From Pseudoxanthomonas sp. X-1 (GTDB lineage Bacteria; Pseudomonadota; Gammaproteobacteria; Xanthomonadales; Xanthomonadaceae): a stretch of 64,000 bases of DNA. The translations under genes and the position numbers were made by a program. Of this stretch, positions 1 to 64,000 are shown piece by piece. How positions within the stretch are numbered: the stretch's first letter is position 1; each line of letters opens with the position of its first letter. The stretch spans positions 1,338,001 through 1,402,000 of the forward strand of contig NZ_CP083376.1 in NCBI RefSeq assembly GCF_020042665.1, written 5' to 3'. The notes under the pieces were generated by a model that was not told the origin of the DNA, did no database searches, and was given only the letters and a program-made list of their open reading frames with translations.

Positions 1-2324
1 GCGTCGTTCAGCACGCGGTCAATGGCGCGCTGGTCTTGGGGCGTCGAGGCGCCGGCGAACGCGAGCGCGACCGGCCCCAGGTCGAGGTCGAACAGGCGAT
101 TGCCTGCGCGGGATTGGTAGTAGTAGTCGCGCTTGGGCTCCGCGGTGGCGACGATCTCGATCTGTCGGCTGTTGAGGCCGAAGCCTTCGTAGATCGCGCG
201 AATCTGCGGCTCGGTCGCCTGCGGGTTCGGCAGGAAGATGCGGCCGGCGCAACTCTCGATGATCGCCGGCGCGATGCTCGAATCCTTGATGTCGGCGAGC
301 GACTGCGTGGCGAAGATGACGCTGACGTTCTTCTTGCGCAGCGTCTTGAGCCACTGGCGGATGCGCGCCGCGAACACCGGGTCATCGAGGAACAGCCAGG
401 ATTCGTCGAGGATCAACAGCGTCGGCGCACCGTCGAAACGCGCCTCGAAGCGCGCGAACAGATAACCCAGCACGGCCAGCACCGCGGCCTTGCTGTGCAT
501 CAGTTCTTCCATCTCGAAGCACTGCACGTCGGCCATGCCGAGCCGGTCGTGGTCGGCGTCGAGCAGCTTGCCGTGCGCGCCACCGAGCACATACGGCGCA
601 AGCGCCTGGCGCAGCGCGTTCGATTGCAGCAGTACCGACAGGCCCGTGAGCGTGCGTTGTTCGAGCGGCGCACCGGCGAGACTGCCGAGCGCCGACCAGA
701 TGGCCGCCTTCTCGTCGGGGCCGACCGCGACGCCTTCGTGCGTCAGGCGGCCTTCGACCCATTCGGCGGCCCAGGTGCGATAGCCCTCCTGGTCGATGCG
801 CGCGAGCGGCTGGAACGCGATCGCGCCATCCGCACCGAGGTCGTAATACTCGCCGCCCAGGCCCAGCGCCGTGGCCCGCATCGAGCGACCCATGTCGAAG
901 GCGAAGATGCGCGAGCCGGGATAACGCCGGAACTGCATCGCCAGCGTGGCGAGCAGGACGGACTTACCCATGCCGGTCGGGCCAGCGATCAGCGTGTGGC
1001 CCACGTCGCCGATGTGGGTCACGAGCCGGAACGGCGTCGCGCCTTCGGTTCGGGTGACGATCAGTGGCGGACCGTCGAGGTGGTCGTTCTTCTCCGGCCC
1101 GGCCCACACTGCCGACACCGGCATCAGATGTGCCAAGTTCAGTGTCGAAACGATGGGCTGGCGCACGTTGGCATAGGCGCTGCCAGGGATCGACGACAGC
1201 CACGCCTCCACCGAATTGAGGGTCTCGGGAATGGTGACGAAGCCCCGGCCCTGGATGACGCGCTCCACCATGCGCAGCTTCTCGTCGGCCGTGTCGGCAT
1301 CGTCATCGAGCACCGTCACGGTGGCGGTGACAAAGCCGAAGGCAACTTGATCGCTGCCCAGCTCCTGCATCGCGGCGTCCGCGTCGGCCGCCTTGTTGCT
1401 CGCGTCGGTATCGACCAGCGGGCTTTCCTGCTGGAAGATCGTTTCGCGCAGCAAGGCGAGGACGTTCTTGCGCTTGGCGAACCACTGGCGCCGCAGCCGG
1501 CCGAGTTCTTTTTCGGCCTCGGCCTTGTCCATGCAGAGGAAGCGCGTGCTCCAGCGGTACGCGAAGCCGAGCCGGTTGAGGTCGTCCAGAATCCCCGGCC
1601 AGGTCGAGGTCGGAAAGCCGCGCACGGTCACGACTCGCAGGTACGCATCGCCCAACATCGGCGCAAGGCCGCCGATCAGCGGCATGTCGGCCAGCAGCGC
1701 ATCGAGGTGGAACGGCACCGCCGGTACGCCGATGCGGTAGCGCCTTGTCGAGACGGTTGCGTGCAGGTAGGTCAGCGTTTCGGCGTCATCGAGCCAGTCG
1801 ATCTCCGGCATAACGCCATCGAGCAAATCGAAGATGCGTCCGGTTTCCGCAATAAACGCGGTCAGGCGTTCGCGCCAGTCAACGCCGGCGGTCGGCGTGT
1901 TCTCGTACAGCAGCTTGGCCGCGCGGGCGCGAGATTCCTCCGGCGGCAAGTATTGCAGCGTGAGGTGATAGCGGCTCTCGAAGTGATTGCCGGCTTCCTC
2001 GAAGGTCGCACGGCGTTCTTCGTCCACCAGCCACGACAGCGGCTCGGGAAAATCCGAGTGCGGATAGTCCGCCGCCGGCCGTCGTTCGGCTTCGACGAAC
2101 AGCGCCCAGCCGGCGCCGAGCCTACGCAGCGCGTTGTTCAGGCGTGCGGTGGTGGCGATCAGCTCGCCTTGGGTTGCGCTATCGAGGTCGGGGCCGCGGA
2201 ATCGGGCCGTGCGTTGGAAACTGCCGTCCTTGTTGAGCACGACGCCGGGCGCAACGAGGCCCGCCCACGGCAGCCAGTCGGCGAGCAGGGCCGGACGCTG
2301 GCGATATTCGGCGAGGTTGAGCAT
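1..2324 (-). CDS. trbE: TrbE, VirB4-like conjugation ATPase (3' end cut by window)
   Basis: This is the ATPase that powers the P-type type IV secretion (mating-pair) channel at the inner membrane. The frame opens with ATG at 2324 (MLNLAEYRQRPALLADWLPW) and stays open to the window edge, giving about 774 residues; family members are usually a little over 800, so only the C-terminal tail is missing. A Walker A motif GPTGMGKS lies near residue 448, and the last visible residues (FAGASTPQDQRAIDRVLND) fit the TrbE C-terminal region. It follows trbD by 12 bp in one minus-strand operon with trbB, trbC and trbD. I chose this start because it is the first ATG after trbD and gives the family-typical N-terminus. 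Confidence 0.95.
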   Translation of the reverse strand, partial: MLNLAEYRQRPALLADWLPWAGLVAPGVVLNKDGSFQRTARFRGPDLDSATQGELIATTARLNNALRRLGAGWALFVEAERRPAADYPHSDFPEPLSWLVDEERRATFEEAGNHFESRYHLTLQYLPPEESRARAAKLLYENTPTAGVDWRERLTAFIAETGRIFDLLDGVMPEIDWLDDAETLTYLHATVSTRRYRIGVPAVPFHLDALLADMPLIGGLAPMLGDAYLRVVTVRGFPTSTWPGILDDLNRLGFAYRWSTRFLCMDKAEAEKELGRLRRQWFAKRKNVLALLRETIFQQESPLVDTDASNKAADADAAMQELGSDQVAFGFVTATVTVLDDDADTADEKLRMVERVIQGRGFVTIPETLNSVEAWLSSIPGSAYANVRQPIVSTLNLAHLMPVSAVWAGPEKNDHLDGPPLIVTRTEGATPFRLVTHIGDVGHTLIAGPTGMGKSVLLATLAMQFRRYPGSRIFAFDMGRSMRATALGLGGEYYDLGADGAIAFQPLARIDQEGYRTWAAEWVEGRLTHEGVAVGPDEKAAIWSALGSLAGAPLEQRTLTGLSVLLQSNALRQALAPYVLGGAHGKLLDADHDRLGMADVQCFEMEELMHSKAAVLAVLGYLFARFEARFDGAPTLLILDESWLFLDDPVFAARIRQWLKTLRKKNVSVIFATQSLADIKDSSIAPAIIESCAGRIFLPNPQATEPQIRAIYEGFGLNSRQIEIVATAEPKRDYYYQSRAGNRLFDLDLGPVALAFAGASTPQDQRAIDRVLND

Positions 2325-2336
2325 CGCGTTCTCCCG

Positions 2337-2606
2337 TCACACGTCCAGCAGCGGCTTGTGCTTGAGGTGTTTGGCGAACACCTGCATGAACTGCGGATCG
2401 ACGCGCGCTCCCCACACGGCCAGCGAATGGCCGACGATCCAGAGCACGACGCCGGGAATCCAGAGCTGCAGGCCCAAGCCCACGGCAGCGGCGAGCGTGC
2501 CGTTGGCGATCGCCACGGTGCGCGGCGCGCCGCCCAGCAGGATCGGCTCGGTCAACGAGCGATGCAGCGGCACCTCGAAGCCCGGCAAGTCGCTGGCCGC
2601 GCTCAT
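2337..2606 (-). CDS. trbD: TrbD, VirB3-like inner-membrane conjugation protein
   Basis: An 89-residue protein of the size and pattern of TrbD/VirB3: a polar N-terminus (residues 1-28, ending LGGAPRTVAI), one hydrophobic hairpin (about 35-66, AAAVGLGLQLWIPGVVLWIV), and a short basic tail (KHLKHKPLLDV). VirB3-like proteins sit in the inner membrane and assist VirB4-type ATPases in building the mating channel. The start codon overlaps the trbC stop by 4 bp, so translation is probably coupled. trbE follows immediately. Assignment rests on size, hydrophobic pattern and strict trb gene order. Confidence 0.92.
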   Translation of the reverse strand: MSAASDLPGFEVPLHRSLTEPILLGGAPRTVAIANGTLAAAVGLGLQLWIPGVVLWIVGHSLAVWGARVDPQFMQVFAKHLKHKPLLDV

Positions 2607-2986
2607 ACGACGGCGCCGCCGGAGAAGCTGAAGAACGACAGGAAGAAGCTCGACGCCGCGAACGCGATGGACAGGCCGAACACGATCTGGATGAGCTTGC
2701 GGAAGCCGCCCGACGTGTCGCCGAAGGCCAGTGCGAGGCCGGTGGCGATGATGATGATGACCGCGACGATGCGCGCGACCGGCCCTTGGATGGATTCGAG
2801 GATGGATTGCAGCGGCCCTTCCCAGGGCATCGAGGAACCGGCAGCCTGCGCTGTGCCGGCCGTCATCAGCATGACGGCTGCCGACAACAGGCCGTGGTGC
2901 GCCGGCCCGATCAGGCGGCGCAGGCGTGTGGGGATGGAAACCGGATTTACGGAGAAGCGGAAATCAGGGGCATGTGTCTGCGTCAT
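2603..2986 (-). CDS. trbC: TrbC, VirB2-like pilin precursor
   Basis: A 127-residue precursor that fits the conjugative pilin TrbC. A long N-terminal leader (residues 1-47) with a hydrophobic stretch ending AGTAQA-A provides a probable cleavage site. Two further hydrophobic segments follow: RIVAVIIIIATGLALAFG and a C-terminal one rich in Phe and Ser. In RP4 the homologue is trimmed and cyclised by the TraF peptidase; a TraF-like gene lies at 30048-30635, which suits that processing. Both ends overlap neighbours (trbB upstream, trbD downstream) by 4 bp. Confidence 0.92.
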   Translation of the reverse strand: MTQTHAPDFRFSVNPVSIPTRLRRLIGPAHHGLLSAAVMLMTAGTAQAAGSSMPWEGPLQSILESIQGPVARIVAVIIIIATGLALAFGDTSGGFRKLIQIVFGLSIAFAASSFFLSFFSFSGGAVV

Positions 2987-4008
2987 GACAGTTCTCCAGG
3001 GTGGTTAGGGGACGAGGAAGACAGCGGCAGTTCGGGAGGCGACGGCTCCAGCGCATCCGCCAGGCGATAGCCGCCGCGGTCGAAGCCGACGACGCGGGCG
3101 ATGCTCTCGATGCGACGCCGCTGGCCGCGGCCAGCGATGTGGATGACGACGTTGACGGCCTCGGCGACGAGCGCACGCGGCGGGTTCACGGCCACTTCGA
3201 GAATCAGTTGCTCCAGGCGCAGCAGTGCGCCGAGCGCGGAACCGGCGTGGATCGTGGCGATGCCGCCGGGATGGCCGGTGCCCCACACCTTGATGAGATC
3301 CAGCGCCTCGCCGCCGCGCACTTCGCCGACGATCACGCGGTCGGGGCGCAGGCGCATCGTGGCGCGCACCAGCTCGGTCATCGACACGACGCCGGCGCGC
3401 GTGCGCAGCGGTACGTGGTCGCGCGCCGCGCATTGCAGCTCCACCGTGTCTTCGAGTACCAGCACGCGGTCGCCGGTGGCTGCAATCTCCGCGAGCAAGG
3501 CATTGGCGAGCGTGGTCTTGCCGGTACTGGTGCCGCCGGCGATGAGGATGTTCTGCCGATCGCGTACAGCGACGCGCAGGAACGCGGCCTGTTCGACGGT
3601 CATCATCCCGTCGGTGATGTAGCGATCCAGCGGAATCACGCCGACCGCACGCTTGCGCAGCGCGAAGGCCGGACCCGGCGCGGCCGGCGGCAGGATGCCC
3701 TCGAAGCGCTCGCCGGTTTCCGGCAGCTCGGCCGTCAACAGTGGCTGGCCGCGATGCACTTCTGCGCCGACGTGCGCCGCGACCAGGCGGATGATGCGTT
3801 CGCCGTCTTCCTCGGACAGCTCCGCGCCCATCGGTGCGCGGCCCGACGATAGGCGATCCACCCATAGTGTGCGGTCGGGGTTGAGCATGATTTCCACCAC
3901 GTCCGGGTCTTCGAGCGCGGCGGCGATCAGCGGTCCCATCGCCGTGCGCAACATGCGGATGCGCCGGTCGAGCGACGTGGTGGCGAAGGACTGCGGTTGC
4001 GCGCTCAT
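2983..4008 (-). CDS. trbB: TrbB, VirB11-like secretion ATPase
   Basis: A 341-residue hexameric-type ATPase that drives pilus assembly and substrate transfer at the cytoplasmic face of the channel. Walker A GGTSTGKTT lies near residues 158-166, followed by the Asp-box-like LVLEDTVEL, the conserved RLRPDRVIVGEVRGGEALD segment (Walker B region) and the His box GHPGGIATIHA. Length matches TrbB. It overlaps trbC by 4 bp and the upstream ribbon-helix-helix gene by 4 bp, making it the first trb gene of the operon. The Ser/Pro-rich tail (PSPPELPLSSSSP) is variable in the family. Confidence 0.96.
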   Translation of the reverse strand: MSAQPQSFATTSLDRRIRMLRTAMGPLIAAALEDPDVVEIMLNPDRTLWVDRLSSGRAPMGAELSEEDGERIIRLVAAHVGAEVHRGQPLLTAELPETGERFEGILPPAAPGPAFALRKRAVGVIPLDRYITDGMMTVEQAAFLRVAVRDRQNILIAGGTSTGKTTLANALLAEIAATGDRVLVLEDTVELQCAARDHVPLRTRAGVVSMTELVRATMRLRPDRVIVGEVRGGEALDLIKVWGTGHPGGIATIHAGSALGALLRLEQLILEVAVNPPRALVAEAVNVVIHIAGRGQRRRIESIARVVGFDRGGYRLADALEPSPPELPLSSSSPNHPGELS

Positions 4009-4469
4009 GAGGAACGCTCCTGCGCTTCGGCCAATGCCGCCGCGTCATCCAGTCGTGCGGTGTCGGGGTTCAGTTCCTCCACCACGTCGCGCACCAAGCT
4101 GCGTCCGCGCATCAGGTGGCGGCCGAGCTGTTCGACGAACTGCTGGAAGCGAGCTTTGCCCTGCGCGCGGGCGGCCTCCTGGTGGGCTTCGGGAACCGGC
4201 GTGCTCACCGTCAGGAAGTAGCGGACGAACAGCGCCAGCGTTTCGATCTCGATGTTTTGGTCGCGCTCCAGCTTCTCGAACTGGCGGGTCAGCCGGTCGA
4301 GCCGCTTGGCGATGGCGGCCTCGCGCTGGTCGCCCGCGTCGGGCGAGAGCCAGGACGCGAGTGCCGCCGCGACGATGGAGGACTTGGACACGCCCTTCTT
4401 CGCGGCCAACTCATCGAGCCGCTTGGCGTGCTCGTGCGGAATGAACAGGTTGAGTCGGTACTGGCTCAT
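4005..4469 (-). CDS. Ribbon-helix-helix (CopG-type) protein between traG and trbB
   Basis: A 154-residue protein with an N-terminal ribbon-helix-helix fold: a short beta strand (MSQYRLNLFIP), then two helices around EHAKRLDELAAKKGVSKSSIVAAALASWL. The rest is helical and charged. It overlaps the traG stop and trbB start by 4 bp each, so it is translated with the transfer operon. Small CopG-family genes at this position are a standing feature of ICETn4371-like elements. A role as autoregulator of the trb operon is inferred from family and place; nothing in the sequence shows its operator. Confidence 0.85.
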   Translation of the reverse strand: MSQYRLNLFIPHEHAKRLDELAAKKGVSKSSIVAAALASWLSPDAGDQREAAIAKRLDRLTRQFEKLERDQNIEIETLALFVRYFLTVSTPVPEAHQEAARAQGKARFQQFVEQLGRHLMRGRSLVRDVVEELNPDTARLDDAAALAEAQERSS

Positions 4470-6469
4470 AGCTCGATCCCGTCGTGTTGGTCGAGGGACG
4501 CCAGCCGGGCTGTGCGCTGCATGGCCGGATCGAGTTGGCGGGGAAGCGGCAACGGAAGATCGTCGTCATCGAGCAGCGCCAGATCGTTGTCCGCCGGCTG
4601 TTCTTCGGGGCTGTAGGCGGCGGCTTCGGACAGCTCCGGCTGCCGGCGCGGGCCGCCGTCATCGGAAGTGCCGATGTCGTCGTCCAGCAGGCTCGCAGCG
4701 GCGGGCGCAGCAGGAACAGCGGGGACCGCCAGTGCGCTCCAGTCGTCGGGCCGTATGGGCGGTGCGTCGGCATAGCTCCCGGCAGCGAGCGTGGGCGGAC
4801 GCAACACGCGGCGCCTGAAATTCGCGTCGGCGTAGTAGCGCAGCTTCTTGGCCCTGATCGGCGCGACGCTGGAAACCATCACCACGGCGTCGTCCGGTGG
4901 TAGCTGCATCACTTCACCGGGCGTCAAGAGGGGGCGTGCCGTTTCCTGGCGAGACACCATCAGGTGTCCGAGCCACGGCGCGAGCCGGTGGCCGGCGTAG
5001 TTGCGCTGCGCGCGCAGTTCGGTTGCGGTGCCGAGCGTGTCGGAGATGCGCTTGGCGGTACGTTCGTCGTTGGTGGCGAACGTCACGCGCACATGGCAGT
5101 TGTCGAGGATGGAATGGTTCTGGCCGTAGGCTTTGTCGATCTGGTTGAGCGACTGCGCGATGAGGAAGCTGCGGATGCCGTAGCCGGCCATGAACGCCAG
5201 CGCCGTCTCGAAGAAGTCAAGCCGGCCCAGCGCTGGGAACTCGTCGAGCATCAGCAGCAGCTTGTGACGGCGCGTGATGCCGTCGCTGCCGTCGAGCGAT
5301 TCGGTGAGGCGTCGGCCGATCTGGTTGAGGATCAGGCGCACCAGCGGCTTCGTGCGGCTGATGTCCGAAGGCGGCACGACCAGGTACAGCGAGACGGGGT
5401 GTTCGGATGCGATGAGGTCGGCGATGCGCCAGTCGCAGCGCGAGGTGACTTCGGCCACCGTGGGGTCGCGGTACAGGCCGAGGAACGACATGGCCGTGGA
5501 CAGCACGCCTGACCGCTCGTTGTCTGACTTGTTCAACACCTCGCGCGCCGCGGACGCGACGACGGGATGCGGCACGTCGCCGAGATGCCGCGTCGTCATC
5601 ATCCGGTGCAGCGTCAGCTCGAACGGGCACGCGGGATCGGAGAGGAAATTGGCGACACCGCGCAGCGTCTTGTCTTCGCCCGCATACAGCACGTGCAAGA
5701 TGGCGCCGACCAGCAGCGCGTGCGAAGTCTTCTCCCAATGATTGCGGCGTTCGAGCGCGCCTTCGGGATCGACCAGGATGTCCGCGATGTTCTGTACGTC
5801 GCGCACTTCATGCGCGCCACGCCGGACCTCCAGCAGCGGGTTGTACGCGGCCGACTTCGGATCGGTCGGGTTGAACAGCAGGCAGTGCGAGAAGCGCGAA
5901 CGCCAGCCGGCCGTGATCTGCCAGTTCTCGCCCTTGATGTCGTGGATGACGGCGGACGCCGGCCAGCTCAACAGCGTGGGCACCACCAGGCCGACGCCTT
6001 TGCCGGAGCGCGTCGGCGCGAAGGTCAGGACGTGTTCCGGGCCTTCGTGCCGCAGGTATTGGCCGCGATGCAGGCCGAGGAACACGCCGACGGGCTTGTC
6101 GAGACCGGCCTTGCGAATGTCGGCAGCTTCGGCCCAGCGTGCCGAGCCGTAGGTCGTGACCAGCTTCGACTGCCGCGAGCGCCATACCGACATGGCGATG
6201 GCGACCAGCACCGCGACCAGGCCACTGCCGCCCGCAATGGCGCCGCCCTTGTCGAAGATGCGCGGGGCATAGCCGTCGTAGAGGAACCACCACTCGAACA
6301 GCCGCCAAGGGTGGTACACCGGCGTGTGAAGGAAGTCGAACCAGGGCGAGCCAAGGCGTACTTGGTAGCCAAGGGCGGCTGCTGTCCATTGTGTGGCGGC
6401 CCACACGCCGGCAAACACGATGCCGAATACCACGGCAATCTGTCCGAACAGCACGCCTTGACCTTGCAT
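4466..6469 (-). CDS. traG: TraG, VirD4-like type IV coupling protein
   Basis: A 667-residue coupling protein that docks the relaxosome on the mating channel. N-terminal membrane segments (IAVVFGIVFAGVWAATQW, then a second near residues 75-95) precede the ATPase. Walker A APTRSGKGVG lies near residue 150 and Walker B LLLMLDEFPALGRLDFF near residue 405. The C-terminus is acidic. A start 51 bp further upstream is possible, but ATG at 6469 has GGAGG six bases before it and gives the usual MQGQGVLFGQ N-terminus, so I use it. The gene overlaps the RHH gene downstream by 4 bp. Confidence 0.95.
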   Translation of the reverse strand: MQGQGVLFGQIAVVFGIVFAGVWAATQWTAAALGYQVRLGSPWFDFLHTPVYHPWRLFEWWFLYDGYAPRIFDKGGAIAGGSGLVAVLVAIAMSVWRSRQSKLVTTYGSARWAEAADIRKAGLDKPVGVFLGLHRGQYLRHEGPEHVLTFAPTRSGKGVGLVVPTLLSWPASAVIHDIKGENWQITAGWRSRFSHCLLFNPTDPKSAAYNPLLEVRRGAHEVRDVQNIADILVDPEGALERRNHWEKTSHALLVGAILHVLYAGEDKTLRGVANFLSDPACPFELTLHRMMTTRHLGDVPHPVVASAAREVLNKSDNERSGVLSTAMSFLGLYRDPTVAEVTSRCDWRIADLIASEHPVSLYLVVPPSDISRTKPLVRLILNQIGRRLTESLDGSDGITRRHKLLLMLDEFPALGRLDFFETALAFMAGYGIRSFLIAQSLNQIDKAYGQNHSILDNCHVRVTFATNDERTAKRISDTLGTATELRAQRNYAGHRLAPWLGHLMVSRQETARPLLTPGEVMQLPPDDAVVMVSSVAPIRAKKLRYYADANFRRRVLRPPTLAAGSYADAPPIRPDDWSALAVPAVPAAPAAASLLDDDIGTSDDGGPRRQPELSEAAAYSPEEQPADNDLALLDDDDLPLPLPRQLDPAMQRTARLASLDQHDGIEL

Positions 6470-6690
6470 CTCGGCCTCCGATTTCTCCTGTGCAACACGC
6501 GGCACAAGGGCGTGCCGCACACGCGAGGATCGGAGTCAGGTCGAGGGCCGGTCAAAGACCGTTATCGGAAGAAATATCGAGGAAAAAGCAAGATTTCGCG
6601 CAGGGGCGGACCAACGAGAAACGCCGCAAGCGAGGGCGCATTGCGGCGTATGGAGTTAGGAAATGGAAGTTTCGTGCGAATCGGCAACAA

Positions 6691-6966
6691 TCAGAACTTC
6701 GGCGCTTCCTTGGGCGGGTTATAGGGGGTCTTGCCGTCGCCGAAGAAGCGCCGATTCGTCGCCTGGGCTACGCGGTTGCACAGTTCGTCGCCCAGCTTGG
6801 CACGGTCAGTTTTGCACTGCTCGCGCAGCGCCTTCAACCGCTCGGGGTTGGCAGCGAGAGATTCCACCGTTTCGGTTGACGAGGACGTAGGCGCCGTTCC
6901 GGTCTGCTCTGTTTTTCCACAGGCGACCAATGTCGCAGCAACTGCGAGTGGCACAAGAATCTTCAT
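6691..6966 (-). CDS. EexN-like entry-exclusion lipoprotein
   Basis: A 91-residue lipoprotein. The signal peptide ends in the lipobox LVAC (Cys16), followed by a Thr/Ser-rich linker and a small domain with two cysteines (EQCKTDRAKLGDELCNRV), the layout of the EexN family. Such proteins block redundant transfer into cells that already carry the element. Its start overlaps the stop of the LysR gene by 4 bp, and it lies just upstream of traG, which suits a role in conjugation. Exclusion activity is inferred from family and place. Confidence 0.8.
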   Translation of the reverse strand: MKILVPLAVAATLVACGKTEQTGTAPTSSSTETVESLAANPERLKALREQCKTDRAKLGDELCNRVAQATNRRFFGDGKTPYNPPKEAPKF

Positions 6967-7892
6967 GGATCGGTCTCCTCTAGTGCATCGGGGCGCGGCA
7001 GTACGACGGGCGGCCCGATGGTTCTGGCTCTCTCGATAAAGCGCGCCAACGTCTCCGAAGGCTCACTGTCCGGACGAAGTAGATAGGTGGTGAGCATAGT
7101 CGTTCGCCCAGCCAGCGGGCGTGCCACGACGCCCGGTTCGCGGCTGGCTGAGATCTGCGAACCGCCGGCCAGGCCCAACGCGTAGCCCGCCGCCACGAGG
7201 GCCATCATGAGATCGATGGATGCCACTCGTTCGGCGATCAACGGCTCTTGATCGACCCGTCGCAGCACGCGCTCGATCTGCTTCGCATAGCCTTCGCAAG
7301 CATGAGGGTCGCCAAGCACCAGGGGATAGCGCAGCACCTCATCGAGTGGAATGCGTTTGAATGTCAGCAGTGGATGCCGCGCTGGCACGGCCACCATCAA
7401 CGGGTCGTTCCAAATGGCTTCAGCAATGAAGCCATCGGAGACCTCGTCCGACCGAGCAAACCCTACGTCGTACAGGTCGTCGTGAAGACCTTTGAGTTGC
7501 TGCGCCAGCGGAACCTCGGACAGACGTATCTCGATTTCGGGTTCCTCTTGGCGGCACAACGCCAAGAAGGTCGAAAAGCGCGACGGCGGGATGCCGTCCG
7601 ACAACGCGACCCGCAACTGGCTGTGAAAGCCGTTGACGGCAGCCTTCACACTGTCGCGCGCCTGCTCCAAGGCAGTGAAGACACGCGGGACGTGCTCCAG
7701 AAATAGTTTGCCTGCGCGAGTCAGGCGAGTGCTGCGGGTAGTGCGCGCGAAAAGCTGGGTGCCCAAGTCCTCTTCCAGCTCCTTTATGGCACGCGATAAA
7801 GGCGATTGCTCGATATGCAGCCGCTCCGCCGCGCGCGCGAAGTGAAGCTCCTCTGCTACTGCCAGGAAACAACGCAGATGACGAAGCTCCAC
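6963..7892 (-). CDS. LysR-type regulator upstream of eexN-traG (TraR position)
   Basis: A 309-residue LysR-type activator. The winged HTH occupies residues 1-60 (LRHLRCFLAVAEELHFARAAERLHIEQSPLSRAI), followed by the linker helix and a periplasmic-binding-like effector domain from about residue 90. I choose GTG at 7892 because AGGAG lies eight bases upstream and the family N-terminus begins at that point; an ATG at 7934 would add 14 unlikely residues. The gene overlaps eexN by 4 bp and precedes traG. A LysR-type traR at this place is described for ICETn4371 elements, so control of transfer genes is a reasonable inference. The effector is unknown. Confidence 0.88.
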   Translation of the reverse strand: MELRHLRCFLAVAEELHFARAAERLHIEQSPLSRAIKELEEDLGTQLFARTTRSTRLTRAGKLFLEHVPRVFTALEQARDSVKAAVNGFHSQLRVALSDGIPPSRFSTFLALCRQEEPEIEIRLSEVPLAQQLKGLHDDLYDVGFARSDEVSDGFIAEAIWNDPLMVAVPARHPLLTFKRIPLDEVLRYPLVLGDPHACEGYAKQIERVLRRVDQEPLIAERVASIDLMMALVAAGYALGLAGGSQISASREPGVVARPLAGRTTMLTTYLLRPDSEPSETLARFIERARTIGPPVVLPRPDALEETDP

Positions 7893-7988
7893 TAGCTTAT
7901 CTCCTATGGGCTTTTCTACCCAGCTACGTTTCAACCGACTACAGTTGCTGACGTGCTCTTAGCCTCCGCAATGAAGGTGTTGAAAACC

Positions 7989-8918
7989 TCATGGCGCGGC
8001 AGGGTCCAGAATCCCGAGCCACGCGACGCACGCCAGGACCACCACCGCCAAGGCGATCTCGGCGAACAGGCTGCGGCGTAAGATCTCGACAGCCTCGGCG
8101 TGCTCCCCACCAGTCGCCAATGCCGCTTCCAGGCGCGGACTCAGCCGATAACGGTTTGCGGCTGCCAGCACGAGCATTCCCGCTAACAACGCGAGTTTCC
8201 CCAACAGCAATCGGCCGTAGAACGTCGTGACGATGGGGGAAAGCGAAGGACCCGCGATCAGCACGTAGTTGACGGCACCGCTAAGCGTCAGCGTTGCGAC
8301 GATCACAGTTCCGATTCGAGCAAATCCGTTCGACGTTCTGCTCAGGATTTCGATCGAACTGCGAGTGTCGTCCGGCTTGATAGCAGAAAGCATCAAGAAA
8401 GCGAGCAACGCCCCGGACCAAGTACCGGCCGCCCATAAATGAGCGATGTCCGCTGTGAGATGCATGTAGCCGCGCACACCGTCGTCCATCGCCCCGTGTC
8501 CCGACCACGCGAGCGTGGCGAGAGCTATACCGCTTGCAGTGGTTAGTCCGACGAAGCGGGAAGTCATGTTCCGCTTCGTCGTAGCAAGCACGACGCAAGC
8601 CGCCAAGGCAAATATGCGCACTATCCAAGCGACACCCATGTGGGTACCCGTCAGCATCATGCTGAAGATGTCGCTCGACAATTCACCATAGCTCTGCGCG
8701 CCAGACATGGTCTTGGCCAGAACGGCCATGCTCAATAGCGACAACACGATGCTGATGGCGGCCGCGCACCCGATCACGGCTCGAAAGCGGCGCGCGATCG
8801 GTGAAGATCGCTCGCTTCCGTGCAAGGCGTAGACGCCGAACGCGGCGACGCCGAACGGCGTCGCCATGTTCGCATAGAGCGCGAAGCGCAATGCGATATT
8901 CAGCCAGTCATCGACCAC
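7989..8918 (-). CDS. copD: CopD, inner-membrane copper resistance protein
   Basis: A 309-residue protein with about eight membrane helices, matching the CopD family, which moves copper across the inner membrane together with periplasmic CopC. Typical features are the N-terminal RFALYANMATPFGVAAFGVY helix and His-bearing segments within or near membrane helices (GTHMGVAWIVRI, GHGAMDDGVRGYMHLTADIAHLWAAG). It starts 4 bp after the copC stop, so the pair forms one transcription unit. It is the last gene of the copper island on this side; the ICE backbone LysR gene begins just beyond. Confidence 0.92.
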   Translation of the reverse strand: MVDDWLNIALRFALYANMATPFGVAAFGVYALHGSERSSPIARRFRAVIGCAAAISIVLSLLSMAVLAKTMSGAQSYGELSSDIFSMMLTGTHMGVAWIVRIFALAACVVLATTKRNMTSRFVGLTTASGIALATLAWSGHGAMDDGVRGYMHLTADIAHLWAAGTWSGALLAFLMLSAIKPDDTRSSIEILSRTSNGFARIGTVIVATLTLSGAVNYVLIAGPSLSPIVTTFYGRLLLGKLALLAGMLVLAAANRYRLSPRLEAALATGGEHAEAVEILRRSLFAEIALAVVVLACVAWLGILDPAAP

Positions 8919-8922
8919 CGGT

Positions 8923-9309
8923 TCATTTCACCTGGAAAGTGAAGTTGCCGGTGATCGTATGAGTGTCCGACGAGACGGCGCGCCACTCCACGCGATAGGC
9001 ACCTGGCTGCAACGGTTGCGCCGGCGTGATGACCATGGTCTTTCCATCGCTGGCGCCCGACACGTTCACACTGACCTTCATGGGTCCGTGATCGGCCATG
9101 CCAGGCATGCTTGTCATGACGAGACTCGCGGCAGAGAGCTTCGTAACGAGAGTTTCGGAGAACTTCAGCTCAATGTTCGACGGCGCGGCAACTTCGGACT
9201 TGTCCGCTGGCGTCGAGGAAAGCAGCTTGGGATGGGCAAATGCTGCCGTGGCGAGCAGTGCTGCACTGAGGAATACGGCGACTTTGGATATGAAACGTGG
9301 CATGGACAT
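8923..9309 (-). CDS. copC: CopC, periplasmic copper-binding protein
   Basis: A 128-residue CopC. The signal peptide ends AFA, leaving HPKLLSS, so the mature protein begins with the histidine that is a Cu(II) ligand in this family. Downstream ligand-type residues are visible: a Met-rich segment (MTSMPGMADHGPM) and a C-terminal SSDTHTITGNFTF with the second conserved His. The chosen ATG at 9309 has AAAGGAG upstream; an upstream ATG at 9363 would add 18 residues before the signal peptide. It lies 4 bp before copD. Confidence 0.94.
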   Translation of the reverse strand: MSMPRFISKVAVFLSAALLATAAFAHPKLLSSTPADKSEVAAPSNIELKFSETLVTKLSAASLVMTSMPGMADHGPMKVSVNVSGASDGKTMVITPAQPLQPGAYRVEWRAVSSDTHTITGNFTFQVK

Positions 9310-9443
9310 GGTGGCTCCTTTGCGTGACTTGAACTGCTGAGTGAGTGTGGTGGGCCAATACAAAACCTGACGGCGATTTAGCTTCGATTTGCGATGTGCG
9401 ACTTCAATGCGGAACTCCTCTGTTTAGGCGAAGGGATGATTTT

Positions 9444-11930
9444 TCACGGCCTGTCGCGCCGCAGCCGAAGCGCGTTGCCGACGACCGAAGCCGAACTCAG
9501 GCTCATCGCCAATGCGGCGATCAAAGGCGACAACAACCAGCCCGTGACCGGATACAAAACACCGGCAGCGATAGGGATGCCCAGCGCGTTGTAGAAGAAC
9601 GCGAACACGAGGTTTTGCTTCATGTTGCGTACCGTGCTCACGGAGAGCGCACGCGCAACGACGATCCCGCGCAGATCGCCCTTGACGAGCGTCACTTGCG
9701 CGCTGTTCATCGCCACGTCGGTCCCAGTGCCCATCGCGATACCGACGTCCGCCTTGGCGAGAGCCGGCGCATCATTGATGCCGTCGCCGGCCATGGCGAC
9801 GATGCGACCTTCTTTCTGAAGGCGTTCGATCAGCAAGAGTTTGTCTGCCGGCTTGACCTCGCCATGCACGTCGTCGATGTCGAGCCGCGCACCTACCGCC
9901 TTGGCGGTGGTCTTGCCATCGCCAGTCGCCATGATGACGCGCAGGCCCGCTGCCTTTAGCGCAGCAAGAGCTTCGGGCGTGCTGGCCTTGACCGGATCGG
10001 ACACCGAAAGCAGGCCGGCGAGCTGGCCGTCTACGGCCAAGTACATGACACTGGCGCCCTCGGTGCGAAGCGTCTCGGCCTGCGGAACAAGCGGTGCGAC
10101 CGACACGCCCACTTGCTCCATCAACACCGTATTGCCTAGCGCCAGTTGCTGGTGTTCCACGTTGCCACGCACGCCCAGGCCGGAACCCGACTCGAAGGTC
10201 TGAGGCTTGACGAGAGTCAAGCCTTGGGCACGTGCGGCCTGCACGATGGCTTCAGCCAGCGGATGCTCACTGCCTTGATCGAGGCTGGCAGCAAGGCGCA
10301 GCACCTCCTCGGCTGCGAAGCCGGCGGCCGGTATCACGCAGTTAAAGACGGGCCGCCCTTCGGTCAACGTGCCGGTTTTGTCGATAACCAGCGTGTCAAC
10401 CTTGCGAAGATTCTCAATAGCCGCCGCGTCGCGGAAAAGAACACCCTGTGTTGCGGCACGGCCGGTTGCGACCATGATCGACATGGGTGTCGCGAGTCCT
10501 AGCGCGCAGGGGCAGGCAATGATCAACACAGCTACGGCATTGATCAGTCCGTAAACCCAAGAGGGTTGTGGCCCGAAAAATCCCCAGACGAAGAAAGTTG
10601 TGATGGCAATAGCAACGACAGTCGCCACGAAGTATCCGGCAACGATGTCCGCCATGCGCTGCATCGGCGCCTTGGAGCGCTGGGCCTGCGCAACCATCTG
10701 GACGATCTGCGACAACACGGTTTCCGATCCGATCCGCTCCGACCGCATGACAAGCGAACCATGGGTGTTGAGCGTCGCCCCGATGACCTTGTCTCCTTCG
10801 CGCTTGCTGACTGGCAGCGGCTCGCCCGTCAGCATGGATTCGTCCACCGAGCTGGTGCCCTCGAAGACCACTCCATCGACGGGGACTTTCTCACCTGGCC
10901 GAATGCGCAGCAGGTCGCCGACGTGGACATGGCTAAGCGGTATGTCCTCCTCGCCACCGTCAGCGCGGATGCGGCGCGCAGTCTTCGGGGCGAGCCCAAG
11001 CAAGGACTTGATTGCGGCGGAGGTCTGCGAGCGGGCTTTGAGTTCCAACACTTGGCCCAGCAGGGTGAGCGAAATGATGACGGCTGCGGCCTCGAAATAA
11101 ACGCCCACGCGACCCATGGACATGAAGGACTTCGGAAACACCTCCGGCGCGACCGTTGCGACCACGCTGTAGATGAAAGCCGCGCCCGTGCCGAGGCCGA
11201 TGAGTGTCCACATGTTCGGACTGCGATTGATTACGGACAGCCACCCGCGCGCGAAGAATGGCCATCCGGCCCACAGAACGATCGGCAACGACAGCACCAG
11301 CTCGACCCAGCTCTGCACCGTCATGTCCATGAGATGCAGGCGCTCGCCCAGCATTGCCAAGGCCAGGACCACCAGCGTCAGGGGCAGCGTCCACCAAAAG
11401 CGCCGTGAAAAGTCGCGTAGCTCCGGGTTATCGTCGTCGAGTTCGGGCAGTAGCGGCTCTAGGGTCATGCCGCATTTGGGGCAGGTGCCCGGATGATCCT
11501 GGCGGATCTCGGGATGCATCGGGCAGGTATAGACCGTCCCAGGTGCCACGACCGATGGCTGTTGAGCGGTTGGACTGGATTGATGGCAGCTGTGAGTGAG
11601 GGTGTCGTTTCCGGCGGTGCTAGAAATGTCGCTGACGTACCGTGCTGGATCGGCGTCGAACTTGCGCTTGCAGCCCGCGCTGCAAAAGAGGTGCGTGTGT
11701 CCGCGATGAATGGATCGGTGCGCCGACTGTGCAGTAACCGTCATGCCACAAACCGGGTCACGCCGCGTCGTATCAGTCGGCAATGCGGAATCGGATTGAG
11801 GCAGGCCATCGCCTTGTACGGGCACGCCGCCATCAGGGCTGTGGCTCCCAGGTGTCCCGAGGGCTGCAGCACTCAGGGGCACACCCTCTTGCGAATGAGC
11901 GTGTTTCGATGGCTTGCCAGGGTGGTTCAT
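9444..11930 (-). CDS. Cu(I)-exporting P1B-type ATPase with YHS-type and heavy-metal-binding N-terminal domains
   Basis: An 828-residue copper ATPase that exports Cu(I) from the cytosol. In order: a His-containing N-terminus, a YHS-type domain (about residues 55-95, DPVCGMTV), a zinc-ribbon-like heavy-metal-binding domain (YTCPMHPEI...CPKCGM), membrane helices, the ion-binding [11 protein letters not shown] near residue 472, the phosphorylation site DKTGTLT near 516, SEHPLAEA and [10 protein letters not shown] near 713. There is no classical CxxC HMA domain; the YHS-like and CPMHP modules replace it, as in many soil-bacterial copper ATPases. ATG at 11930 has GGGAG eight bases before it; a longer frame reaching 12038 lacks a signal. 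Its promoter region is the one annotated at 12061-12112. Confidence 0.94.
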
Positions 11931-12060
11931 AGGGATGCTCCCAACCTTTTGGATGGACCAATGCCTACGCCCAGCCGCCGGCCAAGCGATGGCCGGCAGA
12001 TAGAGGCGGCAGCCGAATGCCAGAAATGCCGGTCCCAATGAAATTCGTCATCGGGAAACT

Positions 12061-12112
12061 GTAGGTAGCGGCTGCTGTCGGGCGAATGACCTCCCCGTTA
12101 CCTTTCTGTAAT
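12061..12112 (-). promoter_or_regulatory. Putative CopR-type promoter of the copper ATPase
   Basis: The imperfect dyad GTTACCTTTCTGTAAT (12097-12112) lies exactly 36 bp from a conserved block that starts GTAGGTAGCGGCTGCTGTCG at 12061. The same block and a better dyad occur with identical spacing upstream of copA (25075-25126). Both point toward minus-strand genes. The pattern is seen directly; binding by CopR is inferred. Confidence 0.6.
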
Positions 12113-12206
12113 CGTTATGTCATTCAATTGGGCGCGCCGGCCGGCGATCCTGATACGTAGGCGTAGTCACGCCGCCGAACGTCAGGGCTTTACGGGCGCG
12201 ATCGCG

Positions 12207-15200
12207 TCAGGACTGCTCCCGATAGGCACTGGGCTTCGGGCTCGACTGCTTGGCCCTGTGCAGCCGGTGCCGCATCAGAAGCTGGAACGCTGCGGGCAGC
12301 ACGAGCATGGACAGCAGGGGCGCGGTAAGCATGCCGCCGACCATCGGCGCAGCGATGCGCTGCATCACTTCCGAACCGGCCCCGTGGCCGAGCAGGATTG
12401 GCAGCAGACCGGCCAGGATGACGGCGACGGTCATGGCCTTCGGCCGGACCCGCTGCACCGCACCTTCGCGGATCGCCTCGTCCAGTTCGGCCAAGCCCGC
12501 GTGCGGATCGGTGGCCATCCGGCGATCCCACGCGTGGCGCAGGTACAGCATCATCACGACGCCGAATTCGGCGGCGACCCCGGCCAGCGCGATGAAGCCG
12601 ATCATCGTCGCCACCGACACCGCATGGCCGAGCAGCCAGATCAGCCACAGTCCGCCCACCAGCGCCAGTGGCACGCTGGCCATGATCAGCATTGCCTCGC
12701 TGGCTCGACGAAACACGACGTAGATCAATACCAACACGATCAACAATACGACCGGCACCACCAAGGTCAGTCGCTGCATTGCCTGCGCCAGATACTCAAA
12801 CTGACCCGACCACGACAGCGTGACGCCTGGCGGCAGGCGCACCTCGCGGGCCACGGTCCGCTGTAGATCGGCCACCACCGCACCGAGGTCTCGGCCGGCG
12901 GTATCGACGTAGACATAGGTTGCCAGTTGACCGTTCTCGCTCTTCAGCATCGGCGGCCCGCCGACGACCTCAATATCGGCTACTTGGCCCAGCGTCAGCT
13001 GCGCGCCGTTTGCTGCGACGATCGGCAACTGCGCCAGCGCGGCCAGCGAGTCGCGCGCCGCGCGTGGATAGCGCAGTACGATCGGATAGCGCTCGCGCCC
13101 CGCGACCACCTGGTCGATCGGGTCGCCGCCAACCACCGTCGCCACCAGCTGCTGCACCTGCTGCTGGCTCAGTCCGTAGCGAGCCGCTTCGGCGCGGCGG
13201 ACTCGCACGTCGATGTAGCGTCCGCTGGCGGCGCGTTCGGCAATCGCCGAGCCCATACCGGGTACGTTACGCGCGACCGCCTCGATCCGGTCGGCCACCG
13301 CTTGCAGGCTAGCCACGTCGCTGCCTAGCACCTTGATCCCGATCGGGCTCTTGATTCCGGTGGCCAGCATGTCAATTCGGTTGCGCAACGGCGGCACGAA
13401 CAGGTTGGTCAGACCCGGCACGTGCACCGCTTGATTCAGCTCCATCTTGAGCTTGTCCATCGTCATGCCGGGACGCCACTGCGCTTTCGGCTTGAACGTG
13501 ATCGTGGTTTCGAACATCTCTATCGGTGCTGGATCGGTGGCCGTGTCGGCACGGCCGGCCTTGCCGAACACATGCTCGACCTCAGGCACGGTCTTGATCA
13601 TGCGATCGGTGAGCTGCAACAGTTGCGCGGCCTTGCCCGAGGACAGGCCCGGCAGCGCGGTAGGCATGTACAGCAACGTGCCCTCGTCCATCGCAGGCAT
13701 GAACTCGCTGCCGAGCCGGCTAATAGGCAGCAGTGCGGTAAGCAGCAACAGTCCGGCCAGCGTAAGAGTCGTCTTCGGATAACGCAGCACCGCTTCCAGG
13801 ATCGGCCGGTACAAAGCGATCAGGCCGCGGTTGAGCGGGTTGGCGTGCTCGGGCCGGATGCGCCCGCGGATCAGGTAGCCCATCAGCACCGGCACCAGTG
13901 TCACCGCCAGCCCGGCCGCTGCCGCCATCGCGTAGGTCTTGGTGAACGCCAACGGCTTGAACAACTTGCCCTCCTGCCCGGTCAGCGCAAACACCGGGAT
14001 GAAGGACAGTGCGATGATCAGCAGGCTGACGAACAGCGCAGGACCCACTTCTGCCGCAGCCTCGGCGAGCAGCGACCAGCGCACCTGGCCCCGCGGTTCG
14101 TCGCCGCCGTGCGCGTCGCGCCAGTGCTCCAGATGTTTGTGCGCGTTCTCGATCATCACCACTGCGGCGTCGACCATCGCACCGATCGCGATGGCGATGC
14201 CGCCGAGCGACATCAGGTTCGCGGTCACGCCCTGCAGGTGCAGCGCGATGAAGGCGGCGAGCACGCCCAGCGGCAGGCTGACCACCGCCACCAGCGCCGA
14301 GCGCAGGTGGCCGAGGAACAGCAGGCAGACCAACGCGACCACCAGGAACTCTTCCAGCAGCTTGTCCCAAAGGTTCTCCACCGCTGCGTCGATCAACTGT
14401 GAGCGGTCGTAAGTCGGCACGATCTCGACGCCGGCCGGCAGGCTGCGCTTAAGTTCGGTGAATCTCGCCTTGACCGCCTCGATCGCGGCCTTCGCGTTCT
14501 TGCCCGAGCGCAGCACGACGATGCCGCCGGCCACTTCACCCTGGCCGTCCAGTTCGGCGACGCCGCGCCGGAAGCTCGGCCCACGCTGTACCGTGGCGAC
14601 CTCGCGCAACAGCACCGGTACGCCGTTTGCACCGGTGGTGACGGGTACATTCTCGAAGTCCGTGCGGCTGCGCAGGTAGCCTTCACTGCGCACCATCAGC
14701 TCCGCCTCGCCTTGCTCGACCACCGAGCCGCCGCTGGCACCATTGGCCGCGCGCACCGCATCCACCAGTTGTGCAATCGTGATGCCGCGTGCGGCCAGCG
14801 CCTGCGGATCCGGCACGATCTGCCAGGCGCGCTCCATGCCGCCCAGGCTGGCCACCTCGGCCACGTCCGGAACGGTCTTCAGTTGGTAGCGTAGGAACCA
14901 GTCCTGCAGCGCACGCAACTCGCCGAGATCGTGCTGGCCGGTACGATCGACCAGGGCGTATTCGTAAATCCAACCCAAACCGGTGGCATCGGGCCCCAGC
15001 GACGGGTTGACCCCGGCCGGCAGGCGGTCGCGCACCTGGCTCAGGTACTCCAGCACGCGCGAGCGGGCCCAGTACAAATCCGTGCTGTTGTCGAACAGCA
15101 CATAGACGTAAGAATCGCCGAAGAACGAGTACGCACGCACTGTGCGGGCGCCAGGCACCGACAGCATCGTGGTGGCCAGCGGATAGGTGACCTGATCCTC

Positions 15201-15383
15201 CACCACCTGCGGCGATTGCCCGGCCCAACTGGTGCGGATGATTACTTGGGTATCGGATAAGTCCGGCAAAGCGTCCAGCGGCGTGCGCACGACCGAGAAC
15301 ACGCCGACCGCGGCGAGCGCCAGCGCGGCCAGCAGTACGAAAACGCGGTTCGCGATCGCCGCGCGGATGATGGCGGCGATCAT
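12207..15383 (-). CDS. cusA: CusA-like RND copper/silver efflux pump
   Basis: A 1058-residue heavy-metal-efflux RND pump that, with CusB and CusC, expels monovalent copper or silver from the periplasm across the outer membrane. It has the standard two-fold layout: N-terminal helix ([20 protein letters not shown]), large periplasmic loops, and two bundles of membrane helices. The second-half-style motif [21 protein letters not shown] and the Met-bearing [20 protein letters not shown] are typical of Cus-type pumps rather than CzcA, whose DFGLIVD motif it lacks. It overlaps cusB by 4 bp. The other RND pump in this window (44106-47315) is of the Czc type. Confidence 0.94.
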
Positions 15384-16681
15384 GGGTGATCTCCCGGATG
15401 CGCGGGACGGGACGTGGCGTGATCCACGTCGCCTGAGGCCGGTACCGGCGATCCTCGTTCGTCACCCAAGCGTTCCAGCGCGCCGGACAGACTGGCCTCC
15501 GAATCGATCAGGAACTGGCCCGACACGACGACCTTCTCGCCACCGTGGAGGCCGGTCAAAATCTCCGTGAAGCCATCAGCCGATCGACCCGTGCGCACGG
15601 CGAGCGGGCGGAAATGGCCGTCTGCTTCCACCACGATCACCCGCGTCTGCTGGCCGGTTGCGATCAGTGCGTCGTCGGGCACCACTGGCAGCGCCTCGCC
15701 ATCGGCCGGACGCAGTTGCACGACAACGAACATGCCCGGACTCAGCCGGCCATCCGGGTTTGCGAGTACGATGCGCGCTCGCTGAGTCCGCGTGACGTTA
15801 TCGACATCCGGCAAAAGCGCCTCAACGCGGCCGTGAAACTCCTGACCGGGCAGTGCGTCGGCCGTGACGGTGACGGATGTACCGCCGCGCACGGCGCCTG
15901 CGACCGCCTGTGGCAGCGCCGCTTCGACCCAGACCGTAGCCAAGTCGCTCAACGTCATCAGCGTTTGCCCGGCGCTCACCCGCTGTCCCTCGCGCACATC
16001 CAGCGTGGTGACAACGCCCCTCCGAGGCGCATGCAGCGTGATCGCCGCTCCCGCACCGCCGCGTGCTGCGCGGATGTCCGCGGAATCCAGGCCCAGCACC
16101 TGTAGCCGCTCGCGCGCGGCGGCGCGCAGAGATTGCGCATCGGCTGACTGTGCGCCCTGCAGCGCGTCGTACTCGGCCAGCGCGCTGCTCCATTGGGGCG
16201 CCAGCAGCTCAGCCAGTGATTCGCCCTCCGACACTTGCGTGTACGGCGCACGTACCCGCAGTTTGCTGACCACCGCATCGACGCGGGCGCTGACCGTGAC
16301 CGTCTCGCGGGAGTTCCACGCTACGGTGCCGGGGACTTTCACCACTGCGGACAGCACCCGGCGTTCGACCGGCGCGATGCGCACGCCCAGATTCTGCACG
16401 ACGGCGGGATCGATGCGCACCACGCTCGGGTCCGTCGCGGCATCGGCATACTTCGGCACCATTTCCATGCCCATCGGCGACAGGCCCGGCTTGTCGAAAT
16501 GTTGTTCCGGCACCATCGGGTCGTACCAGTACAGCACCTTGCGGGCAGCCGCCGACACAGGCGCCGACGGATGGGCCGTCATGGGCGCGGTGGTGGCCTG
16601 ACGACGGCCACCGAAATAGCCGAGCACGAGCAATACGGCGGCCGCGATGACGGCGGCAAAGATGATCAACGGACGCTTCAT
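15380..16681 (-). CDS. cusB: CusB-like periplasmic adaptor
   Basis: A 433-residue membrane-fusion protein. An N-terminal membrane anchor ([19 protein letters not shown]) is followed by a heavy-metal-binding motif ([20 protein letters not shown]), which in CusB-type adaptors receives Cu/Ag, then the paired lipoyl and barrel domains and a C-terminal membrane-proximal domain ([15 protein letters not shown]). I use ATG at 16681 because GGAGGTG sits just upstream; the frame could extend 42 bp further. It overlaps cusC and cusA by 4 bp each. Confidence 0.93.
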
Positions 16682-17949
16682 GGCGTCACCTCCGCAGGAA
16701 ACAGGTAGGCAAGCGAGGCCCACAACCGTGCGCGTGATGCCAGCGCGTCAGCGTAGTTCAGGCGCAGCTCGATCTCGGCGCGGCGTGCATCCAGCCACGG
16801 TTGCAGCGAACTTCCGGCGCGGTAGCCGGCCAGCGCGGTTCGCGCGCGGTCGCGCGCGAGCGGCAGCAGGGTTTGCTGGTAGCGCTCGATCTGCCCATCC
16901 CAGCCTTGCCAGCTGGCAATCGCCCGCGTCACCGCTTCGCGCTGGGCGCGGCGCGCGTCTTCGTGATCGGCTTGCACGGCGTCGCGTTGCGCCTGGCGGG
17001 CGCTGATGCCGCGGTCTTGCCGGTCGTGCGTGAACAGCGGCAGGCTGACGCCTACCTCCAGCATCACCATGTCCGACATGCCAGGGGCGCGCTTGCCGTA
17101 GCTGGCACTCACGCTCCAGTCTGGGTGTTTCGCTGCGCGAGCCTGGTCAAGCGCCGCCTGCGCGAGTTGCTCACGCGCGGCCCACGCTTGAAGCGGCGCC
17201 TGTTGATCGACGCTGGACACCAGGCGATCGGCGGTGACCGGCAGCCGGCTGAAGTCCTGCGTCGCGGCAAGCACGCCGGGCGGCACCCCCAGCCATCGTT
17301 GCAGGCCGGCTTGCGCAGCCGCCAGATCGGCGTCGGTCGCTTCCAGTCGATTGTCCAGCGCAGCGAGTTCGGCTTGCGCCGCCAGCGCATCGACGGCGCT
17401 GCCTTCGCCGCCGCGCAGGCGCGCTTGTGTGATCCGTACAGCCAGCGCCGCCTCGTCGTGCAGGTCGAGCAGCAGTCCACGTCGCTGCTCGATCGCCCAC
17501 ACGTCGATCCACGTATCGGCGATGCGTTCGCGCACGTTTTGCTCGACGGCCACGCGCTCGGCCTCCGCCGCGTCTACCTGCGCGGTGGCCAGCGACCGCT
17601 CGGCCGTGCGCGCTGCACGCGATGGGATCGCCTGCGTCACGCCGATGGTGCGCATGGTCATTCCGTCCGATCGCAAGCTGAATGCGCCCGGTTCGGTGAC
17701 GGGAAAGTTGGAAAGCCCGAACTTCAGGGTGGGATCCGGCAACCGGCCAGCCCGCACGGCTTCCTCGTGCGCAGCCGCGGTGTCGCTGGCGCGCGCCTCT
17801 ATTTGCGGCGCCCGCGCCAAGCCCTGCCGCACTGCCGCCTCCAGCGTCAGCGGTGGTTCGGCGGCCTGCGCGATCGCAGCTGCCGCTCCCCACACGAACA
17901 AAGCCAAGGCCGTCACCCTCGGGTGACGGACGAAATGAATGGACAACAT
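16678..17949 (-). CDS. cusC: CusC-like outer-membrane efflux protein (TolC family)
   Basis: A 423-residue TolC-family outer-membrane channel with a signal peptide ending AIAQA-A. Two repeated alpha-helical modules rich in Ala, Gln and Glu follow (for example QAQRDAVQADHEDARRAQRE), typical of the periplasmic coiled-coil tunnel. It is the exit duct for the CusAB pump. It starts the cusCBA group, overlapping cusB by 4 bp. No lipobox is visible, unlike some CusC proteins. Confidence 0.9.
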   Translation of the reverse strand: MLSIHFVRHPRVTALALFVWGAAAAIAQAAEPPLTLEAAVRQGLARAPQIEARASDTAAAHEEAVRAGRLPDPTLKFGLSNFPVTEPGAFSLRSDGMTMRTIGVTQAIPSRAARTAERSLATAQVDAAEAERVAVEQNVRERIADTWIDVWAIEQRRGLLLDLHDEAALAVRITQARLRGGEGSAVDALAAQAELAALDNRLEATDADLAAAQAGLQRWLGVPPGVLAATQDFSRLPVTADRLVSSVDQQAPLQAWAAREQLAQAALDQARAAKHPDWSVSASYGKRAPGMSDMVMLEVGVSLPLFTHDRQDRGISARQAQRDAVQADHEDARRAQREAVTRAIASWQGWDGQIERYQQTLLPLARDRARTALAGYRAGSSLQPWLDARRAEIELRLNYADALASRARLWASLAYLFPAEVTP

Positions 17950-18029
17950 GGGTGAACACTCCGTTGATCTGCAATTCGCGCCGTGCCGTGCGGCATGGCG
18001 CCCGTCGGTGGATGCCGCGACGCGTCAGA

Positions 18030-18449
18030 TCAAATGAGGAGTGAGCAGAACAACAATCGGGGGGGTACGAGTGGCGGCGCGCAGAAGCGGTTGCGTCGAA
18101 TCAGGCTTCGCTCCGACGGCAACGCCACGATGGCTATGGACAGCACTTCCGGTGGCAACATGGCCAGCGTGCTGAACGGTACCGAGGCGGTGCGCATGTC
18201 CGCCTGCGTGGCATGGTCGGGCTGGCAGTGTGGGCGACAGAGCGGATCGGCCGCCGGCGCTGCCATACCCTCGCAGCCGTCGCCCATCCTCGCCATTGCA
18301 GACGTGTGCGCCGCCGCCGCGGCCGCGCCAACCGCTGCCGGCACGGCCCCACACGCGTAGGCTGCCATCGCTACTTGCTGCCATAACAACAGCAAGGCCA
18401 CCAGCCACGACAGGCGGCGACGAGTACGAGGGCGGAATGCGCGTTTCAT
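18030..18449 (-). CDS. Small exported protein upstream of cusC (unknown function)
   Basis: A 139-residue protein that I do not recognise with certainty. It has a basic start (MKRAFRPRTRRR), one hydrophobic signal or anchor segment (LSWLVALLLLWQQVAMAAYA), then an Ala-rich region with Cys, Met and His residues (CEGMAAPAADPLCRPHCQPDH) and a hydrophobic C-terminus. Small exported Cys/His proteins are frequent at the head of cus/czc operons, and a comparable one lies at 49592-49948. A metal-related accessory or regulatory role is inferred from place alone. ATG at 18449 is preferred over 18488 because it directly precedes the signal segment. Confidence 0.6.
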   Translation of the reverse strand: MKRAFRPRTRRRLSWLVALLLLWQQVAMAAYACGAVPAAVGAAAAAAHTSAMARMGDGCEGMAAPAADPLCRPHCQPDHATQADMRTASVPFSTLAMLPPEVLSIAIVALPSERSLIRRNRFCAPPLVPPRLLFCSLLI

Positions 18450-18634
18450 GCCCGAGTCACGATAGTGCATTCCCGTCGGGTGCGTCATTGATCCAAGTCA
18501 AACGGACAGCGCGGCGCAACCGATGTGCGGCGTGCGCTCGTCCTCGCGGCCCATGGCTCGCAAAGACCAGTATCGGGCCATCGCAGCCGAGCAACACTAC
18601 ATCGTAGCGTTCGGGCGTACCCATCTTCGTGATC

Positions 18635-20677
18635 CTACAGTGCAGGCAGCGGCAGCGAGCGGCCGTTGGCGTCAAGCACGTCGAGCACCATCATCAATCC
18701 GCCTCCGCCTTGCTGTTCTTGGTTGTTGTTGGTCGTGTGATGCGGGATATGGCAGTGCACCAGCCAGCGACCTGGCTTGCGCGCGGTCCAGATGACGTCG
18801 TACCGCTGGCCGGGGCCGACATTCACGGTGTCGGCCTGGAACTGGGCATCCGGCGGCAGATCCACCCCATCGCGGGCGACCACGGTGAACGGGCCACCAT
18901 GAATATGCATCGGGTGCACGAAATTGGTGTTGCTACCGACGAAACGTATCTTGATCGTTTCGCCGAGGCGCATCTTTACCGTGTCGGTGGACGGATAAGC
19001 CTTGCCGTTGATCGTGAAATAGTTGGGCAGACCACCTTCCATGTTCATTGCCGGATAAGTGATGCCGTCACGCACGAGCCATTCCTGCAGCAAGAGGGTG
19101 TACTCGTGATCGGCTTTCACTTCTTTCGCTGGATCAGCCGCAGCCGTTGCCTCTTCGGATGGCAGATTCAATGCGGCGAGACGCTTGAGGTTGTCCGGGT
19201 TATGGGTGGGGTGCACGATCAGTGCACCATATAGGCCGAGGCTCTGCTGGCGATCCGGGTGATCGTGCGAGTGATAAAAGTAGGTGCCCACCTGCGCGAC
19301 CACATAGTCGTACGTGAAGGTGGCGCCGGGCGCGATCGGCTTCTGCGTGACCACGGCCGGACCGTCCATCGTGTTGGGCACAATCAGTCCATGCCAATGC
19401 AGCGTGGTCGATTCGGGCAAGTGGTTGGTGACTACGAAACGAACGTGATCGCCTTGTTCAAGTTCGATGCGCGGACCGGGCACCTGGCGATTGACCGCGT
19501 AGGCGTTTACCGGTCGATCGGCGAGGATGCTCCACTGGATCACTTCGAGATCGAGGTGAAACACCTTTACCCCGTCAACGATCCGTGGTTGCAGCGGGCG
19601 ATCGCCCTGCGCATCCACTGCGGCGGTGTACACGCTATCGCGCGGGTCGATGGCTGCCATGTCGCGCATGGTCGCGGCCGGCGTCTCCTGCGTGGTGATC
19701 ATGCCCGGCGGCATGATCAGCTTGCCGACTTCGTGAGCGGAAAGCCGCATGTTGAAGAAGGCTGAGGGTAACGTCGTGCCCGCGATCAGCATCAAACTGG
19801 TGAAGGCAGTGACCGCCACCAGCTGTGCGCGTGTCGGCTTCTTATCTCCGCCGTGCATGCTGTGGTCCGAGGGAGCCCCGCGCTTGTCGTCATCGTTTCC
19901 CATGGTCGCTGACATCGTCATGTGGCCGGCGTCCGTCGAGGCCATCGCCCCATGATCGTGTGACGCGTCTTTCGACATCTGAGATGGCTCATCGGGTCGT
20001 GCACTGGCCTGGGGGCGTACCGTCATCAGCCCATGCTTCATGCCGCGCGCCACCAGCCACACGTTGACCGGATAGCACAACGCGTAACCGGCCGTGACGC
20101 CGAGCGACATCACGAACCAGAACAGCGGTTCGCCCGGCCACATCGCCCGCATGTCGCGTCCCATCATGAGAATCACCATGACCGGTGCCATACCGGCCAT
20201 CATCGCGTTCATCGAAATGAACTCAGGCATGAAGGACTTGCGCACGTTCTCCACGTACGAACCGCCCATCATCTTTCGCATGAACAGCGACTGGAAAATC
20301 AGCAAGCCGAACAGGAAGCCGGCCGCGTATTCGATAATCAGATCGACCCACATCGGCAAGCCGATCAGCGACACCACAACGGCCGCCAAGATGATGCCGG
20401 TGGCGTCGCCGGCGACGCAGTGCACGGCCGAGCCCACACCCTGCTTCCACAGTGGCCGCACGAACGCTTCGTGCGCGCCCGGCGTCGGCTCCTTGTCCGC
20501 CATCACGTAGAGCAGCAAGCCGATCGGCCCCATGTACAGCGTCACCAACACGAAGCCCCACTTCATCACGGTGGGTTCGGGATTACCGCGGAACTGATCC
20601 CATGCGACGTATGCAGCGGAAAGCACCGCTATTGCGAGCCACGCATAGACGAAAACATCAATCGGTTGGATCAGCAT
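18635..20677 (-). CDS. Multicopper oxidase fused to an N-terminal membrane domain (DUF4396-like)
   Basis: A 680-residue fusion. Residues 1-220 form about six membrane helices of DUF4396 type (for example MKWGFVLVTLYMGPIGLLLYVM). A linker rich in His, Asp and Met follows (HDHGAMASTDAGHMTMSA), then a further membrane helix and a cupredoxin-type multicopper oxidase from about residue 330. All four copper motifs are present: LHWHG, YHSHDHPDR, HPMHIHGG and HCHIPHHTTN. After the HCH motif the usual axial Met or Leu position appears to be Asn, which would be unusual. The oxidase part is probably periplasmic and tethered. It lies between the cytochrome c fusion gene and the small exported protein gene. 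Confidence 0.85.
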   Translation of the reverse strand: MLIQPIDVFVYAWLAIAVLSAAYVAWDQFRGNPEPTVMKWGFVLVTLYMGPIGLLLYVMADKEPTPGAHEAFVRPLWKQGVGSAVHCVAGDATGIILAAVVVSLIGLPMWVDLIIEYAAGFLFGLLIFQSLFMRKMMGGSYVENVRKSFMPEFISMNAMMAGMAPVMVILMMGRDMRAMWPGEPLFWFVMSLGVTAGYALCYPVNVWLVARGMKHGLMTVRPQASARPDEPSQMSKDASHDHGAMASTDAGHMTMSATMGNDDDKRGAPSDHSMHGGDKKPTRAQLVAVTAFTSLMLIAGTTLPSAFFNMRLSAHEVGKLIMPPGMITTQETPAATMRDMAAIDPRDSVYTAAVDAQGDRPLQPRIVDGVKVFHLDLEVIQWSILADRPVNAYAVNRQVPGPRIELEQGDHVRFVVTNHLPESTTLHWHGLIVPNTMDGPAVVTQKPIAPGATFTYDYVVAQVGTYFYHSHDHPDRQQSLGLYGALIVHPTHNPDNLKRLAALNLPSEEATAAADPAKEVKADHEYTLLLQEWLVRDGITYPAMNMEGGLPNYFTINGKAYPSTDTVKMRLGETIKIRFVGSNTNFVHPMHIHGGPFTVVARDGVDLPPDAQFQADTVNVGPGQRYDVIWTARKPGRWLVHCHIPHHTTNNNQEQQGGGGLMMVLDVLDANGRSLPLPAL

Positions 20678-20800
20678 GTCGGCATCCTAGATTCTGCGCG
20701 CCGGAGGCACCCGTTCCCATCGTGGCTAGCACCGCCATACATCAAAGTCGACCAACCTTGCCGGAGCGCGGGAATGCGCGGGAAAGCCATTGCTTTATGA

Positions 20801-21919
20801 TCATTCCCCCGACACCGATGTGGATTGCCACTGGATCGAAACGATCTTCCAGCTCTTGCCGTCCTTCTTGAGGCTGAGCACTTCGCGGCTGCGCAACGTG
20901 GTCGGCTTGCCCTTGAGCGTGGTCTGGATGTCACTCTCGCTGCCGACCATCGCGGTACCGCCCATGGGCATGGAACCGAGCGTGACAGGCGTGATTTTCG
21001 CGTTCTTCAGGAATGCGATGTCCTCGCCGAGGTGGCCATTGGCGTAGTCGTCACGCGTCTGGATACGGCCGCCCTCACTGATGGTGGCGTTGGCTGCTAG
21101 CAGCGCGAGTGCGCCTGCGCGGTCGCCGTTCTGCAGGGCCTCGTGGAACGCCTTGGCCACGGCCTCTGCCTCCGGCACCGCCTTCGGTTTCATACCGTCC
21201 AGCGACAACGGTGCTTCGGCTGCTGGCGCAGCGGCTGCCGTGTGACCGTGCCCGTCTTCTGCTGCCGCTTTATCGTTGTGATCAGCGTCGCCGGACATGT
21301 CCATTCCCTGCATGTCTGGTGCTGCGGCATGAGCGCCCTCGTCGGCGTGGCCGCCATGACTGTGGGCATGATCGCCCTCGTCGTCCATATCCATGTCTTC
21401 ATCCGGCGGCGCCTTGGCCACGATGGCTTTGTATTCGGCCGGCGTCATGCCAGGCAGCTTCTCCAGAAAGGCCACCATGCTCCAGATGGTCGGGTCGTCG
21501 TGGCCGGCCTTGCCCCATGCCGGCATCGCGCTCATCTTGATGCCGTGCTTGATCACCCAGAAGGCGTCCTTCGGATCGACGTGCACCTTGGAGAGGTTGG
21601 GAGGCTGCGGGTACATGCCCACCCGCAGCTCGGAGTCGTTCACACCGGGCGAAAGATGGCAGCCCGTGCACATCGCCGCGTACTGGCCGGCGCCCTTCAG
21701 GATCAGTTGCGGGTCTTCGAGGTTGGGTACGCTCAGATCGTTCGAGTGCAGGTGGATCGAGCGGTTGCGCAGGGTTTGCAGCACGGCGAACACCGGCTTG
21801 GTGTGATGGTCGTCCGCGCCGATGTTATAGAGGCCGGAATAGACGAAGGCGCCGGCACCGACGGCCAGGACCCCCAAGGTGACGGCGACCGTGATGAGGT
21901 ATGCGCTGTGCTTTTTCAT
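20801..21919 (-). CDS. Cytochrome c with His/Met linker and C-terminal NTF2-like domain
   Basis: A 372-residue exported protein with three parts. An N-terminal anchor (YLITVAVTLGVLAVGAGAFVY) leads to a mono-haem cytochrome c domain with haem motif CTGCH (about residues 84-88) and a later Met-containing ligand region (IKMSAMPAWG). A linker of about 60 residues is dense in His, Asp and Met (DMDMDDEGDHAHSHGGHADE). The C-terminal 120 residues (EAVAKAFHEALQNGDRAGAL...) resemble the SnoaL/NTF2-like fold. It could pass electrons to or from the neighbouring oxidases, with the linker holding copper. That role is inference; the domain order is seen directly. Confidence 0.8.
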   Translation of the reverse strand: MKKHSAYLITVAVTLGVLAVGAGAFVYSGLYNIGADDHHTKPVFAVLQTLRNRSIHLHSNDLSVPNLEDPQLILKGAGQYAAMCTGCHLSPGVNDSELRVGMYPQPPNLSKVHVDPKDAFWVIKHGIKMSAMPAWGKAGHDDPTIWSMVAFLEKLPGMTPAEYKAIVAKAPPDEDMDMDDEGDHAHSHGGHADEGAHAAAPDMQGMDMSGDADHNDKAAAEDGHGHTAAAAPAAEAPLSLDGMKPKAVPEAEAVAKAFHEALQNGDRAGALALLAANATISEGGRIQTRDDYANGHLGEDIAFLKNAKITPVTLGSMPMGGTAMVGSESDIQTTLKGKPTTLRSREVLSLKKDGKSWKIVSIQWQSTSVSGE

Positions 21920-21930
21920 AGGTCAATCCC

Positions 21931-23214
21931 TCAGAACCAGAAGCGGATGCCGGCCACGATCTGCCGGTCGAGTACGGGTTCGTGATCCTGCCGAGCGTAG
22001 TCGGCCGTGGTGCCGACACGGCGGACCCAGCTCACGCCGATGTACGGAGCAAACTGGCGGTGGATCTCGTAGCGCAAGCGCAGGCCGAACTGCACATCGG
22101 ATACGCCACTGCCGATGCGTCGTAGCGGGTCGTCCTTGCCGTACAGGTTGATCTCGGCTTCCGGCTGCAGGATCAGCCGCTGGGTGAACAGCAGTTCGTA
22201 TTCGGCACGCAGGCGCGCTGCTGTGCGACCGCCGGCGCCCACGTAAGCGGTGGCCTCCAGCTCGAACCAGTACGGCGCCAACCCCTGCACACCGAACGCG
22301 GCCCATGTCCGCTTCGGACCCTCGCCGAAATCCTGGCGCGCGCCGAGCTGGGTGCCCCAATAGGTGGCAATGCTGTGATTCCAAAAGGCTTCCAGCCCAC
22401 CATCGTCCAGCTTTCCGCGGCTGCGTTCGCCTTCCGTACGAATCCACAGCTTGTTCGTGTCGTTGCCGTACCAGCCTTCGGCTTCCCAGGCTTGACCATT
22501 CGCGTCGCGGCCGTGGAAAGCCTCCAACTGGTCGATCAGCAACATGCCCAGCGGCGTGTTGTCGGCCATGTCCATGCCCTGCATGGAGCCGTAGCCCACA
22601 CCGTCGGAATAGTCGGGACTACGCGCATCAGGGGGCGGACTGCCACCTTGCATGGGGCCCATCGTCATTCCCGACATCGCGCCCATGCCGGCCATGCCGC
22701 TCTGGTCCTTCTGCGACATCGCACCATGATCCATGCCGGCCATGCCAGCGTGATCCATTCCTTTCATCGCCTCCGGACTCATGCCGGTCATCGACCCGTG
22801 ATCCATCCCCGACATGTCGCCGGTCGTTGTCGTCGATGCAGCAGGGTTGGCGGGTTTCTGCATGCCCTGCATGCTGTCGTGATCCATGCCGGGCATGGCG
22901 CTGTGGTCCATACCATCCGCGCCGTTCATGGGGCTGGGAGCGGAGGTCGCCGGAGCGGGAACGGGTTTCTTCTTAGCCTTCTTGACGGGCGTTTTCGTCG
23001 CCGGTTTTGCCGTACTGCTCGGGGTTGCGGGCGTCGTCATGCCGGACATGCTGCCGTGTTCCATGCCGGGCATGGAACTCATGTCCGTGGACGAGGTACC
23101 GCTCGCAGGCGGTGCGCTCTGCGCCATGACCGCCAGAGGAAACGCCAGCAACAGCGCGGCCAGCAGCGCCGAACGATGCGGAACAATTAGGTCGTCGCGA
23201 CGAGGCATGTTCAT
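21931..23214 (-). CDS. copB: CopB, outer-membrane copper resistance protein
   Basis: A 427-residue CopB. After the signal peptide (residues 1-31) comes a long Met/His-rich copper-binding region made of degenerate repeats of the form MxGMDHxxM (about residues 45-220), with an Ala/Lys/Pro spacer (KTPVKKAKKKPVPAP). The C-terminal 210 residues form a beta-barrel (YWGTQLGARQDFGEG through the terminal aromatic residue FWF), which places it in the outer membrane. The start overlaps the copA stop by 4 bp, the classical copAB arrangement. Confidence 0.93.
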   Translation of the reverse strand: MNMPRRDDLIVPHRSALLAALLLAFPLAVMAQSAPPASGTSSTDMSSMPGMEHGSMSGMTTPATPSSTAKPATKTPVKKAKKKPVPAPATSAPSPMNGADGMDHSAMPGMDHDSMQGMQKPANPAASTTTTGDMSGMDHGSMTGMSPEAMKGMDHAGMAGMDHGAMSQKDQSGMAGMGAMSGMTMGPMQGGSPPPDARSPDYSDGVGYGSMQGMDMADNTPLGMLLIDQLEAFHGRDANGQAWEAEGWYGNDTNKLWIRTEGERSRGKLDDGGLEAFWNHSIATYWGTQLGARQDFGEGPKRTWAAFGVQGLAPYWFELEATAYVGAGGRTAARLRAEYELLFTQRLILQPEAEINLYGKDDPLRRIGSGVSDVQFGLRLRYEIHRQFAPYIGVSWVRRVGTTADYARQDHEPVLDRQIVAGIRFWF

Positions 23215-24983
23215 GACACCACCACCTCGCGGAACATGCCCGCTTCCATGTGATACAGCATGTGGCAGTGATAGGCCCAGCGACCGAGGTTGTCGGCGCT
23301 CACTCCGTAGGTAATGCGCTGCGCGGGTTGCACGTTGATGGTGTGCTTGCGCACCTGGAATTTACCGTCCGGGCTTTCCAGCTCGCTCCACATGCCGTGC
23401 AGGTGGATCGGGTGGTTCATCATGGTGTCGTTGACCAGCACCACGCGCAGTCGCTCGCCGCTGCGGAAGTGCACTGGCGTGGCGTCGGAGAACTTCACGC
23501 CGTCGAACGACCACATGTAGCGCTCCATGTTGCCGGTGAGGTGCAACTCGATCTCGCGGCTGGGTTCCCGTTTGTCGATGGAGCCGCCAAGGGTGTGCAG
23601 GTCGGCGTAGGTGAGCACGCGGCGGCCGTTGTCGCGCAAGCCCGTGCCCGGATCGTCGAGGTTGGTACGCGGCATGTCGACGTGCATGTCGACGCCGGGA
23701 TTGTGGTATTCGGTACGGGCATGGCGCACCACCGGTGCGGCCGCCGCTGCCATGCCGCTCATGTCCATGCCGGGCATGTCCTGCATCCCGGTCATGCCCG
23801 ACATCCCTTGCATATCGCCGTGTCCGGCGCTGCCCTGCGCCATCGCGCCCATCATGTCCACCATGCTCACGGGCATGCGCGGATCCATTGCCGGCACGGT
23901 CGCTTCCATGCCGATTCTCGGTGCCAACATGCCGCGTGCGTAGCCTGTGCGGTCGATCGACTGGGCGAAGATCGTGAACGCCCGGTCTTCCTGCGGCTCG
24001 ACGAGCACGTCGTAGGTCTCGGCCACTGAAATGCGGAACTCGTCGACTGGCACCGGCGCCACGTCCTGGCCGTCGGCGGAGATCACCGTCATCTTCAGGC
24101 CGGGAATTCGCACGTCGAAAATCGTCATCGCCGAGCCGTTGATGAAGCGCAGCCGGACCTTTTCACCGGGCTTGAACAGGCCGGTCCAGTTGCCCGCCGG
24201 GGCGGTGCCGTTCATCAGGTAGGTATAGGTGTAACCCGAGACGTCGCTGAGATCCGTCGGATTCATGCGCATCTGATTCCACATCTTGCGCTCGGCCAGC
24301 GCCTGACGAAGCCCCCGATCGCGTACGTCGCGGAAGAACTCGGGTGCGGTGGGCTGCGCGAAGTTGTAGTAATCGCTCTGGCGCTTCAGCGTGGCGAAGA
24401 TGTGCTCGGGGCTGGCGTCGCTCCAGTCGTTGAGCATCACAACGTAGTCGCGGTCACTCGGGTTGCGCTCCGGTCCGGCCGGGTCGATCACCAGCGAACC
24501 GTACAGGCCGGTCTGTTCCTGGAATCGCGAATGCGAGTGGTACCAGTAGGTGCCGCTCTGGCGCACCGGGAAGCGATAGGTGAAGGTTTCGCCCGGCGCA
24601 ATGCCGGGGAAGCTGATGCCCGGTACGCCATCCTCGCGGAAGGGCAGGATGATGCCGTGCCAGTGAATGGACGTGGGTACCCGCAGTCGGTTGGTCACCC
24701 GCAGCGTGACGGTGGTGCCTTCCTTCCAGCGCAAGGTCGGCCCTGGAATGCCGCCATTGACCGTGGTGGCGACCCGTGGCCGGCCGGTGTAGTTGACCAT
24801 CGTCTCGGAGATATCGAGCGCAAAGTCGGTCCCGCTCAGGGTGGCGGGTTGACCCGCGCTGGCCAGCGCCCAGGCTTTTGACGGGCGCAGCAGACCAAGT
24901 GCGGCGACCGTGCCGCCGAGGGCGAGACCATGGACGAAACGACGCCGCGACAAGTCCATCGGGGGCGGGTAAAGGGATTTCAT
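23211..24983 (-). CDS. copA: CopA, periplasmic multicopper oxidase (copper resistance)
   Basis: A 590-residue multicopper oxidase that oxidises Cu(I) and binds copper in the periplasm. A Tat signal (LSRRRFVHGLALGGTVAAL) exports it folded. Copper motifs in order: HWHG, YWYHSHSRFQEQTG, HPIHLHGM and HCHMLYHMEAGMF, with Met as the probable axial type-1 ligand. A Met-rich insert (residues about 365-410, with repeats such as MQGMSGMTGMQDMPGM) is typical of CopA. It heads the minus-strand copper operon behind the promoter at 25075-25126 and overlaps copB by 4 bp. Confidence 0.95.
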   Translation of the reverse strand: MKSLYPPPMDLSRRRFVHGLALGGTVAALGLLRPSKAWALASAGQPATLSGTDFALDISETMVNYTGRPRVATTVNGGIPGPTLRWKEGTTVTLRVTNRLRVPTSIHWHGIILPFREDGVPGISFPGIAPGETFTYRFPVRQSGTYWYHSHSRFQEQTGLYGSLVIDPAGPERNPSDRDYVVMLNDWSDASPEHIFATLKRQSDYYNFAQPTAPEFFRDVRDRGLRQALAERKMWNQMRMNPTDLSDVSGYTYTYLMNGTAPAGNWTGLFKPGEKVRLRFINGSAMTIFDVRIPGLKMTVISADGQDVAPVPVDEFRISVAETYDVLVEPQEDRAFTIFAQSIDRTGYARGMLAPRIGMEATVPAMDPRMPVSMVDMMGAMAQGSAGHGDMQGMSGMTGMQDMPGMDMSGMAAAAAPVVRHARTEYHNPGVDMHVDMPRTNLDDPGTGLRDNGRRVLTYADLHTLGGSIDKREPSREIELHLTGNMERYMWSFDGVKFSDATPVHFRSGERLRVVLVNDTMMNHPIHLHGMWSELESPDGKFQVRKHTINVQPAQRITYGVSADNLGRWAYHCHMLYHMEAGMFREVVVS

Positions 24984-25074
24984 GCGGCTCCTCTAGAGTC
25001 ATCGCTTTGACTTAGCTGTGGGTCCGCCGCGAAGCTGGGTGCAGAAAGGCGCGGTCTAACACCACCGGTCAATC

Positions 25075-25126
25075 GTAGGTAGCGGCTCCTGTCGAACCAG
25101 TGACGCGATGATTACATTGATGTAAT
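25075..25126 (-). promoter_or_regulatory. Putative CopR box and promoter of copA
   Basis: The palindrome ATTACATTGATGTAAT (25111-25126) has perfect 6-bp arms and resembles described CopR/CusR operators. It lies 36 bp from the block GTAGGTAGCGGCTCCTGTCG (25075-25094), which is repeated upstream of the copper ATPase. It sits in the 260-bp divergent region between copA and copR and may serve both directions. Confidence 0.7.
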
Positions 25127-25243
25127 ACTTTCGTCATGTTGGCGGCAGGAGCGCTAAGCTAGCTTCCACGCGAATGGACAAAAATCCCAACGTGACTTGC
25201 GAAGTTCGAAGACGCGAGCACGACAAACCGGTGTGAGTGTGCG

Positions 25244-25927
25244 ATGAAGCTGCTGGTCGTCGAGGACGAGAACAAAACTGCGGACTACGTCCGCCAAGGC
25301 TTGGCCGAAGCCGGTTTTACCGTTGACCTTGCCCGCAACGGGCTCGATGGCCACCACATGGCCATGAACGAGCACTACAACCTCGTCATTCTGGACGTCA
25401 TGTTGTCTGGAATGGACGGATGGCAAATCCTTCGGGAGATCAGAGCCTCCGGCAGCCAGGTCCCCGTGTTGTTTCTCACTGCGCGCAGCAACGTGGACGA
25501 TCGTGTCCAGGGCTTGGAACTCGGCGCAGACGATTACCTCGTCAAACCGTTCGCATTTTCCGAGCTGCTGGCTCGCGTACGCACCCTGCTGCGCAGGGGC
25601 ATTGCACCCATGCACCATGATCGTATCCAGATAGCAAATCTTGAGCTGGATTTGGCGCGCCGGCGTGCCACGAGAGCAGGACGCAGGATCAATCTGACGA
25701 ACAAGGAGTTTGCGTTGCTTGAGCTGTTGGCGCGGCGTCAGGGTGAGGTGCTCCCTCGTTCCCTGATCGCTTCTCAAATCTGGGACATGAATTTCGACAG
25801 TGACACCAACGTGATCGATGTTGCCATTCGCCGGCTACGCGCAAAGATCGACGACAACTTCGAGCCGAAGCTCATCCAGACCGTGCGGGGAATGGGCTAC
25901 ATGTTGGATGTTCACGATGACGGCTAG
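25244..25927 (+). CDS. copR: CopR, copper-responsive OmpR-type response regulator
   Basis: A 227-residue response regulator. The receiver domain (residues 1-115) has the acidic pair in VVEDEN, the phospho-acceptor Asp51 ([10 protein letters not shown]) and the conserved Lys in DDYLVKPF. The winged-helix DNA-binding domain follows ([24 protein letters not shown] to VRGMGYMLD). It is of the heavy-metal (CopR/CusR/CzcR) group and is divergently transcribed from copA. Its 3' end overlaps copS by 11 bp. The palindrome at 25111-25126 is the likely operator. Confidence 0.94.
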
Positions 25928-27353
25928 GCTCGCCATTTTCCGTCGTCCTGCCTCGCTGGCATTGCGCGTGACCACGCTCGTCGGGGTGGCCATGACGGTC
26001 GTATTCCTGGCCTTCAATTGGGTCAGCGACCAGTCCCTCAGACAGCACTTTGCAGAAATGGATGGCGACGAGTTGAACGTCGTATTCAACTCCGTCGTCC
26101 GGGCGTTGCGCGAAGTGGATTCTGACGCCGATAAAACCGCTCTCCAGCGTGCCGTGAGAGGACATCACGGGGTTTATTACTACGTGGCAGATGCGAACGG
26201 CAATACGGTTTATGCGGAAGACATTGGTCCGGACCTGTCACGGTTGGTCGCGATCAGCAAACCTGTCGATCATGTAGACAATCGGAACCTGAAGGTCTGG
26301 CAGGAGGGCGGGAAGTCCTACCGCGGAGCCGTTGTTCGTGTGGAAGCGAATGCCGACCATAGAGCCTATCTCGTAGCCGTTGCGGCAGACATCGGCATAC
26401 ATCTTGTCTTTCTCAAAAGTTTCGAACGGATGCAGATATGGGCGGTTTTCATCGTCATGTGCATCGCGATACTGGTCGCATGGCTCGCGGTGCAATGGGG
26501 ACATCTTCCGATACGAAAGACGAATGCGGAGATCCGCAAAATTAGCTCGTCAAAGCTGGATATGAGGCTGAACCCCAAGGACGTCCCGATCGAACTTGAG
26601 GAATTGGTCATCTCGTTCAACGACGTGCTGGGTCGGATTGAAGATGGTTTCGCGCGGTTGGCGAATTTTTCCGCCGATATCGCCCACGAATTGCGGACCC
26701 CGACGACCAATTTGACGACGCAGACCGAAGTGGCGCTTAGGCAAGGCCGGTCCACCGCGGAATACCGTGAAATCCTTTACTCAAACCTGGAAGAGTTGAA
26801 CCGCATGAGTCGAATGATCAGCGATATGCTGTTCCTCGCTCAGACGGAGAACGATCCGCGGAATCTCCATCTGACGGATGTGGATTTGGCGCAACTGGTC
26901 AAAGGGATATTCGAGTATTTCGAGGCATGGGCGGAAGATCGAGAAGTGTTGTTGCAACTTTACGGATGGGCTGCGCCGATTCGAGCAAACCGAGAAATGT
27001 TGCTTCGCGCACTGAGCAATCTCTTGTCGAACGCGATTCGTTATACGCCGCGAGGTGCATCGGTGACGGTGAGACTGGTCCAAGGTGTATCCGCCACCAC
27101 CGTCACGGTCGAGAATCCTGGCGATAAGCTTCCTCCAGAAGTCTTGCCACGACTTTTCGACCGCTTCTATCGCGCCGATCCCTCGCGTCAACGTAAAGGA
27201 GAGGGAGCTGGCTTGGGGCTTGCCATTGTCAAATCAATCGTTGAAGCACATGGAGGCAAGGTGCTCGTAACGTCTGACGATGCGATGACTAAGTTCCAGG
27301 TTACGTTACCCCATATCGCAGCGACCATTCGTCCGGCGTCAGGAAGGCTCTAG
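25917..27353 (+). CDS. copS: CopS, heavy-metal sensor histidine kinase
   Basis: A 478-residue inner-membrane sensor kinase. The first membrane helix ([20 protein letters not shown]) is followed by a periplasmic sensing domain to about residue 175, a second helix ([21 protein letters not shown]), HAMP, the H-box [16 protein letters not shown] with the phospho-His near residue 258, an N box ([13 protein letters not shown]) and glycine-rich G boxes ([20 protein letters not shown]). ATG at 25917 overlaps the end of copR; a longer open frame from 25818 would read through copR in another phase and is rejected. It phosphorylates CopR in response to periplasmic copper, by family. Confidence 0.94.
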
Positions 27354-27649
27354 CCGATACATTTTCATTGTGCGTCAAGAGATGGTCGGCCCACGTTGCC
27401 GACCGATCTCTGAGTTTGTCGTACCAGCGCCTTCCGTCGCTTATGAAAGGCAAATCCACCGCCCCTTAAAAGCGTGTCGGCTCGGTTCCGATCTCGGGCA
27501 CCGATTCTAAGGCCGCCTCTTCAAAGAGGCGGTTTTCTTCTTGTGCGCTTGGTCGCTCGGCCGCGCTGGACTCCTCGATCCCAATCAGGGGGCATCGATA
27601 TACCTTCGACGGCAACGAAAGGGACACCGCCATGCTGGTGTTCGCTGGC
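27354..27649. other. Junction between copper island and relaxase gene
   Basis: A gene-free stretch between the ends of two converging units (copRS and the relaxase). It holds a rho-independent terminator (27513-27538). Just before that is a short segment with TCGG-CTCGGTT-CCGA followed by CTCGGGCACC (about 27479-27502), which looks like the T-arm and 3' acceptor strand of a tRNA. No matching 5' acceptor or D-arm is visible, so I do not call a tRNA. It could mark the edge of the inserted copper island. Confidence 0.4.
27513..27538 (+). terminator. Rho-independent terminator after copS
   Basis: An 8-bp perfect stem CCGCCTCT/AGAGGCGG with loop TCAA is followed by TTTTCT. The T-run lies on the right, so it ends rightward transcription from copRS; it may also shield that unit from the converging relaxase transcript. 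Confidence 0.85.
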
Positions 27650-29611
27650 TCAATTGATGGAGGGTCCGCGACTTCGACCGAACTCCCAAGATACGTTGCT
27701 GCCCCTTACCGTCGCGGCAAGCTGCTGTCCCAGCCTCTGCTCGATTACCGGCTTCCACGGCACCAAGCTGAATCCCTTGCCGTCATCGAGCATCGCGTAG
27801 CGCCCGCTGGCGAGCGTGAGACTGCGGCGGTAGATGCCCGCCGCGCGCTCGCCGTCGGCCAGCGGCCGATGTGTCAAGCCAGTTTCGGTCGCGATTTCCT
27901 GCGCGACCTTCGCTAGCTCGCGGCCGCGCAACGTCGCCAACAGGTTCCGCGCCAGGATCACCCTCTGCCCGCGATGCTCGGCTAATCCCTGTTCGGCCAG
28001 GAAGTCGGCGCGCTGGCGCAGCGCGTCCTTGACCTCGGCGCCGAAGCCCAAGTCGCCCAGCCCCTTGCCACCGCCGACCAACTGCTGGTCGAGCCAGGTG
28101 GCACCGATCACGCGCGCCTGCCGTTCGATCGGCAGGTGCGATTTCAGCTCCACCGCCACGCCGCCGCCAAGACGCTGCGCGTCGTACTGGCGGCCCCGTT
28201 CGGCCAAGTCGCCGGGGACGCGCCAGACGCCTTCGGCCTCGCGCTCCACGATGCCGGCGCGGCGCAGGGCTTCGAGACGGCGCACATGGGCGGCCACCAC
28301 TTCGCGCGGGTCGCGGTCGGACGTGGCCTGGCCTTGGGCGATGGCCAGGTGAAGATCGGTGCGGTACACGCCATCAACGGCCAGCGCAGCAATGTTGCGG
28401 TCGGCCGCCCGTACATCTGCCGCACCTTTCACCTCCACCACGGCGCCGGTCGGGTACTGCTCCAGCTCCGACCGCGGCGGCAGCGCGACGTAGTGCGCCT
28501 TGCCGTCGGTGCCATCGACGATCAGATAGCCCTTGTCGTACAGCTCGTCGGCCAGCCCCTTGCCGGCGACTCGGCCGACAAGCGTGCGGCCGTCGTTGGT
28601 CGGTTCGAACACGGCCAGCTCGCGAGACTTGCCACTCATCGCTCGCTGCATGGTGCGGATGATGTCGCCGCGCTCGCCCATCGCCCGCAAGGTCGGTTCG
28701 GCCTCGGCATGGATGGTCCACACTCCGGGCTGCGGCTCGGTCGCCAGACCCATGCGCTGCAAGCGTTGCAGGCGGCCGATCAGCACTTGCCGCTGGCGTT
28801 GCAGACGAGGTTCGGCGAAGCGTTCGACGCGCACCAGGCCGTCGTCGCCGGCCTCGCGCTGCAAGGTGCGATCCAGCCCCGTCCATCGCTCCTGTTCCAC
28901 CTCGCGCTGCATGGCGCGCTGCATCTCCAGCTCGGTACGCGGCCCCAGCCATTCGGTCGCCAGCTCCGACGCCCGCCGGCGCATCCCCTCGGCGATGTAG
29001 TCGCGCGAAATGATGAGGTCTTTGCCGGTGTCGTCCTTGCCGCGCAGGACGACATGCGTGTGCGGGTTGTCCGTGTTCCAGTGATCGACCGCCACCCATT
29101 CCAGCCGCGTGCCCAGGTCGGCCTCCAGGCGCGCCATTAAGTGCCGAGTGTAGGTGCGCAGGTCGTCGAGCTGTTCGGCATCCTCCGGCGAGACGATGAA
29201 CCGGAACTGGTGGCGATCATCGGCGCCGCGCTCTTTGAACGCTTCGAGGTCGGCATCGTCAGTCGTCGGCCCGTAGGCACGGCCCGGCCCGCCCTGGCGA
29301 TCGACGCCTCCGCGCTCGATGTAGCGTAGGTGCGCAGCGGTCGAACGCGGCCCAGCCTGCGCCAGATTCACCAGCCGGGCCTTGATCGTCACGCGCCGCG
29401 CATTTACCCCAAGTCCCCGCCCGGCGAAGCGCGCCGCGACGTGGCCGCGGCCCAGCCGGGAACCGGGTCGTTGACCGATCCTGCCGGCCGTTTTGCCGAG
29501 CTTCGCGCCGGCCTTGTTGGCCTGCCGCAGCACCTTGTTGACGAACGCATCGCCGCGATGCTTGGGCGCACCAGGTCGAACGCGGAAACGATCATCGTCG
29601 CGGCTGCTCAT
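27650..29611 (-). CDS. Conjugative relaxase, MOBP / RlxS type (DUF3363)
   Basis: A 653-residue relaxase that nicks the transfer origin and leads the DNA strand into the recipient. The N-terminal region is basic. The relaxase core has the metal-binding histidine motif VDHWNTDNPHTHVVLRG (about residues 170-187), and a Tyr-containing region before it (AAHLRYIERGG near residue 96) offers a candidate catalytic tyrosine. The C-terminal half matches the DUF3363 extension found in VirD2-like relaxases of these ICEs. ATG at 29611 has GGAG seven bases upstream and starts MSSRDDDRFRVRPG, the family form; the open frame extends to 29737. It is overlapped by the preceding 147-aa ORF. Confidence 0.93.
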   Translation of the reverse strand: MSSRDDDRFRVRPGAPKHRGDAFVNKVLRQANKAGAKLGKTAGRIGQRPGSRLGRGHVAARFAGRGLGVNARRVTIKARLVNLAQAGPRSTAAHLRYIERGGVDRQGGPGRAYGPTTDDADLEAFKERGADDRHQFRFIVSPEDAEQLDDLRTYTRHLMARLEADLGTRLEWVAVDHWNTDNPHTHVVLRGKDDTGKDLIISRDYIAEGMRRRASELATEWLGPRTELEMQRAMQREVEQERWTGLDRTLQREAGDDGLVRVERFAEPRLQRQRQVLIGRLQRLQRMGLATEPQPGVWTIHAEAEPTLRAMGERGDIIRTMQRAMSGKSRELAVFEPTNDGRTLVGRVAGKGLADELYDKGYLIVDGTDGKAHYVALPPRSELEQYPTGAVVEVKGAADVRAADRNIAALAVDGVYRTDLHLAIAQGQATSDRDPREVVAAHVRRLEALRRAGIVEREAEGVWRVPGDLAERGRQYDAQRLGGGVAVELKSHLPIERQARVIGATWLDQQLVGGGKGLGDLGFGAEVKDALRQRADFLAEQGLAEHRGQRVILARNLLATLRGRELAKVAQEIATETGLTHRPLADGERAAGIYRRSLTLASGRYAMLDDGKGFSLVPWKPVIEQRLGQQLAATVRGSNVSWEFGRSRGPSIN

Positions 29612-30051
29612 GCGGCGGCTCCATCCAAGGCCGTCGCAGTCCAGCGGAAGAAGCACGCGGCTTCGCCCATGCGAATGCGGCATTGCGCACCTTCGCGGCA
29701 CGCTGCCGCCCCCTGGCGCGTGCCGCGCCACCCCCATGTGCAGACACGGTTTTCAAGCGGCCATGTGCCGCGACCTTTTATCTTGCCTTCCGCCTTCGCC
29801 CTGCGCTGACGCTCCGGGCATCGGCGGCCCGGCGGCGCTGCGCTGCTTGCAGCCAGCGCGCCGACGAACGCGGCCACGGCCGCAGGCCGGGCGCGTCTGA
29901 GGCAAGATGCCTGCACGTGGGGACGCCGCGCCGGATGTTGCGCGAAGTGCGGCGCGGATGCGTTCGCACGCCACGCGCTACGACACGGCGACGGCCAGCG
30001 GACCGACACGCCGGATGGCACGATGAAGCGCAGCGAATCGGCGGCCATCAT
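29608..30051 (-). CDS. Small ORF coupled to traF and the relaxase gene (unknown)
   Basis: A 147-residue frame that I do not recognise. Support is positional: its ATG (30051) overlaps the traF stop, and its stop overlaps the relaxase ATG as ATGA, so it fills the whole gap with coupled ends. It begins MMAADSLRFIVPSGVSVRWP, with good codon use at the start, and becomes Arg/Ala-rich, then Trp/Cys-rich (ENRVCTWGWRGTRQGAAACR). It could be a real transfer accessory protein, or non-coding DNA holding the transfer origin, since oriT is often just upstream of a relaxase gene. Confidence 0.4.
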   Translation of the reverse strand: MMAADSLRFIVPSGVSVRWPSPCRSAWRANASAPHFAQHPARRPHVQASCLRRARPAAVAAFVGALAASSAAPPGRRCPERQRRAKAEGKIKGRGTWPLENRVCTWGWRGTRQGAAACREGAQCRIRMGEAACFFRWTATALDGAAA

Positions 30052-30635
30052 CGGCGTGTCTCCAGCCAGAGCGGATGCGCGACGCCGAGCACGGCGGATG
30101 CGGGTATCGGGCCGAAGTAGCGGCTGTCGAACGACGCCGGGTTGGTCACGCTCAACAGGAACAGCTCGCCCGATTCGAGGCGGCGGCATTGCTGCCAGGA
30201 TGGCAGCGGCCGCCCCATGCGGTCGGAGGGCAAGACGGCGGCCACCGGCACGCCGTCGATGCGCACGCTGCGACCGACGATGCACACCTGCTGCGGCGCG
30301 ACCGCACCGATGCGTTTGAGCAGCGGTACGCGCGTCGGCAAGTAGCCGCGCTGCGCGGCCAGCGCTGCAGCGGCGGCCGGCAGCGGGACGAGCACGATGC
30401 TGTCCACGGACAGCGGACGTGGCAGCGCGTCGGTGCGATGTTCGAGCGGATCGACGCGATACCAGCCGACCGCCACGCTGTCGGATGGGTTGTAGGTCAA
30501 ACGCGGCAGCGGCGACACGAAGGACGCCCAGGCCAGCGCAGCGAAGCCACAGGCGGACAGAGCCGCCAGCACGATGCGAGCGCGTCGGCGCGAGCGAGGA
30601 TGCGGTGTGGTGCTGGATGGGGAAATGGCAGTCAT
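30048..30635 (-). CDS. traF: TraF, conjugative transfer signal-peptidase-like protease
   Basis: A 195-residue S26-family peptidase like RP4 TraF, which cleaves and cyclises the TrbC pilin. One membrane anchor (ARIVLAALSACGFAALAWASF) is followed by the catalytic region: NPSDSVAVGWYRV carries the probable Ser nucleophile, and LLKRIGAVAPQQVCI carries the conserved Lys/Arg area. ATG at 30635 overlaps the DUF2840 stop by 4 bp. Its presence fits the trbC pilin at 2603-2986. Confidence 0.9.
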   Translation of the reverse strand: MTAISPSSTTPHPRSRRRARIVLAALSACGFAALAWASFVSPLPRLTYNPSDSVAVGWYRVDPLEHRTDALPRPLSVDSIVLVPLPAAAAALAAQRGYLPTRVPLLKRIGAVAPQQVCIVGRSVRIDGVPVAAVLPSDRMGRPLPSWQQCRRLESGELFLLSVTNPASFDSRYFGPIPASAVLGVAHPLWLETRR

Positions 30636-31165
30636 GGCAGCGCCCTCCCTGCCAGCCAGGCGGCGTGCCGCTCGGCGGTGTATGCGGGCACCGGCAAGCG
30701 TGCAGCGAGCCGGTTGCCGAGCGTGCGCCAGTACGCGGGCGACACGTCGGCAGGCGCGATGCCCTGCACCTCGATGGCGTCGAGCTGTGCCAGCACCGCG
30801 CGCACGGCGGGTTCGCCCTCGGCGTGCAGCAGCAAGCGCGCGCCGGGCAACACGCCGGGGATACGCTGCGCCGCGTCCAGCGGCATGCAAGCCTGCATCA
30901 CCATGAGCTGCCAGCGGGTCGTGCCGTAGTCGTTCGCCTGCCAGCGGATGCGGCAGAACATCGCACCCGGCAGGAACACCGCGACACGCCGCCAGCGGTC
31001 GAGCCGGACGATGCGCGCCGGCTCGCCGAAGCGCAGGTAGAGGTCGATACGCTGCTCAACGTAGGCGAGCGATACGCGAGTCAGCGGCGCGACGCCGGCC
31101 TGGCCGGCGGGCAGCGCGGGCGACGGCGGCGGCGCAGCCGTGGCCGCCAGAGCGGATGCTTTCAT
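30632..31165 (-). CDS. DUF2840 family ICE protein
   Basis: A 177-residue protein of the DUF2840 family, recognised from the central segment (VSLAYVEQRIDLYLRFGEPARIVRLD, then FCRIRWQANDYGTTRWQL) and its constant place between parA and traF in ICETn4371-like elements. It has an Ala/Pro-rich N-terminus, no signal peptide and no membrane helix. Function is unknown. Both ends overlap neighbours by 4 bp, so it is translated with the RHH gene and traF. ATG at 31165 is taken because it overlaps the RHH stop. Confidence 0.85.
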   Translation of the reverse strand: MKASALAATAAPPPSPALPAGQAGVAPLTRVSLAYVEQRIDLYLRFGEPARIVRLDRWRRVAVFLPGAMFCRIRWQANDYGTTRWQLMVMQACMPLDAAQRIPGVLPGARLLLHAEGEPAVRAVLAQLDAIEVQGIAPADVSPAYWRTLGNRLAARLPVPAYTAERHAAWLAGRALP

Positions 31166-31413
31166 GAGGTCTTCTCCGGGAACTCGCGTTCCAGCAGCGC
31201 GCGCAGCAGCTCGGCGACGGTCACGCCTTGCGTGAACGCCGACACCTTGATGCGTGCGCGCATCGCGGGCGTGATGTCGAGGGTCAGGCGTGCGGTGTAG
31301 AGGTCGCCTTTCTGGAGGCCGTCGGCGTCGCCTTGGCGAACCCACGCCTCGGCGTGCGGGTTCGCCGGCGGACGTGCGCCGATGGCGATGCGTTTGCCGT
31401 TGCGCTGGTTCAT
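31162..31413 (-). CDS. Ribbon-helix-helix partner of ParA
   Basis: An 83-residue protein with a C-terminal ribbon-helix-helix pattern: strand TARLTLDITP and helices AMRARIKVSAFTQ and TVAELLRALLER. It directly follows parA with a 4-bp overlap. Small RHH proteins after a ParA gene commonly act as the centromere-binding or autoregulatory partner; here a separate long ParB also exists (60633-62669), so the exact role is open. A longer reading frame in the same phase (to 32157) is a shadow of parA. Confidence 0.8.
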   Translation of the reverse strand: MNQRNGKRIAIGARPPANPHAEAWVRQGDADGLQKGDLYTARLTLDITPAMRARIKVSAFTQGVTVAELLRALLEREFPEKTS

Positions 31414-32066
31414 GTCGGCCACCGCAGCAGCTCGTCGGTCAGCGCGGCGATCTCGCGCGCGGCGGCGCTGTCGGGCGCGGCGGCGCTGTCGGGCGCCGTC
31501 TCGCGTGCGAGCCGGCCAGCGGCCACGCTGTCGGCGAACACGATGCGCTGATGCACTTCCGAACGAAGCGCCGGCAGCGGCTGCTCGGCGAGCGCGCCGC
31601 GTGCCTCGCGACCGATGATGGTGGTGCTGACACGCCGATTGACGACAAAGGCCGCGCGCAGCGCCGGCCGGAACACTTGCGCTTCGCGGATCAGCGCGAC
31701 CATCTCGGCAGAGGCCCACAGGTCGTAGGGGCTGGGCTGCACGGGAATCAGCACGCGCTCGGCCGCCAGCAGCGCGGAGCGCGCAAGCGCGGCGATGCGC
31801 GGCGGGCCGTCGATGACGACGTGGTCGGCGCGGCGGGCCAGCTCCGGCGCTTCCTGGTGCAGCGTCTCGCGGGCGAGGCCCACGGCGCTGAACAAGCGCG
31901 GCAAGCCCTGCTGGCTTCTGCGCTGCGTCCAGTCCAGTGCGGAGCCTTGCGGGTCGGCATCGAGCAGGACGACGTGCTGACCGCGCATCGCTAGCTCGCC
32001 GGCGATGTGCGTGGCGAGCGTGGTCTTGCCGACGCCGCCTTTCTGGTTGAGCAAGGCGACGATCAT
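31410..32066 (-). CDS. parA: ParA-type partition ATPase
   Basis: A 218-residue ParA/MinD-type ATPase. It starts with the deviant Walker A box NQKGGVGKTTLATHIAGE (residues 7-24), with LLDADPQGSALDW and VVIDGPPRIAALARSAL as switch and Walker B regions. It is short, without an N-terminal HTH, as in small ParA proteins of mobile elements. ATG at 32066 has GGAGGG upstream. A tandem duplication inserts a second PDSAAA near the C-terminus. It likely helps stabilise the excised, replicating ICE with the RHH partner and ParB. Confidence 0.92.
   Translation of the reverse strand: MIVALLNQKGGVGKTTLATHIAGELAMRGQHVVLLDADPQGSALDWTQRRSQQGLPRLFSAVGLARETLHQEAPELARRADHVVIDGPPRIAALARSALLAAERVLIPVQPSPYDLWASAEMVALIREAQVFRPALRAAFVVNRRVSTTIIGREARGALAEQPLPALRSEVHQRIVFADSVAAGRLARETAPDSAAAPDSAAAREIAALTDELLRWPT
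31459..31494. repeat. Two tandem 18-bp units inside parA
   Basis: The unit GCGGCGGCGCTGTCGGGC occurs twice in direct succession (31459-31476 and 31477-31494). It is in frame, so ParA carries the six-residue block PDSAAA twice near its C-terminus. This looks like a recent slippage duplication. Confidence 0.9.
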
Positions 32067-32157
32067 GGCGCGGCCCTCCGTGTTGGAAAGCCGGGCTTTC
32101 GCGGCTGCGCTGCGTGCCGTTTTTCGGTTGTCCACCGAAACGGCGCGTTCTTACCAA

Positions 32158-32189
32158 AAGTTAGAGTCTTTAAGTTAGGGAAGTTAGAG
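32158..32189. repeat. Three AAGTTAGRG direct repeats upstream of parA
   Basis: AAGTTAGAG (32158-32166), AAGTTAGGG (32172-32180) and AAGTTAGAG (32181-32189) stand in an AT-richer patch between parA and the iterons. They may be part of the replication origin, a partition site, or operator sites for parA; the sequence alone does not decide. Confidence 0.65.
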
Positions 32190-32231
32190 CACGCCGAAAC
32201 CCGCGCCAGCATTGGCTTTCCGGCGATTTCG

Positions 32232-32295
32232 CACGCCTGATAGCACGAGTGGGACACGCCTGATAGCACGATACCCGGCACGCCTGATAGCACGA
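32232..32295. repeat. Three 17-bp iterons next to repA (putative oriV)
   Basis: CACGCCTGATAGCACGA occurs identically at 32232-32248, 32255-32271 and 32279-32295, spaced 23 and 24 bp, that is, about two helical turns on one face. They lie between parA and the end of repA. A TTATCCCC element (about 32320-32327), similar to a DnaA box, follows. Identical, phased direct repeats beside an initiator gene are the usual form of an iteron origin. Confidence 0.85.
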
Positions 32296-32319
32296 GGCCG
32301 TTCACAAGTTTTCCCCGAG

Positions 32320-33156
32320 TTATCCCCGTGCCGTGGACGGCACGGGTCGAAAGGTCAACAGTTCCTCGCGCGTATCCAGCGTCCTCTCGATGCCGAGCAC
32401 ATAGCCGGGCAGCGACTGCCGCGCGACCAGCGCTCGCAGGTCGCAGGCGAAGTCGTAGGGCTTCGCCGTACTCCCCGACTTGCGATGCAGGTGGCGGAAG
32501 TCGAATTGCCAGCCACCAGGCTGCTTGCCGCCGTGCTTGCGCACCAGGCGGTACAGCCATCGCTCGATGCCGCCGGTCAGCCGGAAATACGCCGGGTCGA
32601 TGGTCAGCACGAGGGCGGCGTCGAGCACGCCGGCATAGAACCAGTCCGGCAGGATCAACTCGATGCCCAGCGGCGTGCCGCGGGCATCGGCCAGCTCCTT
32701 CCATTCGTTGATCCACGAGAAGCGATGCAGGCGCCGCCCGGTCGTCTCGCGGATGGAAGTCGCTACGGTCGTCGATTGCAGCCGGTCGAGCGCGGCCTTG
32801 AGGCGCTGGTAGTCGCGCAGCGACACGCCGCGTCCGATGAAGCGCAGGATCTCGTAAGGCGTCGCGTGCATAAGCCGCGACGGGCGCAGACCCGCGTCGC
32901 GCGCTTCCACGATCTGCGAAGCCGTCCAGATCAGCACGTCCGCATCCCAAATCGTAGCGATGCCATGTTCCTGCGTGCCCTCCACGCGCACGGTGACGCC
33001 GCCGGCGCGGAAGTCGATCGGCGCGGTGCGCCGCGACTTCGCCAGCGAGAAGAACGGAAAGGCCATCAAGTCCTGGCTGTCGCGCGGCGCCATGCCGTCG
33101 CCCGGCAAGGCGCGGAACAGGTCGAGCTGTTCCCGCTCCCGCGATGGGCTGGGCAT
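32320..33156 (-). CDS. repA: RepA-like plasmid-type replication initiator
   Basis: A 278-residue initiator of the RepA (replication initiator protein A) family found in plasmids and ICETn4371-like elements. Characteristic segments are MAFPFFSLAKSRR near the N-terminus, IWDADVLIWTASQI, YEILRFIGRG, the winged-helix region YQRLKAALDRLQSTTVATSI, and WLYRLVRKHGGKQ near the C-terminal DNA-binding domain. The iterons at 32232-32295 lie just past its 3' end. The start is uncertain: ATG 33156 lacks a clear ribosome site, and GTG 33168, preceded by GGTGG, would add four residues. Confidence 0.87.
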   Translation of the reverse strand: MPSPSREREQLDLFRALPGDGMAPRDSQDLMAFPFFSLAKSRRTAPIDFRAGGVTVRVEGTQEHGIATIWDADVLIWTASQIVEARDAGLRPSRLMHATPYEILRFIGRGVSLRDYQRLKAALDRLQSTTVATSIRETTGRRLHRFSWINEWKELADARGTPLGIELILPDWFYAGVLDAALVLTIDPAYFRLTGGIERWLYRLVRKHGGKQPGGWQFDFRHLHRKSGSTAKPYDFACDLRALVARQSLPGYVLGIERTLDTREELLTFRPVPSTARG

Positions 33157-33182
33157 GACGATGGCCACAGGCGAGCCACCGA

Positions 33183-33464
33183 TCAGCGCGCACGGCTGTC
33201 GGCCGAGTGGTGCTCGGCGTATTCGGGGTCGGAGGTGGCCTCGAAGCTGCGCTGGTCGGCCCAGGCATCGAGGTCGGCCACCGCGTACATGACGCGGCGG
33301 CCGAACTTGCGGAACTTCGGCCCGCCGCCGATCACGCGCTGCTTTTCGAGCGTGCGCGGCGACAGCCGCAGGTACTCGGCGGCTTCGTCGTTGGTGAGGT
33401 AGCGCTGGGGTTGTGCGGGCGTGGTGGTGGCAGCGGCAGCAGGCCGCAAGGGTGCGGGTCGCAT
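33183..33464 (-). CDS. Excisionase/AlpA-type helix-turn-helix protein
   Basis: A 93-residue DNA-binding protein. The HTH_17-type domain is clear: YLTNDEAAEYLRLSPRTLEKQRVIGGGPKFRKFGRRVMY (described by position: residues about 22-60), with the wing and the closing ADLDAWADQ helix. ATG at 33464 has GGAGG eight bases upstream; another ATG five codons earlier overlaps that site. Proteins of this type act as recombination directionality factors or as regulators of neighbouring genes. It sits just upstream of repA, so control of repA is plausible. Confidence 0.87.
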   Translation of the reverse strand: MRPAPLRPAAAATTTPAQPQRYLTNDEAAEYLRLSPRTLEKQRVIGGGPKFRKFGRRVMYAVADLDAWADQRSFEATSDPEYAEHHSADSRAR

Positions 33465-33589
33465 CGAGTGAACCTCCATCGGTCAGAAGCGCCGGCAGCA
33501 CCAGCGCAGCCGGATGGAGGCAGTCTCAAGATAGCGATTCGTTGCGCGGAGGGTCGTCTTGCAGCGCAGGCAAAGCGACCCTCCCCAGG

Positions 33590-34342
33590 TCATTCGAGTT
33601 GCGCAAGGCGGCGGTAGCCGCCGCGCATCAGCGTTCGGCCGCGCCGCACGAGGTGGCGCACGCGCGAGCGCAGGCCGCCGTCGGCGTACCAGCCGGCGGT
33701 TACGGCTTCGGCGCCGAACAGTCCTTCGGCCGTTTCGCGCAAGGACGCGCCCGCGAGGGTCGCGTCGAGCGCCTGCAAGGTGTGCAGCTCCAGCAGCGCG
33801 GCCGGTGTGGGCCGGGAACGGGCCGTCGCTGCAGGTGCGTCGTCCGTTGTCGCCAGCTTGTCCAGCTCGGACGTGATCGTGCGGTAGCTCGCGCAAGGCG
33901 CGACGCACGCGCGGATGGCGTACAGGTAGGCCATGCCATCGGCCAGGCCCGGCGCCAGTGCGAGTCGCAGGCAACAGCCGGGCCAGCGCGCCGTCAGCAC
34001 CAGACGCTTGCCGTCATGGAGCAGATGCTTGTGGCCGGGGATGCGCCAGAACTCGAAGGCGTCCGCCTGCGGCGGCGGGTCGGCATCCGGGTAGAGCTGG
34101 ATCACGCCGGCGTGGTCGGGGAACCAGTCCGGATGTGCATCGCGTGCATCCAGCGCAGGGTCTTCCAGCAGGCGCAGCCCCCAGGCGTGCGCCGCCTCTG
34201 GCTGGCGGCGACGGCGTAGCCAGTCGCGCCGGTAGTCGGGATGGCGACGCAGGTACTCCCAGGCGAGCGCGGGACCGTCCAAGTGCAGCACGTAGAGATA
34301 CGCGGCAGTCGGATACCAGGCTTCGGCGCTTCGATCGGCCAT
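33590..34342 (-). CDS. DUF2285 family ICE protein
   Basis: A 250-residue protein of the DUF2285 family. The N-terminal part (AWEYLRRHPDYRRDWL) and the segment FEFWRIPGHKHLLHDGKRLVL are the family hallmarks, and it ends with a small basic helical region (VRHLVRRGRTLMRGGYRRL). No signal peptide or membrane segment is seen. Function is unknown; it is a constant marker of ICETn4371-like backbones, upstream of the excisionase-like gene and repA. It starts just downstream of the interrupted DUF2958 gene in the direction of transcription. Confidence 0.86.
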   Translation of the reverse strand: MADRSAEAWYPTAAYLYVLHLDGPALAWEYLRRHPDYRRDWLRRRRQPEAAHAWGLRLLEDPALDARDAHPDWFPDHAGVIQLYPDADPPPQADAFEFWRIPGHKHLLHDGKRLVLTARWPGCCLRLALAPGLADGMAYLYAIRACVAPCASYRTITSELDKLATTDDAPAATARSRPTPAALLELHTLQALDATLAGASLRETAEGLFGAEAVTAGWYADGGLRSRVRHLVRRGRTLMRGGYRRLAQLE

Positions 34343-34665
34343 GATGCGACCTCCTATTCAACAGGAACGTCGCCACGGGCGTTGAACGCGGGAGCTAAGG
34401 CTTCAGCAGCATCGAAGTGGTATCAGGGAGGCGTAAACTGAAATTGTGAAAAGCGGTCGACACCGATTAGCTCCGAAGTTTGCATAAGTCGTCCGAGTGC
34501 GACGGCTGCGCCGCGTAGAAATGGCGCGCAACGCCACACACCCTGCCGAAAGCCACGTCGCGCACCATGTCTTTTTTGGTCAGGATCGCACCCGACTGGT
34601 GCAAGGACGCCGATCCAGACCTTGGCCGTCTTGAGCTAGATCGAAAAAGACACAATGCGCCCCGA
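34343..34665. other. Gap between DUF2285 and the DUF2958 remnant
   Basis: About 320 bp without a gene I can support. Its right part holds CCCCGATTAGTCGGGG (about 34660-34675), a 6-bp stem that overlaps the DUF2958 stop codon and could end that transcript. A minus-strand frame at 34467-34829 has no family features and is largely out of phase with DUF2958, so I leave it out. Confidence 0.5.
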
Positions 34666-34800
34666 TTAGTCGGGGATTGAGCCATCGCGCTGCGCCAGCC
34701 TGACGTACTCCGAAAGCGGCCGTGCCGCGTGGAAATACAAGTCGCGCCGGACCGGCCGCTGCTGCGGCCCGACGATGCCCGCCAGGTCGGATAGCTTGAT
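34666..34800 (-). pseudogene. DUF2958 gene, 3' part (cut off by transposon insertion)
   Basis: Reading the minus strand from 34800 to the stop TAA at 34666 gives IKLSDLAGIVGPQQRPVRRD and then LYFHAARPLSEYVRLAQRDG, the C-terminal half of a DUF2958 protein. Its N-terminal half lies at 57187-57422, on the other side of the transposon. Joining the two with one copy of the 5-bp duplication gives 366 bp, exactly 122 codons including stop, in frame. The gene is therefore interrupted rather than degraded: no internal stop or frameshift is seen in either half. Confidence 0.9.
34796..34800. repeat. Target site duplication, left copy (TTGAT)
   Basis: TTGAT at 34796-34800 directly abuts the left transposon end and is repeated at 57187-57191 directly after the right end. 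Five-bp duplications are the rule for Tn3-family transposition. Confidence 0.92.
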
Positions 34801-34846
34801 GAGGGTTGGCAGGGAATCGTTACGAACACGGCCAGATCTTCGCTAA
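34801..34846. repeat. Left terminal inverted repeat of the transposon
   Basis: It begins GAGGGTTGGCAGGGAATCGT. Compared with the reverse complement of the right end, it differs at positions 7, 19, 25 and 29 in the first 34 bases, then at several positions before both repeats reach CTAA at positions 43-46. Confidence 0.9.
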
Positions 34847-34876
34847 CCGATTGATGGATCGGTGAATTCTACCCTC

Positions 34877-34898
34877 GGCCGCCCTTCCGGGGGCGGCC
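34877..34898. terminator. GC-rich hairpin near the left transposon end
   Basis: GGCCGCCC TTCCGG GGGCGGCC forms an 8-bp perfect stem. There is no T-run. It may insulate the first cargo gene from transcription entering from outside. Weak evidence for a true terminator. Confidence 0.4.
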
Positions 34899-34928
34899 CT
34901 TCCCAGGGAGCTGTGGCACCATTCAACC

Positions 34929-35480
34929 ATGGCCACCACGTACTACTTCTTGGACACCGAGTGGGCCGATGTAACGGGCAGCGAGCTGGTGAGTTTGGCG
35001 CTGGTGAACGAAGGTGGAGACCGCCTTTTCTACGCTGAGCGAGCCAGCCTGCCCGAGGCTCCCACCGACTTCGTTCGTCAAAGCGTCTACCCACTGCTCG
35101 ACCGCGGCGGCGCGGCCCTGCCGGATGCCGCCCTGACTACCAAACTGCGCGCCTTCCTCAGCGAGGCTGATGCGCCGGCGGTGATGGCGGATTTCCCGAA
35201 CGATCTCCAGCTGCTGCGGTACGCCCTGGATGGATTTGAGCTCCCCGATGACCAGGTTGCTGTATGCGGACCCCGGCCGGCCCCGGTCATGACGCGCATG
35301 TCCAAGGAAGGCCTTCCGGGATTGCTGGTGGAAGATTGGTTCGCGGCCCATCCGGAACATAGGGCCAGGCGCCACCATGCGTTGGTGGACGCGCAGGCCT
35401 TGCGGATGGCCTGGCTGGTGGCGACCGACCGCATTCCCGCTCCCGCCTGGGCCCACTCGTACCGCCGTGCCCGGGGATAG
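34929..35480 (+). CDS. DEDDh-type 3'-5' exoribonuclease (Rv2179c-like)
   Basis: A 183-residue nuclease of the DEDD superfamily. The first acidic pair is in YYFLDTEW (Asp9, Glu11), a further Asp in the segment VMADFPNDLQLLRYAL, and the last motif RRHHALVDAQALRMAW supplies the His and Asp of the DEDDh type. The size and spacing fit the Rv2179c-like exoribonuclease group, which trims single-stranded 3' ends of RNA. It is the first gene inside the transposon and is followed by a tRNA-like gene on the same strand. A role in RNA processing or defence is inference. No strong ribosome-binding site is visible. Confidence 0.75.
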   Translation: MATTYYFLDTEWADVTGSELVSLALVNEGGDRLFYAERASLPEAPTDFVRQSVYPLLDRGGAALPDAALTTKLRAFLSEADAPAVMADFPNDLQLLRYALDGFELPDDQVAVCGPRPAPVMTRMSKEGLPGLLVEDWFAAHPEHRARRHHALVDAQALRMAWLVATDRIPAPAWAHSYRRARG

Positions 35481-35550
35481 CGGCATGGTGTCCATCCCCG
35501 GCATGCTTGCCCCATGAACCGCCTTAGCTCGCTCGACCCTCGAATACCGG

Positions 35551-35573
35551 CGTGATCGCATCGATCGATCACG
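35551..35573. repeat. Inverted repeat abutting the tRNA-like gene
   Basis: CGTGATCG (35551-35558) and CGATCACG (35566-35573) are perfect 8-bp arms around the 7-bp spacer CATCGAT. The last base is also the first base of the tRNA-like gene. It could form a leader hairpin in the precursor RNA or be a protein- or recombinase-binding site. Confidence 0.7.
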
Positions 35574-35675
35574 CCCCTGTTGCTCATGTTGGTCAGAGCG
35601 CCGGCCTTATACCCCGGTGAGAGCACGCGCCAGATAAGCGCGTACACGTCGGTTCGATTCCGACCAGGGGCACCA
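35573..35675 (+). tRNA. Unusual tRNA-like gene, anticodon UAU by position, with an extra hairpin
   Basis: A 103-nt gene with a perfect 7-bp acceptor (GCCCCTG/CAGGGGC), discriminator A and encoded CCA. The D-arm is GCTC-ATGTTGGTCA-GAGC, and a perfect T-arm has loop TTCGATT. The arm after the D-arm has stem CCGG/CCGG and loop CTTATAC with U33, giving anticodon UAU (Ile, AUA); its inner pair is a C-C mismatch. Then come 30 nt instead of a normal variable loop, with a 6-bp hairpin ACGCGC/GCGCGT whose loop CAGATAA resembles the tRNA-Ile(GAU) anticodon loop except for A at the U33 position. It is either a tRNA with a very long variable arm or a chimera with two anticodon-like arms. Confidence 0.65.
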
Positions 35676-35678
35676 CCG

Positions 35679-36305
35679 TCAACGACGGAAGAATGCTTCT
35701 ACTTGCGCGCCATGACAGCGCTTGTACTTGTTGCCGCTGCCGCACAAGCACGGTGCATGCTCGCGCAATCCCGCACCGAGTGACTGGCCCAAGAAATCCC
35801 TCGCCTGCAGCAGGGGCTGGATTTCATTGGCCGGAACGCTGACCTCGCCATACTGGGACGCTCGCTCGCCGCGGTTCATCACCTGGACAATCGCTTCGGA
35901 CATCTGGATGAAGTGTTTGATCAGCAGGTCGTCGCGTAATGGCATGCGGACGTTGTCGATGGCAAGGCCCTCGTAACGTCTTCGCGGATCCGGCACGAAG
36001 AGAATGCGCTTCTCGCCTTCAGGCTTTGGCGTGATGTCGATCATTTCTCCTTCGGGGCTGACCCACACCGCGTGGAATTCCGCTTCCACCAGCACGTGCG
36101 GCCATTCCCACAGCTGCCACCCGCATAGCATCTGACCACCGTCGCGCGCGACCTTGGCCTGCACGTTGGGAAAGCATTCGTGCACGATCGCATCGGCTTC
36201 CGGCTGCACATCGAGGTACACCGGTTCTGCGCCGCGCACGACCGAATCGGTCAAGCGCCGCACCGCACGGCTGATTTCCGGGGGTGTGGTTGTGACTACG
36301 CTCAT
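35679..36305 (-). CDS. SEC-C motif protein of unknown function
   Basis: A 208-residue protein ending in a SEC-C zinc-binding motif (PCLCGSGNKYKRCHG, near residues 187-201), which in SecA contacts SecB and ribosomes and is also found in many stand-alone proteins. The N-terminal 170 residues resemble no family I can name; they hold a Trp-rich patch (GWQLWEWPHVLVEAEFHAVWV). A strong AAGGAG site precedes ATG 36305. The gene ends 3 bp from the tRNA-like gene and converges with it. Function unknown. Confidence 0.75.
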   Translation of the reverse strand: MSVVTTTPPEISRAVRRLTDSVVRGAEPVYLDVQPEADAIVHECFPNVQAKVARDGGQMLCGWQLWEWPHVLVEAEFHAVWVSPEGEMIDITPKPEGEKRILFVPDPRRRYEGLAIDNVRMPLRDDLLIKHFIQMSEAIVQVMNRGERASQYGEVSVPANEIQPLLQARDFLGQSLGAGLREHAPCLCGSGNKYKRCHGAQVEAFFRR

Positions 36306-36347
36306 GACAAAGCTCCTTGCGATCGTGGCGGATGTTTCGCTCCTAGG

Positions 36348-37400
36348 CTATGACCCCGGCGTCTCTTCCGATGAGATCCGCTTGGCGCCTTTGCCGCCAG
36401 CACTGGCTGGCTGCAGCTGGGCCAGCAGCGGCTCCAAGGTGCTCAGGCGCACGGTGGCGCGCAGGGTCTCCGCCTCGGCGTGCTCGCGTCGTTCGCGCTC
36501 CTGGACCAGTTCGGACCGGGCTTTCGTGAGCTCTTGTCGAGCATCTTCCAAGGCCTGAGCGTCTTGGCCCCAGCGCACCTGCAGCGCCTGGTATTCGGCC
36601 GCCGTCAGGCGCAGCGCATCGAGCTCGTCCTGTTGCGTCTGGATGGTCTGGCGCAGCTGCGCCTCCTCCCTTTCCAGCCGGGTGTGGCGTTCCAGCCACT
36701 GGCCGTTTTCCCGGTTGAGCTGCACCAGGTCGTGGTTCTTGGCGGTCAGTGCTTCGTTGGCCTGGCGCAGGGCAACCTGCAGTTCCTGCACCTGGTGCTC
36801 GTGCCGGCGTTGCTCCTGCTCACGCTGGTCTTTGGCCGAGGTGCGGTAGTGCTCAAGGGCTTCCCTGGCATGCTCGTGCTTCTGCTCCAGGGAGCGTGCG
36901 TGGCTTTCGTGCTCTGCCAGCCGCGCCGTGAGGCCTGCAATGCGCTCCTCCAGCTGAGCCTGTTCGGTGGTGCGGCTGGCCAATTTGCCCCTGGCGGCTT
37001 CGCCTGCCTCGCGTTCTGTCTGCAGAGCTGTCTCGGTGCGCTGAAGCTGCACACTGAGGTCCCCGGCCTCTTGCCGGACCTGTTCCAAAGCTTGGGTGCG
37101 CCCATGCAGCTCGGCCTGGAACCGTTCCTGTGCCTGCGCGATCATCGTTTCGGCCTCGGCATGCAGCCGCTCGGCCAGACGAGCCACCAGGTCCTGCAGG
37201 GCGTCGCTGACGGCGATCTTGGCGCCTACGCCTTTCCCGTCCTCCTCTTCCAGCTCCTTCAGATAGCGATGGATGGTGGTTTTGGACCCGGTATTACCCA
37301 GCGCTACGCGTACCGCGTCCACCGAGGGGTTCTTGCCTTCGGCCCGGAGACTGTCCCGGGCGCGTTGCACATCGCTTTTGTACAAGCCAGACCGCGCCAT
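36348..37400 (-). CDS. KfrA-like DNA-binding coiled-coil protein (candidate TnpT-type accessory factor)
   Basis: A 350-residue protein with an N-terminal KfrA-type DNA-binding domain (residues 3-60: YKSDVQRARDSLRAEGKNPS, then VRVALGNTGSKTTIHRYLKEL). A long Gln/Glu/Ala/Arg-rich coiled coil extends from about residue 80 to 335. KfrA proteins shape plasmid DNA and repress their own promoter. In Tn4651-type transposons a coiled-coil accessory protein (TnpT) binds next to the recombination site used by a tyrosine recombinase; the palindrome at 37496-37520 upstream of this gene and the recombinase at 53046-54317 suggest the same here. That link is inferred. The ribosome site GGGAGAGG precedes ATG 37400. 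Confidence 0.8.
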   Translation of the reverse strand: MARSGLYKSDVQRARDSLRAEGKNPSVDAVRVALGNTGSKTTIHRYLKELEEEDGKGVGAKIAVSDALQDLVARLAERLHAEAETMIAQAQERFQAELHGRTQALEQVRQEAGDLSVQLQRTETALQTEREAGEAARGKLASRTTEQAQLEERIAGLTARLAEHESHARSLEQKHEHAREALEHYRTSAKDQREQEQRRHEHQVQELQVALRQANEALTAKNHDLVQLNRENGQWLERHTRLEREEAQLRQTIQTQQDELDALRLTAAEYQALQVRWGQDAQALEDARQELTKARSELVQERERREHAEAETLRATVRLSTLEPLLAQLQPASAGGKGAKRISSEETPGS

Positions 37401-37495
37401 TCGTCCTCTCCCGTGTATTTCGTAACGTATTACATACCGTGTAAATGCGTACTACTCAACAGCCGATTAAGCCGGCCGGACTGCTTAAATCTCAA

Positions 37496-37520
37496 GCGGG
37501 ATAATATTGAATTATCCCGC
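37496..37520. promoter_or_regulatory. Strong 25-bp palindrome (candidate recombination core or operator)
   Basis: GCGGGATAAT (37496-37505) and ATTATCCCGC (37511-37520) are perfect 10-bp arms around ATTGA. The shape matches core sites of tyrosine recombinases (arms of 9-11 bp around 5-8 bp) as well as a dimeric repressor operator. It lies in the 274-bp region between the KfrA-like gene and gajA, which are divergent. Confidence 0.65.
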
Positions 37521-37674
37521 GTAAGGCGGATTCTGACCCTTCCCGGCGTCCCAAGCAGTACGAAACCGCCCAGGGCCGGCGATCGCTGGGTAGTATGGCC
37601 CAGAGCGGAAAGGAGGCCAGCCAGGGTGCAGGCAGGCTCCGCCACCGAGCCCGTTGGCCATCAAAGGACTGTGC

Positions 37675-39255
37675 ATGCCGATCGAACGTATCGTCATCGA
37701 CAACTTCAAGTCGTTTCGCCATCTGGACCTGCCCCTCAATGCCCACATGAACCTGGTGGTGGGCGACAACGAGGTCGGTAAGTCCACCCTGCTGGAGGCC
37801 ATCCACGCGGTGGTCACCGGCCAGCTGCATGGGCGCAATCTTGCCTACGAGCTCACGCCCTACCTGTTCCACCAGCCCACGGTGCAGGAGTACTTGGGAG
37901 CGCTTGCCACGGGCACGCCGGCCTCGCCGCCACGGATCTCCATTGAAGCCTATCTGGGCGCCGACGCCGCGCTGGCGTCGTTACGCGGCACCAACAACTC
38001 CCTGCGTCTGGATACCGCCGGCATCCGGCTGCTGGTCGAGCTCAACGACGACTACCGCGAGGAGTTCAACGCCTACCTGCAGCAGCACCAGGGCGCGGTC
38101 AGCCTGCCGGTGGAGTACTACACGGTGCGCTGGTACTCCTTCGCCAACAATGGCGTCACCGCCCGCAGTATTCCGTTCGACTCGACCATCATCGACACGC
38201 ACGGCATCAAGACCTTGTCCGGTGCCGATCGCTATATCGCCGGCATCATCGAGCAGGCACTGACGCCTGCGCAGCGCGTCTCGCTGTCGCTGAGCTTCCG
38301 CCGCATGCGGCAGAGCTTTTCCGAAGAAGCGGATGTGGCAGCGATCAATGCCTACTTGACCGAGCACACCGGGGACATCAGCCACAGGGCATTGACGGTA
38401 GGCGTGGACACATCGCCGCGCTCAACGTGGGAAACCAGCTTGTCACCTTACCTGGATGAGCTCCCGTTCACCCAGGCCGGCAAGGGCGAGCAAAGCGCGG
38501 TGAAGATGAAGCTGGCGATGCACGCGGCCGGCGCGGCCCACGTGCTTCTGATCGAGGAGCCGGAGAACCATCTGTCCTATTCCAGCATGACCCAGCTGAT
38601 CGACAAGATTGCGGCCCTCTCCACCGCCCAGCAGGTGATTATCGCCACCCACAGCAGCTTCGTGTTGAACAAGCTGGGCGTGGACAACGTGATCCTATTC
38701 AGCGCGCAGGGCCAGATGAAGCTGGACCAGCTGCCGAGCGATACGCACGACTATTTCATGAAGCTGCCGGGCCACGACACGCTGCGGTTGATCCTGGCCA
38801 AGCAGGCGATCCTGGTGGAAGGCCCTTCCGATGAGCTCATCGTGCAGCGCGCCTACAGCGACCACCACGGCGTGACACCGATGGCTCGCGGCGTAGACAT
38901 CATTTCGGTCAAGTCGCTGGCATTTAAGCGCTTCTTGCAGATTGCAGAGCGGCTGAAAATCCAGGCCAAGGTGATCACCGACAACGACGGCGATATCGCC
39001 GTTGTGCAGGAACGCTATGCCGAGCACATCAACGCGATCTATTACGATTCCGACGAAAGCGCCCCATCGCTGGAAGAGCAGCTGATCAAAGCCAACTCGC
39101 TGGCCGAACTCAATACCGTGCTGGGCAAGACGTTTGCCGATGAGGTGGCGCTGCTCAAGTACATGAAGGGCCATAAGACCGATACGGCCTTGGCGATCTT
39201 CAACAGCCCGCACTCGATCAGGTTCCCGGACTATGTCCAGCGTGCCATCACCTAA
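37675..39255 (+). CDS. gajA: GajA-like OLD-family ATPase/TOPRIM nuclease (Gabija defence)
   Basis: A 526-residue OLD-family protein. The ATPase half has Walker A GDNEVGKST (residues 30-38), a signature region FTQAGKGEQSAVKMKL, Walker B HVLLIEEPENHLS and the switch His in IIATHSSFVLNKL. The TOPRIM half has AILVEGPSDELI (Glu near residue 381) and the acidic ITDNDGDIAVV (near 436), the catalytic set of GajA nickases. It is directly followed by an overlapping UvrD-type helicase gene, the defining Gabija pair. ATG at 37675 has AAAGGA six bases before it; one 21 bp upstream lacks this. Length is slightly under the usual 550-600. Confidence 0.88.
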   Translation: MPIERIVIDNFKSFRHLDLPLNAHMNLVVGDNEVGKSTLLEAIHAVVTGQLHGRNLAYELTPYLFHQPTVQEYLGALATGTPASPPRISIEAYLGADAALASLRGTNNSLRLDTAGIRLLVELNDDYREEFNAYLQQHQGAVSLPVEYYTVRWYSFANNGVTARSIPFDSTIIDTHGIKTLSGADRYIAGIIEQALTPAQRVSLSLSFRRMRQSFSEEADVAAINAYLTEHTGDISHRALTVGVDTSPRSTWETSLSPYLDELPFTQAGKGEQSAVKMKLAMHAAGAAHVLLIEEPENHLSYSSMTQLIDKIAALSTAQQVIIATHSSFVLNKLGVDNVILFSAQGQMKLDQLPSDTHDYFMKLPGHDTLRLILAKQAILVEGPSDELIVQRAYSDHHGVTPMARGVDIISVKSLAFKRFLQIAERLKIQAKVITDNDGDIAVVQERYAEHINAIYYDSDESAPSLEEQLIKANSLAELNTVLGKTFADEVALLKYMKGHKTDTALAIFNSPHSIRFPDYVQRAIT

Positions 39256-40330
39256 CCGGATCCTGCTCTCGGCGGCCGGTTCGGGCAAGACCACCCTGCT
39301 GGTCCGGCAGGCCTTGGAGCGACCTGGGCGGCGCATCGCGATTGTCACCTACACGCTGGAAAACCTTGAAGAGATCCGGCGCTCGTTTGAGGTCCACGCC
39401 GGCGCGGTCCCCGCGCATGTCACCTTGCACAGCTGGTATGGCTTTCTGCTGCGCCAGTGCATCCGCCCGTACCAGGCGGCGCTGTGTCCTGAGCCTCGCA
39501 TCGAGACCATCCTGTTCGTAGAAGGTGTCACCAACAACCGGGCCCCACGCACTCAGGTGGCGCGCCACTACCTGGCTGGCAACCGGATGTATTCGGACCG
39601 GGCCGCCGACTTTGCTGTGCGCTGCGATGAGCTGACCCAAGGTCAGGTTGTGGCACGCCTGGCGGCCATGTACGACGAGCTCTACATCGACGAAGTTCAG
39701 GACCTGGCCGGCTTTGATCTGGATCTGGTCGAGCGGCTGTTGAAGAGCCATATCGCCATCACGTTGGTGGGTGATACGCGCCAGGCGACGTATGCCACCA
39801 ACTATGCGCAAAGGCACAGCCAGTATCGTGGACCCAATCTGGCAGCGCTGTTTCAGATCTGGGAGTCGGATGGCTTATGCCAGCTGGATCACCGCCTCAT
39901 CAGTCTGCGCTGCGTCCAAGCCTTGTGCGACATGGCTGACACGCTCTATCCGCAGATGCCCCGCACCCAATCAGGCAATGGCGAGGTCACGGGGCATGAT
40001 GGCATCTACCTCGTCGCTCCCGGCGACGTTGCTGCGTACATGCGAGAGTTCGCCCCCACAGTGCTCCGGCATGACCGGCGGCATGCCTGCGACGGACTGC
40101 CTGCGGTGAACTTCGGGCAGTGCAAGGGACGCACTTATAGCCGAGTCCTAATCTTCCCCAACGGGCCGTTGACGCAGTACCTGCGCACCGCAGATGCGGC
40201 GCGCATCACGGCGCCATCGAAGTACTACGTGGCCTTCACCCGTGCGCGGCAAAGCGTAGCATTTGTGTACGCTGGCGTATGTATGCTGCCGGGACACCAG
40301 CTCTATATGCCTGCCAGAGCGAGCACGTAG
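39233..40330 (+). CDS. gajB: GajB-like UvrD-family helicase, short form (Gabija defence)
   Basis: A 365-residue SF1 helicase. Walker A is SAAGSGKTT (residues 13-21), motif II is YIDEVQDLAGFD (near 150), motif III GDTRQATY, and the C-terminal motif VI region YYVAFTRARQSVAFVY is intact, so the core is complete. Typical GajB proteins are near 490 residues, so accessory domains are reduced. The start lies 23 bp inside gajA, implying coupled translation. In Gabija, GajB works with GajA to respond to phage DNA replication or nucleotide depletion; that function is inferred from the pair. Confidence 0.86.
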   Translation: MSSVPSPNRILLSAAGSGKTTLLVRQALERPGRRIAIVTYTLENLEEIRRSFEVHAGAVPAHVTLHSWYGFLLRQCIRPYQAALCPEPRIETILFVEGVTNNRAPRTQVARHYLAGNRMYSDRAADFAVRCDELTQGQVVARLAAMYDELYIDEVQDLAGFDLDLVERLLKSHIAITLVGDTRQATYATNYAQRHSQYRGPNLAALFQIWESDGLCQLDHRLISLRCVQALCDMADTLYPQMPRTQSGNGEVTGHDGIYLVAPGDVAAYMREFAPTVLRHDRRHACDGLPAVNFGQCKGRTYSRVLIFPNGPLTQYLRTADAARITAPSKYYVAFTRARQSVAFVYAGVCMLPGHQLYMPARAST

Positions 40331-40422
40331 AGTAGCGTTCATATCTCGCATATCTCGCGGAAACGGCGGCGCCGGGCAGCCTAAGTAACAGCTGGCTTGA
40401 TCGACGCCGAAAACCCTTCCGT

Positions 40423-40450
40423 TTGCATCCTACAAGGATCCTTGTAGAAT
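40423..40450 (+). promoter_or_regulatory. ars operon promoter with ArsR operator
   Basis: The perfect 18-bp palindrome CTACAAGGATCCTTGTAG (40430-40447) fills the spacer between TTGCAT (40423-40428) and TAGAAT (40445-40450), 16 bp apart. Repressor bound here would block polymerase. The predicted transcript start falls at or next to the arsR ATG (40457), so the message may be leaderless. Confidence 0.85.
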
Positions 40451-40456
40451 CGCCGA

Positions 40457-40804
40457 ATGAACGATGATTCTGCCGTCTCAGCGCTCTCTGCGCTTGCCCA
40501 CTCCGACCGCCTGGCCGCATTCAGGATGCTGGTCCGCGCAGGTCCCAACGGCATGCCGTCGGGTGAAATTGCCGAAGCGCTTGCGATTCCGCCACCGCGC
40601 ATGAGCTTTCACCTTGCGACCTTGGAGCGGGCGAGCCTACTGCGCTCTTGGCGCGACGGGCGGCGTGTGCTGTACGCCGCCAACTACGAAGACATGCGCC
40701 AGCTTCTTGAATTCCTCACCGAGGACTGCTGTTCCGGAAATCCGGATATCTGCGGCGCCCTCAATAACCTCGTCACCCCTTGTACCACGGAGACCTGCGC
40801 ATGA
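40457..40804 (+). CDS. arsR: ArsR arsenite-responsive repressor
   Basis: A 115-residue ArsR/SmtB-type winged-helix repressor. The recognition region is PSGEIAEALAIPPPRMSFHL, without the ELCVCDL metal motif of classical plasmid ArsR. Instead it has C-terminal cysteines in EDCCSGNPDIC (Cys91, Cys92, Cys99), the pattern of the Acidithiobacillus-type ArsR, where three such cysteines bind As(III). It overlaps the first arsC by 4 bp. No Shine-Dalgarno sequence precedes its ATG, in line with the leaderless reading of the promoter. Confidence 0.93.
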   Translation: MNDDSAVSALSALAHSDRLAAFRMLVRAGPNGMPSGEIAEALAIPPPRMSFHLATLERASLLRSWRDGRRVLYAANYEDMRQLLEFLTEDCCSGNPDICGALNNLVTPCTTETCA

Positions 40805-41331
40805 GCTTTCCTCAGCCGTTTAACGTCCTGTTCCTCTGCACCGGCAATTCAGCGCGCTCGATCCTGGCCGAGAGCGTCCTTCGCAAGATCGGCGATGGCC
40901 GTTTCAATGCGTTTTCCGCCGGCAGCCATCCAAAGGGTGAGGTCCACCCGCTGGCAATCGAAACGCTGCGTCAGGCCGACTACCCAGTCGAGGGGCTGCG
41001 CTCCAAGGCGTGGGACGAGTTCGCCGTGCCCGACGCCCCAGCGATGGATTTCGTTTTTACCGTCTGCGATCAGGCTGCCGGCGAGGCCTGCCCATTGTGG
41101 CCAGGACAACCGATTACCGCGCATTGGGGTATCCAAGACCCGAGCCGTGAAGCACGCGGGGACATGTGGCAGCGCGCCGCCTTTCGGCAGGCGCTTGTGT
41201 ACATGGAGAACCGTATCAAGGCGTTCGTCGCACTTCCGATCCCCACACTGACCCGGACGAGCTTGGCCGCCCAGGTAGGCGAAATCGGGCAGTTCGACGG
41301 CACCTCATCGTCGCGACCCGACGTGGCGTAA
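40801..41331 (+). CDS. arsC: ArsC, arsenate reductase of the low-molecular-weight phosphatase fold
   Basis: A 176-residue arsenate reductase. The P-loop FLCTGNSARS (Cys13) and the later pair VCDQAAGEACP (about Cys89 and Cys95) make up the family's redox cysteines, and the general-acid Asp lies in GIQDPSRE. It reduces As(V) to As(III) for export by ArsB. It begins inside the arsR stop (ATGA). A second, unrelated arsenate reductase follows directly. Confidence 0.93.
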   Translation: MSFPQPFNVLFLCTGNSARSILAESVLRKIGDGRFNAFSAGSHPKGEVHPLAIETLRQADYPVEGLRSKAWDEFAVPDAPAMDFVFTVCDQAAGEACPLWPGQPITAHWGIQDPSREARGDMWQRAAFRQALVYMENRIKAFVALPIPTLTRTSLAAQVGEIGQFDGTSSSRPDVA

Positions 41332-41338
41332 GGGGATC

Positions 41339-41755
41339 ATGATGACACTGACGATTTACCATAACCCGGCCTGCGGCACGTCCCGGAATACCTTGGAAAT
41401 GATGCGCCAGTCCGGTGAACACCCGGAGGTCATCGAATACCTGCAGACGCCCCCAACGCGCGAGAAGCTGGTCGAGCTGATCGCCGCGATGGGCATGGCG
41501 CCGCGTGAACTCCTGCGCCAGAAGGGAACACCGTACGCGGAGCTGGGCCTGGATAATCCCGCGCTCACCAACGAACAACTGGTGGACGCGATGATGGCGC
41601 ATCCGATCCTGATCAACCGTCCCATCGTCGTTTCTGACCGGGGGGTGGCCCTGTGCCGACCGTCCGAGAAGGTGCTCGCGCTGCTGGACAACCCGCTGTC
41701 CTCCTTCACCAAGGAAGACGGCGAAATTGTGACGGTAGCCGGAGCGTCGACATGA
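41339..41755 (+). CDS. arsC: ArsC, glutaredoxin-dependent arsenate reductase
   Basis: A 138-residue reductase of the glutaredoxin-linked (plasmid R773) type. It has the catalytic [16 protein letters not shown] (Cys12) and the conserved Arg-containing segments [20 protein letters not shown]. It performs the same reaction as the preceding gene, with a different fold and electron donor. It is separated from the first arsC by 7 bp and overlaps arsH by 4 bp. The start may be the second Met (41342). Confidence 0.94.
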
Positions 41756-42477
41756 TCGATCGCATCGCCGCAGATCTGCCGAGCATCGACGCAACGCAAC
41801 TTGCACCAATCGACGTTGACGCGCTAGCTGGGCCCGGCGACCCCAGGCACCCGCCCCGGATCCTCATCCTCTATGGCTCGCTGCGGGAACGCTCTTATTC
41901 GCGGCTGCTGGCAGAGGAAGCCGGCCGGCTCTTGCGCTGGTACGGTTGCGACGTACGAATCTTCGATCCGCATGACTTACCACTGCCTGACGGAGCCACC
42001 CCGGATCATCCGAAGGTGAGTGAGCTGCGCGATCTCGCGTACTGGTCCGAAGGCATGGTCTGGGTCAGCCCCGAACGCCACGGCGCCATGACCGGGATCA
42101 TGAAGGCGCAAATCGACTGGATTCCGCTGGCCGACGGCGCCAAGCGCCCAACACAGGGCAAAACCCTGGCGGTGATGCAGGTGTCCGGCGGTTCGCAGAG
42201 CTTCAACGCAGTAAACCAGCTGCGTGTACTCGGCCGGTGGATGCGTATGGTCACCATCCCGAACCAGTCCTCGGTGGCCAAGGCATTCCAGGAATTTGAT
42301 GAGGCCGGGCGCATGAAGCCGTCCGCGTACTATCAGCGAGTTGCAGACGTATGCGAGGAGTTGGTGAAGTTCACTTGGCTGGTGCGTGGTCGCTCAGCGT
42401 ATCTGACCGATCGCTATTCCGAGCGCGTTGAGAGCGCCGAAGAACTCTCCAAGCGCGTGAATCAGCGCTCCATCTAA
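41752..42477 (+). CDS. arsH: ArsH, NADPH-dependent FMN reductase (organoarsenical resistance)
   Basis: A 241-residue flavoprotein. The flavin phosphate-binding segment is [20 protein letters not shown], followed by [19 protein letters not shown] and [18 protein letters not shown], all hallmarks of ArsH. The family oxidises trivalent methyl- and aryl-arsenicals. ATG at 41752 overlaps the stop of the preceding arsC; the open frame upstream to 41653 is only the shadow of that gene. It lies 17 bp before arsB. Confidence 0.94.
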
Positions 42478-42494
42478 CCCTGTCGGAGCGCTGC

Positions 42495-43799
42495 ATGCTT
42501 GCCCTCGCGATCTTTATCGTCACTCTTGTATTCGTCATCTGGCAGCCGCGCGGGCTCGGCATAGGCTGGTCAGCACTTGCCGGCGCCGCAGTGGCATTGG
42601 CCACCGGCGTGGTCGGGTGGAATGACGTTGGCACGGTGTGGGGGATTGTCTGGGATGCGACATTCACCTTCGTCGCACTCATCATCATCTCGCTCATCCT
42701 GGACGCGGCCGGCTTCTTCGCATGGGCGGCCCTGCATGTGGCCCGCTGGGGCGGCGGCAATGGTCGGAGGCTCTTTCCGCTGATCGTCCTGCTGGGCGCT
42801 GCGATCGCAGCCGTGTTCGCCAACGACGGCGCGGCCCTGCTGCTGACGCCGATCGTTCTGGCGATCCTGTTGCGCTTGAATTTCCCGCCAGCCGGGGCGC
42901 TGGCGTTCACGGTCGCCTGCGGCTTCATCGCTGACACGGCAAGCCTGCCTCTCGTTGTCTCGAACTTGGTCAACATCGTCACCGCGAACTTCTTTGACGT
43001 CTCATTTGGACGCTACGCAGCGGTCATGGTGCCGGTGAATTTGGTGTCGGTCGGTGCCACGCTGATCGTCCTGTGGCTCTGGTTCCGCCGCGACATTCCG
43101 CGCACTTACCCGCTCCACGATCTTGAAGCGCCGCATGAGGCGATCCGCGACAAGGCAGTCTTTCGCGCCGCCTTGCCCCTTCTTGCATCGTTGCTCGTTG
43201 CGTACTTCGTAACCGGGCCGCTCGGCGTGCCCATCGCCTTGGTGACGGGTGCGGCTGCGCTGGTGCTGATGGCAATTGCAGGTCGCTGGACGAGAGGCGG
43301 CCGAGGCGCCACCGTGGCCCTGACCAAGATTCTGCGCGGCGCGCCTTGGCAGATCGTGCTGTTCTCGGTTGGCATGTATCTTGTGGTTTATGGGCTTGGC
43401 AACGCCTGGCTGACAAAGGTGGCAAGTGCGGTGCTTGAGTGGCTGGCAGCGCAGGGAACCTTTGTGGCCACGATCGGTACCGGCTTCGCGGTGGCGGGTC
43501 TCGCATCGATCATGAACAACATGCCGGCAACCCTAGTGGGCGCGCTGGCCATCGACGGGGCCAATCTTCCGGCCGCCACCCGCGAACTGATGATCTATGC
43601 CAACGTCGTGGGCAATGACCTCGGCCCCAAGCTCACCCCGATCGGCTCGCTCGCGACCCTGCTGTGGCTACACGTCCTCGCCGGCAAGGGCCAACGGATC
43701 ACGTGGGGCCAGTACATGAAGGTGGGGCTCATCCTCACGCCGCCCGTCCTGTTGGCCACGCTCATCGCGCTCTGGATATGGCTGCCGCTTGAGCGGTGA
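42495..43799 (+). CDS. arsB: ArsB-family arsenite efflux permease
   Basis: A 434-residue inner-membrane permease with about 12 helices, matching ArsB: opening [20 protein letters not shown], the conserved [34 protein letters not shown], and the closing [20 protein letters not shown]. It expels As(III)/Sb(III) using the proton gradient; no arsA ATPase gene is present, so it acts alone. It is the last gene of the arsR-arsC-arsC-arsH-arsB operon and converges with the small gene at 43831. Confidence 0.95.
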
Positions 43800-43830
43800 C
43801 CGCGCTGGCGCATCGAGCTACTGGCAGTGG

Positions 43831-48258
<4,428 letters not shown>

Positions 48259-48262
<4 letters not shown>

Positions 48263-49536
48263 GGGGTTTCTCCAATGGAAGCGGCCGACGGCGGCGTTAC
48301 AAGCGCCTGGCCGGTCAGTCGTTGAATTTCGATCAGGGCGCGCTGTGCATCGAGCGCCACGTCCAGCTGCTGCTGGGCCATGGCCGTGCGTTCGGACTGC
48401 AACTGTGCCCATTCCAGGTAGCTGATCGCGCCGGCGCGATAGGCGCGCTCGGCGGCCTGCTCGGCCCGGGCCAACTTCGGCAGCACGTCGCCTTGCAGCC
48501 GTGCAACCTCGGCCTGCGCCACGGTATAGCGGCCATGGGCCTCGACCAACGTGGAATACAGCGACAGGCCCTTGGCCTCGCGCTCGATTGCCATCACCTC
48601 CAGTTCGGCTTCGCCGGCGCGGATCTCTGGCTGCGCACGGCTGCGGCTGCCCAGCGGCATGGACAGGCTGGCCACCAGCGCGGTGTCGTCAGTCTCCTGC
48701 AGGCGGCGCACGCCCAGCTGCCACGACAAGTCTGGCGCGGCCGCCGAGCGCGCCAGCTGGAGTCGCGCCTGCGCGATTCGGCCGGCGTCGGCAAATTGCG
48801 CCAGCTCGGGAGTGCGCTCCAGTTCCTCGGCCAATGTCTGCATGGACGCGATCGCGGGCAAGGTCATCGGATCGGCTGCGGCCACCTCGAAGCTGGGAGC
48901 CCGTTCGCCCCACAGTGCGGCCAGATGCTGACGGGCGGCGATTCGCTGCTGCTCGGCGCGATCACGGGTCAGCTCTGCGCGCGCCAGCGCCGCCTGTGCA
49001 GTCAGCAGCACCGACTCGGGCGACGCGCCAGCCTCCAGGCGCTGCCGGGCAGCGGCCACGGTTCGCTGGCGCTGGCCAACATCCTTGTCCGCCAGGCTGC
49101 GTTGCCGGTCGGCTCCGACGACGGCCAGATAGCGCCGCGCCGTCTCGGCGAGCAGGTCCAGCCGCCCGGTCTCGCGCTGCACGGCCAGTGCATCAATCCG
49201 GCTTTGGGCCAAGGTGCGGCGGGCGTCGAGCTTGCCGCCGCGCTCCAGGACCGAGCTCAGGCTCAAGGTCAGCTCGGCGCTGTCCAGGCCGCGGGCTGCG
49301 CCAGTGCCCAGCGCATTTTCAACCTCCGCCCCCAACGTCCACGGTGGCCGCTGCACGGCCTGGTCGCGCTCGGCAGCGAGCACGGTGGCCCGCGCATCGA
49401 CCAGGCGCAGCTCGGGGTGGGTTTGGGCCACGCGTGCAAACGCATCGTCCAAGGTCATCAGCTCTTCCGCTGTCGCCGGCGTTGCCGCCGCGCTCAACAG
49501 TAGCCACGCGGCCAGGGCCGCCAATCGCACATGCAT
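48259..49536 (-). CDS. czcC: CzcC, outer-membrane factor
   Basis: A 425-residue TolC-family protein with a signal peptide (LAALAAWLLLSAAATPATA) and long amphipathic helices in two repeats (EELMTLDDAFARVAQTHPEL; then SIDL-like second half beginning near residue 220). It forms the outer-membrane exit for CzcBA. ATG at 49536 directly precedes the signal peptide; a longer frame to 49692 has no ribosome site I can see. It overlaps czcB by 4 bp and follows the CzcI-like gene by 55 bp. Confidence 0.9.
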
Positions 49537-49591
49537 GAAGTACTCCAGAATTTTCGATAGCCAACAGGGATCCGGCGCACGCCGGCGCGCA

Positions 49592-49948
49592 TCACCCTGC
49601 GATCGGCGGCCGGAACGGCGCGAGCAGGTGCTCATGCCGATACCTGTCCGCATGGGCTGTCGCCGACGGCCAATGCCGGCCGATATGAGCAATGGCCAAC
49701 ACTATTTCTGGAGCCGGCGCGGCCTGGCTACAGCACAGCACCAGCTGCTGAATCCGGTGCAGCGCGGCGTCTACGCCACGCTCGGAAGCTGGTGGTGCCA
49801 CTGCTGGGTCATGGTCGGCAGCGGCCGAATGGGTTTGCGCATGGAGCTCGCCAGCCACTGCCAGCACCGGCTGCGTCACAAGGCCCACGGCCAAGTGCGC
49901 CAGCAGCAGCCAGCGCAGGCCACAGCTCAGCCGGCCAAGCGCTGTCAT
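49592..49948 (-). CDS. CzcI-like small exported protein
   Basis: A 118-residue protein with a signal peptide (LRWLLLAHLAVGLVTQPVLAVA) and a mature part rich in His and Ala (ELHAQTHSAAADHD; HRIQQLVLCCSQ; HADRYRHEHLLAPF). Size, export signal and the place just before czcC recall CzcI of Cupriavidus, a periplasmic regulator of czc; similarity by sequence is not strong enough to be sure. It overlaps the CDF gene by 4 bp. A comparable protein precedes cusC at 18030-18449. Confidence 0.6.
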   Translation of the reverse strand: MTALGRLSCGLRWLLLAHLAVGLVTQPVLAVAGELHAQTHSAAADHDPAVAPPASERGVDAALHRIQQLVLCCSQAAPAPEIVLAIAHIGRHWPSATAHADRYRHEHLLAPFRPPIAG

Positions 49949-50562
49949 GCAGGCGTTTTGCGCGCGTCGGCATGTGCCCGGCGAGCATCACCCAAGATCT
50001 CGAAAGCCTCCTTGATCACATACAGACCGATCAGGGCGCCGATCACGAAATCCGGGTAGGGGCTGGCCAGCCACCACACCAACAGGCCGGCCAGAATCAC
50101 CCCAACGTTGGCCACCACATCGGCGCGGGTAAACAGCCAGGTCGCTCGCAAATGCACTTCGCCGGACTTCAATGGGGCGAGCATACGGAGCACCTTTAGG
50201 TTCACGGCGAGCGAGACCAGAGCGGTACCGATCATCCAACCGCTGACCGGCTCGGCGCCATACATCACCCGGCGGCCCACTTCGACCAGCACGCCTACGC
50301 CCAGCAGCAGCAGCACGCTGCCACTGACCCACGCGGCGTTGGCCTTGAAGCGCGCCGTGCGCCCGATAGCGACCAGGCCAATGGCATAGGCGGTGGCGTC
50401 AGACAGCATGTCCAGCGCGTCGGCCAGCAGCCCGGTGGAATGGGCAATCCAGCCGGCAATGCCGCCGATCACGGCCATCGCTGCATTCAGCACCAAGGCG
50501 ATCCAGAGGATGCGCCGCTCCTCCTTGTTCTTGGCTTCGTGGTGGCACCCGCAATCACTCAT
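49945..50562 (-). CDS. CDF-family divalent cation exporter, short form
   Basis: A 205-residue cation diffusion facilitator with about six membrane helices. The metal-site helix ADALDMLSDATAYAIGL carries the two Asp residues of the transport site, and FTRADVVANVGVILAGLLVWW supplies the matching Asp in helix 5. The N-terminus is Cys/His-rich (MSDCGCHHEAKNKEERR). It lacks the long cytosolic C-terminal domain of CzcD. It exports Zn, Co or Cd by proton exchange, in line with the adjoining czc genes. It lies 24 bp after the FTR1-type gene. Confidence 0.88.
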   Translation of the reverse strand: MSDCGCHHEAKNKEERRILWIALVLNAAMAVIGGIAGWIAHSTGLLADALDMLSDATAYAIGLVAIGRTARFKANAAWVSGSVLLLLGVGVLVEVGRRVMYGAEPVSGWMIGTALVSLAVNLKVLRMLAPLKSGEVHLRATWLFTRADVVANVGVILAGLLVWWLASPYPDFVIGALIGLYVIKEAFEILGDARRAHADARKTPA

Positions 50563-50586
50563 GTCCTGGTCCTCTGCTGTGTTGTT

Positions 50587-52554
50587 TCATTGCTTGTTTG
50601 CGCCTGGCTGTCTACGCACACCGGAACGGGCATTGGCGAGGAACCCCACGATGGCGGCGGTGCCTACCAGTACCTGCGCCAGCAGCGACTGCCAGTTCGG
50701 ATACAGGCCGATCCATTCGATGCGCGGCAACGCAAGCGGTGTTTGAGAGATCCAGCCCGCTTCCTGCAACGCGGCCACGCCTTTACCGATCAGGATGACC
50801 GCCATCACCGCGATGAGAATCGAGCTGATCGAAAAGAACCGGCCAATCGGCAGTCGCCTGCTCATGCGCAGCATCCAGTACGCCACCGCAGCCAACACCG
50901 CGATTCCCGCCACCAGGCCTGCGAGGATGGCGGTGGACGCCTGATCGCTCCACATCGCGATGTAGAACAAGATCGTCTCAAACACCTCGCGGTACACCGC
51001 GACAAAGGCCAGCATGAACAGGAAAACAGCCGAGCGCCGTGTCAGCGCATTCGTCAGCTTGGCGTGCAGGTACTCCTGCCACCGCCCTGCAAGGCTCTTT
51101 TGGTGCATCCAGATGCCTACGCTGAGCAGGACAGCGGCAGCGAACAAGGCCGAGACGCCCTCAGTGACTTCCCGGTTCGCACCGCTGATATCAACAAAGT
51201 AAGTAGCCACTGCCCAGGTAGCTGCGCCTGCCAACAACGCGCAGATCCAACCCGCATGCACATACGGCAACACATCAGACCGCTCGGCTTTACGCAAGAA
51301 CGCCACGATGCCAATCACGATCAGCAGCGCTTCCAGTCCTTCGCGCACCAAGATGGTAAAGCTGCCCAGAAACGCGGTACTGGCCTCTATTCTGGTGTCC
51401 TGCAGCGCCACGTCCGCCCGATCAAACAGCTGGGCAATTTGCGCTGCCTGCACGGCCACGTCAGCCGCCGGATCGTGCTGATCCAGCTGCGCGCGGTAGC
51501 CTGCCATGGCCGTTTCGATCTCTCGCAGCAATGACGGATTGCGCGTGGCCAGCGTGGGTTCAAGCGGCTCTACACCATCCAGATAGGACGAGAGCGCAAG
51601 CTTCTTGGCTTGAGCCAGGTCCTCATCAGCGTAAGCGCGCTGGCTGGCGGCCAGTCGCTGCCGCGCCACCGCAAAGCGATCGGCTCCTGGTACCGCTTCG
51701 TTTACTGCCTGTGGCTGCGAACGCAGGTAGGCGATGATCGCGTTTGCCTGATCGGCGGGCATCGTGGTGGCAAGATCGGCCTCTCGCGTGCGTGTCAGCG
51801 CTTCGAGCGAGGGAATGTGCGTATGGGCCTCGGCACTGGTGCGCCATAACGCTTCACCTTGAGCCTTGGCTTGCGAGGAGTACCCCAAGCTGCCCACATA
51901 GAATGCCAACGCCCAGCGATCACTTTCTGCCAGCCCAGAGAAGCTGACCATGCCGGTACCCGGCACACCCTGGGAAATGACCTCGTACAACGAAAGCGGC
52001 GTTCGCTGCGCGGCGCGAGTGGCATCGGTGAACGCGATCGGCGGCGGACTTAACGCTTGCGCGGCGGGGCCATCACCGTGACCTGTGGGGCCGTGACAAG
52101 CCGCGCACTGCTGGCTGTAGATGGACGCGGCCTGGGAGGTCTTCGGCGGGCTCGCCGGAACAGCGCCGATTGGGTAGCGGGCCAACAGCGTCGTGCCGAG
52201 CCCGCGCGCCAACGTTGCCACTTGCGCCGGGTCGGCCTTCTCTGCCACCGCCTGGACTAGGCGGTCGGCCTGGGCCGTCAGCTCCTGCTGGTTCTGGCCA
52301 CCGGGCAATGCTGCCAGCTGACTGCGCACGGCGCCGGCAAACTCGCTCATTTCGGCGTATTCGTTGGGGGCAATTACGCGGCCGGCCTGGACCGCGCCGG
52401 GGTAGTCGACCGCGATGTAATCGAGCATCTGCCAGGTTTGGCGCAGGTCTGCTGCGGCAGGCTCCGCCTGAGCAGAAGCGGGCAGAACCCAGCCGATCAG
52501 CAAGGCAATCAGGCAGTAGCGAATCAAGGCGTTGGGCAGTGGCATGGTCGTCAC
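50587..52554 (-). CDS. Cytochrome c / FTR1-family metal permease fusion (PbrT-like)
   Basis: A 655-residue exported and membrane protein. After the signal peptide (IRYCLIALLIGWVLPASAQA) comes a periplasmic domain with haem motif CAACHGPTGHGDG (near residues 150-162). The C-terminal half is an FTR1 permease with two REXXE motifs: LVREGLEALLIVIG and VYREVFETILFYIAMW. FTR1 proteins import oxidised iron; close relatives beside PbrR-type regulators (PbrT) take up lead. The haem domain may oxidise the metal before import. It is the first gene behind the MerR-type promoter at 52594-52624 and probably heads the operon through czcA. Confidence 0.9.
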   Translation of the reverse strand: MTTMPLPNALIRYCLIALLIGWVLPASAQAEPAAADLRQTWQMLDYIAVDYPGAVQAGRVIAPNEYAEMSEFAGAVRSQLAALPGGQNQQELTAQADRLVQAVAEKADPAQVATLARGLGTTLLARYPIGAVPASPPKTSQAASIYSQQCAACHGPTGHGDGPAAQALSPPPIAFTDATRAAQRTPLSLYEVISQGVPGTGMVSFSGLAESDRWALAFYVGSLGYSSQAKAQGEALWRTSAEAHTHIPSLEALTRTREADLATTMPADQANAIIAYLRSQPQAVNEAVPGADRFAVARQRLAASQRAYADEDLAQAKKLALSSYLDGVEPLEPTLATRNPSLLREIETAMAGYRAQLDQHDPAADVAVQAAQIAQLFDRADVALQDTRIEASTAFLGSFTILVREGLEALLIVIGIVAFLRKAERSDVLPYVHAGWICALLAGAATWAVATYFVDISGANREVTEGVSALFAAAVLLSVGIWMHQKSLAGRWQEYLHAKLTNALTRRSAVFLFMLAFVAVYREVFETILFYIAMWSDQASTAILAGLVAGIAVLAAVAYWMLRMSRRLPIGRFFSISSILIAVMAVILIGKGVAALQEAGWISQTPLALPRIEWIGLYPNWQSLLAQVLVGTAAIVGFLANARSGVRRQPGANKQ

Positions 52555-52593
52555 ACGCAGCGCCGCGGCCGGAGTGGCGGCGGATACGGGTTC

Positions 52594-52624
52594 AGCGTAA
52601 AGTCCGTAGCTACTACGGAGTCAA
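52594..52624 (-). promoter_or_regulatory. MerR-type promoter with 19-bp spacer and dyad operator
   Basis: On the minus strand, -35 TTGACT (52619-52624) and -10 TACGCT (52594-52599) are 19 bp apart, too long for unaided polymerase. The perfect dyad CCGTAG-CTA-CTACGG (52604-52618) lies inside the spacer. This is the layout that MerR-family proteins activate by untwisting DNA. It drives the FTR1-CDF-czc operon leftward. Confidence 0.9.
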
Positions 52625-52635
52625 GCGTACTACGA

Positions 52636-53049
52636 ATGAAAATCAGTCAGGCTGCCGACGCCAGCGGATGCCACTTGGAGACGATTCGCTATTACGAGCG
52701 GATCGGGTTGCTGCCGCGCCCGGGGCGCACGGGCAACGGCTACCGGGTCTATGGCCCGGCCGACATCGAGCGGCTGCGCTTCATTGCGCGTGGCCGGGAC
52801 CTGGGCTTCAGCCTGGAGGAGGTCCGCAGCCTGCTGCAGCTGGCCGGCGATGAGGAGCTTTCGTGCCGGGACGTGGACCGGTTGGCCCGCAGCCATCTGG
52901 CCGACGTGCGCGCCCGCATGGCCGACCTGCAGCGCATGGCCAGCGAGCTGGAACGGGTGATTGCCAGTTGCCATGGCGGCCAGCGGGCCGAATGCACCAT
53001 CCTGTCAACGCTGCGCCAGCCGGCCGCTGTGGAGGCCACGCGCCAGTGA
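52636..53049 (+). CDS. CadR/PbrR-type MerR-family metal regulator
   Basis: A 137-residue MerR-family regulator: winged HTH MKISQAADASGCHLETIRYY and YRVYGPADIERLRFIARGRD, then a dimer helix. Metal-binding cysteines are Cys77 (EELSCRDVD), Cys112 and Cys120 in the loop CHGGQRAEC, the pattern of CadR/PbrR/ZntR sensors of Cd, Pb or Zn. It is divergent from the FTR1-czc operon and would act on the promoter at 52594-52624. Its stop codon overlaps the GTG start of the tyrosine recombinase, so the regulator and the transposition genes seem to share a transcript. Confidence 0.92.
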   Translation: MKISQAADASGCHLETIRYYERIGLLPRPGRTGNGYRVYGPADIERLRFIARGRDLGFSLEEVRSLLQLAGDEELSCRDVDRLARSHLADVRARMADLQRMASELERVIASCHGGQRAECTILSTLRQPAAVEATRQ

Positions 53050-54317
53050 CCGAACTGGACCGCTACCTCGATGCGGCCACGCGCCAGAACACGGTGCGCA
53101 GCTACGCCTCGGCGCTGCAGCACTTCGAGGTCGACTGGCAGGGTCACCTGCCGGCCACCCCGGACAGCGTGGCCCGGTACTTGGCCGCATACGCGCAGAC
53201 CCTGGCTGCGAGCACGCTGCGCCAGCGGCTGGCTGCCATTGCCTCCTGGCATCGCGATCATGGGTTTGTCGATCCCACCCGGTCGCCGCTGGTGCGCAAG
53301 GTCCTCAAAGGCATCAAGACCCTGCACCCGGGCCAGGTCAAGCAGGCCGCGCCGCTCCAGATTCGGCGGCTGGTCGAGCTCGATGACTGGCTGGCCGCGG
53401 CGATCGCTGCGGCACATGCCCGGGGCGATGGGCCGGCGGCGCTGCGCCATCAACGGGACCGAGCGCTGGTGTTGCTTGGGTTCTGGCGGGGCTTCCGTGG
53501 CGATGAACTGCTGCGTCTGGACGTGGCCCATCTCACGCTGGTGCCGGGACAGGGAATGACCTGCTTCCTGCCACGCAGCAAGGGTGATCGGCAGGCAGCC
53601 GGCGTCACCTACAAGGTGCCGGCGCTGTCGCGGTTGTGCCCGGTGGAGGCGACCCAAACCTGGCTGCAGGCGGCTGACCTGCAAGAAGGGCCGGTGTTTC
53701 GTGCAGTCAACCAATGGGGCAAGGTAAGCGCCGAAGGTCTCCATCCCAACAGCCTGGTGCGCCTGCTGCGCGAGCTGCTGGCCAGTGCGGGCTTTGCGGA
53801 TGCGGGGCTCCACAGCAGCCATTCGCTGCGCCGCGGCTTTGCCAGCTGGGCCAACGACCAGGGCTGGGACATGAAGGCCTTGATGGAGTACGTGGGCTGG
53901 CGCGATGTGCAGTCGGCCATGCGCTACCTGGACGGGCGTGACCCGTTTGCCCGGGACCGCATTGAAGCGAGCCTGCCCAGTCCAACCGTGCCGGTACCGG
54001 CGATGGCACTGCCGGCGCCGGAGGGCAAATCGGCCCTGCAGCTGCGCCTGCGCATGGTGCTGACCCCGTTTGCCCGCACGGGCCGCGGCGCGGCCAAGGC
54101 CCGAGGCCGAATTGAAGAGATCTGCTTGGCCCCGTTCCAGGCTGTGCGCCTGAACACCGCCAGCAGCGAGTACCAGTTGACTGCTCCCACCGATCCCGAA
54201 AGGGATCTGGATGAAATCCTGGCCACGTTGCTCGATGACATGCACCGCATGGCCGATACGCACCAGTGTTTCCTGGAAGCGTCTCTCAATACAGACGACG
54301 GCCGGCACTGGGATTGA
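53046..54317 (+). CDS. Tyrosine recombinase of the transposon (TnpI/TnpS-like)
   Basis: A 423-residue tyrosine recombinase. The N-terminal SAM-like core-binding domain (residues 1-95) is followed by the catalytic domain with Arg151 (GFRGDELLRL), the HSLRR box (His259, Arg262), Trp285 in VGWRD and the nucleophile Tyr294 (SAMRYLDGRD). About 110 extra C-terminal residues follow, with no family I can name. The protein probably resolves cointegrates made by TnpA. GTG at 53046 overlaps the merR stop (GTGA); an upstream frame reaching 52863 is a shadow of merR. tnpA begins 24 bp downstream. Confidence 0.9.
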   Translation: MTELDRYLDAATRQNTVRSYASALQHFEVDWQGHLPATPDSVARYLAAYAQTLAASTLRQRLAAIASWHRDHGFVDPTRSPLVRKVLKGIKTLHPGQVKQAAPLQIRRLVELDDWLAAAIAAAHARGDGPAALRHQRDRALVLLGFWRGFRGDELLRLDVAHLTLVPGQGMTCFLPRSKGDRQAAGVTYKVPALSRLCPVEATQTWLQAADLQEGPVFRAVNQWGKVSAEGLHPNSLVRLLRELLASAGFADAGLHSSHSLRRGFASWANDQGWDMKALMEYVGWRDVQSAMRYLDGRDPFARDRIEASLPSPTVPVPAMALPAPEGKSALQLRLRMVLTPFARTGRGAAKARGRIEEICLAPFQAVRLNTASSEYQLTAPTDPERDLDEILATLLDDMHRMADTHQCFLEASLNTDDGRHWD

Positions 54318-54340
54318 TCCCCTCATAACTTCCGGATCCA

Positions 54341-57088
54341 ATGGCTACCTTTCACGAGACCGCCTACCCGCGACTGAAGCCTGATCCCACCGCCAAGGAA
54401 CTGGAGGAGATCTATACCCCGACCGCCGCTGAGATTGCATTCGCCAAGCAGCTGACCACCCAGCCGGGTCCGCAGCTGGCGGTACTGATTCATCTCAAGC
54501 TCTTCCAGCGCTTGGGCTACTTCACGGTGTTGGCCGACGTACCCGAGCGGATCCGGAAGCACATCGCCAAGGCCGCCCGACTCGGGCGCGTATTGGACAC
54601 CGACCAGCTCGAACGCTACGACGCTTCCGGCAGCCAGCGCCGGCATATGCCGCAGCTTCGGCAGTTCATTGGGGTGCGCCCCTTGGCCAAAGCCGGGATG
54701 TCTTGGCTGGACACGGTGGCCACCGGTGCAGCCCAGACCAAGCACACCATCCCGGACATCGTGAACGTCCTGCTTGAAGAGCTGGTGCACCATCGCTACG
54801 AACTTCCTGGCTTCCGCACCTTGGAACTGGCCGCCATCGGTGCCCGCGAGCGGGTCAACCTGGGCTACTACCGCAGTATCAGCCACGCGCTGACGCCCGC
54901 CACGCGCACGCTCATCGACGAACTGCTGCGCGCACCGGAAGGGTCCAGGTTCACCGGCTGGCAATCAGCCGAGTTGTTCATCAAGCAGGTGCGCGGGCTG
55001 GAGAACACGGCCCAGCAGAAATTGCTGGCCTACCAGCTCGAACATGCCAAACGGGCCGACTTCCTCATCGGCCAGCTCAAGGAAATCCTACAGGCCTATC
55101 AGCTCGACGGCAGCGATAGTCAGCGCGTGGATGCCATCGACAATAGCCTGGAAGCGGAAGTGTCGACCTTGCTGGCCGAATGCGAAGAACATATGGCCTA
55201 CGCCGGGAAGAACTACCTGCCATTCATGCTGCAGCCCTATGGCGCGGTCAGGCCGCTGCTGTTCAATGGGCTGGAGCTGATGAACCTTCGGGCGACCAGC
55301 CACGATGCCGGCATGGAGCCGCTGATCGCAGCGGTGCTCTCGCTGCGCAACCAGCGCCGTGAGCTGATCGAGGTCGCCTCCCTCGGTTTGGACCCGGAAA
55401 AAGACTTTGACTGGATGTCCAAGCTCTGGCGTCAGCACGTGTTCGGCAAGCGGGCCAGTGCAGCCGGCGCCGGCTGGATGCACCGTAAGTACTTCGAGCT
55501 GGCCGTGCTGGTGCAGGTCAAGGACGAACTGAAGTCCGGCGATCTCTTCATTCCCAGCAGCGAACGGTTTGATGACTACCGTGAGCAGCTGGTCGATGAA
55601 GCCACCTTGGCCCAGGAACTGGAAGCCTACGGCCAGGTGTCAGGCCTGCCCACCGACGCCGAGTCTTTCGTGGCGGGATTGCGCGCACAATTGACCTCCC
55701 TGGCCGATGAGGTCGACGCGCGTTTCCCGGAGAACGTACATGCGGACATCCTGGATGGGCGCCTGGTGCTGCGGAAGGGGCAACGCGCCGAAGTCTCCAG
55801 CGCGATTACCACGGTGGATCGCCTCATCGCCGAACGGCTTCCAGAATCCAGCATCGTCGATGTCCTGATCGATGCCAGCCAATGGCTGGATCTGCACCGT
55901 TTCTTCCGCCCGATCGCCGGCACCGAGAGCCAGGTCGAAGATCTGCCCCGACGTGTGATCACCACGCTATTTTGCTATGGCTGCAACCTGGGGCCGACGC
56001 AGACGGCGCGGTCGATCAAGGGCTTCAGCCGGCGCCAAGTCGCTTGGCTAAACCTGAAATACGTGACCGAGGATGTGCTTGAGAAGGCCATCGTGGAGGT
56101 CATCAATACCTACAACAAATTCGACCTGCCTGGCTATTGGGGCAGCGGCAAGAGCGCATCAGCTGATGGCACGAAGTGGAGCGTGTACGAGGACAACCTG
56201 CTGTCGGAGTATCACATCCGCTACGGCGGCTACGGTGGCATCGGCTACTACCATGTGTCCGATAAATACGTGGCGCTCTTCAGCCACTTCATTCCCTGTG
56301 GCGTGCACGAGGGCATCTACATCCTCGACGGTCTGTTGGCCAACACTTCCGACATCCAGCCTGAGATCGTCCATGGCGACACGCAGGCCCAAAGCTACCC
56401 GGTCTTCGGCCTTGCCCACATGCTGGGCATCCAGCTGATGCCCAGGATCCGGAACATCAAGGACCTGACATTCTTTCGGCCCGAACCGGGTAGGGCTTAT
56501 AAGAACATCCAGGCACTGTTCGGGGACAGCATCGACTGGCAACTGATCGCCACCCATCTCCACGACATGCTGCGGGTGGCGATCTCAATCCGATTGGGCA
56601 AGATCACCGCGTCCTCGATCCTGCGCCGGCTGGGCACCTACAGCCGGAAGAACAAGCTGTACTTCGCCTTCCGGGAACTTGGCAAGGCCGTTCGAACGCT
56701 GTTCTTGCTGCGCTACATTGATGACAATGAGATCCGCAAAACGATCCATGCTGCCACCAACAAGAGCGAGGAATACAACGGCTTCGTGAAATGGGTGTTC
56801 TTTGGCAGCCAGGGGATCATTGCTGAGAACGTCCAACACGAGCAGCGCAAGATCATCAAGTACAGCCAGCTGGTGGCCAACATGATCATCCTCCACAACG
56901 TGGAAGGCATGAGCCGGACCTTGGCCGAGATGAGGAAGGAGGGGATTGAACTGACGCCCGAGATCCTGGCCGGCCTGTCGCCTTATCGGACCAGCCACAT
57001 CAATCGCTTCGGCGATTACCACCTGGATCTTGAAAGGGAAGTGGCGCCGCTGAGCTACAAAGCCAAGGTGCTTGAACAGACCCCATAG
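54341..57088 (+). CDS. tnpA: TnpA, Tn3-superfamily DDE transposase
   Basis: A 915-residue Tn3-type transposase. The N-terminal DUF4158-like DNA-binding part (LKPDPTAKELEEIYTPTAAE, LIHLKLFQRLGYF) is followed by the catalytic region: SASADGTKW (Asp near residue 609), HGDTQAQSYPVFGLAHMLG (Asp near 679) and TNKSEEYNGFVKWVFFGSQG (Glu near 810). It shows no frameshift or stop, so the element may still be active. It ends 53 bp before the right inverted repeat, the usual orientation. It is somewhat shorter than the roughly 1000 residues common in the family. Confidence 0.95.
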   Translation: MATFHETAYPRLKPDPTAKELEEIYTPTAAEIAFAKQLTTQPGPQLAVLIHLKLFQRLGYFTVLADVPERIRKHIAKAARLGRVLDTDQLERYDASGSQRRHMPQLRQFIGVRPLAKAGMSWLDTVATGAAQTKHTIPDIVNVLLEELVHHRYELPGFRTLELAAIGARERVNLGYYRSISHALTPATRTLIDELLRAPEGSRFTGWQSAELFIKQVRGLENTAQQKLLAYQLEHAKRADFLIGQLKEILQAYQLDGSDSQRVDAIDNSLEAEVSTLLAECEEHMAYAGKNYLPFMLQPYGAVRPLLFNGLELMNLRATSHDAGMEPLIAAVLSLRNQRRELIEVASLGLDPEKDFDWMSKLWRQHVFGKRASAAGAGWMHRKYFELAVLVQVKDELKSGDLFIPSSERFDDYREQLVDEATLAQELEAYGQVSGLPTDAESFVAGLRAQLTSLADEVDARFPENVHADILDGRLVLRKGQRAEVSSAITTVDRLIAERLPESSIVDVLIDASQWLDLHRFFRPIAGTESQVEDLPRRVITTLFCYGCNLGPTQTARSIKGFSRRQVAWLNLKYVTEDVLEKAIVEVINTYNKFDLPGYWGSGKSASADGTKWSVYEDNLLSEYHIRYGGYGGIGYYHVSDKYVALFSHFIPCGVHEGIYILDGLLANTSDIQPEIVHGDTQAQSYPVFGLAHMLGIQLMPRIRNIKDLTFFRPEPGRAYKNIQALFGDSIDWQLIATHLHDMLRVAISIRLGKITASSILRRLGTYSRKNKLYFAFRELGKAVRTLFLLRYIDDNEIRKTIHAATNKSEEYNGFVKWVFFGSQGIIAENVQHEQRKIIKYSQLVANMIILHNVEGMSRTLAEMRKEGIELTPEILAGLSPYRTSHINRFGDYHLDLEREVAPLSYKAKVLEQTP

Positions 57089-57140
57089 ATGGGGAGAACC
57101 TGCCCCGAGAGACGAGCAATCAACCTTGAAATTCAGTCGC

Positions 57141-57186
57141 TTAGGCAGCTTTTGGCCCTGTACGTAATGATTCCCTGCCGACCCTC
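57141..57186. repeat. Right terminal inverted repeat of the transposon
   Basis: Read inward on the minus strand it begins GAGGGTCGGCAGGGAATCAT and ends at CTAA near position 46, matching the left repeat at 34801-34846. The transposon boundary (57186) is fixed by the adjoining TTGAT duplication. Confidence 0.9.
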
Positions 57187-57191
57187 TTGAT
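57187..57191. repeat. Target site duplication, right copy (TTGAT)
   Basis: Identical to 34796-34800. On the minus strand it reads ATCAA and supplies the Ile-Lys codon bases at the point where the DUF2958 gene is broken. Confidence 0.92.
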
Positions 57192-57422
57192 CGTCCCCAG
57201 CGCCGGCATCCCAATACCGAGGTCGATCAGCCCCCAAGCGGTATCCCCATCGACAGGATCGAGCGCGGCCAACAGCCAAGTCGCGTGCGCATCCGGCGTA
57301 AACAGTCGCACTGCTGGTATTGGGTCGATGTTCTGACCATCGGCGAGCGCTGCGCCGACGGCGAGCAGCTGCACCCGTTGTTTTTCGGTGACGAGCGGCT
57401 GGATCAAGGCCGGAACCCCCAC
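57187..57422 (-). pseudogene. DUF2958 gene, 5' part (interrupted by transposon)
   Basis: From a GTG at 57422 the minus strand reads VGVPALIQPLVTEKQRVQLL, then GQNIDPIPAVRLFTPDAHAT, WLLAALDPVDGDTAWGLIDL and GIGMPALGTIK, the N-terminal two thirds of a DUF2958 protein. The frame then runs into transposon sequence and stops. Its missing C-terminus is at 34666-34800. The start is uncertain: the frame is open to an ATG at 57512, but homologues begin near the residues given here. DUF2958 is a backbone gene of unknown role in these ICEs. Confidence 0.88.
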
Positions 57423-57724
57423 GAATCCGACGATGCGCAGATGCGCTTTTCCGCGAAGGCGCAGAACCAAGGAAGCGGATGCGTGCTTTCGTGCGGAAGT
57501 ACCGAGGCACAAGCTACCGAATCCGTGCGTGCACGGAAACGTCGAAGCGGAATTGTGTGGGCCAGCCGAGGCACGGATGCGGTTCCCCGATTCTGTCGGA
57601 ATCCGCCAATGCGGCTTTCCGTAAAGGCACGAATACGGAAGTCAACAACACCAAATGAACACTATAGATTGTAGTCCTATAGGGCGCAATCGGCTGTCAT
57701 CTTGGTTTTTCGGGGAAACCATAG
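57423..57724. other. Divergent regulatory region before the XRE gene
   Basis: About 300 bp with no gene I can support. It is rich in short imperfect repeats of the type GCGGAA/CCGAATCCG and ends with two CTATAG hexamers, annotated next, in a local AT-rich patch. It separates the leftward DUF2958 gene from the rightward XRE gene. Confidence 0.5.
57662..57682. promoter_or_regulatory. Paired CTATAG sites upstream of the XRE gene
   Basis: CTATAG (57662-57667) and CTATAG (57677-57682), each self-palindromic, are spaced 15 bp centre to centre around ATTGTAGTC. The arrangement suits binding of the XRE repressor at its own promoter; TATAG-type bases could also serve as -10 elements. Inferred from position. 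Confidence 0.5.
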
Positions 57725-58018
57725 GTGGCGGCGAAACACTCATTGGCAACGGCGATACGGACGGTCAGGAAAGCGCGGGGCTTGACCCAGGAAGCGTTCT
57801 CTGACGTGTCGAGCCGTACCTACATGAGTTCGCTGGAGCGGGAGCAGAAAAGCCCGACCCTGCACAAGCTGACCGAGCTGTGCGAAGTCATGGAAGTGCA
57901 TCCGCTCACGCTGCTGACGCTGGCCTACGCCGGCGATAGCACGCGCAAGGCCGATCAGCTTCTGGCGCAGGTGCGCCAGGAGCTTGAGGCCGTCTTGAAG
58001 GAACGCGACGCGCCATAG
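57725..58018 (+). CDS. XRE-family transcriptional regulator
   Basis: A 97-residue protein with an N-terminal Cro/C1-type HTH (AIRTVRKARGLTQEAFSDVS, then TYMSSLEREQKSPTLHKLTELCEVM) and a C-terminal coiled coil (ADQLLAQVRQELEAVLKER). It starts with GTG at 57725; a weak GGGGAAA lies 11 bases before it. Proteins of this kind control maintenance or transfer genes of ICEs. It is transcribed away from the broken DUF2958 gene and ends before the bidirectional terminator at 58048-58081. Confidence 0.88.
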   Translation: MAAKHSLATAIRTVRKARGLTQEAFSDVSSRTYMSSLEREQKSPTLHKLTELCEVMEVHPLTLLTLAYAGDSTRKADQLLAQVRQELEAVLKERDAP

Positions 58019-58047
58019 GCGCGTGCGTGACGTGCTGCTCCTGGCAG

Positions 58048-58081
58048 CACCGCGCCCCGCCGCAATGGGCGGGGCGCGGTG
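58048..58081. terminator. Bidirectional hairpin between XRE and DUF736 genes
   Basis: Perfect 14-bp arms CACCGCGCCCCGCC and GGCGGGGCGCGGTG surround GCAATG. It lies between two converging genes. There is no T-run on either side, so it may act as a pause or transcript-stabilising hairpin as well as a terminator. Confidence 0.7.
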
Positions 58082-58089
58082 GGTGGCCG

Positions 58090-58404
58090 TCAGGCCGCCT
58101 GCGGCTTGCTGCGCGACCAGATCAGGTCGTGCGTGCCGTTCTCGCTTTCGATCAGGCGGGCATAGATCGCTGCCGGGAACGAAGGATCGTCGACGGTCAC
58201 GGACAGGTAATCCCGCCCGGCCTCGCTCGTCTTCTTCCACGCCGCGCCGATGTCGTGGCCGGCCGCCTGCAGGCGGAAATCGGGGGCGTTCTCCTTCTCG
58301 CCCTTGTCGTTGGGAACCAGCTTGACCTTGACGTTGAGCGTCAGGGTGCGGAGCGTGCCGGTGAAGCCGTCTTTCTCTGCGGTGAAAGTGCCGATGTTAG
58401 CCAT
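58090..58404 (-). CDS. DUF736 family ICE protein
   Basis: A 104-residue protein of the DUF736 family, recognised from [20 protein letters not shown], the central [20 protein letters not shown] and the [20 protein letters not shown] core. The fold is probably a small beta-rich domain. It is present in nearly all ICETn4371-like and many IncP-like elements, usually upstream of partition genes; function is unknown. ATG at 58404 has AAAGGAG upstream; the open frame extends further, to 58488, without support. Confidence 0.92.
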
Positions 58405-59187
58405 GATGTTTTCTCCTTTCGGGTTGAACAAGGTCGCGCCAGTGCGTCCTTGTTGTGATCCGGCCGGCGGGGGATGGGCTGGCCGCACCGCTTGCGGTCG
58501 AAACGCAGTGGAGAACCTGGAAGCGAAAAGAATTTGTCCCGCGAGGAAGCCGCGCAGCGGCGGGGAAATTGTTTTCGCTGGAAGGTTGCGGCCATGAAGC
58601 CCAAGGCGAAGCCGTGCCCTCGCCAGGATTCACAACAAAGCAAGGACGCACGGGCCGCCTGTCCCGAAAGGAGACATGGCCGACTCGGCATCTCCGCGCG
58701 ACGGCTGCACCGGCTTGCGCCCTGGCGCGGGCAAGGCCAACACCCCCAACGAAAGGCGAGAACGCCCCTTGCCGCAGCTTGCGGCGACGTGCTTGTTGCG
58801 TGGCGTGGAAGCTCCATAGGGCGGCCGGGCGGCGTGTCGGTGAACCGTCCTTCGTGACGTACAGGCGGCGAACCGCCAGCGTCGAGGACGGCACGCCTGG
58901 GCACAACCTGCCGCAGCAAGCCGGGGCGTAGCCCCACAAGCCCCGCCCATTGCGGCGGGGCGCAGCCTTCCTCGCAAGCGAAGCGCGCAGCGCCGCAGGC
59001 GCGAAGGCGTGAGGGATTGAAGCCGAATGGCCGTGACGGCGAAGACGGCACGGGGCGCAGCCCGAAAGCCCGGCGGCGCCCTTGGCGCCGTCACGCCATA
59101 CCCGATTCCGGCAACGAAACTGGAAAAGCGAAGTGCAAACCCAGTGTAAGGTGACATTCTTGGACGCATTGATGACAGGCTTTCCCC
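58405..59187. other. GC-rich gap upstream of DUF736 without supportable genes
   Basis: About 780 bp. Several overlapping open frames exist on both strands, but none has a ribosome site, a family motif or plausible composition (all are Arg/Ala/Pro-rich). Many short GC palindromes occur, for example GGCGCCCTTGGCGCC near 59074. The 18-mer CGCAAGCGAAGCGCGCAG (58973-58990) recurs at 63914-63931. The left end is the probable promoter zone of the DUF736 gene. Confidence 0.5.
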
Positions 59188-60237
59188 ATGACAAGCCATC
59201 CCTCGATTCTGGCTGCGCTTGCGGCCGCGCTGCTGTTCGGTGCCAGCACGCCTTTTGCGAAACAGCTTGCAGGCGACATTTCCCCGATATTGCTCGCTGG
59301 CTTGCTGTACCTCGGCAGCGGCATCGGGCTTTGGGTGGTTCGCCTCATCAGGGATCGCGGCTTTGCCGCGCCTGATCTGCCGGCGCGAGAGTGGCCCTGG
59401 CTGCTAGGGGCCATCGCCAGCGGCGGCGTGCTCGGCCCCTTGCTCCTGATGGTGGGCCTGACCCACACTTCGGCAGCCGATGCCTCGCTGCTGCTCAATC
59501 TGGAGGCGGTACTGACCGCGGTGCTGGCGTGGGTGGTCTTCCGCGAGAACGCCGATCGGCGCATCGTGCTGGGCATGCTCCTCATCGTGGCGGGCGGCCT
59601 GCTGCTGGCATGGTCGCAGCACGGTGGCACGGTACAGAGCAGCGCACTGGGCAGCTTCGCCGTGGCCGGTGCCTGCCTGTGCTGGGCCGTGGACAACAAC
59701 CTGACGCGCAAGGTGTCGGCCACCGATGCCGTCTTCATCGCAGGCACCAAAGGGCTGGTGGCCGGCATCACGAATTGCACGCTGGCGTTGGCGCTGGGCG
59801 TCACGCTGCCGGCCTGGCCGCGCATGGCCGAAGCCATGAGCGTCGGACTGGCCGGCTACGGCGTCAGCCTGGTGCTGTTCGTCCTGGCGCTGCGCGGCCT
59901 CGGCTCCGCCCGCACGGGCGCGTATTTTTCGACCGCGCCTTTCATCGGGGCCGTCGTTGCCATCGCCGTCTTTCAGGAACCGACCTCGGCGGCTTTCTGG
60001 CTGGCGGCCGTGCTGATGGGCGTCGGGGTCTGGTTGCACCTGACCGAACGGCATGAGCACCTGCACACGCATGAACCGCTGGAACATGTCCATCGGCATG
60101 TGCACGACGAACACCATCGCCATGAACACGCCTTCGCGTGGGATGGCGTAGAGCCGCATTCACATCCGCACCGGCATGCGCCGATCACGCATCGCCATCC
60201 CCATTTCCCCGACGTGCATCACCAGCACAGCCATTAG
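59188..60237 (+). CDS. EamA/DMT-type membrane transporter with histidine-rich tail
   Basis: A 349-residue transporter of the drug/metabolite superfamily with ten predicted helices in two EamA halves (ILAALAAALLFGASTPFAKQ opens the first; LGSFAVAGACLCWAVDNNLT opens the second). The last 60 residues are a cytosolic tail of repeated His pairs (EHLHTHEPLEHVHRHVHDEH and so on, about 20 histidines), as in metal transporters and chaperones. Substrate is unknown; divalent metal, for instance nickel or cobalt, is an inference from the tail. It runs against the surrounding minus-strand backbone genes, so it is probably accessory cargo. Its 3' end overlaps the inverted repeat at 60227-60268. Confidence 0.87.
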   Translation: MTSHPSILAALAAALLFGASTPFAKQLAGDISPILLAGLLYLGSGIGLWVVRLIRDRGFAAPDLPAREWPWLLGAIASGGVLGPLLLMVGLTHTSAADASLLLNLEAVLTAVLAWVVFRENADRRIVLGMLLIVAGGLLLAWSQHGGTVQSSALGSFAVAGACLCWAVDNNLTRKVSATDAVFIAGTKGLVAGITNCTLALALGVTLPAWPRMAEAMSVGLAGYGVSLVLFVLALRGLGSARTGAYFSTAPFIGAVVAIAVFQEPTSAAFWLAAVLMGVGVWLHLTERHEHLHTHEPLEHVHRHVHDEHHRHEHAFAWDGVEPHSHPHRHAPITHRHPHFPDVHHQHSH

Positions 60238-60268
60238 CGGCGCAAGGCATTGCGCCGCTAATGGCTGT
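60227..60268. repeat. Perfect 19-bp inverted repeat over the EamA stop codon
   Basis: ACAGCCATTAGCGGCGCAA (60227-60245) and its exact complement TTGCGCCGCTAATGGCTGT (60250-60268) flank the loop GGCA. The TAG stop of the EamA-type gene lies inside the first arm. No T-run follows. It should form a very stable hairpin and may end transcription or protect the message. Confidence 0.85.
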
Positions 60269-60316
60269 CGGGCTTTGACACCGGGCGCGGCCACGGCCGC
60301 GCCCGATTTGCGTTTC

Positions 60317-60349
60317 ACCGCGCCCAGGACGGAACGGCCTGGGCGCGGT
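60317..60349. terminator. Hairpin after the 69-aa gene
   Basis: Arms ACCGCGCCCAGG and CCTGGGCGCGGT (12 bp, perfect) flank ACGGAACGG. It lies 11 bp past the stop of the minus-strand gene at 60361-60570, so it probably ends the parB transcript; the converging EamA-type gene ends on the other side. Confidence 0.7.
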
Positions 60350-60360
60350 GCTGATCGCGT

Positions 60361-60570
60361 TTATTCCTTCGTCTCGATGAGCCACCACACGGCACGCGGC
60401 AAGGTGTGGCCCGTGATGGGGTGAATGTCGGTGAGATCGGCGCGGGCCGTCCAGCCCGAGGGCGGACGGTAGCCGCGCACGTCGCCGTCGCCGTGCCAGC
60501 GGCGGGCGCGCACCGTGCCGGGGGCGTAGATCGCCGCCATGCGCGGGCGGCTGGTGGTGATGCGGGTCAT
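60361..60570 (-). CDS. Small ICE backbone protein downstream of parB (unknown)
   Basis: A 69-residue basic protein: MTRITTSRPRMAAIYAPGTV, then RGYRPPSGWTARADLTDIHP and ITGHTLPRAVWWLIETKE. I cannot name a family. AAGGAG stands eight bases before ATG 60570, and the gene follows parB by 62 bp on the same strand, ahead of a hairpin terminator. These points make it a credible gene. No signal peptide, membrane helix or cysteine is seen. Confidence 0.7.
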   Translation of the reverse strand: MTRITTSRPRMAAIYAPGTVRARRWHGDGDVRGYRPPSGWTARADLTDIHPITGHTLPRAVWWLIETKE

Positions 60571-60632
60571 GGGGACTTCTCCTTCCAGCGAAGCGCCCCG
60601 GTCGAGGCCGGGGCGCTTGCCTTCGGCGCGGG

Positions 60633-62669
60633 TCAAGCGGCCAGCGCCTCGGCGGGTTCATCCGCCATTGCCTCGGCATCCTCCGGGGCGTCCTGCTCCG
60701 GGCCTGTCTCCTGCGAGCCTTCGGCCTTGAAAATGGCTGGCATCCAGCCCGTACCATCGGCCAGCCGCTCGGCTTCGCTGGCAATGTCGGCCTTCTTGAG
60801 CTTCGCCAGCCGGGTGATGGAATCCGGCGCAAACGCGCCCACGGCATCCAGAATCACTGCCTTGGAAACGTGCTTGAAGTAGCCTTCGGCGGTCGGCTTC
60901 CACCATGCGGCCATGTCGAGGCCCACGGCCTGCGCCAGTTCCGCGCCGGGTTGGTGCGGGGTGGCGCGCGGCGTCACCACGTCCACTGTGGAAGCCACGC
61001 ACACGGCCAGCAGCCGCACCAGCTCGTCTTGCGGCTTCGCCAGCAGCGCGGCGAGCAGTTCGGCGCTGTCCTGCGGCAACGCTTCGCCCGCGACTTCCTG
61101 CGCCGTGCGCAGCGCCACGGCGGCAGGCGATTCCGATACGTCTGGGGCAAGGCTTTCCAGTCGGTCTTGCGCTTTCAGACTCACGCCGAGCGGCAAACTG
61201 TCATGGTAGTGACCGTCCTGCAGGATGGCCTGCACCATGCCATGCACCAGCGCAGCCAGCGCGACGTGCGGATGCCGGGCGACTTCGATTTGCAGCGCCG
61301 CCGTGCGGTGGGCGCTCAACCGCTGCGCCAGCCGGTCGGAGACGTTCACGGCCTTGGGCGTTTCGTCGTTGGCATCGCCTTCGTCCTCGTTCGCGCTTCC
61401 GCCCTCCGCGAAACCCTGCCGCAGCCGGTGCAGCGTGCGCAGCGCCTTGGCCTCGGCCTCGCGCAACAGCCCGCGATAGATGACAGCTTCGCCATCGCGG
61501 TCGATGGTGACGATGGCACCGGCCACGGCGCGCACGCCCGGCGCGTAGTCCTGCAAGGCGTCCTCGATGGCTTGCAGTTCCCCGGCCACCTGCTCGCGCC
61601 GTTCTTCCAGCGTTGCCACCTTGTCCTCGTCCTCGGCGTCGTAGGCTTCTTCCAGCGTCGTGTCGATCTTGTCGAGACGGCCTTGCAACGAGGCGATGCG
61701 GCGGGCCTCGCGCGCGCTCGGTTCGCGGCGCTGGCGCGGCGCGTTCTGGAACGCCTGCCGTTCGGCGTGGCTGATGTGTGGCACGGCCTCCACCCACGCC
61801 CAACCCTCGGCGCGCACGTCCTCGGCGTGCGCGTCGAGCTTGCCGCGCACCAGCGTTTCCAGCAGTGCGGCGTCGGTGAGGTAGGTTCCGGCATCGCCTT
61901 CCGCGAACAGGTCGCGGCGGATGCCGCCGCCCGCCTCGTTATAGGCGTCCAGCCCGACGAAGCGCACCAGCGGATGACTGGCGCTGATTTCGCGTTCGGT
62001 CAGGCGCTCGCGCAGCGCGGACGCGCCGCGCTGCCATTCCGGCGCACCGTAGAACGCGGCTTCCTGCGCGGCGTGGTCGTCCGTGATGGTCAAGGCCATC
62101 AACTGTTCCAGCGTGACGCCACCCGCACGGTAGTCGTCCAGCAGGCGCGCCGAGACGTTGGCGAGCTTCAGGCGGCGCTGCACCACCAGCGGGGACACGC
62201 CGAAGTCGGCGGCAATGTCTTCGATGGGGCGGCCTTCCTTCACCAGCGCGGCGAACGCCTCGAACTGGTCGGCGGGGTGCATCTGCTCGCGCAGCAGGTT
62301 TTCCGCGAGGCTGACGGTACGCGCCGAGGCATCGGGCACCAACAGGCACGGCACTTCGTAGTCGGCGGGGATGCGCTTCTTCTTCGCCAGCAGCTTCAAC
62401 GCGGTCAGGCGGCGGTCGCCGGCAACGACTTCGTACTGCTCGCCATCGGCGGCGAGGATGACGATGAGGTTTTGCAGCAGGCCGACGCGGGAAATGCTCG
62501 CGGCTAGTTCGGGGATGGACAGGCGCGGCGTCCTGCGCGCGTTGCGCTTGGAGCGGCGCGGCTGCAACTGCGAGAGCGGAACCAAGATCAGATTCTTGGT
62601 CGGGTCGGCGGCTTCCAGCGGCGCGGCGGTTTCGATGGCGATGACTTCGGTTTTGAGTACGGCGTTCAT
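60633..62669 (-). CDS. parB: ParB/Spo0J-family partition protein, long form
   Basis: A 678-residue ParB-like protein. The ParB N-terminal domain spans about residues 25-120 (LVPLSQLQPRRSKRNARRT; then VVAGDRRLTALKLLAKKK; the CTPase-type LAENLLREQMHPADQFEAFA). A HTH follows at about 135-160 (EDIAADFGVSPLVVQRRLKL). The remaining 450 residues are largely acidic and helical, with a coiled coil near 325-370. ICE ParB proteins of this length are usual for the family. AGGAG precedes ATG 62669. It may spread on or regulate ICE DNA and support maintenance together with ParA at 31410-32066. Confidence 0.92.
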   Translation of the reverse strand: MNAVLKTEVIAIETAAPLEAADPTKNLILVPLSQLQPRRSKRNARRTPRLSIPELAASISRVGLLQNLIVILAADGEQYEVVAGDRRLTALKLLAKKKRIPADYEVPCLLVPDASARTVSLAENLLREQMHPADQFEAFAALVKEGRPIEDIAADFGVSPLVVQRRLKLANVSARLLDDYRAGGVTLEQLMALTITDDHAAQEAAFYGAPEWQRGASALRERLTEREISASHPLVRFVGLDAYNEAGGGIRRDLFAEGDAGTYLTDAALLETLVRGKLDAHAEDVRAEGWAWVEAVPHISHAERQAFQNAPRQRREPSAREARRIASLQGRLDKIDTTLEEAYDAEDEDKVATLEERREQVAGELQAIEDALQDYAPGVRAVAGAIVTIDRDGEAVIYRGLLREAEAKALRTLHRLRQGFAEGGSANEDEGDANDETPKAVNVSDRLAQRLSAHRTAALQIEVARHPHVALAALVHGMVQAILQDGHYHDSLPLGVSLKAQDRLESLAPDVSESPAAVALRTAQEVAGEALPQDSAELLAALLAKPQDELVRLLAVCVASTVDVVTPRATPHQPGAELAQAVGLDMAAWWKPTAEGYFKHVSKAVILDAVGAFAPDSITRLAKLKKADIASEAERLADGTGWMPAIFKAEGSQETGPEQDAPEDAEAMADEPAEALAA

Positions 62670-62747
62670 GGTGATAACTCCTAGCGGTTGGGATGCAGCA
62701 GCGAGAGAAGCGGCAAGGGCTGCTGCCCGCCCCTGCCGCTGTGGGGT

Positions 62748-63575
62748 TCAGGCTTTCAACTGGCGCAGGCCCTCGGCCAGCAGCCACAGGGCGCGGTTCA
62801 GGCGCAGGTCTTGGTCGATGCCGTGCACGGGGCGGGTGGTCTGGCGGCGACCGTTGGCGCTGCGACCGTGCAAGCCGCCGCGCAAGAGGTTTTCCTGCGT
62901 GCGGTTGAACACGCTCCACAGGTCGCGGCGGTCGTCGTCGAGACGGCGCGGCGCGAGCACCTGCGTTTCGGTGATGGGTGCGGGCTTGTCGGGGGCGTCG
63001 TACTTCAGCGCCAGCGCGGCACGCGCGAACACTTCGGCTTCGCCGGTGTCCAGCGTGACGGCCTGCATGGCATCGCGGGATTCCTGCGCGCGGTCGAAGC
63101 CGTGCAGCACTTCGTATGCGCCTTCGATGACGTGCGCGGCTACGTCGCCCTTGTGCGGCACGCGCACGTCGGCCACGGTGTCACCGCATACCAGTCCGTT
63201 CTTGCAAACGAACCGGAACATGCCGGCGAGCATTTGGTAGCTGCTCGTTCCGTCATGGGAGTTCAGCAGGATGATTTCGTTGGCCTCGCGGCCGTTGATC
63301 TGGCTGGCGTGGCGCAGCCGGATCATGTGCTTGGTGTAGTCGCGGCGGTCGTCCTGCCGCACGCGGGTCTGCGTCACCATGAAAGGCTCGAAGCCTTCGC
63401 TGCGGAGTTCGCGCAGCACGGTGGCAGTGGGGATGTAGCTGTACCGTTCCGAGCGGCTTTCGTGCGGGGCGTCCGCGAAGATGGACGGGGCTACGGCGCG
63501 GATTTGGTCATCCGACAAGGGATGTTCCGAGCGCAGCACCGGGGAGCGGGATGCGAAGCGGGAAGCAAGTTGCAT
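62748..63575 (-). CDS. DUF932 family protein (phage/plasmid-like, YfjQ-type)
   Basis: A 275-residue DUF932 protein. Diagnostic segments are FEPFMVTQTRVRQDDRRDYTK, HMIRLRHASQINGREANEI, ILLNSHDGTSSYQMLAGMFR and FVCKNGLVCGDTVADVRVPH, followed by the C-terminal NRTQENLLRGGLHGRSANGR. The family is common on plasmids and ICEs; its role is unknown. AGGAG precedes ATG 63575; the frame extends upstream to 63617 without support. It is 78 bp upstream of parB and likely in the same operon. Confidence 0.92.
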   Translation of the reverse strand: MQLASRFASRSPVLRSEHPLSDDQIRAVAPSIFADAPHESRSERYSYIPTATVLRELRSEGFEPFMVTQTRVRQDDRRDYTKHMIRLRHASQINGREANEIILLNSHDGTSSYQMLAGMFRFVCKNGLVCGDTVADVRVPHKGDVAAHVIEGAYEVLHGFDRAQESRDAMQAVTLDTGEAEVFARAALALKYDAPDKPAPITETQVLAPRRLDDDRRDLWSVFNRTQENLLRGGLHGRSANGRRQTTRPVHGIDQDLRLNRALWLLAEGLRQLKA

Positions 63576-64000
63576 GGTCGTTCTCCTGACAAGGGTTGCT
63601 GTCGAAAAAGCCACCACCGGATTCCTAGATTCGGAGCCCGCCTTTCGGCTTCTCCGGTGGGGTCGGCGCGGAGACCTGGGCCGGCCTCGTTGCCACCGTC
63701 TTTCCTGAGTTCATCGCCCGCGACGGTCAGGAGCGCGCGGACGGGGGCCGTCAAGGAGACAAGCGCAGGGTTGGTGCGGCCCGCAGGCGCAGCCGAGGAC
63801 ACGGCCCTGCGCGCCTTGACGGCACACGGCCGCGGGCTACAGTCGCGGACAAGGTGATGAAGTCAGGAAAGGCGGATCGACAGGCGACGGCCGCTACGTT
63901 GGCGCAGACACCACGCAAGCGAAGCGCGCAGGCCCGGATCTCGGAGCCGGGCCGAAGGCCGCGCCGGCGCAGCCGGGGCGGCGGCATTGCAGGGGCGCCA
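63576..64000. other. GC-rich terminal gap upstream of DUF932
   Basis: About 425 bp to the window edge with no gene I can support. Open frames here are Arg/Ala/Pro-rich shadows without ribosome sites. It is probably the leader of the DUF932-parB operon and perhaps part of the ICE regulatory zone. The 18-mer at 63914-63931 is shared with 58973-58990. Confidence 0.5.

Follow-up and report, generated by a model that had tools for sequence, protein, structure and literature searches.

In bacteria, the codon AUA is read as isoleucine by tRNA-Ile2(CAU), whose C34 is converted to lysidine (k2C34) by TilS. The anticodon UAU is poorly read by E. coli-type isoleucyl-tRNA synthetase (IleRS), and Mycoplasma mobile probably has a one-armed tRNA-Ile(UAU). 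The family described here would resemble tRNA-Ile2 in that AUA is read as isoleucine. However, tRNA-Ile2 needs both the anticodon CAU and TilS, whereas the family has the anticodon UAU (27/27 matches with the anticodon left free) and a second anticodon-like arm.

Several other described tRNAs come close. Among phages, lysidine is borne by a vibriophage tRNA(CAU) (PMC13191261; this and all other papers are cited from excerpts). Phage-derived mycobacterial tRNA clusters contain a tRNA-Ile(UAU), expressed in M. mucogenicum according to Northern blot, which shares both the UAU/AUA pairing and the cluster setting with our family (PMC6582537); we assume that it is probably one-armed, whereas our family has a second arm. 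The type II tRNAs for leucine, serine, and tyrosine have the same long insertion between anticodon and T arms, but differ in its spacing, loop size, and loop sequence. The second arm (arm 2) reproduces the anticodon-arm determinants of tRNA-Ile(GAU), in one member (L137) even with the loop CTGATAA; unlike that tRNA, it has A at position 33 and is preceded by a UAU arm. Finally, the wording 'two anticodon arms' is shared with chloroplast tRNA-Ser(GCU), whose extra arm was proposed to be complementary to a stop codon (PMC10228390). That tRNA is unlike the present family in being chloroplast-borne and serine-specific, and the excerpt makes no link to synthetase determinants. A search covering open-licence PMC full texts found no description of this two-arm family in titles or abstracts; as far as this literature shows, the family is an undescribed structural variant of tRNA, widespread in phages.

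The tRNA gene and its surroundings

The window, i.e. the whole stretch of DNA analyzed, comprises 64,000 nt of the genome of Pseudoxanthomonas sp. X-1. It contains a tRNA of 103 nt including CCA, which was accepted by the Rfam tRNA model (RF00005) with 48.9 bits against a gathering threshold of 29 (E = 2e-7). The Rfam alignment places a 27-nt insertion after the anticodon arm and before the T arm. The following features were assigned:

34929..35480, + strand: relative of 3'-5' exoribonucleases with DEDDh-like motifs, RNase AS-like, below the NCBIfam cut-off
35549..35575, + strand: perfect 10-nt inverted repeat with a 7-nt spacer, ending in the first three tRNA bases
35573..35675, + strand: whole tRNA gene with encoded CCA, putative two-arm tRNA-Ile(UAU) of the long subtype (cmscan 48.9 bits; model R1 75.3 bits)
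35573..35579, + strand: 5' strand of the acceptor stem, 7 bp with 35665-35671 (covariation in 7/7 pairs, 59 relatives)
35582..35599, + strand: D arm, GCTC/GAGC, 4 bp
35601..35617, + strand: arm 1, putative decoding anticodon arm, 4 bp plus a C31-C39 mismatch
35606-35612, + strand: arm 1 loop CTTATAC, with the anticodon TAT at 35608-35610
35618..35625, + strand: linker between arms 1 and 2, in which the D-stem 3' strand (GAGC) recurs at 35621-35624
35626..35642, + strand: arm 2, putative IleRS-type anticodon arm (supported by family conservation), stem CGCGC/GCGCG
35631-35637, + strand: arm 2 loop CAGATAA, with GAT at 35633-35635 and A at position 33
35643..35647, + strand: variable loop of canonical length (5 nt), from arm 2 to the T arm
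35648..35664, + strand: T arm, 5 bp
35665..35675, + strand: 3' strand of the acceptor stem, A73, and CCA (A73 kept in 138/142 members among the matches listed)
35679..36305, - strand: SEC-C motif protein, converging on the tRNA

The acceptor stem, D arm, and T arm are fully paired (7/7, 4/4, and 5/5), as had been stated in a preliminary description together with the encoded CCA. With respect to the D arm, arm 1 occupies the position of an anticodon arm, and its loop contains U33-UAU-A37; its stem is imperfect, with 4 bp, which corrects the earlier account of the two arms. Arm 2 has five pairs, or six in the predicted fold. Both arms were formed when the window tRNA was folded freely (MFE -43.3 kcal/mol, z = -2.9), and none of 200 shuffled sequences was equally stable. 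ARAGORN reported a shortened alternative for the window (35603-35675), a tRNA-Ile(GAU) with the second hairpin taken as anticodon arm. The window copy shows the full set of two-arm features, namely UAU in arm 1, GAU-A-A in arm 2, A33, C29-G41, and canonical spacing to the T stem; C4-G69 is also present.

Repeats of at least six bases lie just upstream of the tRNA in 27/30 Lysobacterales sources versus 14/142 viral sources (among the matches listed). A search for promoters and terminators at the window tRNA gave no match. The possibility that the gene serves as an attachment site was rejected: no direct repeats were found in 35500-35700, and the excerpted paper on tRNA-dependent lysogeny, which names Ile2-CAT, Lys, and other tRNAs, names no UAU tRNA (PMC10865867).

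The preliminary description had placed the tRNA on a transposon. A mobile-element setting was indeed found, but the term is loose, as the surrounding element looks integrative or plasmid-like and includes RepA, ParA, a DUF3363 relaxase, an S26 peptidase, and a Gabija pair. The latter corresponds to an OLD-type ATPase and a UvrD-type helicase at 37654-40330 in the window (GajA and GajB; PADLOC E = 4e-298 and 2e-192). According to the list of open reading frames, putative sets of copper-, arsenic-, and Czc-like genes lie on both sides of the element (21931-24983 and 40457-49692). In pCuR, which harbors an identical plasmid copy, the tRNA lies beside copper genes in the one annotation read.

Distribution of the family and covariation of its arms

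The window tRNA is a member of a family found in phage tRNA clusters and in plasmids and islands of Lysobacterales. Using blastn, 44 plasmid records matched the window tRNA, all from Xanthomonas and 18 of them at 99% identity or more. Over the 131-base query, the window copy was 100% conserved in nine plasmid records. Other Xanthomonas plasmid matches (L004, L005, and L008) show about 76% identity and are shorter by about ten bases, and two (L006 and L007, at approximately 5000-5090) are truncated copies which kept the 3' part, lost the 5' part, and have an altered arm-2 loop. A relative in a Vibrio phage (L009), annotated as tRNA-Ile, differs in the stem of arm 2 but has the identical loop CAGATAA. 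Both arms were present in all six records inspected among the isolate phages matched by blastn, i.e. the Vibrio phages WD615, Thalassa, Luma, henriette 12B8, and V6Aob, and the Stenotrophomonas phage DLP6. The Thalassa member is annotated as Ile(tat) and that of DLP6 as tRNA-Ile-TAT. In public phage genomes, members have already been labeled 'tRNA-Ile' by annotation programs, and the family has gone unnoticed there.

Pattern scans of IMG/VR returned family members in at least 144 viral loci. When 84,980 species genomes were scanned, 45 matches were obtained, of which 41 were tRNA-like by eye (exceptions being L209, L212, L222, and L241); 20 lay in Lysobacterales according to the record titles. 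The remaining matches were distributed over Planctomycetota, Nitrospirales, Bacteroidetes, Bacillota, Verrucomicrobiales, Obscuribacterales, and Alpha- and Gammaproteobacteria. Matches in metagenome-assembled genomes could stem from phage contigs that were included in the bins. We conclude that the tRNA belongs to mobile elements and is not a housekeeping tRNA. It was found in 7 of 38 genomes of the window's own genus (model R1, at least 75 bits), in 9 of 299 genomes of the order (pattern), and in 1 of 398 genomes of the phylum. A general bacterial tRNA could be rejected, as model R1 exceeded 62 bits only in the window's own genome among those 398. Eight of the next-best R1 matches listed, chosen mainly by length, were seven tRNA-Leu(UAA) and one tRNA-Arg.

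All viral figures are samples, i.e. members were counted among the matches listed. The member set comprises at least 142 distinct sequences from 144 viral sources, 48 genome sources, and 7 window, plasmid, or phage sources, some of which represent the same place (the window, L001, and L156). Members were picked by a regular expression in which TTAT of arm 1 and the larger part of the arm-2 loop were fixed; therefore, conservation of these letters is quoted only from scans that left them free. Counts out of 143, or out of 13 plus 130, include a probable chance match (L222), which is excluded from counts out of 142; with it, the set comprised at least 143 distinct sequences from 200 sources. As the members are related and horizontally spread, counts do not represent independent events.

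For covariation analysis, 59 distinct sequences out of 99 were retained after thinning by hand (alignment A1). Double changes were found for 7/7 pairs of the acceptor stem, 2/4 of the D stem, 2/5 of arm 1, 3/5 of the T stem, and 2/3 of arm 2; in the latter, 27 double-changed sequences were counted at each of the two pairs and 99.4% of cells were paired. Over all stems, 96.3% of cells were paired, compared to 41-52% when the 3' partners were slid. Pairing in arm 1 was lower (83.7%) because the 31-39 pair is non-standard in 45 of the 59 sequences. With the anticodon left free, TTATA was recovered in 119/119 viral matches (among those listed) and 3/3 plasmid matches. When arm 2 was fixed but nothing upstream of it, UAU occurred in all 27 matches, some of them duplicates. 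When the arm-2 loop was left free, it read CAGATAA in 110, CAGATTA in 11, TAGATAA in two, and CTGATAA and TGGACTG in one each of 125 viral sequences among the matches listed, up to six of which may stem from loop-fixing scans (the loop-free scan itself gave at least 119 stretches). GAT was thus present in 124/125 and A at the position equivalent to 33 in 123/125 (viral, among the matches listed). The outlier with loop TGGACTG (L143:10123-10214) has a UAU arm 1 and no encoded CCA.

Taken at the level of sequence, these data make the two-arm architecture well supported. They bear out what the preliminary description had proposed for the window tRNA, i.e. two anticodon-like arms, the anticodon UAU (codon AUA), a second loop resembling that of tRNA-Ile(GAU), a link to phages, and, as a check, covariation in homologues. 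Its view that selection has kept the tRNA is likewise sustained by near-identical Xanthomonas plasmid copies and by divergent relatives that hold both arms with compensatory changes. Part of the pattern that it had named as contrary evidence does occur in some relatives, namely the truncated copies (L006 and L007). In view of the covariation and the breadth of the family, we rejected a pseudogene or chance hairpin despite the truncated copies.

In the phages, the family occurs within sets of tRNAs. ARAGORN predicted 2020 tRNAs in the 144 phage loci, and 130 of these loci carry at least two tRNAs besides the two-arm member (both among the matches listed). In 38 of 39 listed loci with 20 to 37 tRNAs, the two-arm member is the only UAU tRNA, the exception (L142) having a second, one-armed one. 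The same 39 loci, again among the matches listed, contain 62 CAU tRNAs, of which 20 are initiator-like (1-72 mismatch), 41 lack the mismatch, and one is unclassified. About one non-initiator CAU tRNA per locus is what would be expected for elongator Met alone, which leaves little room for tRNA-Ile2. In phage loci with less than 45% G+C, the median share of AUA among Ile codons is about one quarter (among the matches listed; shares derived from open frames of at least 150 codons in all six frames of 125/144 loci). In phages, the two-arm tRNA therefore looks like a candidate AUA-decoding tRNA in place of tRNA-Ile2(CAU).

Additional tRNAs in these loci include (i) the one-armed tRNA-Ile(UAU) at L142:10454-10531, with the loop CTTATAA, A38, and an odd T loop; and (ii) possible suppressors at L135:3816-3891 and L142:14-88, one tRNA with a CTA anticodon, which ARAGORN called Pyl, and one with a four-base anticodon call. 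A pattern search of the window's own genome yielded three CAU tRNAs; by comparison with E. coli sequences, we take one of them to be Ile2; the pattern used for tRNA-Ile(GAU) gave no match there.

Isoleucine determinants and the position of arm 2

Bacterial Ile determinants comprise A73, C4-G69 (a minor one), U12-A23, C29-G41, C/G34, A35, U36, A37, A38, and D-loop positions (PMC9976931, Table 1). Judged by its sequence, arm 2 carries the IleRS DETERMINANTS, namely C29-G41, G34, A35, U36, A37, and A38. Among the 142 members in the matches listed, its 29-41 pair is C-G in 134, while the neighboring pairs vary (30-40 GC in 70 and AT in 68; 31-39 AT in 74 and CG in 64). Positions 34-38 of arm 2 read G-A-U-(A/U)-A, with U37 in six members. 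In arm 1, pair 29-41 is G-C in 135/142 members and position 38 is T or C in 136/142 (among the matches listed), A38 being found in six. Arm 1 thus mostly keeps only positions 35-37 of the Ile anticodon-arm set, and has U34. In other tRNAs of the same phage loci, C29-G41 was found in 77/1364 non-Ile tRNAs and 25/45 tRNA-Ile(GAU). U33 was present in 1350/1364 of these non-Ile tRNAs, whereas arm 2 has A33. Outside the two arms, A73 (138/142) and U12 (139/142) are kept among the matches listed, with U12-A23 in 58/59 sequences of A1; C4-G69 is not conserved (C-G in 82/142, among the matches listed).

These features bear on a possible role in counter-defense. Arm 2, whose loop is close to that of tRNA-Ile(GAU), could be a decoy or shield mimicking this loop against a host defense that cuts tRNAs, with charging through UAU. 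Phage tRNAs are known counter-defense factors, e.g. tRNA-Tyr is cleaved in its variable loop by Septu and retron-Eco7, and a phage tRNA-Tyr provides rescue (PMC13096335); moreover, Gabija genes lie near the window tRNA. Nevertheless, we regard such a decoy as unlikely, since it does not account for UAU in arm 1 being coupled to this loop, for arm 1 having lost Ile determinants, for C29-G41 being retained while its neighbors vary, or for the spread over many kinds of phages. Neither a decoy nor a regulatory mimic would explain why UAU in arm 1 is paired with Ile determinants in arm 2.

The second arm could alternatively belong to a type II-like tRNA, its long arm being structural or read by the Leu, Ser, or Tyr synthetase, in which case AUA might be recoded. 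The long insertion is consistent with this, A73 is also a Leu determinant (PMC9976931), and ARAGORN takes phage members as ordinary long tRNAs. The geometry differs, however. From the end of the arm-2 loop to the T stem, 9 nt were counted in 107 and 10 nt in 35 of 142 members (among the matches listed). This equals five stem bases plus a variable loop of 4-5 nt, and therefore the ordinary position of an anticodon arm. In 213 tRNAs for Ser, Leu, and Tyr from the same phage loci, the stem of the variable arm lies 1-3 nt from the T stem (202/213) and mostly has a 4-nt loop (156/213), whereas in the two-arm family the stem lies 6-7 nt away (113/143) and the loop has 7 nt (122/143; both among the matches listed). 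As far as sequence positions tell, the distance of arm 2 from the T arm is that of an anticodon arm and not that of a type II variable arm. We therefore rejected an ordinary long variable arm, and with it the '30-nt variable region' of the preliminary description. As G34-A38 and C29-G41 would also go unexplained, we consider a type II-like tRNA quite unlikely.

That arm 2 would be used as a full anticodon arm is nonetheless tentative, as only three consecutive pairs are formed in 115/143 members and a G-G mismatch occupies 28-42 in 119/142 (both among the matches listed). The retention of this G-G suggests a specific non-canonical pair. In most of the long subtype, the linker repeats the 3' strand of the D stem, and thus a second cloverleaf around arm 2 could form: 3-4 D pairs are available in 11 of 13 long-subtype members (the window copy being among the 13), and 0-2 in 129 of 130 members of the short subtype (among the matches listed). 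Constrained folding of the window copy gave -38.9 kcal/mol for fold A and -35.8 kcal/mol for fold B, the second cloverleaf, i.e. a cost of about 3 kcal/mol; for L216 and L009, folds A and B were about equal. Based on these models, a redrawn cloverleaf is plausible in the long subtype only. Free folding is no strong witness for arm 2, since the predicted structure has the arm in the window copy but lacks it in a common phage member (L012; MFE -21.9 versus -20.9 for the cloverleaf).

The exoribonuclease neighbor and a proposed mechanism

The protein encoded upstream of the window tRNA matches RNase AS weakly and shows DEDDh-like motifs by eye; a PDB search with it gave no match. In 21/32 Lysobacterales sources (counting partial flanks and near-duplicates), a homologous gene was located at most about 1 kb from the tRNA. 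It precedes tRNAs of the long subtype and, except in L233, follows those of the short subtype. Among the 38 genomes of the window's genus, seven contain the tRNA, seven the exonuclease, and six both (P = 1.7e-5 if genomes were independent). In four genomes of this genus, another exonuclease gene with about 50% identity is situated nearby on the same strand. The exoribonuclease gene is a lead to why the window copy is kept.

The preliminary description had suggested that the tRNA might serve AUA codons of local cargo. This was not supported: none of the 70 Ile codons of the five nearest genes is AUA (12 of 353 in 22 genes), and local codon supply is therefore an unlikely reason for the window copy. 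Together with the co-occurrence described above, this shortage of AUA would fit a window copy that is no codon supplier, but a hitch-hiker or functional only with the neighboring exoribonuclease. Yet the stems of the window copy are intact and the 131-base query is fully conserved on plasmids, while the nuclease is absent or distant in 11/32 Lysobacterales sources and near the tRNA in only 1/144 viral loci (L248; among the matches listed). We hold this explanation to be rather improbable for the window copy, and the family at large needs no nuclease, given the single viral case among the matches listed. Finally, an intramolecular switch, in which AUAA of arm 2 pairs with UUAU of arm 1 and hides the anticodon until release, is very unlikely: in the majority form, four bases of one loop could pair with the other, but such loop-loop kissing is weakened by the CAGATTA forms (11/125, among the matches listed) and L143, which break the pairing with arm 1 unchanged, and the complementarity follows by itself when a GAU-A loop faces a UAU loop.

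We consider it probable, from the distribution of determinants, that the family represents tRNA-Ile with tandem anticodon arms, in which arm 1 would decode AUA and arm 2 would act as a handle for isoleucylation, replacing the lysidine-dependent tRNA-Ile2. The charging role of arm 2 is what we infer from its sequence. UAU has neither the G34 nor the lysidine of the known bacterial set (PMC9976931), so that an additional handle for the synthetase would solve a real problem. In the proposed mechanism, arm 2 would take the place of the anticodon arm by stacking under the D arm, and would be gripped by host IleRS, which would isoleucylate the RNA despite its decoding anticodon UAU. The simplest idea of how arm 2 might reach the anticodon-binding domain of IleRS is a swap of the arm stacked under the D stem; in the long subtype, the whole cloverleaf might be redrawn around either arm. 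The ribosome would read arm 1 at the codon AUA, and A33 would keep arm 2 from acting as a GAU decoder. A33 at a position where U33 is otherwise near-universal fits an arm that is recognized but does not decode. The phage would thereby decode AUA without TilS, the lysidine enzyme needed by tRNA-Ile2(CAU). The arrangement probably originated by tandem duplication of roughly positions 22-48.

Few architectures in biology are as constant as that of tRNA, in which one anticodon serves both synthetase and ribosome. We see an even chance that, in this family, recognition by the synthetase and reading by the ribosome are assigned to different anticodon arms, with a switch between two stacking states, which in the long subtype would be two full cloverleafs, and that AUA is thereby read as isoleucine without lysidine in hosts from many phyla. 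If true, a broad natural family with a duplicated anticodon arm and divided determinants would break the one-anticodon rule. It would also explain how phages decode AUA without lysidine, and would offer a principle for designing tRNAs that are charged independently of their codon.
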